From the IMG/VR virus record IMGVR_UViG_3300047457_000387, positions 1 through 39,326 of that record: a DNA stretch of 39,326 nucleotides. The stretch is one strand, 5' to 3'. The first letter of the stretch is position 1. Each line of letters opens with the position of its first letter. The stretch comes from a virus. Under the pieces are notes generated by a model. That model had not been told where the DNA came from. It did not search any database and worked only from the letters and a program-made list of their open reading frames with translations. Position numbers and translations under genes: made by a program. Positions 1 to 39,326 of the stretch are shown here, in pieces.

Positions 1-241
1 CTTTAGTAACTGTTCCACTACCCGCAGTAGTTGACCTAAAATCCAGCGATAAAGCAGATGCACTTATGGTTAACGCGCTACTACCGACAGATGCAGAAAT
101 AGGCCGAATTTCTGTTACGCCAGTAGTTGTCCCAGTTCCTCCTTGTGCAGCAGATAACGGTGTAGTTAATCCAGTTAGAGAAGTAATATCCGAGTTAGCA
201 CCAGACCGTGCTACGTTAGCATCACTAACAGCCGTGTTTAA
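1..241. repeat. Terminal overlap of a circular assembly (left copy)
   Basis: These 241 bases recur at 39086-39326 with two substitutions: C at 105 against T at 39190, and G at 114 against C at 39199. The copy ends abruptly inside a tail-fibre coding region, and the fibre frame runs on correctly from the left copy into the right-hand sequence. The simplest reading is the overlap left when a circular or circularly permuted genome is assembled as a linear contig from a mixed population. A true T7-like direct terminal repeat would normally have identical copies and is less likely. Confidence 0.9.
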
Positions 242-541
242 CTGTGCGATCGTGAATGATCCGAGAACAGCCGCATTACCTACCGATGTTACGTGACCTG
301 TTAAGTTGGCATTAGTAGTTACTGTGCCAGCCGTTAAACCCGCTGCCGTTCCAGTACAGTTTGTTAATGTTCCACTGGATGGAGTTCCCAATGCGCCACC
401 AGAGTCAACCTTTGTTGCAACAGCAGTTGCTACTGCATCAAAATCTGCCCCTATTTCTGTTCCTGAAACTACTTTTGAAGGATTGCCAGTTAATAGCGCA
501 TCCTTCGCTGCATAGTCTGTAATCTTTACGTAATTAGACAT
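1..541 (-). CDS. Tail fibre protein, N-terminal part (gene crosses the contig junction)
   Basis: The gene starts with ATG at 541, and its 180 codons run off the left edge. Joined through the 241-base overlap to 38271-39326 it gives one open frame of about 451 residues. The sequence is rich in Ser, Thr, Gly, Ala and Asn, with repeated SGTL/AGTVT-like segments and a stretch SAAQGGTGTTG. That last type of sequence is typical of phage fibre shafts and neck regions. It lies directly downstream of the tail-tube gene, as expected for a receptor-binding appendage. Both differences between the overlap copies change amino acids here (Thr/Arg and Arg/Gln). Receptor binding is inferred from composition and place, not from a recognised domain. 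Confidence 0.75.
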   Translation of the reverse strand, partial: MSNYVKITDYAAKDALLTGNPSKVVSGTEIGADFDAVATAVATKVDSGGALGTPSSGTLTNCTGTAAGLTAGTVTTNANLTGHVTSVGNAAVLGSFTIAQLNTAVSDANVARSGANSDITSLTGLTTPLSAAQGGTGTTTGVTEIRPISASVGSSALTISASALSLDFRSTTAGSGTVTK

Positions 542-556
542 AATTAATACCTTAAA

Positions 557-2101
557 TTATTGTAATCTTCCATTTTTTGTATATAAATCAATTCGTTGTA
601 CAGATAAATTAAATCCATTTATCTCTGTCTCAATACCAAATTGCAATACTCTCCCTGAGCCAGAACCATATGAAGATAAAGTATTTACAGACACACTTCC
701 TGAGTATTCATCAATTCCATATTCTGCAATTCCATATTCTGCAACTGTATTTACGCCTGACAGCGTTTGTGTTTGCGAGAAATAATTAACTGAGAAATCA
801 TATGCCCATTTAAAAACAACAGTTTGTGTTTGAAATCCAATTAATGTCAATATAGCTTTCTTGAAAATGGAAGTCTGCATTGGATTGCCAAAATCAATCC
901 ATGTAGTAAAATATGACATCCTATAAGTGCTTGAATTGTCGGTATAACTATGATACTTGGCAAGGTTACTTGCTTTGCCTAAATATAATGTTCCAGCTTT
1001 TGTTTCATACAATGCTTTAGGATTTATATCCGTCCATGTTGTAGTTCGTGAAGAACCATCTTGCAACGGGTATCTAAGATCAAAGCAATATGTTATCGAA
1101 GACGCAGGAAATGTAAGAAGATAGAATTGATTTACTCTGGAATAACATGATTTAACATTATCAAGTGTCTCAAGTGATGAATAAGTAATTACGTCATCAT
1201 TAACATTCTTGCTGACGTTCCTCATTGGAGAAGAACCGCCCTGTATTGTTCTCATCAATGACCTAACTCCATCATTTGATAGAAATATAATATCTTCACC
1301 TGTGTTTTGCACAGAATCACGGGCTATACATCCAATGCCAATAATGCTATCGCTTAATGCCATTGTTGATGGTGTACTTGCGCCAGAGTAAAGTAGTATT
1401 TGTTTACGACCAAATATCACAAGAAAGTTATTATGAGTCGCTAAAGCAACAATCTCATCACCACCAAGAGGCCAAACACCAATCAAATCTAAACTACCAG
1501 CAGAACCACCAGTCCACTTTTGAAGTGTTATTACATCACTCCACTTTATAGTATTCTTATCTGTTGTTGTATCTGCACACCAAACCCTGCCATATGCACT
1601 TGTGGCGGCATTTGCTTGCAATACAGTACCAGAATATGAGGCATGTTCTGAAAGCCTTCGGAATGTTGTTGTAGATACTGCGGGGTCATATATCAATGGG
1701 TCATAACCACGCTGAAAGAATACAGCCATGCCATTCAACTGAGTAAATAACCAATTATTAGCAGAAATTGTTGGTGCAACACCGCCACCTCCATAAGTTA
1801 GCGTAACAAGTGTTGTTCCTGATAGTTTGAATAAATACCCGCCACCAGCAGCAAGCGTAGTTGAAGTACCATCATTTAAGATTAGCTCTCCAATACAAGT
1901 TATATTTGAAGTAGATAAATCAGAATTTGCAGTATGAGTTGTTGCCCATCCTTTCCTTGAGGCGATACGACCTGACTTGTCAATCACGCAATTTATTGCT
2001 TCTAAAGCAAAAGTTGAAGCTAAATCAACAGGAGCATCCTGTTTATTAACCCCCATAAAACCGGGTGCGCTAATAGAAAATGGAGCAATTTGCTGACTCA
2101 T
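557..2101 (-). CDS. Tail tube/nozzle-type protein (beta-propeller-like)
   Basis: About 514 residues from ATG at 2101, which overlaps the preceding stop as TAATG. A TTG at 2116 is possible but would start inside the upstream gene without a better ribosome site. The sequence is a run of short beta-rich segments with motifs such as GGYLFKLSG, ALATHNNFLVIFGRKQILLYSG and IGIGCIARDSV. That is the style of podovirus tail nozzle proteins (tail tubular protein B, or P22 gp10-like hub). It directly follows the gatekeeper-like gene and precedes the fibre, the usual order for assembling a short tail below the portal. The family assignment is by pattern and context. Confidence 0.6.
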   Translation of the reverse strand: MSQQIAPFSISAPGFMGVNKQDAPVDLASTFALEAINCVIDKSGRIASRKGWATTHTANSDLSTSNITCIGELILNDGTSTTLAAGGGYLFKLSGTTLVTLTYGGGGVAPTISANNWLFTQLNGMAVFFQRGYDPLIYDPAVSTTTFRRLSEHASYSGTVLQANAATSAYGRVWCADTTTDKNTIKWSDVITLQKWTGGSAGSLDLIGVWPLGGDEIVALATHNNFLVIFGRKQILLYSGASTPSTMALSDSIIGIGCIARDSVQNTGEDIIFLSNDGVRSLMRTIQGGSSPMRNVSKNVNDDVITYSSLETLDNVKSCYSRVNQFYLLTFPASSITYCFDLRYPLQDGSSRTTTWTDINPKALYETKAGTLYLGKASNLAKYHSYTDNSSTYRMSYFTTWIDFGNPMQTSIFKKAILTLIGFQTQTVVFKWAYDFSVNYFSQTQTLSGVNTVAEYGIAEYGIDEYSGSVSVNTLSSYGSGSGRVLQFGIETEINGFNLSVQRIDLYTKNGRLQ

Positions 2102-2745
2102 TACACTGCTACCCAAACGTCATTTTCAATAAACCGTGATGATTCTAATGCAATCTGATCTGCAAGAATCCCTTTAAACAATCCATATGCCTCAGAACTA
2201 TTTAATCCTCCATCCTCTCCGCGCTCAACTAAAGCACGAGCATATGCACCCATTTCTATTGCCTCATGCGGAAGTATTAAAACGTCACTATCAGCACTCA
2301 GGTCTGCTTGCTGAACGTACAGATTAAAGTTTAAAGTATATGTCCCATTTGGTGTAGGGAATAATTCAACTTTGCTATCAGTTCCATCATTTGTATTCCA
2401 TGCGTAGTATGCAGGATTTGCGTTACTGACTGTTGTAAGCTGTTGTTGGTCAAATATCCACTTAATCGGCGCATTTCTTAACCTTGTTTTATTTGTTGTA
2501 TCGTTCACTGATATATCTTTTGGCTTCAATCCAGAACCAGTAAGTGTATATGTAGAAGTACCTGAAGAAGTAGTTAAAGGAAGCGTAACTGACATCGCAT
2601 CCCAATCCCATGCATCCTCTACCTGTCTTTTGGCATCATTAACAAATTTTCCGATCAGTTGAGAGTAACTGTTAGTAGATACAGAAGCAACTGACGATTC
2701 TCGCATTCTAGCAAGAACAGCATTTACAATTTGTAGATATGTCAT
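2101..2745 (-). CDS. Head-tail adaptor / tail tubular protein A-like
   Basis: 214 residues. The N-terminus MTYLQIVNAVLARMRE, followed by a conserved-looking DAKRQVEDAWDWD segment, matches the helical opening of podovirus adaptor proteins that sit under the portal ring. The rest is predicted beta/alpha and ends in helices around residues 160-205. The start overlaps the stop of the upstream internal protein as ATGA, and the stop overlaps the next start, so the three genes are translationally coupled. The role would be to join the portal vertex to the nozzle. Confidence is moderate because only the N-terminal pattern is recognised. Confidence 0.6.
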   Translation of the reverse strand: MTYLQIVNAVLARMRESSVASVSTNSYSQLIGKFVNDAKRQVEDAWDWDAMSVTLPLTTSSGTSTYTLTGSGLKPKDISVNDTTNKTRLRNAPIKWIFDQQQLTTVSNANPAYYAWNTNDGTDSKVELFPTPNGTYTLNFNLYVQQADLSADSDVLILPHEAIEMGAYARALVERGEDGGLNSSEAYGLFKGILADQIALESSRFIENDVWVAV

Positions 2746-4925
2746 TGTTGATCTCCATTGAACATCCCACCTTTTTTAATTGGCATTTTAGTTGGCTTGC
2801 CATAGTCATATAGTTTTCTTTGCAATCCATGAGCCTCAGATGGATTATCAATGCCAAATTGTTTCATTCCAGCCGCAAAATCTTGTTCTAAATAATGCAA
2901 TTCTGCTTCGTATTTCTTCTTTTTTGCGCCTTTGGATGTCTCAATCAATCCTTTCAATCTTTCAGCTTCAGCTATGGCATAGTTTATTGCATTTGAATAC
3001 TCAGGCAATTGCAATGCCTCTTGCCTTAACAAAATATCAGCACCTTCTGTATAAGGCCACATTTCTTTTTTTGCAGTAGTTACATTTTCATCTGCAAAGT
3101 CAAGTAACCCTCTGGATTTAAATGGCGCATTTTGACTTCCAACTGGAGAAATCCTAGCACCTTTTGGTGCTAATTCAATTCCATCTTCAGGTATTATAGT
3201 ATCAGGATGTAGCATTGAACTTGGCAATGGTTCAGGTTTTGGAGTTACAGGAAGTCTTGTAAAATAATCTGGTATCATTTTCTCTTGATAATAATCACTT
3301 AACAATCCTTTCCGAATCCACGGCTGAGTGAATCGTTCTGCAAGACCACCAATAGTTGCACCGCCAGCTATTCCGGGCAATCCCCCGCCCAAAGCAAATC
3401 CTGTTAAACCACCCAATGTTCCGCCAACACCATATCTACTCCACTTTTCATCAAAAGTGGATAATGTTTGCTTGGATAATGTTTGACCAAGTGAATTAGG
3501 ATAATTAGCAGCAATTTCACCTACACTTTTAATAGTCCCAGTTAAAGCGTTATCTTTAGATACTAATTTAGCTATTGCATCAGCATTTACAAGTCCTGTT
3601 GCATCATTTGTGGCATTTTGCCATGCATGTGATTTTGCTATATATTCCCTAGCGTCTTTCCATCTTTTAGACAATCCTTTATATGCGCCATTTGGATTTT
3701 GGATTGCCATATCATCCATATAATTTGAAATTATATCTTCTAATGAATTAGCTATTCCCATCTTAGCATCAGCCAATGCTGACTCCTCTACTGACATACC
3801 ACCAGATAGTTCTTTTTTATATAAAAGATTAGCTTCTTTTCTATATTTGCGTGAAAAATTAACTATGTCAGCACCATTAAATCCTTTGCGTGATAGTTCA
3901 TTAAAATCATTAATGATCTCAGGTACATTCTTGCTCATATATTCAGCAGAATGAGCGGTCATCCCTTCATAGTTATTAAGACCTTGTAATTTTGCTTGGA
4001 AATCAGCAATATATCTTTCAGGAATAGTTGGTATTTTTTTTATCGCGCCATAAACAACACCAGCATCTTCCCTTCCTTTTTTATATAAAGGGGCAGATAA
4101 TTTTTCATCCAATGGCAAACCCAAATCTTGCTTGGCGATTAATGGAAGTTTCCGTTCATTTGTTTTTGAAAGTGACTGATTAAGATCATGCTCCCTAGAA
4201 ATTCCAGTTAATGCTCTATTTGTTAGGTTAGGGTTTACTTCAATTGGATTAAGTTTTATGCCTAAATTTTTAGCCTTTAGTGCCGCATCCATTTTTGCAG
4301 CATTATCAATAGCTGCTTGTTGTTCTTCTCTAGCTCTTGTTATTGCCCCAGATTTGCCAGCAGCACGCAACCCACCCACAAGAGGAAGTTCGCCAAGTAT
4401 AAGATCAGTTCCAAATTCACCCAATGATTGTCCTGCAATACGACCTTGTTCACCATTTATCATTCCGCCTACTGCACCTCCAGCAGCTCCAGCTCCCTTC
4501 CTTAAGTATTCAAATGGCAATGCAGCACTTTCAACTATCTTTTTCCCTGTATATGTTTTTGGTTCATATGTTAATCCTTGCTGTGTTCTTCTAACAGTTT
4601 CTGCCGCCTTGTCAAAATCTCGTTCTGTTAGTAGTGTTCCAAGTCCAGCTAACCCCCCAGCAATTTGCCCACCAAATCCAGTTATTGCAGTTGTAGCAGC
4701 TTCTGGTACACCATATAAACTTTTAGCAACTTGGGTTGTATAAGGGATATTGCGTTCAAAGAAATTAGTTGTAGGAACAGGCGTAACAGTAGGCTTTTGA
4801 ACTATATTTTGTGGTTTGGCAGGGCGATTGTTAAATTGAACTTCCCATGCCTTCATTGCTCTAGTTGCTTCTTCATCCGAAGGAAATGGATATTCATTCC
4901 CATCAGGCATAGTGTACATATCCAT
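2742..4925 (-). CDS. Internal virion / DNA-ejection protein, large
   Basis: 727 residues from ATG at 4925, which lies two bases after the previous stop and has GGGAG five bases upstream. An in-frame GTG at 4937 exists but is the weaker start. Residues about 75-190 are Gly/Ala-rich with repeated GG, AGG and GGAVGG steps (for example GFGGQIAGGLAGLGTLL and GAGAAGGAVGGM), which suggest amphipathic or membrane-inserting helices. A second Gly-rich patch lies near residues 510-540. The middle is long-helical and charged, and the C-terminus is Lys-rich. Three such proteins in a row upstream of the tail genes match the ejection proteins of podoviruses (T7 gp14-16 or P22 gp7/16/20 functional analogues). 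No lytic transglycosylase motif was seen. Confidence 0.55.
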   Translation of the reverse strand: MDMYTMPDGNEYPFPSDEEATRAMKAWEVQFNNRPAKPQNIVQKPTVTPVPTTNFFERNIPYTTQVAKSLYGVPEAATTAITGFGGQIAGGLAGLGTLLTERDFDKAAETVRRTQQGLTYEPKTYTGKKIVESAALPFEYLRKGAGAAGGAVGGMINGEQGRIAGQSLGEFGTDLILGELPLVGGLRAAGKSGAITRAREEQQAAIDNAAKMDAALKAKNLGIKLNPIEVNPNLTNRALTGISREHDLNQSLSKTNERKLPLIAKQDLGLPLDEKLSAPLYKKGREDAGVVYGAIKKIPTIPERYIADFQAKLQGLNNYEGMTAHSAEYMSKNVPEIINDFNELSRKGFNGADIVNFSRKYRKEANLLYKKELSGGMSVEESALADAKMGIANSLEDIISNYMDDMAIQNPNGAYKGLSKRWKDAREYIAKSHAWQNATNDATGLVNADAIAKLVSKDNALTGTIKSVGEIAANYPNSLGQTLSKQTLSTFDEKWSRYGVGGTLGGLTGFALGGGLPGIAGGATIGGLAERFTQPWIRKGLLSDYYQEKMIPDYFTRLPVTPKPEPLPSSMLHPDTIIPEDGIELAPKGARISPVGSQNAPFKSRGLLDFADENVTTAKKEMWPYTEGADILLRQEALQLPEYSNAINYAIAEAERLKGLIETSKGAKKKKYEAELHYLEQDFAAGMKQFGIDNPSEAHGLQRKLYDYGKPTKMPIKKGGMFNGDQQ

Positions 4926-4927
4926 AT

Positions 4928-6715
4928 TTACTCCCACTTACCAGACTTTGAATTCCATTTTTTTGCTGGTGACTTATTTGGCTTTGGCTTTGGTTTGCCA
5001 GATGCCCGTAAATATCTCTCACCACCAGTTGTCTCAGTCGCAGCATAATACCTATCTATGGTATTTTTAGCATCCTCCATACGAATATCTGCGAGTTTCA
5101 GCAATGTCTGCTTGTTCATTGGGATTTGACCAAACAGAACTTCTCTAACTATTTCCGCCTCTCTTTCAGTATTCATCATGGTGGCTGTTATGCCAAGTGC
5201 TTTCATTTCTGAATACATTCCACTGCCAAGCATTGCACTGGCAATCTCAGTGTCTGTCGCCACCTTTCCAGCAAATTTATCACCAAAGAATGCTCTTATC
5301 CTAGCAAGATTTTTCAACTGCTCTGCACCAACCCCAGTTATTACATCAGATTTTTCAAGATGATTTTTTAGTTCCTGCGCTTTTTTCAAACTTATCTTTG
5401 CTTGTTCAGCTTTAACATATAATTCATGAACATCTTTTGTGCTTAATTCAGCAGCTTGACCAGCAGTTTTATATTTAGCCTCTAAGTCAGGGTCTTTTTT
5501 TGCTGCTTCCTTTGCATATTCTATCTGTCCTGCAACAGTCGCCTTGGTTACATGAGGAAGTTTAGGTAAATCGGCATTATTAACAGATTGTGTTGCTGCA
5601 ATCGCCTTAGGTTGCACTGGTGCTGGAGAAGGTATTTGAACTTGCGGTTGCACTGGCACTGACACTTGCGGTTGCACTTGCGGTTGCACTTGTGGTTGTA
5701 CCACCTGCTTTTGGACATGCGGAGAAACTATTGTTGGCTGTGTAATTTCCGATGGTTCAAGCGCACTAGTTTCAACAGGTGACGATTGTGGATATTCACT
5801 TATTACTGCTTCTTGCTTGTTAACATTACTAGACCACGGAACAAATCCTTGTTCATCCACGTTAACAGGTGTTTGTGTAATAATCGGTTGTTCTGCATTT
5901 CTAGTAACTTTGTTTTTACTGTCTTCTAAATATGCTCTTAAATGTTGCCCCGGAGTGTATTCAACTCCTTTTGCAGGCGCAGGCGCAGGCGCAGGCGCTT
6001 TTACAGACCCGCCTAATTTAATATTAGGATATTTCTTAAGAATTTCCTTTGTGGCTTCATCTACTTGATATTCAGGAATTTTAGTTTTAACCTGACTTGT
6101 TACTCCACGCCTCTCATCTTCTGCCGAACTTATTTTTAGCCAATTATTATAAACGGTTGGCGCATATGCGTCTGCTAATTTCATTGCGTCATCAAAATTA
6201 ACATTACTATCTACTAATTTACCCAATAAATTTAGTCTAAATCTCTCTTGATCTAGGAATATAGATCGAGTAACTGTATCAGTATTATTACTACTAGATT
6301 GTTTACCAAGCCCCTTGTAATATAAGGCATGAGCTTTCTTAAGTTCAAGTTCTGCTAGACGTGACTCAACAGCATTCGCCAATATTCCTAATTTCAATTT
6401 ATATTGATTGTCTGTTATCTGACTTGCTCTAGCACGAATTGATGTAGGGTCTTCTAAATTTACACCTTGTAGATATTCTTGTTCTTTACGCGCCTTAACA
6501 ACAGATGCAGGCTCAACTCCCATCATCCCAGCACCTAAACCAACCAATCCAGAACCAACTCTTGAGTATCCTCGCGCCATAAGTTGTCCGGGCGTTCCTG
6601 AGGCATTGCTAAATGCTTGCTGTGCAATTGCATTTTCTTGTTGATTTTGTTGTTGCCATGCCTGTTGTGGAGTTAATCCGAACAAGCCAGAAACAATTCC
6701 GCCAAATTCATCCAT
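4928..6715 (-). CDS. Internal virion / ejection protein with QPQV repeats
   Basis: 595 residues. The N-terminal 75 residues are Gln-rich, then Gly-rich with a hydrophobic stretch (GLVGLGAGMMGVEP), and are followed by long charged helices. Around residues 335-365 there is a short tandem repeat of VQPQ type next to PAPVQP. An AP repeat (KAPAPAPAPAKG) occurs near residue 240. Both look like flexible linkers between helical domains. The C-terminus is basic (KPKPKPNKSPAKK), which suits contact with packaged DNA. The stop/start overlap with neighbours indicates one operon. The role is inferred from position among virion genes. Confidence 0.5.
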   Translation of the reverse strand: MDEFGGIVSGLFGLTPQQAWQQQNQQENAIAQQAFSNASGTPGQLMARGYSRVGSGLVGLGAGMMGVEPASVVKARKEQEYLQGVNLEDPTSIRARASQITDNQYKLKLGILANAVESRLAELELKKAHALYYKGLGKQSSSNNTDTVTRSIFLDQERFRLNLLGKLVDSNVNFDDAMKLADAYAPTVYNNWLKISSAEDERRGVTSQVKTKIPEYQVDEATKEILKKYPNIKLGGSVKAPAPAPAPAKGVEYTPGQHLRAYLEDSKNKVTRNAEQPIITQTPVNVDEQGFVPWSSNVNKQEAVISEYPQSSPVETSALEPSEITQPTIVSPHVQKQVVQPQVQPQVQPQVSVPVQPQVQIPSPAPVQPKAIAATQSVNNADLPKLPHVTKATVAGQIEYAKEAAKKDPDLEAKYKTAGQAAELSTKDVHELYVKAEQAKISLKKAQELKNHLEKSDVITGVGAEQLKNLARIRAFFGDKFAGKVATDTEIASAMLGSGMYSEMKALGITATMMNTEREAEIVREVLFGQIPMNKQTLLKLADIRMEDAKNTIDRYYAATETTGGERYLRASGKPKPKPNKSPAKKWNSKSGKWE

Positions 6716-8100
6716 TATCTACCCCAATAATTTTGTATGCCAGAAGAAGCAGCCGACAACATTTCACCCCATGGGCTAATTTTATTTACATCTTGCATAG
6801 TCAATGCCGCATCCTTTATTCCTTGACCTAGTAACATTCCAGATTGCGCTGTCGCAGCTGTTCCTTTAGCACCTATGTTAATTCCCATATCCATAGCATT
6901 CTGTCCCAAACCTTCTAGTTTAGATGCGCCACCAATTGCTGTTGCATAAGGGTTATATGCGTCAGATTGTATCCCATACATTGACTTAAGCATATCTCCA
7001 CCAGCACCGACCATACCAGAACCAAATTTAGCGTAATCCATACCGCCTTGTGTCGCTTGTGCTGCCAAGCCTAAGTCTTGTTGTTGCAGTGCATTGTAAT
7101 ATGCAGCCAATTCTGGATTGGCAGCAAACTGACCTGCATTACCACCAATAGCAAGTCCACCACGTCCTTGTGCATTTAATCGCTCTTGTATGCTTGCAAG
7201 TTGATTAGCTCTAGGCGCGGCAAGTAATGCTTGCTGTTCAGCCATATATTTTGCTGCTTGTTGTTGTGGAGTGGTAGATAGGTAATTATTACCTAATCCC
7301 ATCATTGTGCTTGATGCTTGAGCCATTGGAGCGGTTGCAGCTTGCGCTCCACCGTATTGATTAAGGAATCCACCAGACATATCCATCAACTGGTCTTGTT
7401 GTGCCTGTAATCGCGGATTAAGTGCGTAACCTGCGGCAGTTAGATTACCATTGGCATCATAACCAAATCTTGAAGCACCAAAGTTTGTCGTTACACCAAC
7501 TGGTCTGAATTTAGCTGCATCAGCAGCAATCTTAGCTGCCTGAATTTGAGCGTTCGCACTTGTTTGTGCCGCGCCTCTTGCTGCATTGCCTTGAACAAGG
7601 CCGCCTATTGCATTCAATCCGGTTGAAAGCAATCCAGCCTTATTTTGTGCTGACATAGCATCATAAGCACTTGTAATTCCACTAAATAGACCACCTGACG
7701 GATGTGTACCTTGGATGTTCGCAATAGACGAACCAATTTCTGAAGGAGTATATCCAGCAGATAGATAAGCATTTTGTTCTGCACTAGGCAAAGCGTTCCA
7801 TGCACTCATGGCAGAACTTGCAGTGCTTGTAGGACTTACTCCAAATCCTGCGCCAGCATATCCACCCATGCCGCCTGACAACATACCACCAAGTACATTC
7901 CCACCACTTGCCGCTGATAGTGCGCCACCAGTTAATGCACCCGCCGCCGCTCCGCCAATACTTGCGCTTGTACCAAGTAAAGTTCCTGCTGCTGGCCCTA
8001 GAAAATAACCCGCCACTATTGGAGCAACTGTTTGAACTATTGGACTATCTATAACCTCGCCAATAGCATGTTGAATTCCAGATGTAAAACTACAACCCAT
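6715..8100 (-). CDS. Internal virion protein, Ala/Gly-rich
   Basis: 461 residues. After MGCSF the first 90 residues are strongly Ala/Gly-rich (GYFLGPAAGTLLG, GAAAGALTGGALSA), an arrangement common in ejection proteins that form a channel through the host envelope. The middle (residues about 165-200) is an Ala-rich helix, followed by Gln-rich helices with QQQ motifs. The C-terminus ends in an aromatic IQNYWGR. Cys3 is not preceded by a signal peptide, so lipidation is not expected. An AAAAGGAGT ribosome site precedes the ATG. It is the first of three consecutive large virion genes. Confidence 0.55.
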   Translation of the reverse strand: MGCSFTSGIQHAIGEVIDSPIVQTVAPIVAGYFLGPAAGTLLGTSASIGGAAAGALTGGALSAASGGNVLGGMLSGGMGGYAGAGFGVSPTSTASSAMSAWNALPSAEQNAYLSAGYTPSEIGSSIANIQGTHPSGGLFSGITSAYDAMSAQNKAGLLSTGLNAIGGLVQGNAARGAAQTSANAQIQAAKIAADAAKFRPVGVTTNFGASRFGYDANGNLTAAGYALNPRLQAQQDQLMDMSGGFLNQYGGAQAATAPMAQASSTMMGLGNNYLSTTPQQQAAKYMAEQQALLAAPRANQLASIQERLNAQGRGGLAIGGNAGQFAANPELAAYYNALQQQDLGLAAQATQGGMDYAKFGSGMVGAGGDMLKSMYGIQSDAYNPYATAIGGASKLEGLGQNAMDMGINIGAKGTAATAQSGMLLGQGIKDAALTMQDVNKISPWGEMLSAASSGIQNYWGR

Positions 8101-8102
8101 AA

Positions 8103-8459
8103 TTAACTCCTTTTAACCAAATAATAATCATGGGCATCTTGGTTGTATTGCTCATAACCTAATTTAACGAGCAAGTCACGGATGCGAACATCATGCGTTG
8201 ATGCGTATAAATTACCATTAAATTCATCGGTTATTTTTTTCATCGCCGTTACCGTTCCTTTGGTAAATTTATCAAATAACAACCAACCTCTAACATTACC
8301 CGGCAATCCATATTTCTCAAGAACAATGATCGCGTCTTTAAATTCATGTACTGTTGCAGTCTCGACTATCTTTAGAAAAGCATCGCAATGTTGTTTTAAT
8401 GTTTCGCCTTCATAAAATCTACCCCTGCGCTTGTGCAGCCATTCCTTCAGGTTGCTCAC
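8103..8459 (-). CDS. Small GNAT-like virion-region protein
   Basis: 118 residues from GTG at 8459. No ATG is available in frame until far inside, and AGGGGG lies six bases before the GTG. The first 40 bases overlap the upstream gene in another frame. The stretch GWLLFDKFTKGTVTAMKKI followed by LYASTHDVRIRDLLVKLGYE resembles strands 4-5 and the C-terminal 'residues-n-LLxKLGFE' pattern of N-acetyltransferase-fold proteins. Small proteins of this sort are often encoded just before podovirus ejection genes. An acetyl-CoA-binding P-loop is not clear, so it may be a non-catalytic structural relative. Confidence 0.5.
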   Translation of the reverse strand: MSNLKEWLHKRRGRFYEGETLKQHCDAFLKIVETATVHEFKDAIIVLEKYGLPGNVRGWLLFDKFTKGTVTAMKKITDEFNGNLYASTHDVRIRDLLVKLGYEQYNQDAHDYYLVKRS

Positions 8460-8712
8460 CAAAAACCCCCTGTTGTCTTAATTGGTCAACTATCTCAGGA
8501 GTGGCTTCAATAAAAGTACCATCCTGTATAATTCCAGCAAGTTCACCTCTTTCATTTACAACAAGACTTCCGTCATCACTTACAATATATTTCTCGCCAT
8601 CCACAATGGCGACACTATTTCTAACTGCAACTGGCGTACCGTTATACATCACAGTTCCATTAAAACCAGATTGTTGTGGTTGTGCCATACCTGAAGATAA
8701 CATGCCATCCAT
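8419..8712 (-). CDS. Hypothetical virion-region protein, Gln/Gly-rich termini
   Basis: 97 residues with an AGGAG ribosome site five bases before the ATG. The middle (residues 18-60) alternates hydrophobic and polar residues (GTVMYNGTPVAVRNSVAIVDG), a beta-sheet pattern. The ends are flexible (AQPQQSG; FGEQPEGMAAQAQG). No family is recognised. Its 41-base overlap with the next gene means the two are co-translated. It lies between the coat region and the ejection proteins. Confidence 0.6.
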   Translation of the reverse strand: MDGMLSSGMAQPQQSGFNGTVMYNGTPVAVRNSVAIVDGEKYIVSDDGSLVVNERGELAGIIQDGTFIEATPEIVDQLRQQGVFGEQPEGMAAQAQG

Positions 8713-8720
8713 ATGTACTC

Positions 8721-8933
8721 CTAGTTTATTGACTTTGGTCTGCCACGTTTAACTAACACCCTCTCTTGCCGCGTTTCATTGGCACTTGCTTCTTTGGCAT
8801 CGGGTATGATGGTTTTTGGTTCTTCATGCTTAATCTCCTCATAATGTGACTCTTTACGCATTGTCTCAATATCCATTGCATCGCTAAATGACACGGTATT
8901 GCCAGATTGTTTACATCGAAATGTAACTAGCAT
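8721..8933 (-). CDS. Small hypothetical protein
   Basis: 70 residues. It starts with MLVTFRCKQSGNTVSF, a short beta hairpin containing one Cys, and ends in a charged tail (VLVKRGRPKSIN) with a GRP motif like a minor-groove AT-hook core. The C-terminal half is polar and probably disordered. It overlaps the upstream gene end by seven bases. The function is unknown. Similar small linker genes often sit between coat and tail blocks of podoviruses. Confidence 0.55.
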   Translation of the reverse strand: MLVTFRCKQSGNTVSFSDAMDIETMRKESHYEEIKHEEPKTIIPDAKEASANETRQERVLVKRGRPKSIN

Positions 8934-9295
8934 ATTTTTGAATATCCTAAAGAATAAGTTGCAGCATTGGCATTGTTTGCAGTTACCAATAACCTAAAAG
9001 TAGCAGGAATAACATCATTAGCTGTCGCATTTGCAGAAGCAGTTAATCCGGGATATACACGATAAGTATTTGTTGAATTGGTTGTAACTGCCGCGCCAGC
9101 CAAGATCGTGTAATACTTACCACTTGCAATATCTTTGCCTTGTATTGTAAGAGTTACAGAACCAGTACCAACGGTTGTCATATCAAGTACAACAATCAAT
9201 CCTTTATGATAAGGATTATGAACATCAGAAAGTGTTTGTGTCGTAGTGCGTGACGCACTAGCAAGAGCAACTACATTCCCATTTTCTACACTCAT
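8927..9295 (-). CDS. Putative virion decoration or head protein
   Basis: 122 residues, mostly beta-strand pattern with many Thr, Ala, Val and Asn (VVLDMTTVGTGSVTLTIQGKDI; ATFRLLVTANNANAATYSLGYS). The composition resembles small jelly-roll or Ig-like head decoration proteins. It is the first gene after the terminator at 9307-9328, so it depends on readthrough or a separate start of transcription. No named family is recognised; the virion role is inferred from composition and neighbours. Confidence 0.5.
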   Translation of the reverse strand: MSVENGNVVALASASRTTTQTLSDVHNPYHKGLIVVLDMTTVGTGSVTLTIQGKDIASGKYYTILAGAAVTTNSTNTYRVYPGLTASANATANDVIPATFRLLVTANNANAATYSLGYSKIC

Positions 9296-9306
9296 ATGAA
9301 CCCCTT

Positions 9307-9328
9307 GAAAAAGCCCCCTTTCGGGGGC
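9307..9328 (-). terminator. Strong intrinsic terminator downstream of the coat genes
   Basis: On the minus strand a perfect six-base-pair stem, GCCCCC with GGGGGC, closes a GAAA tetraloop and is followed by five T residues. It sits 6 bases after the stop of the 107-residue coat-linked gene and 11 bases before the next gene. It would end or attenuate most coat-gene transcripts, keeping coat expression higher than the downstream tail genes. Confidence 0.9.
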
Positions 9329-9334
9329 AGTTTA

Positions 9335-9658
9335 TTACCAGACTGGACGACCTACAAGAAACCGTCCAGTTGTTGATGCCAAGTCAATAGCACCAGCAGA
9401 GTTGTTCAGTAATGTTAGAGTTACTGTATTTGCCGCTGTTACTGCGCCACCAATAACAGCATCAACAGTATCAACCCCTACTGATACACCCATTACAATA
9501 TCCCCAAGAGCAACACCGGGAACTGTAACATCAAGAGAAGCAAATGTACCAGAACCAGTCGCCGCATTACCAAAATTTAATGCAGTTTCTCTAACAAGCC
9601 AAAGTTCACTGAAAGCACCTTGAAACTGCTTGCTGCCACGTTCAATAACTGTAGCCAT
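9335..9658 (-). CDS. Small coat-linked structural protein
   Basis: 107 residues encoded right after the major capsid gene and just before a strong terminator, so co-expressed with the coat. The pattern is beta-rich with Gly/Ala/Val/Thr (VPGVALGDIVMGVSVGVDTVDAVIGGAV; NTVTLTLLNNSAGAIDL), ending in GRFLVGRPVW. Genes of this size and place are usually capsid cement or decoration proteins. No family can be named with certainty. Confidence 0.6.
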   Translation of the reverse strand: MATVIERGSKQFQGAFSELWLVRETALNFGNAATGSGTFASLDVTVPGVALGDIVMGVSVGVDTVDAVIGGAVTAANTVTLTLLNNSAGAIDLASTTGRFLVGRPVW

Positions 9659-9673
9659 AATTACCTCCTTTAA

Positions 9674-10714
9674 TTAAGCTGGAACTATGATAGGTAGCGA
9701 ACCATAGTCACGTAATTCAGCAGTTCCAAAGATGCAGTCAGAAGTAACCAAGTACCCAAGATACTCTTGCTTGTATTGTTGTTGTGTGCGGATAGATTGA
9801 GCTTCAGCTAATACCATTGCATCAGGATGCACCAATAAACATGCACGATATTTGGTGTCAGTTGGAGAGGATGTATTCCAGTCAACAGTTAATGCGAAAT
9901 CATCTGTGTATGAAGCACCAGTTGGCGCAGTAGATGAAAACGTACCAGATTGCGTACCAGTAACACTATTAACGTGAATCCACGGACACAAACTTGATGC
10001 ATAAACTTCCACGCCATACAAGTTACCAATACGACCAGTGCGGATAGTTTTCCCATCACCGATAAAGGCTTGCTCAGTAAACCTTGCAATACCACGCAAG
10101 GTTCTGATTACAGTAGGAGGAACAACAAGTCCACATTCAGCAGTATTAACATCTGAATCCTCAAGTGTTTGCATTGCCTGTCTTAATCCAGCATCAGTTA
10201 ATGCAGTTCCATTTCCTGTATTGGTATTGGCAGCACCAGAGAACAACGTGGAGCCATCACCACCGATAACACCTTTTTCATACAAGGCAGCAGCAGATAC
10301 AGTTCCACCTTGAGCAGATGCGCCAAGCTTATGTAGTTCTGCATCAATTCTTTTTGCTAATGCATAACCAGCGTCTTTTGTATAAAATCTACGCATACCA
10401 TCCAATGCAAGAAGATCAGCAATATCTTCATACATCTTCGAGTATTCATAGTGCTTGTTGATGCTGATTGTTATTTCGTTTGCAGTGTCTGCAATCAGTG
10501 TAACTTGAGTATTTACAGCTTTTGCAGAAGCTTCGCCACGTCCGGGATTAGGGCGATGGATTACATCACCCTTATGTTTTTGATGTTGAAAGACTTCAAC
10601 AAGATTACGCATGACGGTCTTTGCTTCATAAGTAGCAATAGCCTCGTCTTGCCATATTTCACCGATCCATTTATCGGCAACAACAACTCCAGTTTGATTG
10701 GTTCCTAGTCCCAT
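9674..10714 (-). CDS. Major capsid protein
   Basis: 346 residues. It follows the scaffold gene directly, has a good AAAGGAG ribosome site, and is bracketed by a leader hairpin and a downstream terminator, all expected of a very highly expressed coat gene. The N-terminus (VADKWIGEIWQDEAIATYEAKTV) and motifs such as GDVIHRPNPGRGEA, YEDIADLLALDG and DAELHKLGA are of the HK97-fold coat type seen in podoviruses. The C-terminus ends in beta strands (DCIFGTAELRDYGSLPIIVPA). Hundreds of copies would form the icosahedral shell. Confidence 0.85.
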   Translation of the reverse strand: MGLGTNQTGVVVADKWIGEIWQDEAIATYEAKTVMRNLVEVFQHQKHKGDVIHRPNPGRGEASAKAVNTQVTLIADTANEITISINKHYEYSKMYEDIADLLALDGMRRFYTKDAGYALAKRIDAELHKLGASAQGGTVSAAALYEKGVIGGDGSTLFSGAANTNTGNGTALTDAGLRQAMQTLEDSDVNTAECGLVVPPTVIRTLRGIARFTEQAFIGDGKTIRTGRIGNLYGVEVYASSLCPWIHVNSVTGTQSGTFSSTAPTGASYTDDFALTVDWNTSSPTDTKYRACLLVHPDAMVLAEAQSIRTQQQYKQEYLGYLVTSDCIFGTAELRDYGSLPIIVPA

Positions 10715-10733
10715 GATAAAACTCCTTTAATTT

Positions 10734-10760
10734 ATCTGGCACTAGAAATTAGTACCAGAT
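10734..10760 (-). promoter_or_regulatory. Leader hairpin before the major capsid gene
   Basis: An 11-base-pair inverted repeat (ATCTGGCACTA with TAGTACCAGAT on the plus strand, one G-U pair) closes a five-base loop. It lies about 20 bases before the capsid start and has no T tract, so it is not a classical terminator. A 5' stem here could protect the coat mRNA after processing, or separate scaffold from coat expression. Confidence 0.6.
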
Positions 10761-10762
10761 TG

Positions 10763-11539
10763 TTATCTAACTCGCTTTTCCATATATGCCAGCTTGAATT
10801 CTTCAGCTCTAGCATCATATGCCTTGCGATCATTAATCATCAATTTCATAATATCAGTGCGCCGATATATCTTCTTCGAGGTTTCTCCGCTACCTCCAGA
10901 ATCAACTCCAGCAGCATTCAACTGTTTATCTCTTACGCCTTTTTCGGTTTCAGAGATATTAGATTGCCGCGATGAACGTAATTCCTTATAAGTAGAAAGC
11001 AATTCGTCAGCAGCTTCAACATCATAATCATTAGCTTGCTTAAACAACTGTTGTCTAAATTTACTTTTACCAACCCATTCAGAAAAATTATTATCCTGAA
11101 CAACTTGAGTAAAATCTGGATGCTTAATAGCCAACTGTTGCTGTGCCAATACCTTACGAGCGTTATCTGCTTGTAATGCAGCAGATTGAACCAATGGATT
11201 CTGTTCAATCGCCCTACGCATAGCTTCTTTCGGATTCTCAAAGATGTCCATCTCATCACTGACATCTTGTTCCGGTTGTTTCTGTACTTGCAACTGTGAC
11301 TTAATCAGTTCATCAGCAAGTCTGCGAACCTCACCAAGCTCATTCGCTTGTTTACCCATTTGATTCCGGTAAAAAAGTGCTTGCTTTGCAATTTCTGAAG
11401 GGCTCTTACCTTTAAATTCTTCAGGTAGAATGTCTTCCAGCACACTTTTTGATTCGTCTCTTGCTGCACTTTCCTGTTTCTGTATTCCTTGCGAAACAGT
11501 ATCAAGTTCATTTATATCTGCAAATACTTCATTTTCCAT
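10763..11539 (-). CDS. Scaffolding protein
   Basis: 258 residues, very charged and almost wholly helical, with no Cys and long coiled-coil-like stretches (residues about 60-190, such as ANELGEVRRLADELIKSQLQ). It has an acidic N-terminus and a basic C-terminus (KLAYMEKRVR) suited to binding coat protein. It lies immediately upstream of the major capsid gene, the standard position for podovirus scaffold. It would guide procapsid assembly and then leave. Assignment is by composition and synteny. Confidence 0.8.
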   Translation of the reverse strand: MENEVFADINELDTVSQGIQKQESAARDESKSVLEDILPEEFKGKSPSEIAKQALFYRNQMGKQANELGEVRRLADELIKSQLQVQKQPEQDVSDEMDIFENPKEAMRRAIEQNPLVQSAALQADNARKVLAQQQLAIKHPDFTQVVQDNNFSEWVGKSKFRQQLFKQANDYDVEAADELLSTYKELRSSRQSNISETEKGVRDKQLNAAGVDSGGSGETSKKIYRRTDIMKLMINDRKAYDARAEEFKLAYMEKRVR

Positions 11540-11619
11540 GCTTTTTCTCCTTGTATACCCTATACAGGTACTATTAGTTTTAAATTAACACACATAAATA
11601 ATTAATGCAAGTATCTATT

Positions 11620-11850
11620 TTATCTCTTTTCTTTTGCAAGTTGCCTATGCCGCTTTTCTCGAATATCTGCCCATCTATTCCATGCGCCGGGAAATCCTTC
11701 ATCTGTCCCGTCAAGAATCACATTCCCTAGCCCAAGTGTTTTCTTCGCCTCTTTGCCACATGTTCCACATGGAACAATTTCAACTGTATAGTCAATAAAT
11801 CGTTCAGTAACATGCCCATCAGCACATTTAAAATCACGCAATACTCTCAT
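11620..11850 (-). CDS. Small zinc-ribbon protein
   Basis: 76 residues. It begins MRVLRDFKCADGH and continues with VPCGTCGKEAKK, giving a C-x3-H and C-x2-C set typical of a FmdB-like zinc ribbon; the tail is basic (REKRHRQLAKEKR). Small zinc-ribbon proteins of this kind are common beside scaffold and portal genes in phages. It might bind nucleic acid or help regulate late genes, but that is unproven. Its start overlaps the upstream stop as ATGA. Confidence 0.65.
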   Translation of the reverse strand: MRVLRDFKCADGHVTERFIDYTVEIVPCGTCGKEAKKTLGLGNVILDGTDEGFPGAWNRWADIREKRHRQLAKEKR

Positions 11851-12080
11851 TGTTCACCTCTGTGCTGCTCAAATCCTATCTTGCTCATATCTTTTAATGA
11901 AAGCATCCAGTTCATCATAGATATTTCACCACGTTTAAAATGTAACGTTTTTTCATCTTGAATAGACATTACATTATTTGTCGCATTAAGCATTCCTTGT
12001 ATATCTTCCATTAAGTCAGCCCATGCTTCAGTATTCATCATTGCCAAACGATTCTCATAATAACGTTGTAATTTATCCAT
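11847..12080 (-). CDS. Hypothetical helical protein, head region
   Basis: 77 residues, predicted all-helical (YYENRLAMMNTEAWADLMEDIQ; NWMLSLKDMSKIGFEQ). It is Met-rich and acidic in the middle. Proteins of this length with an AWADLxEDI pattern recur between portal and scaffold genes in podoviruses, but their job is not known to me. The ATGA overlap with the zinc-ribbon gene shows translational coupling. Confidence 0.6.
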   Translation of the reverse strand: MDKLQRYYENRLAMMNTEAWADLMEDIQGMLNATNNVMSIQDEKTLHFKRGEISMMNWMLSLKDMSKIGFEQHRGEQ

Positions 12081-12092
12081 AATTTACCTTTA

Positions 12093-13727
12093 TTAATTAA
12101 AGTATTTCATTCTTAAAATTGCTGCTATATATGACAAATCTGCATCAATGTTTTCATCTTCGTGAATAATATCAATGTCTTGCGTATACTCAATAGGTAT
12201 TGCTTCATGTTGAATTTGTTGTACTTGAGCTTCTTGTATCTTTTCTTGTTTTACAGATTTTATTGCTTGTAACTTTGCTTTTTGTATCTTTAATGCAAGT
12301 TTTAGTTTTACGATTAAATTATCTAATCCTAAATCCTCATTGAGTCTTATATCTTGCTCAACCAACCTAATTTCTGACTTTACTTCATCTTCTTTTTCTT
12401 CAAGTTCAAAGTAAGTAAGATAATTGAATTCTTCTTTAAATTGCTTGACAGTTTTTTTACGGATAGGAGCAACGTATGTTTCCCATCCGCTACCTTGTGG
12501 AGTTGATATTGTGATATTTACATTAAACCCACTAGCAGTAGCGACTGCGCGAGTTGCAGTAATATTTAATCCACCACCTAAAGCTATACTTGCATCAAAT
12601 CCACTAGCTGTTGCAGTAGCAAGTGTAGTGGTGATAAAGAGCTGTCGATCTACATTAGCTGTAAATCCACTTGCATTTGCAGTAGCAAGTGTAGTTGTAA
12701 TAGAGAGTTGCCGATCTACATTTGCAGAGAATGCACTTGCGGTTGCAGTAGCAAGTGTTGCAGTTACATTAAGATCACTGCTAATATTAGCTGTAAATCC
12801 ACTTGCAGTAGTGGTAGCAAGTGTAGTTGTAATAGAGAGTTGCCGATCTACATTTGCTGTAAAACCACTTGTAGTAGCCGTTCCTAATGATGTTGCGATT
12901 ACAAGTTGTCGATCTACATTGGCAGTAAACCCACTAGCATCAGCAGTAACTAGTGTAGTTGTGATATTAAGATCACTACTAGTTACACTAACAAATACCT
13001 TTCGCTCTTGGGGGGCGAAGATTTGATTCCACGCCTTGCTCAGTGTGCTTGCATCAATAAGTGCTTGGTCGCTAAAACACTCGTCAGGAGAGATTGCAAA
13101 CAACGCGATCTCAACCGGAGCTGTATATTGATCTGTCCCATTGGATGTTGTTGTGTACCCGCCAACGTTACAATTATAATGATTAAACGTCTGTGCGCTT
13201 GTGCCTGAATTAAGCACTCCGTTCAATGCTACCCTTGCCCTTCCGGTGCTTCCATTGTAACTCCAAGTTAGCGCACTATATTCCCCCACAGTGGCGGTGT
13301 TGGAAGACGCTAACATCACTACCACCTCAGCTTTTATCAGTGCTACCCCTGCACTATTCAGCTGGATATAGAATCCCCCCAGCCCGGCTACTATAGACCT
13401 GAAGCTAGTTGTGTATAGAGCGGCAGGGTAACTACCAAGATTTTTAAAAACTATTAGTCCGGATGACGCATTTAGTTGCATTCCAGCATTTACGCCGAAA
13501 TCAACTCCAGAGTTGTAATTGCTCGCCGTTACTTTGACTGCCCGCCCGGCAGTACCTACGCCGTACTCAGTAGAGTTACGCAGCGTGGCGGAGGGGGCCG
13601 CTTCTCCAAATAAACTGACTCCTGGCACAAAGACACACGCCCATCTCCGATTACCAAAAACAGTTCCTTTGTTTATCTGTACCGGACTCTGTGGCTGGCT
13701 AGTCCGCGTGATTTTACGGCGTATCAT
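12093..13727 (-). CDS. LamG-like accessory virion protein with seven 22-residue repeats
   Basis: 544 residues in three parts. Residues about 25-240 have a concanavalin/LamG-like pattern (SALTWSYNGSTGRARVALNG and, near its end, WNQIFAPQERKVFV), common in phage carbohydrate-binding surface proteins. Residues 250-405 are seven near-identical 22-residue repeats. Residues about 405-544 are a charged helical tail. It sits between the portal block and the scaffold gene rather than with the fibres, so it may be a head fibre or capsid-surface adhesin. The repeat DNA makes copy-number change by recombination likely. Confidence 0.6.
   Translation of the reverse strand: MIRRKITRTSQPQSPVQINKGTVFGNRRWACVFVPGVSLFGEAAPSATLRNSTEYGVGTAGRAVKVTASNYNSGVDFGVNAGMQLNASSGLIVFKNLGSYPAALYTTSFRSIVAGLGGFYIQLNSAGVALIKAEVVVMLASSNTATVGEYSALTWSYNGSTGRARVALNGVLNSGTSAQTFNHYNCNVGGYTTTSNGTDQYTAPVEIALFAISPDECFSDQALIDASTLSKAWNQIFAPQERKVFVSVTSSDLNITTTLVTADASGFTANVDRQLVIATSLGTATTSGFTANVDRQLSITTTLATTTASGFTANISSDLNVTATLATATASAFSANVDRQLSITTTLATANASGFTANVDRQLFITTTLATATASGFDASIALGGGLNITATRAVATASGFNVNITISTPQGSGWETYVAPIRKKTVKQFKEEFNYLTYFELEEKEDEVKSEIRLVEQDIRLNEDLGLDNLIVKLKLALKIQKAKLQAIKSVKQEKIQEAQVQQIQHEAIPIEYTQDIDIIHEDENIDADLSYIAAILRMKYFN
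12513..12980 (-). repeat. Seven tandem 66-bp coding repeats
   Basis: Six units of 66 bp and a last unit of 72 bp encode variations of DRQLSITTTLATATASGFTANV. Two variants alternate at the unit start, either SSDLN or DRQL. Conservation is at the DNA level as well as the protein level, suggesting recent expansion by recombination or slippage. The long plus-strand reading frame here is only a shadow of the repeat. Confidence 0.9.
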
Positions 13728-14228
13728 TTATGCAGGGTACGTGATAGGGGTATACCAGCACTGGCCACCTGAACTGGCAGTTGTGTTAAGTGCTTGAACC
13801 ATTGAATGCGTTACGAATACCCACCATTTCTGAGGCATTACTCCTCCAAACAATGATGCAACATTGATAGGAGCAAACTCATAAACCCTATTCGATGTGG
13901 TATCTGTTGTAATAGATGTGGCCAGTCTTAGTATGGAATTCCTTATATCCGCACTCGTTACTGTTTCTGCACTTGACGTACCATCAAATACATCAGGATA
14001 TGTTGGCGTATCGTTTAATACCGCACCGACATAAACTACAATTTGTCCAGCAGTTGGAGCGGTATTGTTGGCTTTAAATCGACCTGCGAGTAACACGTCA
14101 TTTGCAGTATTAGTAATAACGCCAGATTCCCAACCAGCAACAAGGGTTGAACTCGACGCAAGCCCATCTAAATCTGTTGAGCCAAATACTGCTACGGATG
14201 CACCGTAAATTGGTATAAACCCAGCCAT
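13728..14228 (-). CDS. Hypothetical virion-region protein
   Basis: 166 residues with an AAGGAGGT ribosome site. It is rich in Ala, Thr, Val and Gly with beta-strand patterns (AGQIVVYVGAVLNDTPTYPDVFDG; KWWVFVTHSMVQALN). It ends one base before the start of the LamG-repeat gene, so the two are probably made together. Similar accessory genes lie beside portal genes in environmental podoviruses. No function can be given beyond a probable structural role. Confidence 0.6.
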   Translation of the reverse strand: MAGFIPIYGASVAVFGSTDLDGLASSSTLVAGWESGVITNTANDVLLAGRFKANNTAPTAGQIVVYVGAVLNDTPTYPDVFDGTSSAETVTSADIRNSILRLATSITTDTTSNRVYEFAPINVASLFGGVMPQKWWVFVTHSMVQALNTTASSGGQCWYTPITYPA

Positions 14229-14237
14229 AATACCTCC

Positions 14238-14843
14238 TTATTGGCTATTTCTAGCCAGTTCAACTTCTTGATAGCTTAAATTACCCTCAAACCCAAGTAA
14301 TGCAGGTGAACCAGTAGTGCCTGTTCCGGTGGCAAATAACTTCTCTGCTCTAGTGGTTTTGCGGTACATGATTGCTTGGACATTGTTCCATCCGCCTGAT
14401 TTGGTTGCACCACTTGCACCAGATGGAATTCCGGTTAAAGCATCTTGCAATCCTGACCGGATATTTGATTTTGTTGCGTTAATAGAATCACGGCCAACCA
14501 AAATAGTTTGTAAGTTAAACTGCTTCCCTTGACAAGCCAATGAACGATTAGCCCATGTCTGAGTTCCATCAGGAGCATCAGAAGGGGTAAAATTCGCCCA
14601 TGTGATGTTGTCGTAAATGTCTGACGTAGAAACACTTGTTTTCCAAACGTAGAAATCAACTGACGCAGGAAGATTATATACTTCAGCTATCGCATACGCT
14701 CCGTCCCCGTTCATTGGATATGCAGACAATACAGGATCAGCAATAATGTCATTTTTTAGTGTTGTTAGTTGTGCAGGTGTCAGTTCTGCAAAGGCACTAA
14801 ACGAAACAAAGAATAGTACAAGTGAGAGTAGTAGTTTTTTCAT
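14238..14843 (-). CDS. Virion-region protein with an N-terminal signal peptide
   Basis: 201 residues. The first 19 (MKKLLLSLVLFFVSFSAFA) are a textbook Sec signal peptide with an AFA cleavage site. The mature part begins ELTPAQLTTLKNDI. Mature-type sequences of that sort (AQLTTLKxDIxADPVL) are familiar as cytoplasmic phage virion-region proteins, where no signal is expected. Residues about 145-160 are Gly/Ser/Ala-rich. The gene lies among head genes. Either the product is exported, or the hydrophobic start serves another purpose such as membrane contact. Confidence 0.65.
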   Translation of the reverse strand: MKKLLLSLVLFFVSFSAFAELTPAQLTTLKNDIIADPVLSAYPMNGDGAYAIAEVYNLPASVDFYVWKTSVSTSDIYDNITWANFTPSDAPDGTQTWANRSLACQGKQFNLQTILVGRDSINATKSNIRSGLQDALTGIPSGASGATKSGGWNNVQAIMYRKTTRAEKLFATGTGTTGSPALLGFEGNLSYQEVELARNSQ

Positions 14844-14854
14844 GATTTATCCTT

Positions 14855-15325
14855 TTATGCTTGTGATAATGCGAATGAACCAGATGCGTTCAATGTGATA
14901 TTTACAGCTCCAGCTACTAATGATGCTGCACCAGTTGAACTTATTTCAAGATAACCAATCGCTCGTTTATTAGCATCAGTATTATTGTATATAATACCGT
15001 AAGCACCGTTAGTGAAACCGGATGCATCTTGAGCTAATTGCATTACTGTATCAGCCCAATCCATGCTTGCACCTGTAGATGTTAATGTCCATGCTTCAGA
15101 TGTAAGAACTAATGGGCCAGTATAACTTGTGCCAGTTGTAGCCACTTGATTTGTAGCGAAATTTGTAGTTCCTGTTCCGCCCCAATGAGGCGCAGCAGTA
15201 TTTACAGCAGGAACCGTTGCTGTTGTAACAATCCCCATGCGCCAATCATCACTATCAAGATCATGTATCTTATTTCCAAGATCATGCAATCCTTGTGCAA
15301 ACCACTTCATTGTTCCTTGTGCCAT
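14855..15325 (-). CDS. Hypothetical virion-region protein
   Basis: 156 residues. The opening MAQGTMKWFAQGLHDLGNKIHDLDSDDWRMGIVTT is followed by Thr/Ala/Gly-rich beta segments, a pattern common in small proteins encoded after podovirus portal genes. There are no Cys residues and no catalytic motifs. It is co-directional and tightly spaced with the portal gene. A minor head protein is the likely role. Confidence 0.55.
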   Translation of the reverse strand: MAQGTMKWFAQGLHDLGNKIHDLDSDDWRMGIVTTATVPAVNTAAPHWGGTGTTNFATNQVATTGTSYTGPLVLTSEAWTLTSTGASMDWADTVMQLAQDASGFTNGAYGIIYNNTDANKRAIGYLEISSTGAASLVAGAVNITLNASGSFALSQA

Positions 15326-15336
15326 GTCATTACTCC

Positions 15337-17469
15337 TTATTCAATATCATATTTAGCACCAGATGGTGCGGTTACTTTAAAAGGCTTCCTGCTTTCTTTT
15401 TTTAGTTCAAGTTCTTGTTTTTTAAGTTCATGTTCTGCAAGTTTTAAAGAAGTATCAACCTGTCTATTCTGCATATCCCCTGCCATTTGCATCTTTACAA
15501 CATTTTCATTGCTTGAAATATCTTTCTCCTTCAACATCAATTCTGCAATCTTAACTCTGCGCTCGAAATCCTTTCCTTCATTATCTTCGTTTAAATTGTT
15601 CGATAATGACGATAAAATCTTAGCTTTTACAACATCTGGTGCAAGTTGCGCCTCAGTTGCAGCTTTTTGTGCTTCAGCCTGAGTTTTTTGAACATCAGCT
15701 TGCTTCTGTTGCATATCAAGTACCATTGCTTGTTGTTGCATTTGAGCTTGTTGCGGGTCAGGTTGTGCTTGTTTGCTCATTTGCTCAAGCATTTCAATCT
15801 TATTATGCAAAGATGAGTTCTCAATCACACCTTGCATTAGAATTGGTGTTAATGGAGAGTCTTTGCCTAAAGTTTGTATCAGGAAGGCAAGTTGTTTTTG
15901 CTCGTATTCACGGGCAATAATACCTAATGTAGCCATTGGAACAAACTTAACATCAACAGCAGGATAGCGTTCAGGGTCAAACTGCATGTACCGCCATGTT
16001 GCTTTGTAAATAAACGGGATTAAAAATTCTTCCTGAAAATTTACTAATGTTCTCTTGTACTTCTTAATCATGGTAGCGGTAGCCATATCCATGTTGCTAT
16101 CTCTCGATACTTGAGAGACTTGACCGCTAGAGTCCATTGTTCCAGAAGCCATTAAGAGCATACGCTCAAACTCTTTGCTTGTTTCCATTTGTACGCCATC
16201 ACTAGCACCAAACTTGAACGGAAACATGATTTCTTGTGGATTGCCGTTAACCATGACATTCTTGCCAGCAGCAACTTCAAACTTGAATCCACGTGGAACT
16301 CTAGTTGCATCCATTCCCATCATTGGAGCAGTAGTCAGTGCAATAGAATCAAGATGTGATCTAATCGAACCATCTATAGCAGCCTGCATATTAAGTGTTT
16401 TTTCAGCCGTACCGCGTCCTAATATCCTATTAGGTACTGTATCTGCCTGATAACAGATAATTGGCCTGTCTTGCATCATATATGGTGATTCTTCAGCCTT
16501 TATGATAGCCGAGCCATTAGCCACTACAATAATGGCCTCTACCATATCCTCGTAATCTTCAAATTCATCACGAATATATGGTGAAGATTCGCCTAAAATA
16601 TCCTCAATTTCTTCATCTTCTTGATTTAAATATTCTTTTGGAACAAGTCCATAATATGTAAGCAAAAGTACCTTATCATCACGATAATCTACTGTTTCCT
16701 GTGTTGCTTCTAGTGAGTTGTCAGTATAAAGAGTAGAAATATCTATATCACGATACTTCCCGCTTTTAATACCAGAGATTACTTTATGAATTGAAACGTA
16801 TTTTTCAACAGCAACACCCAAACAGTCATCAACAGACGTACCATTAGGGTCGAATAGGAAGTTATTTGGATTTACTGGAGTTAAACGTACTGAAATACGT
16901 TCTTTTTCACCTACACCATATGCAGCCATTTGATTATCAACTGGAACTTGCATTGGTTTATACTGTTTTTGAGTAGAAACAGTGATTTCACCTATACCTG
17001 TTCCATAAATCTCAGCTAATAATGAGATGCTTTCAATGGATTTTCTGATCTTATCTTGGTCGAAATCATCTTTTAGCTGGTTTTTTATCTTTTCTACGTC
17101 AAGTTTTGTTCCATTTGCGTCTACAACATCATCTTTTATGTCAAAATACTCACCTTGACCAAAAATAGCTTCCATGATCTCGGCATGACGTGTTTCGATT
17201 GCTTGTTGCGTTGCAGGAGAGACAATCTTGCTTCTTTCTGACTTTTTGGTCTTGTCAGAATCTTCAAATTTACCACGGAAATTACGCTCATACTTCTTCC
17301 AGTCATCAGAATAGTTCTGATCTCTGAAATCACGCCATCTATCTGTATGCGAAACGATAAAGTTTAATAATTCTTTATCATTTTCAGTTGGTTCATAGTA
17401 TTTTTTACCTTCAGGTTCAAAAATATCTATAAACTCTGGCGATGTTTCATCGTGGTTTATAATTGCCAT
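15337..17469 (-). CDS. Portal protein
   Basis: 710 residues from ATG at 17469, chosen because AAGGTG lies at proper distance; the GTG nine bases upstream is poorer. The N-terminal helices (RWRDFRDQNYSDDWKKYERNFRGKF) and the segment SPATQQAIETRHAEIMEAIFG are the familiar opening of podovirus portals. The C-terminal 150 residues are Gln-rich coiled coil (QAQMQQQAMVLDMQQKQAD), matching a P22-like barrel. It follows the terminase genes, the usual order. Twelve copies would form the DNA entry ring. Confidence 0.85.
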   Translation of the reverse strand: MAIINHDETSPEFIDIFEPEGKKYYEPTENDKELLNFIVSHTDRWRDFRDQNYSDDWKKYERNFRGKFEDSDKTKKSERSKIVSPATQQAIETRHAEIMEAIFGQGEYFDIKDDVVDANGTKLDVEKIKNQLKDDFDQDKIRKSIESISLLAEIYGTGIGEITVSTQKQYKPMQVPVDNQMAAYGVGEKERISVRLTPVNPNNFLFDPNGTSVDDCLGVAVEKYVSIHKVISGIKSGKYRDIDISTLYTDNSLEATQETVDYRDDKVLLLTYYGLVPKEYLNQEDEEIEDILGESSPYIRDEFEDYEDMVEAIIVVANGSAIIKAEESPYMMQDRPIICYQADTVPNRILGRGTAEKTLNMQAAIDGSIRSHLDSIALTTAPMMGMDATRVPRGFKFEVAAGKNVMVNGNPQEIMFPFKFGASDGVQMETSKEFERMLLMASGTMDSSGQVSQVSRDSNMDMATATMIKKYKRTLVNFQEEFLIPFIYKATWRYMQFDPERYPAVDVKFVPMATLGIIAREYEQKQLAFLIQTLGKDSPLTPILMQGVIENSSLHNKIEMLEQMSKQAQPDPQQAQMQQQAMVLDMQQKQADVQKTQAEAQKAATEAQLAPDVVKAKILSSLSNNLNEDNEGKDFERRVKIAELMLKEKDISSNENVVKMQMAGDMQNRQVDTSLKLAEHELKKQELELKKESRKPFKVTAPSGAKYDIE

Positions 17470-17486
17470 TATATGCACCTTATTAT

Positions 17487-17720
17487 TTATATATTACATT
17501 CTTCTGGATATTCAAGATAATATCTTTCTTCCATATCAGTAAATTTTTTTACATTTTTCTTACAAATTTCAATGTACTCTTCAATTGGCGTATTCCGCTT
17601 GCTATTTTTGTAAAATGTGTCTTTTTGTTTATCAAAACATTCTTTTAGTGCGCTTTCCCAAGTTGATTTCCCTTTGTCTATAAAATCCTTAACAAATTTT
17701 TTACTTTCTTCTCTTGTCAT
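17487..17720 (-). CDS. Small Lys-rich hypothetical protein between terL and portal
   Basis: 77 residues, strongly charged and Lys-rich, with two Cys residues in the middle and two near the end, predicted helical (KKFVKDFIDKGKSTWESALKECFDKQK; IEEYIEICKKNVKKF). It starts one base after the terL stop, so it is coupled to terminase translation. I do not recognise a family. Its position, splitting terL from portal next to a homing element, could mean it travelled with that element or is a late insertion. Confidence 0.5.
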   Translation of the reverse strand: MTREESKKFVKDFIDKGKSTWESALKECFDKQKDTFYKNSKRNTPIEEYIEICKKNVKKFTDMEERYYLEYPEECNI

Positions 17721-17721
17721 A

Positions 17722-19842
17722 TTATATCCCAGTCATCTCATCCAATGGTTCATAATCATCATAAGAACTATGCGGTTGATATGTAGTCTCTTGAAGGTGG
17801 CTTATATAGGCAAGGGCATCCAAACAATTATGAACAAGAACTCCATCAGCAAAAAACTCATGCCTGCCTTCAACCATTAGGTCGTAAACTGGCACGTTTT
17901 TCTCTTGCAAGCCTTGCCTGTTTTCTGTTTGTACATTCTCTACTACAAATTTTCTGGATTGACATTTTTGGCTTGAAATTATTCCCGCATTCACAACATT
18001 GCTTTTCAGGAAGGTCTCGCATGAGAGATCGTTTAGCATGTTCTCTATGCCAAGCAATTCCTTCTGGAGATGCATGCCATTTTTTTGTAAGGTGTCTGAT
18101 ACTTTCCAAATGCCGCAAACTTTGTTCTGTTTTTCCTCTGAGACTTCGCTCTTCTCTATGTTCGACTTGATGTGCGGCACTTGATAAGCAGACAAGGTTG
18201 GAGATGTCGTTGTTTTCTGAATTCCCGTCTGCATGGTGTACATGGTGTCCATCTGGAATTCGCCCGTTATGAAATTCCCAAATGTCTCGATGAAGCGATC
18301 TTGGATTTTCCTTCCATTTCGAGTGGCTTGTATAGTATAACCTGTGGCTTCGTTGTTTAGCATTTGGATAGCGGTGATACAATTTTCCGTTAAATTCAAT
18401 GGTTTCTCGCATGATACATCCTTTAATGAATGACATTCAATGATTATATCATCGTCACTTAAAGAATCAAGACTTACCCATTGCCTATTTAATGTAAATA
18501 TCCTATGTTCAGGTGTTGCTATAATACCGTATCGAGTGATAACTTCTTTATTGCCTTTACACCACGCTTTTAATACCTTTTTGAATTCACCTGAGCCAGT
18601 TAAGACATAATCATCAGTAGTAACCTCAGATATACATTTCTCACCGTTAAGAGTCATTATTAATGTGCCAGCAGGGAAGCAATCATCATGTACTCTTGGT
18701 GATGGGAATCCTATCATTTCACGCTTAATTTCATCCCAATTCTCATCTTCATTGAATACAATCCTACCATGCTCTAATAACCCTTGCAATGCGTATACTA
18801 TCCTATTCTCTTTTGCAATACCACCAGTAGAAATTGAATGTATATGTGCAAATACTTGGTTCTTACGCATCAAATCTTCCAAATAAGGAAGAACAGCTCT
18901 CATTAAAGCACCTTTTTCTATCCCAATCGCCAAAGGTTTATGTGTTCGTATTGCCATCAACACTCTAACCGCCGATTCTCGTACATCCCACCTGCCATAA
19001 TCAATCTTCTGTACCCACCAATGACCATTCTCATAAACTCTAACTACTGCTATTGCAAAATAGTCAAGATTGCTCTTTTTACCTGTTTCAGTAGTAACCC
19101 CAGTATAACCCGAAGGATCAATAGCAATATAAGTAGCATATGAGCCAAGTGGTGCTTTACCAGTTTTTAGCCACTCTATTCTTAGTAAGTTAGAACCAGC
19201 CGTATCCCATGATGCTTCATACTCTCTGAAGAACTCAGCACTGCCCATAGACTTTTTAGCAGCTTCAATCTCTGATCTCTTGATATAAGGATTATCAGCA
19301 GTAGTGAACAACCATGACTTCCATTCAGGATCATCACCATCCTGACCTCTATCAAATATCTTACGGAATTCAACTGCCTCAGGTTCAGGTGTGCCAATAA
19401 ACAATGCTCCCCCTTCCATATCAGACAAAGACGGTCTTATGCTACTTTCCCAAGTTCCATCCTTAATATCCTTCATTTCATCCAGAATCGCATAGAACAG
19501 TTTCTTACCTCTTAACCTGTCTGGCTTGTCAGCACCACGAATCTGTATCTTTACACCATTCTTTAAAGTGATATCACCATCATTGATGTGTGCTTTAGCA
19601 ATAAGCGGTTCTGCAAGCATCATTACCAAGTCCCACATCAAGTCATATGCCATCCCCTGAGTAGGTGCTACATACATCACCCTTGCATCCATTGAAGGGC
19701 ATTGTAGAGCCTTTGTAATCAACATTACAGCCGATAACCGAGTCTTACCACATCGTCTGCCAGCAACAATCACTTTGAACCGTGTATCGTCAGTATAGAC
19801 AGTTCTCTGCCATGGGGTTAGATCAAACTTTAACTCAGCCAT
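17722..19842 (-). CDS. terL: Terminase large subunit containing an intein
   Basis: 706 codons encode a 421-residue terminase interrupted by a 285-residue intein. The ATPase has Walker A GRRCGKT (residues 28-34), Walker B LFYAILDE (115-122) and a GTPEP coupling segment (150-154). The nuclease has the acidic residues IAIDPSG (Asp242), GIEKG (Glu309) and the motif HDD/CLDALAY. The intein splits that last motif between Asp387 and Cys673, so unspliced protein should be unable to cut DNA. The N-extein is residues 1-387 and the C-extein 673-706. It packages the genome together with terS, whose end overlaps the start by eight bases. Confidence 0.93.
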   Translation of the reverse strand: MAELKFDLTPWQRTVYTDDTRFKVIVAGRRCGKTRLSAVMLITKALQCPSMDARVMYVAPTQGMAYDLMWDLVMMLAEPLIAKAHINDGDITLKNGVKIQIRGADKPDRLRGKKLFYAILDEMKDIKDGTWESSIRPSLSDMEGGALFIGTPEPEAVEFRKIFDRGQDGDDPEWKSWLFTTADNPYIKRSEIEAAKKSMGSAEFFREYEASWDTAGSNLLRIEWLKTGKAPLGSYATYIAIDPSGYTGVTTETGKKSNLDYFAIAVVRVYENGHWWVQKIDYGRWDVRESAVRVLMAIRTHKPLAIGIEKGALMRAVLPYLEDLMRKNQVFAHIHSISTGGIAKENRIVYALQGLLEHGRIVFNEDENWDEIKREMIGFPSPRVHDDCFPAGTLIMTLNGEKCISEVTTDDYVLTGSGEFKKVLKAWCKGNKEVITRYGIIATPEHRIFTLNRQWVSLDSLSDDDIIIECHSLKDVSCEKPLNLTENCITAIQMLNNEATGYTIQATRNGRKIQDRFIETFGNFITGEFQMDTMYTMQTGIQKTTTSPTLSAYQVPHIKSNIEKSEVSEEKQNKVCGIWKVSDTLQKNGMHLQKELLGIENMLNDLSCETFLKSNVVNAGIISSQKCQSRKFVVENVQTENRQGLQEKNVPVYDLMVEGRHEFFADGVLVHNCLDALAYISHLQETTYQPHSSYDDYEPLDEMTGI
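17870..18412 (-). CDS. HNH homing endonuclease nested out of frame inside the intein
   Basis: 180 residues from ATG at 18412, preceded by AAAGGA at seven bases. An ATG at 18436 in the same frame is possible but would lie at the predicted transcription start. Residues about 36-83 form an HNH domain: LHRDIWEFHNGRIPDG, HHVHHADGNSENN, DISNLVCLSSAAHQVEH, with the catalytic HH and the Asn and His ligands. A C-terminal zinc knuckle follows: CCECGNNFK and ICSRECTNRK (residues about 142-170). This is the layout of freestanding phage HNH homing nucleases. The whole gene lies inside the intein on the same strand but in a different frame, overlapping even the start of block F. Its likely target is an uninterrupted terL. 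Confidence 0.9.
   Translation of the reverse strand: MRETIEFNGKLYHRYPNAKQRSHRLYYTSHSKWKENPRSLHRDIWEFHNGRIPDGHHVHHADGNSENNDISNLVCLSSAAHQVEHREERSLRGKTEQSLRHLESIRHLTKKWHASPEGIAWHREHAKRSLMRDLPEKQCCECGNNFKPKMSIQKICSRECTNRKQARLAREKRASLRPNG
18443..18470 (-). promoter_or_regulatory. Internal promoter for the HNH gene
   Basis: On the minus strand TTGATT (18465-18470) and a perfect TATAAT (18443-18448) are separated by 16 bases. The start of transcription would fall at about 18436, some 24 bases before the ATG at 18412, leaving room for the AAAGGA ribosome site. These signals lie inside intein coding sequence just after block B, so the nuclease can be made independently of full-length terL translation. 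Confidence 0.7.
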
Positions 19843-20293
19843 TACTTTCTATCACATTCAACTCTGGTCGAGCATCACCAATAACAATAGTAAAATTAGT
19901 ACCACCAGTACTACCCATCCCACCATCAGACTTATCACCCCACTTAACCCTATCCAACTTAGATGCTATCTTCATATAATGCTCAGACTGCATCCTGACT
20001 AACGAAACTTCCTCAGGTTCAGCATTCTCAACAAGATTAGTAGCCTTCCACTCCAATACGTCAGCCCTTGCTCTACCAGCCAAGGAAATAGCATCAGGAC
20101 AGTTTAACTCAATCCAGCCACGCAATACTACATACGGGACTCCAAACTCCTCCTTAGATATGTCAGCAGGGTTATCACCTTCAGCTAACCTCTCTACCAG
20201 TATATCTCGTATGAAGTCATTGCCTTTAGATGCTACCAGATCATCTAATAACTGATAACCAAGTAGTTTTAGTGGTATTAACTTATCACTCAT
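19835..20293 (-). CDS. terS: Terminase small subunit
   Basis: 152 residues directly upstream of terL, overlapping its start. The N-terminal half is helical with a helix-turn-helix-like part (GDNPADISKEEFGVPYVVLRGWIE). The middle (residues about 75-118) is a long helix suited to ring oligomerisation. The C-terminus is flexible and ends in short strands (TNFTIVIGDARPELN), expected to touch terL. It would recognise the packaging site. No clear Shine-Dalgarno precedes the ATG, and the interrupted zinc-ribbon frame ends 11 bases before it. Confidence 0.8.
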   Translation of the reverse strand: MSDKLIPLKLLGYQLLDDLVASKGNDFIRDILVERLAEGDNPADISKEEFGVPYVVLRGWIELNCPDAISLAGRARADVLEWKATNLVENAEPEEVSLVRMQSEHYMKIASKLDRVKWGDKSDGGMGSTGGTNFTIVIGDARPELNVIESNG

Positions 20294-20304
20294 GTTTAAT
20301 TAAA

Positions 20305-20493
20305 TTAAAACGTATCCGACAATACAATATTATGTATATGATTACCACATACAGAACACATTAATAATGGACAACCATTTTCTTTTTCTTTGTAAACAAC
20401 AAAAGTCTTATTCCCACATGACTAACAACCTAAAATAGTTAAGTCGTCTTTAATTTCAACTTTAGAACCACTAAAATTTATAACATCACCCAT
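20305..20493 (-). pseudogene. Zinc-ribbon protein gene interrupted by an amber codon
   Basis: The frame opens with ATG at 20493, two bases after the stop of the regulator gene. It reads MGDVINFSGSKVEIKDDLTILGC, meets TAG at 20422-20424, and then stays open for 38 more codons (SCGNKTFVVYKEKENG, CPLLMCSVCGNHIHNIV) to TAA at 20305-20307. The stop falls exactly inside what would be the first CxxC of a zinc ribbon (C-stop-S-C), and the second CxxC (CSVC) is intact. This is either a recent nonsense mutation, a variant in this assembly, or readthrough. Other genes here end in TAG, so a general recoding of TAG is unlikely. Confidence 0.7.
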
Positions 20494-20495
20494 GC

Positions 20496-21176
20496 CTATA
20501 ACCTACCATCTCTACTCTTTATACGCTCATCATTCAACATCAAGAAGTACTTAACCCTGCTAGCAGGCACTACATCTGCATTCTGCCATCTACACCATGT
20601 CGCAATAGATACATCTAACTGCTTTGCAGCCATAGCCAGTGTCAATCCCAATTTCTCTCTTAACTTCTTTAAGTCTTTACCAGTCATAACATTAATCACT
20701 CCATCAATAGGGCCGGGAAACCTATATTTAACCGCAGGAGAATACTCTTTTTCAAGCCACGCATTAAGGTCATACCACAATATCTCATCAGTTATATAGT
20801 ATTTTTCATCTTCTTCAAACATATTAGAATAATTTGAATAGTACCACTCCGGTCTGTAGTTAACCTCTCCAACAGGCGATACTCGTAATAGCCTAGTTCG
20901 TGCAGCAGCAGCTACAGGGAAGTATTCGTTGCACTCTACAAGCATTATGACAGTTGCATCATATATAGAATATATACCTGTCTTACGATTATCACTGAGA
21001 ATTATAGGAACATCATGTTTCCTCTTTTCATTCTGACTTTTAACGTAATCATTATGTCTATTAACAAACTTGGTATACGATTCAGTAGGGATGCTATAGC
21101 TATCAGGCAATGGTTTATACGACTCATATGGTTTATATCTTTCATCTACTTCTTCATCTGATATTAATTCACTCAT
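20496..21176 (-). CDS. HTH (XRE-type) regulator
   Basis: 226 residues. The C-terminal third holds a classical helix-turn-helix: GKDLKKLREKLGLTLAMAAKQ, then LDVSIATWCRWQN (residues about 167-200). The N-terminal two thirds are polar and Tyr-rich, with no recognised domain. It stands at the head of the late unit facing the repeat-rich control region, so it may regulate its own unit or bind the repeats. The tail ASRVKYFLMLN resembles the tail of the neighbouring small protein. Confidence 0.65.
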   Translation of the reverse strand: MSELISDEEVDERYKPYESYKPLPDSYSIPTESYTKFVNRHNDYVKSQNEKRKHDVPIILSDNRKTGIYSIYDATVIMLVECNEYFPVAAAARTRLLRVSPVGEVNYRPEWYYSNYSNMFEEDEKYYITDEILWYDLNAWLEKEYSPAVKYRFPGPIDGVINVMTGKDLKKLREKLGLTLAMAAKQLDVSIATWCRWQNADVVPASRVKYFLMLNDERIKSRDGRL

Positions 21177-21382
21177 AACGTCTCATCCTCAGGATAGTTT
21201 ATCTCAGCATAATACTTAACCCTAGAAGCATGCGATATTTGACTCCTAAATACATGCCATGAACCATTATCATATCTCGCCATGTCAATCCAACCAGAGT
21301 CATAATTAGGTGCATTGCAATATACAAGGTATTGCTTATCATCTAATACAACTTCTTTATCATATATCTTCCAGTCAATCAT
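21173..21382 (-). CDS. Small DUF551-like hypothetical protein
   Basis: 69 residues from ATG at 21382, preceded by AAGGAGGT, which decides this start over the ATG at 21409. The pattern DSGWIDMARYDNGSWHVF ending in SHASRVKYYAEINYPED resembles small phage proteins of the DUF551 sort (aromatic strands, then a YAEINxP tail). Its stop overlaps the next start (ATGA). A weak minus-strand -10 (TATACT) lies about 20 bases upstream. The function is unknown. Confidence 0.6.
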   Translation of the reverse strand: MIDWKIYDKEVVLDDKQYLVYCNAPNYDSGWIDMARYDNGSWHVFRSQISHASRVKYYAEINYPEDETL

Positions 21383-21631
21383 ATTACCTCCTTTTGTGTA
21401 GTATAGCATAATGAGAGAGAGTGATGAACTTTATTTTGTGGAGGGGGGTTATATGAAAAAAATTTCCCATGCACGACTCACCCTCCCCCCCGCCTTGCGT
21501 TACTATGGAACCATCAGCTCAGATCATCCACCATGATGACACATAACTACCAAGATGAGCATGTATAGCTATCACATAACGAGAGACTATATATGTATAC
21601 GTACACAAGTACCGATATTTGTATTATTGCC

Positions 21632-22084
21632 ATTCATTTCAGAAATCCTTATTGTATTCATATACTTAACCTAAAAGATGATATATGTTCAATAGAATCA
21701 ATGACTTAAGATTCGTTTCTAAAAACCTTAATGGAATCATACACTTAACCTAAAAGCTGTATTCGTTTCAGAATTCACCAATAGAATCATATACTTAACC
21801 TTAAAGCTGCAGTTTGAGAGAGTTGAGTTAGGGAAAGTGTAAAATAAAATATCCTTAATAATCATATAGTTATAAATTTCAAAACGCCTTTATATACCAT
21901 TTCCGCAGAAAACCTGCGTTAATCACTATCCCCATGATTTCAAAGGCATATTTCAGAGAAAGTATCTTTTAGGTTAACATGTTGATTCTAATAAGGTTTT
22001 TCAAAATGAATCTTTTAGAGTGATAAAAAGTGCCTATTCATTTGAAATAACGCTAATGCAATCAACTAGTTAGTTAAAAAGCTG
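21632..22084. repeat. Five dispersed copies of a 49-bp iteron-like repeat
   Basis: Copies lie at 21632-21680, 21711-21759, 21761-21809 and 22036-22084 (plus) and at 21963-22011 (inverted). Each starts with ATTCRTTT, has an AATAGAATCA-like middle and ends in TTAACCTAAAAGMTG; the 22036 copy is the most diverged. A partial copy (the middle block) lies at about 21688-21710. Equal length and shared internal spacing show they are true copies. They may bind an initiator or a repressor. Confidence 0.85.
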
Positions 22085-22112
22085 AACTATTTAATATTTT
22101 TCTGATGATTTA

Positions 22113-22174
22113 TTGATATAGATCAAGGTTAAGTTTGAAAATATCGGTAATATGTGAATCATGCAATGTTGCAT
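22113..22174 (+). promoter_or_regulatory. Early promoter module 1: FNR box, -10 and palindrome
   Basis: TTGATATAGATCAA (22113-22126) is a perfect match to the FNR/ANR consensus TTGAT-N4-ATCAA. A -10-like TAATAT lies at 22148-22153, placing the box centre near -41, the class II activator position. The palindrome ATGCAATGTTGCAT (22161-22174) covers the expected start of transcription. The module precedes the first early gene, and its layout is repeated at 22808-22869 with identical spacing. Confidence 0.75.
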
Positions 22175-22196
22175 ATCTAACAGGGAGTAGCTAACG

Positions 22197-22406
22197 ATGG
22201 AACATTTACACGTTTTAGAATTACGGCTATCTAATGAACGCTTGCGCTTGGCTAAAGCAACAACAATCAGCGAAATAAATTATCGAACCGTTCTCGTGGA
22301 TCAAATGATCAAGGAACTATCGCATGAAAAAGAATTCATTGGCTTTGAGCAATTAAACAATACATTAAGCGATGATGATTTGCTTGCGGAGTTAATCAAA
22401 CCATGA
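22197..22406 (+). CDS. Small early hypothetical protein
   Basis: 69 residues, first gene of the early unit, with GGGAG eleven bases before the ATG. It is helical and amphipathic (HLHVLELRLSNERLRLAKA), with an acidic end (LSDDDLLAELIKP). It is the first product made from the FNR-box promoter, the usual place for a host-modifying protein. No family is recognised. Its stop overlaps the next start as ATGA. Confidence 0.6.
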   Translation: MEHLHVLELRLSNERLRLAKATTISEINYRTVLVDQMIKELSHEKEFIGFEQLNNTLSDDDLLAELIKP

Positions 22407-22489
22407 TCATCTTAATATTTACATTATGCGTAATAGCTGGCTGTTTAATAGGCCATAGAATTAATAAACTACTGAAACGCTATCTGTAA
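22403..22489 (+). CDS. Very small membrane protein (28 aa)
   Basis: Starts inside the stop of the previous gene (ATGA overlap). It encodes a single hydrophobic helix, MIILIFTLCVIAGCLIG, followed by a basic tail HRINKLLKRYL. This is an N-out or N-in single-pass micro-membrane protein by the positive-inside rule. Small early membrane proteins in phages often block superinfection or alter host membrane enzymes, but nothing specific can be said here. Confidence 0.5.
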   Translation: MIILIFTLCVIAGCLIGHRINKLLKRYL

Positions 22490-22524
22490 ATCCTTCTTAA
22501 TTTAACCAACCAGGAAAAATAAAA

Positions 22525-22740
22525 ATGACTAGAACCGAAGCTGAACGAAACTATAAACAAACGTTAGTCGCTTTAAGAATCGCTGAAGACATATCACCTG
22601 CAGCTTACGCCACCGCATGGGAAGCGTATAAAATATCTACATCCATACTTGTGCAAGCCGAGTTAAAAAGCCCGACATCGAAAGAAAGTAAAAAAGCACG
22701 TGAAATATTAAGGCTGCGCAACCTTGGGCTAGACGTTTAA
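22525..22740 (+). CDS. Small early hypothetical protein
   Basis: 71 residues with a CAGGAA ribosome site. It is nearly all helical (EAERNYKQTLVALRIAED; PAAYATAWEAYKISTSILVQAEL), with a basic C-terminus (KESKKAREILRLRN). There is no known motif. It is the last gene of the first early transcript before the second promoter module. Confidence 0.55.
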   Translation: MTRTEAERNYKQTLVALRIAEDISPAAYATAWEAYKISTSILVQAELKSPTSKESKKAREILRLRNLGLDV

Positions 22741-22807
22741 TATATTACTGAGGAAAACAGAGTGCACAACCTCGCACTATTTGAAGTCGGGATTATTTAA
22801 CGGGTTC

Positions 22808-22869
22808 TTGATATAGATCAAAGATAATTTAAAAAATTAGCCGATAATTACACCAATGCAACATTGCAT
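22808..22869 (+). promoter_or_regulatory. Early promoter module 2: FNR box, -10 and palindrome
   Basis: The same FNR consensus box TTGATATAGATCAA (22808-22821) is followed by GATAAT (22843-22848, five of six bases of the -10 consensus) and the palindrome ATGCAACATTGCAT (22856-22869), the reverse complement of the one in module 1. Box-to-hexamer (35 bases) and box-to-palindrome (48 bases) distances equal those of module 1, while the bases between have diverged. It drives the ArdA-like gene. Confidence 0.75.
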
Positions 22870-22891
22870 AAACAACCAGGAGAATTAAAAA

Positions 22892-23263
22892 ATGAGCAAC
22901 CAAATAAACAATACGCAAGACACTATCGACAGCCGCGAAATAATAGACCGCATTGAAGAACTGGAAGGCATCGAAAACCCAAGCAACGAAGAAGCGCAAG
23001 AATTAGCAATCTTGTTAAAAGTACAGGAGCAGGCTGAGGGTTACTCAGACTGGGAGTATGGCGAGACCTTGATAAGGGAATCGTACTTTACCGATTACAT
23101 CAAGGAACTGATTGCCGATTGCTACTCAATGCCTAAGGAGTTTGAATCCGGCGCATGGCCCTGGCGACATATGACGCTCGACTACCAAGCCGCAGCGGAT
23201 GAAGCAGAATACGACTACACACGTATTGACTTTGACGGCGTGGATTACTTAATCAGGAGCTAA
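22892..23263 (+). CDS. Acidic ArdA-like antirestriction-type protein
   Basis: 123 residues, very acidic, preceded by CAGGAG and its own promoter module. The segment GYSDWEYGETLIRESYFTDY, followed by a WPWRHMTLDYQAAADEAEYDYT core and IDFDGVDYLIR, matches a widespread phage/plasmid family related to the C-terminal part of ArdA antirestriction proteins. ArdA mimics DNA with its surface acids and blocks type I restriction enzymes. At 123 residues it is shorter than classical ArdA, so activity is inferred. Expression at the start of infection suits the role. Confidence 0.55.
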   Translation: MSNQINNTQDTIDSREIIDRIEELEGIENPSNEEAQELAILLKVQEQAEGYSDWEYGETLIRESYFTDYIKELIADCYSMPKEFESGAWPWRHMTLDYQAAADEAEYDYTRIDFDGVDYLIRS

Positions 23264-23264
23264 C

Positions 23265-23360
23265 ATGCAAAACTTAATAATTAACTGGGTTGCGCCGTTT
23301 CTATTTGGCGCAATTGTCGCAATACTGTTTGTAGTGGCGTTATTTTTTCCGATTAAATAG
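23265..23360 (+). CDS. Small single-pass membrane protein (31 aa)
   Basis: Starts one base after the ArdA-like stop. It encodes MQNLIINW followed by an uninterrupted hydrophobic helix (APFLFGAIVAILFVVALFF) and PIK. It is tightly packed between two early genes and has an upstream AGGAG (23255-23259), which supports translation. The function is unknown. Confidence 0.5.
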   Translation: MQNLIINWVAPFLFGAIVAILFVVALFFPIK

Positions 23361-23369
23361 GGAGGCAAA

Positions 23370-23540
23370 ATGACTGAAGATCAAAAAGCATTCGAGGAGT
23401 GGTATTTTGCCGGTGCTAACAAAAAAGCCGCCGATAAAGATAGCCACGGCAATTATATATATATGCCAGCGAATATAAACTGGAGAGCTTGGGAAGCAGC
23501 TTGTGAATATAAAAACACACAAACAAGGAGATCTAAATGA
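23370..23540 (+). CDS. Small phage protein of the W-rich FEEW type (56 aa)
   Basis: GGAGG lies four bases before the ATG. The pattern KAFEEWYFAG, then YMPANINWRAWEAACEYK, is a recurring short phage protein in which an FEEW segment precedes a WxAWxAA helix. Its function is not established. The stop overlaps the next gene's start (ATGA). Confidence 0.6.
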   Translation: MTEDQKAFEEWYFAGANKKAADKDSHGNYIYMPANINWRAWEAACEYKNTQTRRSK

Positions 23541-23800
23541 ATACAATTACACTATACAATGATTTCCACAGTACATCTGTAAATCTCAAAATGAAGAGTG
23601 CATTCCCGACAAAATCCCAGTTAAAGCGTGCAAAAAAAACGCTTTGCGGAATAAGCGGATGTACTTGTTCTGGCATCATGGGAATGCGTGGAGCTCAAGA
23701 AGTAAAAATAATCGGGCAAGAATATTTGAATGGGGAACTTGTTCCTAAATTTAGCCTACCTTTTATAATTCAGGCGCAAGGGAAAGGGGAAGCAAAATGA
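23537..23800 (+). CDS. Conserved small phage protein with a Cys cluster
   Basis: 87 residues. It begins MNTITLYNDFHSTSV and has a basic helix (QLKRAKKTLC) leading into CGISGCTCSG, three closely spaced Cys that may bind a metal. Proteins with an ITLYNDFHxTSV start and a CGIxGCTC centre occur in many phages and prophages without a known role. It overlaps both neighbours by four bases. Confidence 0.6.
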   Translation: MNTITLYNDFHSTSVNLKMKSAFPTKSQLKRAKKTLCGISGCTCSGIMGMRGAQEVKIIGQEYLNGELVPKFSLPFIIQAQGKGEAK

Positions 23801-24078
23801 AAGAACTATTCGACGTAAAAATATCAGCACAGCGCAATCTTGAACGCGCAGGCCGTACATTCTCAGTTACAGCATGGGAGTACCAAAAAGCAATTAGAAA
23901 CGGCTATGACAACAGCATTGCTTCGGCACTCAAAGCAAAACGTGCCGAACACCTTGCAGCGTTAGATGATGCGCGAGTCCATCATGATGCGACGATGGAA
24001 CTTTGGTACAAGTTCCGCCCTGCTGACCGCGACAAAATTGGCATAGTGTTGATGCCGTCCGATGTTTATGTAAAATAA
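23797..24078 (+). CDS. Early hypothetical protein
   Basis: 93 residues, helical and Ala-rich in the middle (SALKAKRAEHLAALDDARVHHDATMELWYKF). The N-terminal part (RNLERAGRTFSVTAWEYQKAI) is basic. There are no recognised motifs. It is coupled to the upstream gene through an ATGA overlap. Confidence 0.55.
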   Translation: MKELFDVKISAQRNLERAGRTFSVTAWEYQKAIRNGYDNSIASALKAKRAEHLAALDDARVHHDATMELWYKFRPADRDKIGIVLMPSDVYVK

Positions 24079-24087
24079 GGGGAGATT

Positions 24088-24312
24088 ATGAATAACTCAG
24101 AACAAGTAATTGATACACGAGTACATTTTAGATCCAGCGTTCCAAAGTGCTCTACTGCGGAACAATACGAAAGCTGGAAAAATGGCGCAAGGCAAGCCGT
24201 ACCTAACAAATATGGATTTTGCGAAGATTGCACGCTTGATTTTCAATCTAAAATGATACGCGCTCGAAAATGTGAAAACCCGGATGTCATAATAAGCGAC
24301 ATGGAGAATTAA
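24088..24312 (+). CDS. Small Cys-containing phage protein
   Basis: 74 residues with a GGGGAG ribosome site. The C-terminal part, YGFCEDCTLDFQSKMIRARKC, has a CxxC and a third Cys and resembles a common small phage protein with a GFCxDCTP(E/D)YQxKM pattern. It is probably metal binding. Its stop and that of the convergent primase gene share the same TTAA, so the two transcription units meet with no spacer. Confidence 0.6.
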   Translation: MNNSEQVIDTRVHFRSSVPKCSTAEQYESWKNGARQAVPNKYGFCEDCTLDFQSKMIRARKCENPDVIISDMEN

Positions 24313-26492
24313 TCCCTTCCAGTGGCGCGTATGCTTTGTTGTAGCTCTCGCGCCTCTTGCTGTCTTTTTCTCGTTCTTTCGGCTTCCTCTTGATAGATTA
24401 AATGCGCCCTTGGATTAACTGTAAATTGTGTAGGCCTTTTGGCTGTTCCATCTATGCCGTTTTTGGGTATCAACCAAGAAAACTCAATCATCCTGTCTAG
24501 GCAATCGTGCATGACTGATACTGGCTGATCTCGCCAAGCATACGGGCCTTCCTTGTGCATCTGGGTCGTTGTCGTTTCAGTCAGATTCTCAGCAACTAGC
24601 CATGCCGCTAGAAACTTTGCGCCCTTGCTTGAATCTGTCTCACACACTACCGATTCATAAAAAGCGACCATGTGTTGTAATATATGTTTAATCATATAAT
24701 CAACAGTTTGTTGCGCTGTCACTTCCGATACCTCTATATTAGTTGGATGAATTTTCCCTGCACAATCAACAACATGGAAACATAGCATCATCCTTGCTAT
24801 TATCCCTTCCCATTTTCCAAGTGCTGTTATAAATGCCTTACTTATCATGCCGCTATTGATAATCCGGTAAATATACTTAACGGCATCCCTGTAAATAAAG
24901 TAAGCCGGAACACTTAGCCTAACGTAATAATCATTCGGTTTTAAATCTGCTATATATTCTAGTACTTGCCTCCATGCGTCCGCATAATCGGTATTAATAG
25001 CACGTTCAGCTGCCTGCCCACCTTTTTGGTTAGATGTAACAATTAAAAACCGTTGCAATAATCCATCATCATCCATCTTGCTTGCAAGTGCTGCCAATTT
25101 TGCAGGCTGTATGCCGCCGGATATGGTCGCGCTCCAATTCTCTATGATATATGAGCCAGCTCCGACCTTATCAATTTGCATCTGCCCGCCGTTATATGCT
25201 CTTAACCATAATGGCCTGTCAGCATTAACACCATACGCCTTGTAAGCGTCCATAGAGCCGATCCAAGCCGATATTTCATCATTGTGTATATATACACCTG
25301 ACGGCATATCCTGTAACGCTCTTTCGAGTCCTTCACGGGTTAAAACGTCACACTTTATGCGACGTCTTTCGTATCGTTCAGGCTGTTTAGGTTCCTCAAC
25401 CTCTGGATGCTTGGAATCCAAGCTTGCAATTGTGTATTTTTTTAATTGCGCCGCATATCTTGCATCGGCAATTTCTTGCTTTTGCTTGATAATTGCGTCG
25501 TCTTTCGCTACCTTCTTGGCAATAGCATCAACAGGTTTTAGCACTGCATCCATTATTGGTGATTTTTTAGCCGAAGATTCCCCACAACAAATAGTCCAAA
25601 GCCGAGCGGATTCGTAAAATCCATCCTTAACCTTTAACTTTATTCTGTCATCCAATAAGCCTGCTACAGCAGATAGTGCAATTATTCCGCCAAAAGCTGG
25701 ATCGGTATTAATAACTTCAGCCAAATCAAATACATGGTCATCAATCACCTTTGGCAATAATCCGCGCTTTAATGGTTGCGCTGCAAATTTCTCAAATAAA
25801 TTAATCGGCTCAGGATACTTGTCTGCGGTAGCCAGATATTCTTCAGGCAAAGGCGGCGGGATTCTTGGTTCAACTATCGGAATGGTATAAGTATATATTC
25901 TTGACTCTAACCATTCACTCATTGTTTCACTATTCCAATTACCAAATTCATTTGATAAATTCCAATCATCAGGCATTCCGTCAACATTGACAATCTGCAC
26001 ATTGCATTCTAATTTAGTTAGGATATAACCTATTTTTTGCAATGACCGGATGCCTTCATCGTTGTTAATAGGCAATAAAATCACGTCTCTGCCAGATAGA
26101 TAATCCCATTTAATTGCTCTTGCAGTATTAATTCCGCCACGCCACGCCAAGCAAACCATATCAGGCAATAATTCTCTAGCTATATCCGCAGACTCCTCAC
26201 CATTACATACAAACACGGTTTTTTCTGGATATTTTGCAAGCAAATCAAGACCATATAAAGGTTGTTGACCATACGTCCAGCCGTAATGACCCCAACTTTT
26301 GCGTACATTTTCACTTCTTGCGCCATATGCAAATTCTTTATATACAATCCCAGTGGCGGTTTTGTACTTTGCAACATACCCGATACACTCGCCTTTTGGT
26401 GAGTTATACCGCCAATATTTAATTGTCTTGCCCATTCTAGGCATAGAGTCTTTAGGTGCTGGATAATTTACCCACGGCGCAGGATTAGCCAT
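24309..26492 (-). CDS. TOPRIM / DUF3987-type primase-helicase protein
   Basis: 727 residues. Residues about 90-160 have a TOPRIM-like region (EKTVFVCNGEESADIARELL and GRDVILLPINNDEGI). From about residue 240 the sequence follows the DUF3987 plan, including a P-loop-like CCGESSAKKSPIMDAV and a later SGGIQPAKLAALASKMDDDGLLQRF segment. Such proteins combine primase-like and helicase-like parts and act at the phage replication fork. It is the last gene of the replication unit, after the initiator, loader and resolvase. The key P-loop is of the atypical SxxKKSP form usual for this family. Confidence 0.7.
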   Translation of the reverse strand: MANPAPWVNYPAPKDSMPRMGKTIKYWRYNSPKGECIGYVAKYKTATGIVYKEFAYGARSENVRKSWGHYGWTYGQQPLYGLDLLAKYPEKTVFVCNGEESADIARELLPDMVCLAWRGGINTARAIKWDYLSGRDVILLPINNDEGIRSLQKIGYILTKLECNVQIVNVDGMPDDWNLSNEFGNWNSETMSEWLESRIYTYTIPIVEPRIPPPLPEEYLATADKYPEPINLFEKFAAQPLKRGLLPKVIDDHVFDLAEVINTDPAFGGIIALSAVAGLLDDRIKLKVKDGFYESARLWTICCGESSAKKSPIMDAVLKPVDAIAKKVAKDDAIIKQKQEIADARYAAQLKKYTIASLDSKHPEVEEPKQPERYERRRIKCDVLTREGLERALQDMPSGVYIHNDEISAWIGSMDAYKAYGVNADRPLWLRAYNGGQMQIDKVGAGSYIIENWSATISGGIQPAKLAALASKMDDDGLLQRFLIVTSNQKGGQAAERAINTDYADAWRQVLEYIADLKPNDYYVRLSVPAYFIYRDAVKYIYRIINSGMISKAFITALGKWEGIIARMMLCFHVVDCAGKIHPTNIEVSEVTAQQTVDYMIKHILQHMVAFYESVVCETDSSKGAKFLAAWLVAENLTETTTTQMHKEGPYAWRDQPVSVMHDCLDRMIEFSWLIPKNGIDGTAKRPTQFTVNPRAHLIYQEEAERTRKRQQEARELQQSIRATGRD

Positions 26493-26943
26493 TGCTATTT
26501 AACTCCATCGCATACCTTAATAAATTTATTGCGTCCGCCTCGTTATCGTCTTCCGGTGTAAATCCGTTATAACTAGCTGCTTTAATCATTTCGTCCTTGC
26601 TGGCATTCCCTTTCCCAGTCGCGAACTTTTTTATAGTCCCAACAGGTACGCCAGAATAAGGTATTTGATGATGCTCACACCATGCCGTTAAAGTCGCTAG
26701 GAATCCACCGTAAGCATGGGCAGCATCAACACCAACATGTCGGCGCACCTCCTCAAAATAAACAGCTTCTACGCCGTCTAAATTAGCTTTAATCTCAGTT
26801 AGCCACCGCTTAAACCTTAAATATCGCATCCCACCACCCTCAAATCGTTGTGGTTTAAATGATTGACTACCACTGATAATGCCACCATCATTATTTATAG
26901 CCCATCCAGTAGTAGTGCCAAGGTCTAACGCTAATATATTCAT
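26485..26943 (-). CDS. RuvC-like Holliday junction resolvase
   Basis: 152 residues with an RNase H-like fold pattern. LALDLGTTTGWA places the first catalytic Asp at residue 7, VYFEEV gives Glu64/65, and EDDNEADAINLL gives the last acidic pair (around Asp133 and Asp137). The ATGKGNASKDEM segment is typical of phage RuvC relatives. It would cut branched DNA before packaging or during recombination. Overlaps of 8 and 4 bases with its neighbours show tight coupling. Confidence 0.8.
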   Translation of the reverse strand: MNILALDLGTTTGWAINNDGGIISGSQSFKPQRFEGGGMRYLRFKRWLTEIKANLDGVEAVYFEEVRRHVGVDAAHAYGGFLATLTAWCEHHQIPYSGVPVGTIKKFATGKGNASKDEMIKAASYNGFTPEDDNEADAINLLRYAMELNSNG

Positions 26944-27197
26944 ATTATCGGCTCATACTTTGATTGCATTGTTTCATCGTTCCAAAATTTAATCTCACCG
27001 TTTTCCTGCTTTACTATCCAGTCAGCTTTTCTTAGTGTGTTGCAATACGAATTGTCTTTGTAAATCTGGATGTAATCCCTAAATAGTTCTCCACGGAATC
27101 CGTTACTTTCAAGATAATCAAGTATTTTATCCGTGTTATCACCTATCCACTGAATACATTCTGCTTTTCTAGAGCGTCTGGCATGTGTATATTTCAT
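26940..27197 (-). CDS. Small hypothetical protein, replication unit
   Basis: 85 residues. The ECIQWIGDNTDKILDYL segment recurs in many short phage proteins of unknown role, in which a QWxGDN motif precedes a helix. It is followed by strands and the segment ADWIVKQENGEIKFW. It is coupled on both sides through ATGA overlaps. Confidence 0.6.
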   Translation of the reverse strand: MKYTHARRSRKAECIQWIGDNTDKILDYLESNGFRGELFRDYIQIYKDNSYCNTLRKADWIVKQENGEIKFWNDETMQSKYEPII

Positions 27198-27532
27198 TCC
27201 GCAACCTCTTTTAATGACATTAAAAAATTAACTGCAAATTCGTTATTCTTCACAACACTTCCATCCTTAATCGACAAAGTTCCAGATGTGGCACACCATC
27301 CGTTAGCGTTATATATTGTTCCTGTTACCGCATCCATCCAATATAGTTTCTGCGCCACGATAACAGGTGTAATAACCCTGATTGATCCTGCAATATCTGC
27401 TGTCCAAAGGTCATGGTCGGCAATCCATCGTTCTTTCTTATCCTTCTTTGCGCCGGGAAGGAATACATCCATACTTCGCACACAAAACCCTTCTTCGCCC
27501 GGCGTTTTAGCAACTGCTTTTGTTTTAATCAT
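27194..27532 (-). CDS. Hypothetical protein, replication unit
   Basis: 112 residues from ATG at 27532, which overlaps the stop of the small Cys gene; the ATG at 27544 is the alternative. The sequence has a basic middle (FLPGAKKDKKERWIADHDLW), then beta-like segments (SIRVITPVIVAQKLYWMDAVTGTIYN). No family is recognised. Its place among DNA-processing genes suggests a replication or recombination accessory. Confidence 0.55.
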   Translation of the reverse strand: MIKTKAVAKTPGEEGFCVRSMDVFLPGAKKDKKERWIADHDLWTADIAGSIRVITPVIVAQKLYWMDAVTGTIYNANGWCATSGTLSIKDGSVVKNNEFAVNFLMSLKEVAE

Positions 27533-27699
27533 TGCTTCTCCCATTTGTCACATCCCTTTGCCACTTCCAAATCCCTGTTATGCCCTTCGCCGATTAACTT
27601 TCTATGCAAACCACACCACCAGCGAGCCATCATGCATAACTTGCTCGTCTTGGATGGTGTGTAGCGTCTGTGTTTACAGGTGGAGCATTTATTATTCAA
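27529..27699 (-). CDS. Small Cys-rich protein (56 aa, TTG start)
   Basis: Reads from TTG at 27699, inside the preceding stop, as MNNKCSTCKHRRYTPSK and so on, with CxxC, a later Cys, WWCG and a final GCDKWEKQ. The spacing of four to five Cys is that of the small metal-binding proteins often found in phage early operons. Both ends overlap neighbours exactly (TTG within the stop, TGA within the next ATG), which supports it as a gene. A shorter start at an internal ATG pair is possible. Confidence 0.55.
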   Translation of the reverse strand: MNNKCSTCKHRRYTPSKTSKLCMMARWWCGLHRKLIGEGHNRDLEVAKGCDKWEKQ

Positions 27700-27976
27700 T
27701 AGGAACATCGCGCCACTCAGCCACGCCTGTCTCTATGCATTCCCATGCTTGCTGCAATACCAGATCATACTTTCCATATACTGGTTCTGAGCGATAAGAA
27801 TCTTCCGTCTGCTTTCTCCAGCGCAGCATATTGCTACACCTGAATGTCTTTGTTGCCACCTTACCTTGTGATGATAATTGACGCAAAATCCAAGCTTTTT
27901 GTGCTTCATCTCTGTCTCTATCTGCCAACTTTATGTTGCTGCCATTACAAAAATTGTTTGAATCCGAGATTGTCAT
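27692..27976 (-). CDS. Hypothetical protein, replication unit
   Basis: 94 residues. The middle (DEAQKAWILRQLSSQGKVATKTFR) looks like a DNA-binding helical segment, and the end is acidic/aromatic (QQAWECIETGVAEWRDVP). A CSNMLRWRKQ segment follows. There is no firm family. It starts within the stop of the P-like gene (ATGA). Confidence 0.55.
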   Translation of the reverse strand: MTISDSNNFCNGSNIKLADRDRDEAQKAWILRQLSSQGKVATKTFRCSNMLRWRKQTEDSYRSEPVYGKYDLVLQQAWECIETGVAEWRDVPIE

Positions 27977-28359
27977 ATAAATCTCCTTTTCGCTAGTTTA
28001 GTAGATATTTCCAATATTCTTCGTTTGTTTTCTTCAATCTGCTCCGGTGTCAATCTGTGAACAATCTGCAATTTATTAACTTCTGGCCTGTACGTTTTGC
28101 AAAGTGCTAAAAACTGCCCTTGTGTCGGCGGGTTATTGCTTGTATCAAGTTTTGCAAGATCAATCCCATGTTTTATAGCTCCCATAGAACATCCTTGCAA
28201 TGCGCCTGCCCAATCTTTCCACACGGCCTGCATATCCTGCTCTCGCCATAAATCAGCCTGCCTTTTCCCATAGGCCATTGCCAAGCTTTGGAATATCCTC
28301 TGCACTGCCTCCAATTGCTTGTTTATTGGTAATGTCGATAATCTTGTTTCCAGTTCCAT
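27973..28359 (-). CDS. Lambda P-like helicase loader candidate
   Basis: 128 residues with a strong AGGAG site seven bases before the ATG, even though the start lies 107 bases inside the upstream initiator gene. The pattern KDWAGALQGCSMGAIKHGIDLAK, then NPPTQGQFLALCKTYRP, is that of phage replication protein P and relatives, which bring DnaB-type helicase to the initiator. It is shorter than lambda P and corresponds to the conserved core. The position just after the DUF1376 initiator matches the O-P order. Confidence 0.65.
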   Translation of the reverse strand: MELETRLSTLPINKQLEAVQRIFQSLAMAYGKRQADLWREQDMQAVWKDWAGALQGCSMGAIKHGIDLAKLDTSNNPPTQGQFLALCKTYRPEVNKLQIVHRLTPEQIEENKRRILEISTKLAKRRFI

Positions 28360-29122
28360 TGTTTTCTCCTAATGGTGCAAATATTTGCCTCATAGTGTCT
28401 GAAATTGAATCATGATGACTCCTTGGCCTATTAACAATCGCTTGCGGCTCGTCATGCCATCGCCCTTGATTAATATACGTTAACGGATTTGGGATGTACC
28501 TACCATCGTCTGTTAACCACTGGTCTGACTTTGATTGCCATAACAACGCTACCAGAACATCATCAATTGGCGGTTTATTTTTTATCCAAGCTTTTTTTGC
28601 TGCAATTTTTCCGGATTTTTTTGGGTAGGCATCCCAAAATCTGTCGAATTCATCACCGTCATGCACAGAGGGTTTAGGTTTTAATGGTTTATAGTTAGTG
28701 GTTAGTGGTTTATGGTTAGTGGTTAGGGTTACGGTTGGGTTATTTTGGGTTAGCGTTTGGTTATTTTCTGAAACCACTTGGGTTATTTTGGGTTTCGTTT
28801 GGGTTTTTGGCCTGCCACCTAACTTGCCATTTTCCTTGTTTTTATCGCACTGAGCATGATATTCACAAATATCATCGTCAATCCGCTTGTGATGCCACCC
28901 GTTTTCACACTCAGAAAAGAAGTCTTGAAGAACATTTTGTACATTATTTTCTAATTCAGAACCCAAACATAACCGTCTGGTAACCACTTGGGTTATTTTG
29001 GGTATTGGCTTTTCATCTAAATAATACCAGTCGATCAACGTTCGATAGATATAATGCTCTATCGGAGTTAAGTGCATGGTATCTTTACGATAATCAGCTA
29101 TGTTGAATTGATAGTAATGCAT
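28253..29122 (-). CDS. DUF1376-type replication initiator (lambda O-like)
   Basis: 289 residues. The first 90 are a winged-helix region typical of DUF1376/YdaU (MHYYQFNIADYRKDTMHLTP, then EHYIYRTLIDWYYLDEKP). A low-complexity linker follows (residues about 108-155, Asn/Thr/Lys-rich with NHKPLTTNYKPL repeats). The C-terminal domain has DEFDRFWDAYPKKSGKIAAKKAW, a helicase-loader-interaction type motif. The linker DNA carries short direct repeats, as in lambda O where the origin lies inside the gene. Its end overlaps the loader gene by 107 bases. Confidence 0.75.
   Translation of the reverse strand: MHYYQFNIADYRKDTMHLTPIEHYIYRTLIDWYYLDEKPIPKITQVVTRRLCLGSELENNVQNVLQDFFSECENGWHHKRIDDDICEYHAQCDKNKENGKLGGRPKTQTKPKITQVVSENNQTLTQNNPTVTLTTNHKPLTTNYKPLKPKPSVHDGDEFDRFWDAYPKKSGKIAAKKAWIKNKPPIDDVLVALLWQSKSDQWLTDDGRYIPNPLTYINQGRWHDEPQAIVNRPRSHHDSISDTMRQIFAPLGENNGTGNKIIDITNKQAIGGSAEDIPKLGNGLWEKAG
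28735..29003. repeat. Intragenic iterons in the initiator gene (candidate origin)
   Basis: TTGGGTTATTTTGGGT occurs exactly at 28735-28750, 28778-28793 and 28988-29003. The last two copies are extended to 22 identical bases (28772-28793 and 28982-29003). Between 28690 and 28735 there are also several GTTAGTGGTT-like units. The repeats lie in the linker and N-terminal coding part of the initiator. The arrangement resembles the iterons of lambda ori inside O. Confidence 0.65.
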
Positions 29123-29227
29123 CTACTTCACCATTACCATAACAATTGGTGTCCATGCAGCAATGCACAATATAAAAATACCAAGCCATGCCCAACCGAT
29201 AAATGTTATTCCGATATATGTTTTCAT
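29123..29227 (-). CDS. Small membrane protein (34 aa)
   Basis: Starts in a TGATG overlap with the Cro-like gene stop and ends just before the initiator ATG. It reads MKTYIGITFIGWAWLGIFILC and IAAWTPIVMVMVK, one long or two short hydrophobic helices. Tight packing on both sides supports translation. The role is unknown. Confidence 0.5.
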   Translation of the reverse strand: MKTYIGITFIGWAWLGIFILCIAAWTPIVMVMVK

Positions 29228-29439
29228 CATAACTCCTTAATTTTTTGTGGCTTGTTAGCTTTGTTCTTATACCGATTGAATAATTTTTGATTATCCAAGT
29301 ATATTTGTGGCGGTATGCCAAGCCGTAACCAGTTATGAACTCTTTGTTTTGAGAAGCCGAAACGCTTTGCAACAGCACTAACTCCGCCCATGCTATTGAT
29401 TATCTTGACATGCTCAAGAATGTCTTTAATTTTCTTCAC
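29227..29439 (-). CDS. Cro/YdaS-like HTH repressor
   Basis: 70 residues from GTG at 29439, with GGAGG five bases upstream; the upstream ATG at 29502 would lie within the promoter. The pattern GVSAVAKRFGFSKQRVHNWLRLGIPPQIY is a classic Cro/YdaS helix-turn-helix in which the second helix (KQRVHNWL) reads DNA. It is the first gene of the replication unit and faces the divergent plus-strand promoter, so it probably controls both. Confidence 0.75.
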   Translation of the reverse strand: MKKIKDILEHVKIINSMGGVSAVAKRFGFSKQRVHNWLRLGIPPQIYLDNQKLFNRYKNKANKPQKIKEL

Positions 29440-29472
29440 TTCCACCTCCAATTTGTTATTGACAACACGAGC

Positions 29473-29502
29473 ATAGTAATACAGAATAAAAAGAAAAGTC
29501 AA
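29473..29502 (-). promoter_or_regulatory. Promoter of the replication unit
   Basis: On the minus strand TTGACT (29497-29502) and TACTAT (29473-29478) are 18 bases apart. Transcription would start near 29466, about 27 bases before the GTG start of the Cro-like gene. A small inverted repeat TTGT-N5-ACAA lies at 29453-29465 over the start region and could be an operator. Confidence 0.6.
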
Positions 29503-29544
29503 ATGTAGTTTTGAAGAATAAAAATAATTATTTTGTAAAATATG

Positions 29545-29573
29545 TTTACTTTTCTAAAAAAGTGTTTTATTAT
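29545..29573 (+). promoter_or_regulatory. Promoter of the plus-strand recombination unit
   Basis: TTTACT (29545-29550) and TATTAT (29568-29573) are 17 bases apart, followed by a leader of about 40 bases to the first start codon. It lies back to back with the replication-unit promoter, 42 bases between the two -35 elements, so one repressor bound here could act on both. Confidence 0.6.
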
Positions 29574-29622
29574 GCGTCGAGTTGCAGTAGTAATTAATAT
29601 AACTTATTAAATGGAGATAAAA

Positions 29623-29916
29623 ATGGCTAAGATATTATCTGTAACAGCACAATTAAAACAATTAAAGGATCAATTAGCAAAAGCTGACTCAAGCAATGTT
29701 GATTTGGAAAAACAATTGCAATCATCTCGGGCAGCTAATGACTATACACGTAATTTATGTAATGAACATGCCGCCACAATAGAGCAAATACATCAAGTAC
29801 TCGACGCTTTACCAAACAGCATTGCAAGAGAAAGCGAAGGCGAAAACTCTTGGGATAGAGTTAAGCGATCACCTGCTACTCGTCTGGCCGCATGGTTGGT
29901 TGTATGTAATTCATAA
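29623..29916 (+). CDS. Coiled-coil hypothetical protein
   Basis: 97 residues from ATG at 29623, chosen for its GGAG six bases upstream rather than the ATG at 29611. Residues about 8-45 form a heptad-type coiled coil (LKQLKDQLAKADSSNVDLEKQL). The C-terminal half (RVKRSPATRLAAWLVV) is basic to hydrophobic. It is the first gene of the plus unit. The function is unknown. Confidence 0.6.
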   Translation: MAKILSVTAQLKQLKDQLAKADSSNVDLEKQLQSSRAANDYTRNLCNEHAATIEQIHQVLDALPNSIARESEGENSWDRVKRSPATRLAAWLVVCNS

Positions 29917-29954
29917 AATTATGATGCGTCATCAATTACACCAAAGGGGTAAAC

Positions 29955-30272
29955 ATGAGAACTTACGATCCACTGCTTGATGATGATTACAGCCCATTCG
30001 GACATAAAGATCGCCAGCTGCCATGGGGCAGGTATGTTTACTTCAATCTTGATGAAGCTATTACCAACCTAACCGATGCACAATGGAAAGAATACAACGA
30101 TATGTGCGTAGCGATTGAACATTGCAAAGAGACAATTGCTGAATGCAAAGATTGCTTACATAAATCAGTTAAACAAGAAGTTTTGAAGACAATGCAATCC
30201 GACTGCCATGAACACTTGATGAAATTAGTTAAAAATTACTGGGTTGAAACTAAAAAGAGATTGGAAGATTAA
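29955..30272 (+). CDS. Hypothetical protein
   Basis: 105 residues. The aromatic N-terminal part (YDPLLDDDYSPFGHKDRQLPWG) is followed by a Cys-containing helical part (IEHCKETIAECKDCLHKSV and SDCHEHLM), five Cys with nearby His that might bind metal. It precedes the Ala-rich repeat gene without a gap. No family is recognised. Confidence 0.55.
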   Translation: MRTYDPLLDDDYSPFGHKDRQLPWGRYVYFNLDEAITNLTDAQWKEYNDMCVAIEHCKETIAECKDCLHKSVKQEVLKTMQSDCHEHLMKLVKNYWVETKKRLED

Positions 30273-30773
30273 ATGATAACCACAACATTAAACAGGATTA
30301 AGGAATGCAGGCCATGTCAAAATGGATGGAGGAAATTACTTAATCACCTGGGCAAAACAGAAGCTGACGACGAACCGTTGCCGTTTTCCGTGATTGTTGA
30401 ATCAAATGGACTAGATGATGCGTTATGGTGCTGTAGAGCAGAACCGCAATACGCACGAGTATGGAGGTTATACGCTGTATGGTGCGCTAGACGTGTTAGT
30501 CATTTATTGACCGATCCGCGAAGTTTAAACGCGCTTGATGTGGCGGAACAACACGCAAACGGGAATGCAACTGACGCAGAATTGGATGCTGCGTGGGATG
30601 CTGCGTGGGATGCTGCGGAGGCTGCTGCGGAGGCTGCTGCGTGGGATGCTGCGTGGGATGCTGCGGAGGCTGCTGCGGGGGCCGCGGGCCGCGGGCTGTG
30701 TGTAGCGAGGGATGCTGAACGTGAGGCTCAAAAAATTGAGTTCCTGCGTATAGTTGGAGGATTAAATGACTGA
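30273..30773 (+). CDS. Ala-rich protein with AWDAA repeats
   Basis: 166 residues. The N-terminal 100 residues are ordinary, with WCCRAEPQYARVWRLYAVWCARRV. Residues about 105-140 are pentad repeats of DAAWDAAWDAAEAAAEAAA type, an Ala-rich helix with a repeating Trp/Asp/Glu face. The repeat DNA (30586-30680) is far richer in G+C than its surroundings and ends in a GGGCCGCGGGCCGCGG-like palindrome. Such Ala-repeat proteins recur in phages and vary in repeat number. No function is established. Confidence 0.6.
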   Translation: MITTTLNRIKECRPCQNGWRKLLNHLGKTEADDEPLPFSVIVESNGLDDALWCCRAEPQYARVWRLYAVWCARRVSHLLTDPRSLNALDVAEQHANGNATDAELDAAWDAAWDAAEAAAEAAAWDAAWDAAEAAAGAAGRGLCVARDAEREAQKIEFLRIVGGLND

Positions 30774-30858
30774 ACCAGATCGTGATGATAATAGTAGATG
30801 GCAAGAAGAACAGGAACAAGAACAAGAACAAGAACAAGAACAACAGGAGAATAAATAA
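30766..30858 (+). CDS. Tiny Glu/Gln repeat protein (30 aa)
   Basis: Starts within the end of the previous gene and ends in a TAATG overlap with the annealing protein gene, whose ribosome site AGGAG lies inside it. It reads MTEPDRDDNSRWQEEQEQ and continues as an EQ repeat coded by GAACAA units. The hexamer repeat is prone to slippage. It may act mainly to couple translation to the next gene. Confidence 0.45.
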   Translation: MTEPDRDDNSRWQEEQEQEQEQEQEQQENK

Positions 30859-31502
30859 TGGCTGATTTGAAATTTACAACAATGCGCGACCCAATACCGC
30901 CAAGGCTAATTAACAAATTACCAAAGCCTACAAAGCAACAAACTGACGAAGTTAAGGCAGATTATAAAAAAGGTATTCGTTGCGATATTTGCGGTGGCTG
31001 GCATCATCCAAAAGTGGTTCACTTGGATTACTTTGGTCATGCTGCTCTTACATCTATGTTACTGGATGTAGACCCAAACTGGACATGGGAGCCATTAGCA
31101 TTGGGGCAAGATGGATTGCCTGTAATAGATAAGGATGGGGGGATGTGGATTAAACTAACTGTGCTAGGTGTTACTAGGTTAGGTTATGGAGATGCACAAG
31201 GCAAGACTGGTGGTGATGCTATGAAAGAGCGCATTGGAGACGCTTTGCGTAACGCTGCGATGCGATTTGGTGCTGCTTTAGAGTTGTGGCATAAAGGGGA
31301 CTTGCACGGAGAAGATACAGTGGCAATTGAACACATAACAGACGACCAAGTAACTGTGATAGATGATCTAATAAAAGAAGTGAAAGCAGACAAGAAAGCG
31401 TTTCTTGAATGGCTGAAAGTTGAAAGTTTGGACCTGTTGCCAGCAGCAAATTATCAAAAGTATATTGATGCACTTAAAAAGAAAAAGGAGGCAAATAAAT
31501 GA
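30858..31502 (+). CDS. Rad52-like single-strand annealing protein
   Basis: 214 residues. The segment GHAALTSMLLDVDPNWTWEPL, followed by GGMWIKLTVLGVTRLGYGDA and DAMKERIGDALRNAAMRFGAALELWHKGDL, is the conserved core of phage Rad52/Rad22-type recombinases. A Cys/His set upstream (RCDICGGWHHPKVVH) may bind zinc. It would anneal complementary strands for recombination and genome repair, working with the SSB encoded downstream. The C-terminal 50 residues are a charged linker and helix. Start overlap with the EQ-repeat gene sets its translation. Confidence 0.75.
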   Translation: MADLKFTTMRDPIPPRLINKLPKPTKQQTDEVKADYKKGIRCDICGGWHHPKVVHLDYFGHAALTSMLLDVDPNWTWEPLALGQDGLPVIDKDGGMWIKLTVLGVTRLGYGDAQGKTGGDAMKERIGDALRNAAMRFGAALELWHKGDLHGEDTVAIEHITDDQVTVIDDLIKEVKADKKAFLEWLKVESLDLLPAANYQKYIDALKKKKEANK

Positions 31503-32062
31503 GTAATACAATTGAATTCAATGAATTTAACAAGATTCCTCGTTGGTCGCGGAACATAGTAATAACAGAAAAAATTGATGGAACAAATGCAAGTATTTTT
31601 ATTGGTGATAATGGTGAATTTTTAACTGGTAGCCGTACACGCTGGATTACACCAGAGAATGATAATTTTGGCTTTAGCAAATGGGCGCACGATAACAAAG
31701 AGGACTTGCTAACTCTTGGAGTTGGTCATCATTTTGGGGAATGGTGGGGTTCTGGTATTCAACGAAAGTATAACCAAGATAATAAGCGGTTTAGTCTATT
31801 TAATATATCTAAATGGAACTCAACAAGACCAATGTGCTGTGATGTTGTTCCTGTGCTTTATTGCGGTATATTGGACGAAAAGGCTATTAATGAATCTATT
31901 GAAATCTTACGAAGAAACGGAAGTTTGGCCGCGCCCGGATTTATGAACCCAGAAGGGATTGTGATATGGCACGTCGCTGCACGACAATATTTCAAAAAAA
32001 CCATAGAAAAGGATGATGCGCCAAAAAGTGTTGCTGAGCGTATTTTAATACAAAGGATATAA
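31499..32062 (+). CDS. RNA ligase (Rnl2-type nucleotidyltransferase domain)
   Basis: 187 residues. Motif I is VITEKIDGTN with the nucleotidyl-accepting Lys25. Motif III-like FGEWWGSGIQRKY, motif IV PEGIVIW and motif V FKKTIEKDD follow in order. It is about half the length of T4 Rnl2, so it has the catalytic domain but not a large C-terminal domain. RNA ligases of this type reseal broken RNA such as tRNA cut by host anticodon nucleases. The same transcript ends with a tRNA gene. Its start overlaps the annealing gene stop. Confidence 0.85.
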   Translation: MSNTIEFNEFNKIPRWSRNIVITEKIDGTNASIFIGDNGEFLTGSRTRWITPENDNFGFSKWAHDNKEDLLTLGVGHHFGEWWGSGIQRKYNQDNKRFSLFNISKWNSTRPMCCDVVPVLYCGILDEKAINESIEILRRNGSLAAPGFMNPEGIVIWHVAARQYFKKTIEKDDAPKSVAERILIQRI

Positions 32063-32063
32063 C

Positions 32064-32564
32064 ATGAACTTATACGAACTAACACAACAGCAACTAGAGT
32101 TAAAGCAGCATCTCATGGGAATGAATTTGGATGAGCAAACAATAACTGATACTCTCGAAGGCTCATCACTTGAAATATCCAAAAAGATTGAAAATTACGG
32201 TATTGTACTGCGTGACAGAGAATCGTTCGTTGATGCTATTGCCAAAGAGATAGAACGACTAACAGAACGTATGAATGCTGAGAAGAAGCGGATTGAACGC
32301 ACAAAGAATTGGCTATTATCAAGCATTGTTGCTCTTGAAATTAAACAGATAGAATGCCCATTGTTTACGATTGCTGTACAGGATAATCCGCCCAGTGTTG
32401 ATGTATATAACGACAAACTTATACCAGCCGAATATATGCGAGTACCTGAACCTAAACCGCCAGTGCCTGCACCAGACAAGAGATTGATATTGGCTGATCT
32501 CAAGGCTGGCAAGGAAGTTGCTGGATGTGTTCTAAAAAAAGATAAAAGGATAGTGATTAAATAA
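32064..32564 (+). CDS. Gp157-like phage protein
   Basis: 166 residues. The N-terminal two thirds are a long helical region beginning MNLYELTQQQLELKQHL, with EIERLTERMNAEKKRIERTKNWL. A short beta part follows (FTIAVQDNPPSVDVYNDKLIPAEYM), then a Pro-rich KPPVPAPDKRLILADLKAGKEVAGC. This layout is that of the siphovirus Gp157 family, linked in some phages to resistance against other phages. It is encoded next to recombination genes here, as often seen. Confidence 0.75.
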   Translation: MNLYELTQQQLELKQHLMGMNLDEQTITDTLEGSSLEISKKIENYGIVLRDRESFVDAIAKEIERLTERMNAEKKRIERTKNWLLSSIVALEIKQIECPLFTIAVQDNPPSVDVYNDKLIPAEYMRVPEPKPPVPAPDKRLILADLKAGKEVAGCVLKKDKRIVIK

Positions 32565-32576
32565 GGAGAATAAATA

Positions 32577-32672
32577 ATGCGATTGTATTTAGGCACTCCA
32601 AGCTGGGGATGGAAAATGTACGGTATAGGATCTAAGAGCAAATGGTTTTTTGGTGTTTCAATTAGAAGATAG
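32577..32672 (+). CDS. Small aromatic/basic protein (31 aa)
   Basis: AAGGAG lies eight bases before the ATG. It encodes MRLYLGTPSWGWKMYG and a KSKWFFGVSIRR tail. It is rich in Trp, Phe, Tyr and Gly, and basic, with nothing matching a known family. It is spaced correctly between two genes that each have their own ribosome site. Confidence 0.4.
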   Translation: MRLYLGTPSWGWKMYGIGSKSKWFFGVSIRR

Positions 32673-32683
32673 GAGAACAAACA

Positions 32684-32887
32684 ATGAAATTTGCACAAGA
32701 AAAGACAGAATTTAAACCAGTCACGATAACTTTTGAAACTATAACCGAATTGAATGTGTTTTGGGATTTGATACGGTCTACCAACTGCGTGGCAAAGTTT
32801 GGTTCAAGCACATCGGATGACATACATAGAATGTCAGAGATGAGAAGTGCGATCAACTCTTGGCTAACTAACGAGGCTCAATTTTAA
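32684..32887 (+). CDS. Small hypothetical protein
   Basis: 67 residues with AGGAG at nine bases before the ATG. It has a beta-helix pattern (FKPVTITFETITELNVFWDLIRS), then polar helices (DIHRMSEMRSAINSWL). Similar short proteins beside ssb in phages have no known role. It is well spaced in the operon. Confidence 0.55.
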   Translation: MKFAQEKTEFKPVTITFETITELNVFWDLIRSTNCVAKFGSSTSDDIHRMSEMRSAINSWLTNEAQF

Positions 32888-32898
32888 AGGAGAATTAA

Positions 32899-33327
32899 AT
32901 GTCAGTAAATAAAGTGATTTTAGTTGGAAACTGCTGCAAAGACCCTGAAACAAAGTACATGACAAACGGTGAAGCAGTTACTAATCTAAGTATAGCAACA
33001 AATGAAAAATGGAAAGATAAGGCTGGCAATAAACAAGAAAAGGCAGAATTTCATAACTTGGTGTTCTATCGCCGCTTGGCTGATGTGGCAGGCGAATATC
33101 TGCGCAAAGGGTCGCAGGTCTACATTGAGGGGAAGATTCAGACGCGCAAGTGGCAGGATAAAGAAGGCAAAGATCGGTACACGACTGAGATTATCGTTAA
33201 TGAATTACAAATGATCGGAGGCAAGCAGGATGGTGGGCAGGCTGTTAATACACCACCAGATAAGGCTGAGAAGCTATATCAACATGCGGCAGGCGGAGAT
33301 GAACTAGAGTCAAATTTGCCTTTTTAG
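32899..33327 (+). CDS. ssb: Single-stranded DNA-binding protein
   Basis: 142 residues with the bacterial SSB OB fold: [64 protein letters not shown]. The linker is short. The acidic/hydrophobic tip DELESNLPF resembles the bacterial DDDIPF tip that recruits repair and replication proteins. It coats phage single strands and supports the annealing protein. A GGAG ribosome site precedes the ATG. Confidence 0.92.
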
Positions 33328-33349
33328 CATATAAAAACAAAGGATAAAA

Positions 33350-33790
33350 ATGAACATCAAAATTAAAAAGTTGCATGAACGCGCAATGATTCCAACATTC
33401 GCAACAGAGGGTGCGGCCTGTTTTGATTTATATGCGATGGTTGAGGACAGCAAAAAAGTATCAATATACAAACATAGTCCAGCCATTATTAGAACTGGAT
33501 TGGCTTTTGAAATTCCACAAGGTTACGCAATGATGATCTATTCCCGCAGTGGGCATGGGTTTAAAAATGATGTGCGATTATCTAATTGTGTTGGAGTTAT
33601 TGATAGTGATTACAGAGGCGAGGTTAAAGTTAAACTTGCATGTGACAATAAAGAGTTCCATGTGTGCAGCGGAGACCGTATAGCACAAGCAATGATTATT
33701 CCAGTGCCAGCAATTGAAGGCTTCCTTGTATCTAAGGAGCTATCAGAAACTGAACGCGGTGATGGCGGATTTGGTTCAACGGGTAATTAA
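33350..33790 (+). CDS. dut: dUTP pyrophosphatase (dUTPase)
   Basis: 146 residues with the trimeric dUTPase motifs: an early AACFDLYA, SRSGHGF (motif 2), NCVGVIDSDYRGEVKV (motif 3), GDRIAQAMI (motif 4) and ERGDGGFGSTG (motif 5). It hydrolyses dUTP to dUMP and pyrophosphate, keeping uracil out of DNA and feeding thymidylate synthesis. It follows ssb in the recombination/replication operon. Length is normal and all motifs are present. Confidence 0.93.
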   Translation: MNIKIKKLHERAMIPTFATEGAACFDLYAMVEDSKKVSIYKHSPAIIRTGLAFEIPQGYAMMIYSRSGHGFKNDVRLSNCVGVIDSDYRGEVKVKLACDNKEFHVCSGDRIAQAMIIPVPAIEGFLVSKELSETERGDGGFGSTGN

Positions 33791-33792
33791 TA

Positions 33793-33960
33793 ATGGAAAT
33801 AAAAATTGTGTTAACCGGGTTAGCGTTAGTGGCAGTTTTTGGCATTTTAATATCTAGCATTAATGACCCGTCTCATTGGGTAATGAGGATACTTGTTGCC
33901 GGGTATCTTGGCGCAGTAGCAACGACAATATACGGATTTTTCTTAATTATCTGGTCATAG
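33793..33960 (+). CDS. Small two-helix membrane protein (55 aa)
   Basis: Starts just after the dUTPase stop. Two hydrophobic helices, VLTGLALVAVFGILISS and LVAGYLGAVATTIYGFFLIIW, flank a short polar loop (INDPSHWVMR). It could be a superinfection-related or holin-like membrane protein, but its place among DNA genes does not favour lysis. No family is recognised. Confidence 0.5.
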   Translation: MEIKIVLTGLALVAVFGILISSINDPSHWVMRILVAGYLGAVATTIYGFFLIIWS

Positions 33961-33982
33961 TTTTATTAAGGATGGAGCTTAA

Positions 33983-34153
33983 ATGAACGAAAATTTAAAT
34001 CTATCAGATGAACAATTGCGAGCATTCACTGGCAAAAAACATCGTGATAAACAAATAATGGTATTGCGATTCATGGGGATCAACTACAGGAAACGACCGG
34101 ACGGTAGCTTGGCAGTGCTATGCAAGGATATTGACATGTCTATCGGCACTTGA
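33983..34153 (+). CDS. DUF4224-type small protein
   Basis: 56 residues. NLSDEQLRAFTGKKHRDKQIMVLRFMGINYRKRPDGSLAVL fits the DUF4224 plan (an LSxEEL-xxxTG start, a KQIxxLRxMGI helix, and an RxDGxxxV end). It is a small winged-helix-like family found in phages and near recombinases. A GGAGCTTAA site precedes it. Its end overlaps the next small gene in another frame. Confidence 0.65.
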   Translation: MNENLNLSDEQLRAFTGKKHRDKQIMVLRFMGINYRKRPDGSLAVLCKDIDMSIGT

Positions 34154-34289
34154 TATATACAGAAAATACAGCGATGAATACAATGCTAAAACTGGCGAAT
34201 GGCTAGAAAAGAAATGTAGTGATGCTGAATGCGAATTTTGTAAAGAAAGACCAGAGAAAGCTATTTTGCGGCATAAATTCCATAAATAA
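34131..34289 (+). CDS. Small CxxC protein (52 aa, TTG start)
   Basis: Frame TTG at 34131 to TAA at 34289, overlapping the DUF4224-type gene by 23 bases. ALDIYRKYSDEYNAKTGEWLEKK followed by CSDAECEFCKERPEKA is a recurring small phage protein pattern (an EYNxKTGEWxxxKCxDxxCxxC segment), probably zinc binding. The start codon is the uncertain point, because no ATG or GTG is available in frame. Confidence 0.5.
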   Translation: MTCLSALDIYRKYSDEYNAKTGEWLEKKCSDAECEFCKERPEKAILRHKFHK

Positions 34290-34299
34290 GGATTGGAAA

Positions 34300-34683
34300 A
34301 TGAAAAAGACAATAGCAATGCATGAGCAATATCGGAAAGTGTTGGAACAGTTCTACCCGACAACAAACATTGATGTTATGGCTGAAATGCTTAACCTTGA
34401 GCAAAGCCAAATACACCGGATGGCATTTAAGTGCAAGATTAAGAAGGCAGAAGGATTTAAACGTAGTAAGAAGCCAAGAGTGCCAGCAAAGACCAAGAAA
34501 TATGCTGATTTAAGCAATCAACTTTCCAAATTTGTTGAATTATTTGAAGTGCATGTGACTGCTTTAAAAGATAGTGGATATGCAAGTTTAGCGACAATAG
34601 CTGAAACTATATTAACAGAATGTTACAAGACAGATAAGTTGCCAAAACTTGAGTATTTGAAGCGTCATGTGGTTATCACCTAA
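34300..34683 (+). CDS. HTH-type DNA-binding protein
   Basis: 127 residues from ATG at 34300, with AAGGATTGG upstream; the longer frame from 34219 lacks a ribosome site and overlaps the small CxxC gene. Residues about 10-45 (YRKVLEQFYPTTNIDVMAEML and LEQSQIHRMAFKCKIKKAEG) have a helix-turn-helix pattern like small sigma-factor-region or Myb-like domains. A basic linker (KRSKKPRVPAKTKK) and a helical C-terminus follow. It may be a late-gene activator. Confidence 0.6.
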   Translation: MKKTIAMHEQYRKVLEQFYPTTNIDVMAEMLNLEQSQIHRMAFKCKIKKAEGFKRSKKPRVPAKTKKYADLSNQLSKFVELFEVHVTALKDSGYASLATIAETILTECYKTDKLPKLEYLKRHVVIT

Positions 34684-34692
34684 GGAGTATAT

Positions 34693-34875
34693 ATGCCAGA
34701 CATTTCAATGTGCCTGAATAAACAGTGCGAAAGCAGAACAACTTGCTACCGCTTTACAGCAATTCCTAGTGAGTATCGGCAGTCGTATTCAGACTTCCAG
34801 CCAGCAGATGGTGAAGATAAATGTAGAGAGTATATACCGATTAGCGTAACGAAAGGAGATAACGATGCGAGATAG
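34693..34875 (+). CDS. Small Cys-containing protein
   Basis: 60 residues. CLNKQCESRTTCYRF and a later KCREYIP give four Cys that may bind a metal. Short proteins with a CxNxxCxSxxxCxRF pattern recur in phages. AAGGAG precedes the ATG by seven bases. Its end overlaps the next start by 11 bases. Confidence 0.6.
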   Translation: MPDISMCLNKQCESRTTCYRFTAIPSEYRQSYSDFQPADGEDKCREYIPISVTKGDNDAR

Positions 34876-35257
34876 CGAAGCAGCAGAATTTTATTCTAGA
34901 CGAACAAAAGAAGAAAACGCTTTGCGGGAAATGCTCTTTATGCAGCATAGTCATAACGGATCAAACGCATGTCTATACGGGGATGATGGAGAAATGCAAT
35001 GTGGAGTTTGCCTTTGTGATTTTGTGCGAGACTCAACTGAAGTTTTGAAGCAGAAAATTTATGTTCATAAGATGCGTGAATTAGCGTGTACGGGCACGTT
35101 CGTCACTACCCTCTTGGAAGATGGCAGGGTGTCCGTTAGACGCATCCCGATAGAAGACTATGTAAAGGAGCCACAAAAAGAAAGAATAATTGATGAGATA
35201 GCCAGTATAGGCGCAACCATCATCGGAAACATCGAAGAGCGTGACGCGGAGGTTTAA
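34865..35257 (+). CDS. Hypothetical protein with a Cys cluster
   Basis: 130 residues with GGAG at six bases upstream. The N-terminal helix (DSEAAEFYSRRTKEENALREML) is followed by a Cys cluster CLYGDDGEMQCGVCLCDF, then helices and an acidic end. The cluster might bind zinc or iron. The family is not recognised. Confidence 0.55.
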   Translation: MRDSEAAEFYSRRTKEENALREMLFMQHSHNGSNACLYGDDGEMQCGVCLCDFVRDSTEVLKQKIYVHKMRELACTGTFVTTLLEDGRVSVRRIPIEDYVKEPQKERIIDEIASIGATIIGNIEERDAEV

Positions 35258-35259
35258 CT

Positions 35260-35508
35260 ATGAGCTTTACCATAACAGAAACAGGCAAAGTTTTATCTGA
35301 AACAGAACAAGGAATTTCCATGCCAGCGGACTACAGCTTTGCAACGGTTAATGGCTTTGTACATGGCATTGATGTACATTTTGAAGACTTGGTTAATCTT
35401 TGCCTTGGGATGGCTGACTATATAGATAAGATGAAGCGCGGTGAATTTATATGCACCAAATGTGGCCTTCGGAAAGATTCCGAACAAAGGGAAGGATATG
35501 ACTTTTGA
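35260..35508 (+). CDS. Hypothetical protein with a C-terminal CxxC
   Basis: 82 residues preceded by GGAGG. The C-terminal part (GEFICTKCGLRKDSEQREG) has a CxxC knuckle with basic residues. The middle (VHGIDVHFEDLVNLCLGMADYI) is helical. It could be a half zinc ribbon acting as a dimer. The role is unknown. Confidence 0.55.
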   Translation: MSFTITETGKVLSETEQGISMPADYSFATVNGFVHGIDVHFEDLVNLCLGMADYIDKMKRGEFICTKCGLRKDSEQREGYDF

Positions 35509-35694
35509 TAAAAAACCCACAATGGTGCGCTGATCTTACTGGTAGCGTTGGGGGTGTTGTTGAGTGATTATACTATGTCTATCTGGCATATGTAGCCATT
35601 GCTTAAAGTTATTTGGCAATGGAGTGAATACGCAAGAAGCTGGCCTTGTTAATATGCCGAAGCCAGCACTTTACTTAATTTAACAGGAGGAATC
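35509..35694 (+). other. Noncoding leader with two hairpins before the secreted protein gene
   Basis: No gene is supported. A perfect 7-bp stem CCATTGC/GCAATGG (35596-35602 with 35616-35622) and a 6-bp stem GCTGGC/GCCAGC (35639-35644 with 35662-35667) lie in a row. A TATACT -10-like site lies upstream of them, with only a poor -35. This may be a separately controlled leader for the moron-like gene at 35695. Confidence 0.45.
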
Positions 35695-35973
35695 ATGCGT
35701 AAATTATTAGTTCTATTCGTACTTGCTTTAACTTTCCAAACTGCTCACGCGGCATTGGAAATATACGATCCGGCAACAGGGAAATATCTTGGAAATCTAA
35801 ACGGCAACCAGTATGACCCGAACTCTGTTAACAATCCGTATGGGCAGTATGGTTCGCGTTATAGCCCTGATAGTATCAATAATCCATATGGTCAATACGG
35901 TTCAAGATATAGCCCTGATAGCCCAAATAACCTTTACGCCGCGCCTTCGATAAGGTATGATAATAGGCGTTAA
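35695..35973 (+). CDS. Secreted repeat protein (moron candidate)
   Basis: 92 residues with CAGGAGG before the ATG. Residues 1-19 (MRKLLVLFVLALTFQTAHA) are a Sec signal peptide with an AHA cleavage site. The mature part holds a repeat of about 16 residues, NNPYGQYGSRYSPDSI, with two and a half copies. Short periplasmic proteins with SPDSINNPYG repeats are familiar from bacterial genomes, so this may be a host-derived gene. It sits alone with its own leader next to the tRNA, a typical place for a lysogenic-conversion or exclusion gene. Confidence 0.65.
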   Translation: MRKLLVLFVLALTFQTAHAALEIYDPATGKYLGNLNGNQYDPNSVNNPYGQYGSRYSPDSINNPYGQYGSRYSPDSPNNLYAAPSIRYDNRR

Positions 35974-35980
35974 TGTTTTC

Positions 35981-36054
35981 GAGTCGTTAGTGTAACGGTA
36001 ACACGCCGATCTCCAAAATCGGTAATGAGAGTTCGATTCTCCCACGATTCGCCA
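35981..36054 (+). tRNA. tRNA-Trp (anticodon CCA)
   Basis: The acceptor stem GAGTCGT/ACGATTC (seven pairs with one G-U) carries discriminator G73 and an encoded CCA (36052-36054). The D stem GTGT/ACAC has the conserved GG in its loop. The anticodon stem CCGAT/ATCGG has loop CTCCAAA, anticodon CCA with A37. The T arm has TTCGATT with one A-C mismatch in the stem. It reads UGG and is not an amber or opal suppressor. It closes the plus-strand unit that also codes for an RNA ligase. Confidence 0.93.
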
Positions 36055-36062
36055 GTACCAAG

Positions 36063-36182
36063 ACGCATGAGAATTCTTCGCGAGTGAGCACCCGGATCGC
36101 GACCAAGAAATTAGCGGGAATTCTCAGCCGTGTTGGTGAATGCGTAGGCCGAGTTGTAAAGAATTGCTTGACAACTGCTACG
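36063..36182 (+). ncRNA. Candidate structured RNA downstream of tRNA-Trp
   Basis: A noncoding stretch, richer in G+C than its surroundings, with nested inverted repeats. TGAGAATTC/GAATTCTCA is a 9-bp stem (36068-36076 with 36118-36126). Inside it lies TCGCGA/TCGCGA (36078-36083 with 36097-36102). A closing helix ACGCA/TGCGT (36063-36067 with 36141-36145) is possible. A second hairpin combines CGTAG/CTACG (36143-36147 with 36178-36182) and AGTTGT/ACAACT (36052-shifted pair at 36152-36157 with 36171-36176); it competes with the closing helix. No T tract follows, so it is not an ordinary terminator. The class is unknown. Confidence 0.5.
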
Positions 36183-36582
36183 GAGTCTCAAGCACAACAG
36201 GCTCACTCTCCGACATTGCAGCAGTAGCACCAAACATTCTGAGCGCAATATAATGTGCTTGCGCTCTAGGATGTGGCATTCCATCTTCAATACAAACTCT
36301 GCGATACGCACTATCCGCTTTCTCACGATAAGACATATCAACGTAACCTTGCCGAATTAGCTGATAGTAAGCATCGTGGATTAGAGACGCTCTCATGCTG
36401 TCTTGTGTTTGAATGGCTGGCCCACTTGCGCCGTCCCATGAGTAACCAGATCGAATAGTTAGATCCCCATTGTCATCAAGCGCAATGTACTCAGTATCAA
36501 CTAATGGCTTGCTTGGTAAAATATCACCATGGAAGTATTCATTCTCCACCAGTTGATATTTGTAACCTGATTTGTATTTCAT
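36178..36582 (-). CDS. DUF1353 family protein
   Basis: 134 residues. IRSGYSWDGASGPAI, then ASLIHDAYYQLIRQGYV, REKADSAYRRVCIEDGM and HYIALRMFGA, follow the DUF1353 family in order. The Asp and His residues of WDGASGP and LIHDA suggest a metal-dependent hydrolase-like site. This family is common at the end of phage lysis modules. It is the last gene of the late unit, and its 3' end overlaps the candidate structured RNA of the opposite strand. Confidence 0.75.
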   Translation of the reverse strand: MKYKSGYKYQLVENEYFHGDILPSKPLVDTEYIALDDNGDLTIRSGYSWDGASGPAIQTQDSMRASLIHDAYYQLIRQGYVDMSYREKADSAYRRVCIEDGMPHPRAQAHYIALRMFGATAAMSESEPVVLETP

Positions 36583-36830
36583 TTAAACAGCGAATTTATA
36601 TCAGTATCGCCACTTGGCAGGCAAGCTGACTTAGCAATTGGCACAAACTCAGGATGGCGGATCACTGCCCCCACCGGAACGGAACAAATTGCGGCCTCGA
36701 TAGCTTTGACATAATTGTCATTCGCCGCTCGCGTATTAGCAATAGTAGTTTCTTCATAGCCAGCAATCGTTGGGTTTAAAGTTCCGCATCCTGTTAGTAT
36801 TAGAGCAATACCGATTATCCATAATTTCAT
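36579..36830 (-). CDS. Small lipoprotein (possible outer-membrane spanin)
   Basis: 83 residues. The signal MKLWIIGIALILTGC has a clear lipobox (LTGC), with Cys15 to be lipidated. The mature part is short and mainly helical, with two further Cys residues that could form a disulfide. It lies among lysis genes, so it may be an o-spanin-like lipoprotein. It lacks the Pro-rich stretch of Rz1, so this is uncertain. Confidence 0.6.
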   Translation of the reverse strand: MKLWIIGIALILTGCGTLNPTIAGYEETTIANTRAANDNYVKAIEAAICSVPVGAVIRHPEFVPIAKSACLPSGDTDINSLFK

Positions 36831-36832
36831 TC

Positions 36833-37096
36833 CTACTCCTTTTTTTCTATTGGTTGAGATTGAGCAAGTAGATCAGTTTTTCTGTTGCTTTCATTGCTTG
36901 AATTAAACCAATACCCAACTGCCAGCGCAAGGATGCTTAATGAAGCAGTGACAACTTGAGTTCGAAGATCGCTATCCTTAAAGTCATCAATCATCATTAC
37001 GCCGATCATAATTAACGATGATATTGTTATAGTTAAAACTGTCAAAATATGTACAAACTTAACATTTTTGATGATTTCCAGTAGTTTTGCAGTCAT
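36833..37096 (-). CDS. Holin candidate (two transmembrane helices)
   Basis: 87 residues. Two helices, FVHILTVLTITISSLIMIGVMMI and QVVTASLSILALAVGYWF, are separated by a charged loop (DDFKDSDLRT). They are followed by a polar tail SSNESNRKTDLLAQSQ of the sort seen in phage two-helix holins. It lies near the endolysin gene. It would form the membrane lesion that releases or activates the endolysin. AGGAGT precedes the ATG. Confidence 0.65.
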   Translation of the reverse strand: MTAKLLEIIKNVKFVHILTVLTITISSLIMIGVMMIDDFKDSDLRTQVVTASLSILALAVGYWFNSSNESNRKTDLLAQSQPIEKKE

Positions 37097-37228
37097 TTTT
37101 TACTCCTATCTATTTATTTAAGTTATATGAATGTATGGCTGGTTTTTGCTGATTTTTGATACACATGTACAACAAAGTAATTTAATCACGTTAAATCGCC
37201 ATTAAATCGCTTAATAAATAAGCAATTA
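37097..37228 (-). other. Gap between endolysin and holin genes
   Basis: 132 bp without a gene. It contains a direct repeat TTAAATCGC (37191-37199 and 37202-37210) and a small inverted repeat GCTTA/TAAGC on the minus strand just after the endolysin stop. No convincing promoter or T-tract terminator was found. It might hold a site separating endolysin and holin expression. Confidence 0.35.
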
Positions 37229-37702
37229 TCATCTTCCACCCATTGCCATGATAAAAAGTCTGTTGAACCATCCTTTGCCATATATATCGAAGTTTTTTGT
37301 GTCGATATATCTTATTGCACGAAGCGTCATGAACTTTGCACATTCTTTATTGGTTGAGTTTTTTGCAGCAGCTAAAGTTATCTTTCCGATTTCACCATCA
37401 ACCTTAACTCCTAGTGCTTCTTGCATCATTTGCCTTGCAGGAACTACTCCTTGATTGACCGCAGCATCGAAAACAAGATGGCTTAACGGGTCAGGTAATT
37501 CATCACCGGAAACAGCATCCCAATAATCTGCCCGATAAATTGCTTTAGCTTGGTCGAGAGTTAGATTTTTAATATCTACATCAGGATATGATCTTTTGCT
37601 AATTCCGAATTTTGTTGCACCGCCAGGGTCTTTTGGATCGTCAACATATCCGCCTTCGACACTTACGACTTTTGCAAAAGCAAACTCAAAGCTGCCCTTC
37701 AT
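37229..37702 (-). CDS. Endolysin, GH108 family (N-acetylmuramidase type)
   Basis: 157 residues. SVEGGYVDDPKDPGGATKFGISKRSYPDV is the hallmark of GH108 lysins, with the catalytic Glu16 in the EGGY motif. AIYRADYWD and the later VFDAAVNQGV are further family features, and the C-terminal half matches the peptidoglycan-binding part of this family. It cleaves the glycan chains of peptidoglycan. It has no signal peptide, so it needs the holin. The start adjoins the stop of the neighbouring membrane protein gene. Confidence 0.88.
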   Translation of the reverse strand: MKGSFEFAFAKVVSVEGGYVDDPKDPGGATKFGISKRSYPDVDIKNLTLDQAKAIYRADYWDAVSGDELPDPLSHLVFDAAVNQGVVPARQMMQEALGVKVDGEIGKITLAAAKNSTNKECAKFMTLRAIRYIDTKNFDIYGKGWFNRLFIMAMGGR

Positions 37703-37965
37703 TAATATCCCCTCTCGATTAGTCTATCAATTTTCTTATTTAGCTCCTTGATACTTTCTTTCAGTTCTTCCGCCTCTCTCATACGTTCTTCTTTAAGATG
37801 GGCAATTTCTGTCATATTGGTAGCGATAGTAGTTTTAATATCTGAAGCCCAGTTGAACACTGCTACTATTGCGCCTATCGTGGTTAGTATATGAGCAACA
37901 TTTATAGTTGTATCAAAAGACCGCTTTCTTCGATCAATAGTTAGTTCGTCGTCATGTTCGCTCAT
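37702..37965 (-). CDS. Membrane-anchored coiled-coil lysis protein (spanin or holin-like)
   Basis: 87 residues. After a charged N-terminus there is one helix (VAHILTTIGAIVAVFNWAS). It is followed by a long coiled coil (residues about 45-85, EIAHLKEERMREAEELKESIKELNKKIDRL). This topology fits an inner-membrane spanin-like or regulator protein that pairs with the lipoprotein. It is directly upstream of the endolysin. The exact role is uncertain. Confidence 0.6.
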   Translation of the reverse strand: MSEHDDELTIDRRKRSFDTTINVAHILTTIGAIVAVFNWASDIKTTIATNMTEIAHLKEERMREAEELKESIKELNKKIDRLIERGY

Positions 37966-37977
37966 GTATCACCTTTG

Positions 37978-38268
37978 TTATGGTATTAATGTTGCGCGTA
38001 GTGCTTCGATTTGTGAATCAATATCCGCGATAACCTGCGCTGGCGTTTTCGGCTGACCGGATGGGCGAGACACTGGTGTATTTGAGCGCAGAATAAAATC
38101 TCGCATCAGTCGTGGAGTTACCTTAGATTCAAGCGAGGTGATCTGCGCTTGTATACTGCCGTTAGTATTTTCTTTTACCCGCTCAGGTGAATTGATAACA
38201 GCCAGCTCCTCGGCGGTATGGTTGCGTGTTGTTTCCACGCCAGTCATTGCATTAAATTCCCTAATCAT
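37978..38268 (-). CDS. Fibre-linked hypothetical protein
   Basis: 96 residues from ATG at 38268, two bases after the fibre stop, with GGGAG five bases upstream; TTG at 38280 is the alternative. The sequence is helical, polar and Pro-containing (TPVSRPSGQPKTPAQVIADIDSQIEALRA). The beginning, MIREFNAMTGVETTRNHTAEEL, is like small proteins that follow tail-fibre genes. A fibre chaperone or attachment factor is plausible. Confidence 0.55.
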   Translation of the reverse strand: MIREFNAMTGVETTRNHTAEELAVINSPERVKENTNGSIQAQITSLESKVTPRLMRDFILRSNTPVSRPSGQPKTPAQVIADIDSQIEALRATLIP

Positions 38269-38270
38269 TT

Positions 38271-39326
38271 TCACTCCCAAGTTACTGTCAACGCGCCATT
38301 ATCGAAGGTATCCACCCCACCTGTGGTAGTAAGGCGTACTCTATCTAAAACACCAGTTAAAGCTTTAGTGCCAGCAAGTGTCCACATCGCCGCAGAGTTA
38401 CCTTTTGCGATAAGCCCTGTAGCTATCCACGATGTTCCAGTAAATGTTATAATCACAATACCTGTTACAAGTTGCGCTGCTGCGGTATCGTAGATGCCAA
38501 AACCATCGGAAATATTTCCAGTGGTAGCACCTGCACCAAGTGCAGTAGACGCACCTCCATAACCAGAATTAGAAACTCCACTCGCTGTTCCCAATTGAAA
38601 CCTGTACGGACTTGTTCCAGTAGAACTTACGTCGTTAAGTATTATTGTTATGCGCTTCACCCACGGTGGAATCCCAGTAACGTCGATCGACGTTCCGCTT
38701 GTTGTTGCAACCGTTGCGCTTGTTGTGATTCTTGATGTAATAATCTTATTCCCGCCAGCTCCTTGAATTGCTGAAGGTGCAGTAGCCCATGTACCAGCAG
38801 TCGCTTGCGTAGATTCGACATAGCCAATCACTCGATAAGCCACATTTGTTCGTGCAGTAGTTGAATAGACTACGGTTGCACTATCCGCTGCTCCCGCGCC
38901 ACCCTCAGCGGTTGTACTGATTAATCCTGTTTCGTCCAGCACTAATCCAGACGCAATATTTACAACAGCCAGTTCAATCGTTCCCGCGTTATTCAATGCC
39001 AGTACAGCTAACCTTGAAAGTTGTGCCGATGTAGTGCCAAGTGTCGAACCGCTTGAGATAACCAGATTAGCAGGTGTTCCAGATACTTTAGTAACTGTTC
39101 CACTACCCGCAGTAGTTGACCTAAAATCCAGCGATAAAGCAGATGCACTTATGGTTAACGCGCTACTACCGACAGATGCAGAAATAGGCTGAATTTCTCT
39201 TACGCCAGTAGTTGTCCCAGTTCCTCCTTGTGCAGCAGATAACGGTGTAGTTAATCCAGTTAGAGAAGTAATATCCGAGTTAGCACCAGACCGTGCTACG
39301 TTAGCATCACTAACAGCCGTGTTTAA
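38271..39326 (-). CDS. Tail fibre protein, C-terminal part (continues at 1..541)
   Basis: The open frame comes in from the right edge and ends at 38271. With the N-terminal piece it makes about 451 residues when one copy of the overlap is removed. The C-terminal 240 residues (GLVLDETGLISTTAEGGAGAADSA through VRLTTTGGVDTFDNGALTVTWE) are Thr/Ser/Gly-rich beta sequence. Segments such as WVKRITIILNDVSSTGTSPYRFQLGTASG are common in receptor-facing ends of environmental phage fibres. It is followed immediately by its probable partner gene. Confidence 0.75.
   Translation of the reverse strand, partial: LNTAVSDANVARSGANSDITSLTGLTTPLSAAQGGTGTTTGVREIQPISASVGSSALTISASALSLDFRSTTAGSGTVTKVSGTPANLVISSGSTLGTTSAQLSRLAVLALNNAGTIELAVVNIASGLVLDETGLISTTAEGGAGAADSATVVYSTTARTNVAYRVIGYVESTQATAGTWATAPSAIQGAGGNKIITSRITTSATVATTSGTSIDVTGIPPWVKRITIILNDVSSTGTSPYRFQLGTASGVSNSGYGGASTALGAGATTGNISDGFGIYDTAAAQLVTGIVIITFTGTSWIATGLIAKGNSAAMWTLAGTKALTGVLDRVRLTTTGGVDTFDNGALTVTWE
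39086..39326. repeat. Terminal overlap of a circular assembly (right copy)
   Basis: Copy of 1-241 with two substitutions (39190 and 39199), both changing amino acids of the fibre. See the left copy for the interpretation. Removing one copy closes the circle in frame. Confidence 0.9.

What the first reader, a model, noticed from the sequence alone, without database searches (positions are those of the whole stretch)
17827..18681. Complete HNH endonuclease gene overlapping a terminase intein in another frame
Seen: the terL frame contains all intein splicing residues (Cys1, block B TPEH, terminal His-Asn, Cys+1). In another frame of the same strand, 17870-18412 encodes a full 180-residue HNH plus zinc-knuckle protein. 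Both frames stay open through about 540 bp, and the linker in the intein frame has no recognisable nuclease. Known: ordinary large inteins carry their endonuclease in frame, fused between blocks B and F. Inference: here the homing nuclease is a separate protein encoded in the shadow of the linker, so splicing and cutting are decoupled while the DNA still moves as one unit. An HNH gene may have invaded a mini-intein, with selection keeping the host frame open.
Basis: partly seen in the sequence, partly recalled or inferred. Interest (0 to 1): 0.95.

Follow-up and report, generated by a model that had tools for sequence, protein, structure and literature searches.

The report
Inteins hiding an out-of-frame homing nuclease
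A phage DNA-packaging gene carries a self-splicing insert (intein) whose 'spacer' DNA, read one base out of step, encodes a complete second protein, a DNA-cutting enzyme that probably spreads the insert; the same arrangement sits in at least 95 distinct phage and prophage packaging genes, so it is a conserved design rather than a sequencing error.

Summary
Confirmed, and broader than reported. On the minus strand, terL (17722-19842) is one open frame with a complete class-1 intein (17827-18681). A 180-codon HNH/zinc-ribbon gene (17870-18412) with its own Shine-Dalgarno lies in the -1 frame of the linker. AlphaFold2 orders the splicing halves (pLDDT 97-98) and the HNH protein (94) but leaves the linker disordered (~47). 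I found 106 loci (95 distinct at 90% HNH identity) with the same arrangement and register, intact splicing and HNH residues, in terL genes of very different families, including isolated phages. Across the 95 the host frame holds 0 stops where about 397 are expected. Between near relatives the HNH frame is conserved and the linker is not. Of 80 close TerL relatives, 78 lack both intein and HNH; one occupied/empty pair is 99% identical in TerL. In several pairs intein and HNH are far more alike than their TerLs, as homing predicts. Another TerL intein site hides further HNH and endonuclease VII-type genes; other relatives are split inteins with HNH in the gap. Best reading: a mini-intein plus a separately translated homing endonuclease moving as one unit. 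Cutting and expression are untested. Closest published case: the ShiLan out-of-frame HNH, not an intein.

The parts
17722..19842 (-). terL ORF, 706 aa, one uninterrupted frame containing the intein
   Evidence: Terminase_6N and PHROG terminase large subunit
18682..19842 (-). TerL N-extein, ending ...PSPRVHDD at the RNase H-like nuclease motif
   Evidence: empty-site alignment
17827..18681 (-). class-1 intein, 285 aa (Cys1 ... His-Asn)
18433..18681 (-). N-terminal half of the splicing domain (residues 1-83; blocks A and B, Cys1, ATPEH)
   Evidence: AF2 pLDDT about 97; invariant C1, T56, H59 in alignments
17917..18432 (-). shadow linker of the intein (residues 84-255): no nuclease, predicted disordered; shares its DNA with the HNH gene
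   Evidence: pLDDT about 45-52; no family hit
17827..17916 (-). C-terminal half of the splicing domain (residues 256-285; blocks F and G, VYDL...VLVHN)
17725..17826 (-). TerL C-extein, starting Cys+1 (CLDALAYISHL...)
17870..18412 (-). HNH endonuclease gene, 180 codons plus TGA stop, -1 frame relative to the intein
18419..18424 (-). Shine-Dalgarno AAAGGA, 6 nt before the HNH ATG
   Evidence: sequence; enrichment across relatives
18167..18295 (-). HNH_3 domain of the nested protein
17933..17998 (-). zinc-ribbon-like CxxC...CxxxC of the nested protein (C139, C142, C156, C160, invariant in the family)

Best explanation
This is a mobile intein built from two overlapping genes. The terL frame encodes a mini-intein (splicing domain only) whose long linker is a by-product of the other frame; after translation the intein excises itself and leaves normal TerL. 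A ribosome starting at an internal Shine-Dalgarno reads the -1 frame and makes a separate 180-aa HNH/zinc-ribbon homing endonuclease. That enzyme is inferred to cut or nick intein-less terL alleles at the conserved nuclease-motif codons (HDD^xDA) in co-infecting phages, so that repair copies the whole 855-bp unit. Shown by sequence: both frames intact, the HNH frame conserved and the host frame kept free of stops across a very diverse family, precise empty alleles, intein and HNH far more alike than their host genes in several pairs. Inferred: separate translation, cutting, homing, and efficient splicing with a disordered linker.
For: Both frames intact. Same architecture in 106 loci, 95 at <90% HNH identity, one register, Cys1 in all 93 not truncated, C-terminal Asn followed by C/S/T. 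0 stops against 397 expected; free-standing or split relatives carry 1-12 in that register apart from the frame-broken L124. WIN/L001: 14 changes in the overlap, HNH nonsynonymous in 3, intein frame nonsynonymous in 12. Shine-Dalgarno stronger than control (-5.4 v -3.5 kcal/mol, p 2e-7) and ATG near the HNH start in 83/95 v 50 and 42 in the other frames. HNH active-site and zinc residues invariant. AF2: folded HNH, folded splicing domain, disordered linker; intein model matches mini-inteins. 78 of 80 TerL relatives empty and without this HNH; L039 v L221, TerL 99.05% identical, precise 888-bp difference. Pairs such as L094/L113: HNH 67%, intein 64%, TerL 23%. No intron RNA.
Against: No expression, splicing or cleavage data. 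Shine-Dalgarno is weak or absent in about 40% of relatives. HNH fold match to PDB is weak (I-HmuI E 0.47; profile E 0.008). A co-conversion tract could not be shown: the flank of the site is intrinsically conserved among empty alleles. Partial correlation of HNH with intein, given TerL, is small (0.16) although above all 300 permutations, and that of HNH with TerL, given intein, is 0.26.
Confidence: 0.83

Rival explanations
1. The HNH protein is a packaging partner of TerL (like the HNH proteins beside terminases, e.g. HK97 gp74) that was captured inside the intein; it is kept for packaging, not homing.
For: Host genes of the main family are terL. A free-standing relative lies next to terS in Acinetobacter phage BP10. 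HNH proteins acting with terminase are known (discussed in PMC10448857).
Against: 78 of 80 close TerL relatives have neither intein nor this HNH within the fetched flanks, so it is not a needed packaging part. Intein+HNH identity exceeds TerL identity in several pairs. A second intein site holds an endonuclease VII-type gene instead.
Confidence: 0.07
2. The HNH is made as a fusion by ribosomal frameshifting from the terL frame (IntN-HNH), not by internal initiation.
For: Uniform -1 register in 95 of 95 loci of the main set would suit a -1 shift.
Against: Own Shine-Dalgarno and start codon. In-frame stops lie a median 39 nt upstream of the HNH start, leaving little room for a slip. I saw no canonical slippery heptamer in the window's 24-nt gap (by eye). 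The register has another explanation: it is the stop-poor one (expected 2-9 stops against 8-34 in the other).
Confidence: 0.05
3. The HNH frame is a decaying relic and the intein now behaves as a static mini-intein.
For: A few relatives lose C-terminal HNH residues (L005, L007, L011).
Against: Active-site and zinc residues invariant across the aligned families. HNH nonsynonymous changes 3 of 14 between the closest pair. Occupied and empty alleles in near-identical phages.
Confidence: 0.06

Closest known systems
ShiLan domain and Pacc40 insertion (Arsenault, Gosselin, Gogarten 2025, PMC11855218)
   Same: A complete HNH gene encoded out of frame inside an insert that stays open in the host gene's frame; disjunct, homing-like distribution.
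   Different: Those authors found no intein or intron motifs and think the insert stays in the methylase. Here the host frame is a complete intein with folded splicing halves, in TerL, with an internal Shine-Dalgarno, and over 100 examples.
Canonical full-length inteins with an in-frame LAGLIDADG or HNH endonuclease
   Same: Hint splicing domain, insertion in a conserved motif, empty alleles, horizontal spread.
   Different: No endonuclease in the splicing frame; the nuclease is a separate gene in another frame. L079 and L112 carry both kinds in one terL.
Fractured genes / split inteins with a nuclease gene between the halves (Dassa et al. 2009, recalled; paper not held)
   Same: Intein halves flank a separate endonuclease gene; split forms of this very family exist (L132, L133, L134, L140, L141, L145).
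   Different: Here the two halves are still one open frame, read through the nuclease gene in another register.
Mycobacteriophage TerL inteins (Kelley et al. 2016, PMC5050341)
   Same: TerL is the favoured host gene.
   Different: All of those lie in the ATPase domain; this one is in the nuclease motif.
I-HmuI (PDB 1U3E)
   Same: HNH homing endonuclease; the only PDB sequence-profile hit (E 0.008).
   Different: Intron-encoded (own knowledge); weak fold match.

Membership tests
Inteins (class 1) | Cys/Ser at position 1, block B TxxH, terminal (His-)Asn, Cys/Ser/Thr +1 | tested here: met
Inteins (class 1) | Hint-fold splicing domain | tested here: met
   Pfam; AF2; Foldseek to mini-inteins probability 1.0
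Inteins (class 1) | protein splicing activity | not testable with these tools
   needs expression
Canonical full-length intein | homing endonuclease domain in the splicing frame between blocks B and F | tested here: not met
   linker has no family hit and is predicted disordered
HNH homing endonucleases | HNH catalytic motif | tested here: met
   HNH_3 2.3e-16; invariant H and N residues
HNH homing endonucleases | presence/absence polymorphism at a precise site and transfer between unlike host genes | tested here: met
HNH homing endonucleases | co-conversion of flanking DNA | tested here: inconclusive
   flank is conserved among empty alleles too
HNH homing endonucleases | site-specific cutting of the empty allele | not testable with these tools
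   needs purified protein
ShiLan-type out-of-frame HNH insertions | host frame of the insert lacks splicing motifs | tested here: not met
   complete intein in the host frame
Fractured genes / split inteins | intein halves on separate ORFs | tested here: not met
   one 706-aa ORF here; split forms exist in relatives
Group I intron with HNH | intron RNA fold at the locus | tested here: not met
   no Rfam hit up to E = 1

The most novel reading that the evidence does not exclude
Out-of-frame 'shadow' homing genes are a general, overlooked architecture of mobile inteins in phages: several nuclease groups (two groups of HNH_3 proteins and an endonuclease VII type) entered mini-intein linkers at different terL sites, nearly always in the one register that is naturally poor in stops, and the arrangement is the evolutionary bridge between ordinary inteins and split inteins with a free nuclease gene between their halves.
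Probability: 0.55. Interest if true: 0.88.

Novelty: new variant of a known kind. Interest (0 to 1): 0.8.

Why it matters
It shows a conserved way to keep splicing and homing on one mobile unit while encoding them as two separate proteins in the same DNA. It explains a class of long inteins with no recognisable nuclease, which deposited annotation files as plain 'terminase large subunit' (TJE1, Highwayman, Rhodobacteraceae phage LS06) and so hides the endonuclease. It offers a testable route between contiguous and split inteins, a source of inteins that tolerate long disordered linkers, and a natural system for studying selection on two overlapping frames. Priority caution: the preprint of Gosselin et al. 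2025 on actinobacteriophage inteins with 'non-canonical architecture' and Gorbalenya 1998 'Non-canonical inteins' could not be read here; either may describe part of this.

Tried and rejected
Sequencing or assembly frameshift: rejected, since independent contigs and isolates share the arrangement. Chance open frame: rejected. Group I intron: no Rfam match. Co-conversion tract: L039 v L221 looked like one, but empty alleles are also conserved near the site, so the claim was dropped. Foldseek of the HNH model gave only weak matches. Prior-art search: ten literature searches found only the ShiLan paper and a genome announcement with the same kind of case; Gosselin 2025, Gorbalenya 1998 and Dassa 2009 are not held. 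Direction of evolution (HNH invading a mini-intein v a split intein re-fusing) is not settled: in the HNH tree most split and free Bacillota forms fall outside the nested group and a few split or free forms fall inside, with many weak branches.

Full report
What is there. On the minus strand the window has terS (19835-20293), terL (17722-19842), a small ORF and a portal gene. terL is one open frame of 706 codons. Inside it, 17827-18681 is an intein of 285 residues with Cys1, block B ATPEH, terminal His-Asn and Cys+1, recognised by Pfam Intein_splicing at 4.5e-12. In the -1 frame, 17870-18412 encodes a 180-residue protein with an HNH_3 domain (2.3e-16) and a CxxC...CxxxC zinc-ribbon-like pattern. 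The intein frame's linker has no nuclease match. The record is a 39,326-base IMG/VR virus contig.

More than chance. I kept the HNH protein fixed and drew synonymous codons from local usage. The intein frame then holds about 7 stops on average and was open in none of 3000 trials; the third frame would hold about 23, and 13 are observed there. So the register used is inherently poor in stops, but it still has to be kept clean.

A family, not a curiosity. Scans with the intein and the HNH protein, and with a profile of nested HNHs, plus annotated phage records and the window, gave 170 loci. With profiles for the two splicing halves and for HNH, 106 loci have the HNH out of frame inside a single ORF with both intein halves; 95 remain at 90% HNH identity and 36 at 50%. 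All 95 use the same register, Cys1 is present in all 93 whose start is held, and the ends read mostly (H/S)N followed by C, S or T. Host genes are terminase large subunits of several families. Isolated phages are among them (Tetrasphaera TJE1, Acinetobacter Highwayman), where the records name only a terminase large subunit. Over the 95 loci the host frame has 0 stops against 397 expected; free-standing or split HNH relatives have 1-12 in that register, except L124, whose frame is broken upstream and which has none. The loci share ancestry, so the expected count is not a set of independent trials; it measures how persistently stops are kept out.

Selection. Against the nearest relative (L001) there are 14 changes in the overlap: 3 change the HNH protein, 12 change the intein linker. 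In pairs of the window with five more distant relatives the HNH protein differs by 31-39% and the linker by 57-68%. Fourfold sites of the HNH frame (second positions of the intein frame) change less than fourfold sites of the extein (for example 4/51 v 55/174 in L005/L007), so the linker frame carries some constraint, at least against stops, although a younger age of the intein could contribute. HNH catalytic and zinc-binding residues are invariant in the large alignments (72 and 64 proteins).

Structure. AlphaFold2 gives the HNH protein mean pLDDT 93.8. For the intein, residues 1-83 and 256-285 are at about 97-98 and the linker is at 45-52. The intein model matches mini-inteins and split inteins in the PDB. 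The HNH profile finds I-HmuI (E 0.008); the fold match is weak.

Translation. The window has AAAGGA six bases before the HNH ATG. Over the family the upstream region binds anti-Shine-Dalgarno better than matched control starts (-5.4 v -3.5 kcal/mol, p 2e-7), though about 40% have no clear site. ATG occurs near the HNH start in 83 of 95 loci in the HNH frame against 50 and 42 in the others, and upstream stops in that frame lie a median 39 nt away. This favours internal initiation over frameshifting.

Mobility. Of 80 close TerL relatives, 78 have neither intein nor this HNH in the fetched stretch and show the uninterrupted HDD^xDA motif. L039 (occupied) and L221 (empty) have TerL exteins 99.05% identical over 422 aa and differ by a precise 888-bp insert, with Pro changed to Cys at +1. 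Some pairs share 64-71% identity in intein and HNH but only 23-29% in TerL (L094/L113, L102/L111). I looked for a co-conversion tract and could not claim one.

Beyond one family. Two TerLs (L040, L116) carry an extra intein at the ATPase site; each also hides an out-of-frame nuclease in the same register: HNH_3 (3.6e-21) and endonuclease VII (7.5e-21). Searches with these returned 24 nested loci for the first, one of them L040's own contig, and 3 overlapping loci for the second, one of them matching L116 at 100% and two whose C-terminal splicing half fell below the profile threshold. Three loci use the other register (L095, L103, L109), as does L274. Relatives in Bacillota and others have the halves on separate ORFs with the HNH gene between them (L132, L133, L134, L140, L141, L145). 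L079 and L112 hold a LAGLIDADG-type intein in frame and a nested-HNH intein in the same gene (LAGLIDADG motif read by eye).

Mechanism. Shown by sequence: two intact overlapping genes, the HNH frame conserved and the host frame kept open, at a site that is empty in relatives. Inferred: the precursor splices; a ribosome starts internally and makes the HNH enzyme; the enzyme cuts empty terL; repair copies the unit.

Known or new. The nearest published case is the ShiLan domain (PMC11855218): an out-of-frame HNH in a methylase insert that is neither a recognisable intein nor intron. Mycobacteriophage TerL inteins lie in the ATPase domain (PMC5050341). I found no paper describing an intein with its nuclease out of frame, but three key papers could not be read, so I rate it a new variant of a known kind.

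Noticed in passing
L116:2249-2899 and L040:360-893: Inteins at a second terL site (ATPase domain) also hide out-of-frame nucleases, endonuclease VII-type and HNH_3.
   Followed up: yes
L132, L133, L134, L140, L141, L145, L138, L031: terL split inteins with an HNH gene between the halves, in bacterial genomes and Vibrio phage 1.238.A; likely trans-splicing terminases.
   Followed up: partly
L095, L103, L109, L274: Nested HNH in the other register (+2); the first three form one group in the HNH tree with support 86/88.
   Followed up: partly
L079, L112, L272: terL genes with two or more inteins, mixing in-frame LAGLIDADG-type inteins with a nested-HNH intein.
   Followed up: partly
L153, L158: Conventional in-frame HNH inteins in bacterial proteins (look like ribonucleotide reductase, by eye); a contrast to the nested form.
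   Followed up: no
L124:3295-4800: Prevotellaceae locus inside the nested clade whose N-terminal intein half is frameshifted from the rest: recent break, assembly error or new split intein.
   Followed up: no
Brochothrix phage BL3 (NC_015254) 2226-2414: terL overlaps a fragment matching only the zinc-ribbon end of the HNH family; possible remnant.
   Followed up: no
window 30273-30773: ORF with a run of Ala-Asp-Ala-Ala-Trp repeats near its C-terminus; no search made.
   Followed up: no
window 12093-13727: 544-aa ORF with repeated 'TTLATATASGFTANVDRQL'-like units and no Pfam match.
   Followed up: partly
window 35981-36054: tRNA-Trp gene (CCA anticodon); a 187-aa RNA ligase family protein lies at 31499-32059.
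   Followed up: no

Follow-up and report, generated by a model that had tools for sequence, protein, structure and literature searches.

Two modules in a 39-kb phage are probably copies of one promoter activated by a host FNR-type regulator and repressed at a dyad on the predicted transcription start

Two modules, A and B, found in a 39,326-base virus record (IMG/VR IMGVR_UViG_3300047457_000387, positions 1 to 39,326; hereafter the window) are probably two copies of one regulated phage promoter, activated by a host FNR-type regulator and repressed at a dyad. In this reading, a host protein from the FNR/ANR/DNR branch of the Crp-Fnr superfamily would bind TTGATATAGATCAA at about -41.5 and recruit RNA polymerase to a good -10 without a -35, which is class II activation, and a second, probably phage-coded protein would bind ATGCAA-YR-TTGCAT at +1 to +14 and shut the promoter. 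The genes under their control would be small accessory ones, which form a short, variable cluster where the rightward region begins. The features of this region and the related features of the window are as follows.

21632..22084, unstranded: 49-nt repeat array, four direct copies and an inverted copy at 21966-22014; largely kept in the relative G001
22113..22126, + strand: activator box A, TTGATATAGATCAA, putatively of FNR/ANR type; exact copy in all module-bearing relatives
22148..22153, + strand: -10 hexamer A, TAATAT, 4/6 to TATAAT, +35 from the first base of box A
22161..22174, + strand: dyad A, ATGCAATGTTGCAT, +48 from box A, predicted +1 to +14
22182..22187, + strand: ribosome-binding-like AGGGAG before the 22197 ORF (by eye)
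22197..22406, + strand: 69-aa ORF behind module A, no family match (one weak, sub-threshold NCBIfam match)
22525..22740, + strand: 71-aa ORF, second gene behind module A, no family match
22808..22821, + strand: putative activator box B, TTGATATAGATCAA, exact match
22843..22848, + strand: -10 hexamer B, GATAAT, 5/6 to TATAAT, +35 from box B
22856..22869, + strand: dyad B, ATGCAACATTGCAT, reverse complement of dyad A, +48 from box B
22878..22882, + strand: ribosome-binding-like AGGAG before the 22892 ORF (by eye)
22892..23263, + strand: 123-aa ORF behind module B, phrog_25535 (unknown function)
29227..29445, - strand: 72-aa YdaS/Cro-like HTH protein, a candidate dyad-binding repressor

A preliminary description of this DNA had reported two exact copies of TTGATATAGATCAA, at 22113 and 22808, and these are indeed the only ones in the window. 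TTGATN4ATCAA is matched twice against 0.12 expected from shuffles, none of 100 shuffles having two matches; the chance expectation is 0.001 for the exact 14-mer (order-1 Markov, both strands) and 0.15 for any TTGATN4ATCAA. Both modules have the 14-bp TTGATN4ATCAA box of class II promoters in exact form. As described, TAATAT and GATAAT follow at a distance of 35 nt, counted from the first base of the respective box, and modules A and B keep this spacing although their sequences from box to -10 have diverged. No -35 was found at the proper place, the best match to TTGACA at a spacer of 16-18 being 2/6 and 3/6 in the two modules. The placing of the box centre near -41 stands, as -41.5, provided that the A of the dyad is the first transcribed base, which is a predicted start. 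The proposed FNR class II promoter agrees with the geometry in the window and in its relatives, but the proposal left out the dyad at +1.

A search with the pattern of box, 34-nt gap and dyad returned L003/G003 and L004/G002, two IMG/VR contigs that belong to one phage type. Protein searches added a closer relative, G001 (39,308 bases), whose longer aligned blocks mostly show 85-98% identity to the window, and a fragment, G004; the nearest named phages are remote only. The module, which the preliminary description had suggested looking for in related phages, recurs in G001 and G002. The five records of the group contain 10 TTGATN4ATCAA matches, every one of them TTGATATAGATCAA; these represent 7 non-redundant boxes (window 2, G001 2, G002 3), because G003 and G004 repeat G002 sites. 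The core is ATAG in 7/7, and the flanks of the 14-mer diverge at once among the relatives. The -10 at +35 is TAAAAT in G001, TAATAT in the first promoter of G002 (G002a) and TATATT in the second, shared with the fragment (G002b/G004). The distances of 35 from box to -10 and 48 from box to dyad are kept in window A, window B, G001 and G002a, the G001 dyad, GTGCAATGTTGCAT, having one mismatch. The dyad is absent from G002b, where box and -10 are present. Relative to the gene, the box of G002b/G004 has the opposite orientation, and TATATT is still found at +35; this is what a symmetric dimer at -41.5 would give, and it speaks against a -35 hexamer. Across the five promoters the best TTGACA match at spacer 16-18 is 1-3 of 6, and a box at -41.5 from the predicted start, a -10 and no -35 are found in window A, window B, G001, G002a and G002b. 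What counts against this picture is a TTGACA directly behind the first box of G001, at spacer 15 from the -10. Additional boxes are found 49 bp upstream in G002a, with the centre near -90.5, and just 3' of the dyad in G001, at about +22.5; the latter does not fit activation. The genes behind the modules differ among the relatives and are small, variable ORFs.

The preliminary description had overlooked a perfect 14-bp dyad, ATGCAA(TG/CA)TTGCAT, exactly 48 nt from each box. ATGCAANNTTGCAT occurs in the window just at these two positions, against 0.02 expected. Counted from the predicted start at the first base of the dyad, the dyad itself occupies +1 to +14 and the box has its centre at -41.5, an arrangement that would give the module two inputs. 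The dyads at 22161 and 22856 are symmetric sites at the predicted transcription start, and a two-fold symmetric 14-mer on the first transcribed bases is in the classical position for a repressor; it is probably an operator-like site. The evidence for the dyad comes from four promoters, two of which are near-homologous. A candidate repressor, as we infer, is the YdaS/Cro-like protein at 29227-29445, whose gene region is 93-96% identical in G001, G002 and G004.

Messenger RNAs starting at the dyad (22161, 22856, G001 and G002a) would open with AUG/GUG CAA and could give leaderless MQ(C/H)CI... peptides. The dyad might act in RNA, as a 5'-terminal hairpin or as a leaderless mini-ORF (AUG CAA ...) at the first base of the mRNA. 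Folded by themselves, the 14 bases reach about -3 kcal/mol in 4/4 cases, and the A-to-G change in G001 retains a G-U pair. Read as codons by eye, the four dyads give MQCCI.., MQHCI.., MQCCI.. (with a GTG start) and MQCCI.., and in G002a the reading frame is continuous into the ORF. Nevertheless, the hairpin is weak and is retained in the minimum-energy fold of one of four leaders, the codon similarity follows from the palindrome itself, and a strict two-fold symmetric 14-mer has the appearance of an operator. We find an action in RNA rather unlikely and prefer a repressor site in DNA.

Which protein binds the box was approached through the occurrence of the 14-mer in 369 sampled bacterial genomes from the class of a Tatlockia MAG (Gammaproteobacteria). 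The Gammaproteobacteria of GTDB include the former betas. The exact 14-mer occurs 86 times in 58 of the 369 genomes, compared with a single occurrence of the backwards control and 49 occurrences, in 42 genomes, of the same-composition control core TTGATAATGATCAA. Among the 30 listed 14-mer loci of the 86, 22 do not fall within an ORF of 100+ codons; the figure is 2 for 20 TTGATAATGATCAA loci taken from the head of the listing of 49 (Fisher P = 1e-5) and about 15% for random positions in the bacterial loci. A Pfam scan of 20 ORFs 3' of bacterial 14-mers gave 9 that are respiratory, hydrogenase-related or Fnr/Crp, 6 with other domains and 5 with none. The 9 are COX1/cbb3, cytochrome cd1 (two), cytochrome c-type (three), a c7 multihaem protein, a hydrogenase maturation protease and a Crp/Fnr regulator; the genes preceded by a bacterial box thus include those for cbb3 oxidase, cytochromes c and an Fnr/Crp regulator as well as nirS. 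The -10-like hexamers near them are commonest at +34 to +37. The intergenic bias, together with the respiratory genes downstream, indicates that the 14-mer, core included, behaves as an FNR-family box in bacteria, judged by its placement. NO sensors (DNR) or FixK-like relays would fit the box equally well. Three genomes of one small order of 8 genomes (G293, G185 and G037) have 8, 5 and 4 exact 14-mers, the other sampled genomes having 3 or fewer.

A phage-coded activator of another family could bind the box with the same geometry, oxygen being irrelevant. The 14-mer, core included, is invariant in the 7 non-redundant sites, more so than the FNR consensus needs (core ATAG in 7/7), and the phage has HTH proteins (of 226 aa at 20496-21176 and of 72 aa at 29227-29445) and many uncharacterised proteins. 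Bacteria favour the ATAG core too, and have the same 14-mer in intergenic positions before respiratory genes. The Crp-type domain HTH_Crp_2 (PF13545) was found in none of four phage records (G000, G001, G002 and G004), and unrelated T4-like contigs, described below, have TTGATN4ATCAA with other cores at the same spacing. Moreover, immediate-early promoters should need no phage factor. The invariance of the core leaves a small chance to such an activator, which we regard as unlikely.

Still less can be said for a constitutive sigma70 promoter, in which TTGATA of the box would serve as the -35, with an 18-nt spacer to GAAAAT/AAAAAT, and the palindrome would be due to chance. A consensus scan does list exactly those pairs at 22113 and 22808 (9/12 matches), but such sites number 12 in the scanned stretch against 9.9 expected. 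A +24 hexamer of 4/6 or better is missing in G001, G002a and G002b whereas the +35 hexamer holds in 5/5, and the invariant second half-site ATCAA would be left unexplained, which makes this reading very unlikely. A sigma70-like promoter near 29,550, recognised by eye, has no box, so the phage would not be wholly dependent on the regulator. That the modules are merely a recent duplication without a function of its own, as their position within 700 bp of each other could suggest, is hardly credible, since the fixed elements and their spacings are kept although the intervening DNA has diverged, and since the module recurs before different genes in G001 and G002.

The preliminary description had taken the 22892-23263 product to be ArdA-like. 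The searches by family and sequence do not support this: the protein has no Pfam, NCBIfam or PADLOC match, and no ArdA is found among its PDB sequence matches. It has distant matches to Caulobacter and sphingomonad phage proteins; one phage homologue, 43.5% identical over 75%, is annotated as 'antirestriction protein'. For a low-confidence model (pLDDT 69, pTM 0.51), ArdA 2w82 came third, with E 0.94 and TM 0.32.

Upstream of module A, the 49-nt repeat array is possibly an origin or a phage regulatory array. Its repeat core ACTTAACC is also found inverted (GGTTAAGT) between box A and the -10. Elsewhere in the window, the terminase large subunit (17722-19842, - strand) contains an intein (Pfam Intein_splicing, Hint), present also in G001. 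A tRNA-Trp gene (CCA anticodon) is located at 35981-36054, and an Rfam scan of the window gave tRNA only. A low-complexity region at 30273-30858 consists of a gene containing AWDAAWDAAEAA repeats and, between it and the next ORF, a stretch of GAACAA repeats.

Searches by sequence did not point to a host. The window helicase protein had no relative among the genome contigs, and the six matches of the module pattern there are all unrelated to these phages. When 20 kb of the window were searched against the 369 genomes, the matches were mainly to the SSB gene; a second gene and a low-complexity stretch accounted for a few more. Two further genome groups (8 and 3 genomes) gave nothing useful on the host.

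Boxes with the same spacing are found in other phages. Three contigs labelled T4-like (G005, G006 and G009), a label given from reading ORFs rather than from a family scan, have 5, 4 and 3 TTGATN4ATCAA boxes; in two stretches tested, with 3 boxes each, 0.14 and 0.35 were expected. A -10 of 5/6 or better at +35/+36 accompanies 11 of the 12 boxes. Half of the 12 were not recovered by the spacing pattern, and 5 of these 6 have that -10. The cores vary (CCAG, CTAG, CTGA, CTCA, TTAG), and an ATTGA near the predicted start is conserved in most of these promoters. Downstream of them, TATAATGAYAATCATTGAAGG holds a near-dyad, AATGATAATCATT, which we take to resemble a Fur box. In a third set, 11 contigs have one box each, TTGATCTAGATCAA (in one contig TTGATCTATATCAA), at class II spacing before a gene for a 206-226 aa protein beginning MNLxxYYWYF or similar. 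This protein is perhaps, we assume, an oxygen-dependent 2OG oxygenase of marine T4-like phages. The positions and contigs are listed below (- strand where marked).

L241: 5154, 6495, 14999, repeated FNR-type class II promoters, T4-like
L240: 1106 (-), 3332 (-), the same
L242: 197 (-), the same
L237: 1501, the same
L239: 1048, the same
L243: 11133, 12792, 14802, the same
L037, L054, L058, L076, L095, L098, L111, L113, L124, L137, L140: third-set contigs

The HTH_Crp_2 domain was found in none of nine records of these other box-bearing phages. Across viral contigs in general, class II spacing is weakly enriched, with 37 matches against 30 and 14 for two control spacings, and with a ribosome-binding site and an ORF added the figures are 10 against 5 and 5. 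There being no clear general enrichment, it is the particular phages with repeated promoters that carry the claim. Among the box-spacing matches listed in the first viral scan, many were rejected as coding chance (a conserved IDLDQ-type peptide).

A broader reading, which we put forward tentatively and hold to be possible rather than probable, is that several unrelated lineages have independently placed gene sets under host FNR-family class II promoters, the lineages being the 39-kb phage group, the T4-like phages (3-5 copies each) and the group with one conserved copy. In the 39-kb group the promoter would be a two-input gate, on under host oxygen limitation and off with a phage repressor at +1 to +14, and would set the expression of accessory takeover genes by the respiratory state of the host. 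Oxygen control of infection is a prediction of this scheme. If this is true, phage gene expression would respond directly to the oxygen or NO state of the host; this is relevant to the open question why phages infect differently under anoxia.

Phage repressor operators such as those of lambda, 434 and P22 are short, two-fold symmetric sites overlapping the transcription start. The dyad of the window is like them in being short and symmetric and in overlapping the predicted start; unlike phages of the lambda, 434 and P22 type, the window has no recognised integrase or lysogeny module. In E. coli, FNR recognises TTGATN4ATCAA, with the site at about -41.5 in most activated promoters, according to the excerpted text of PMC3688515. 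The phage modules resemble the E. coli class II promoters (narG, dmsA, nirB, ydfZ and others) in having TTGATN4ATCAA at a predicted -41.5, and differ from E. coli FNR promoters in standing on phage DNA, in the second dyad at +1 to +14 and in a regulator that is putative. A promoter activated by FNR is strongly repressed when there is an FNR site between -85 and -95, and yfiD has its second box at -93.5 (PMC11264516, in extract). The boxes of G002 at about -41.5 and -90.5, placed from sequence alone, are like the E. coli yfiD/melR tandem derivatives there; in contrast to these, only one phage promoter is doubled upstream and the extra box of G001 lies downstream. In the open-licence literature no paper on FNR-type control of phage promoters was found, and in excerpts of PMC10734468 and PMC7599459 FNR appears as host physiology only. 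That host regulators time phage genes is already known from CtrA, which, according to part of PMC9437464, acts in phages of Alphaproteobacteria in lytic deferment. CtrA is a cell-cycle regulator, whereas the sensor here, as read from the DNA only, would be of FNR type.
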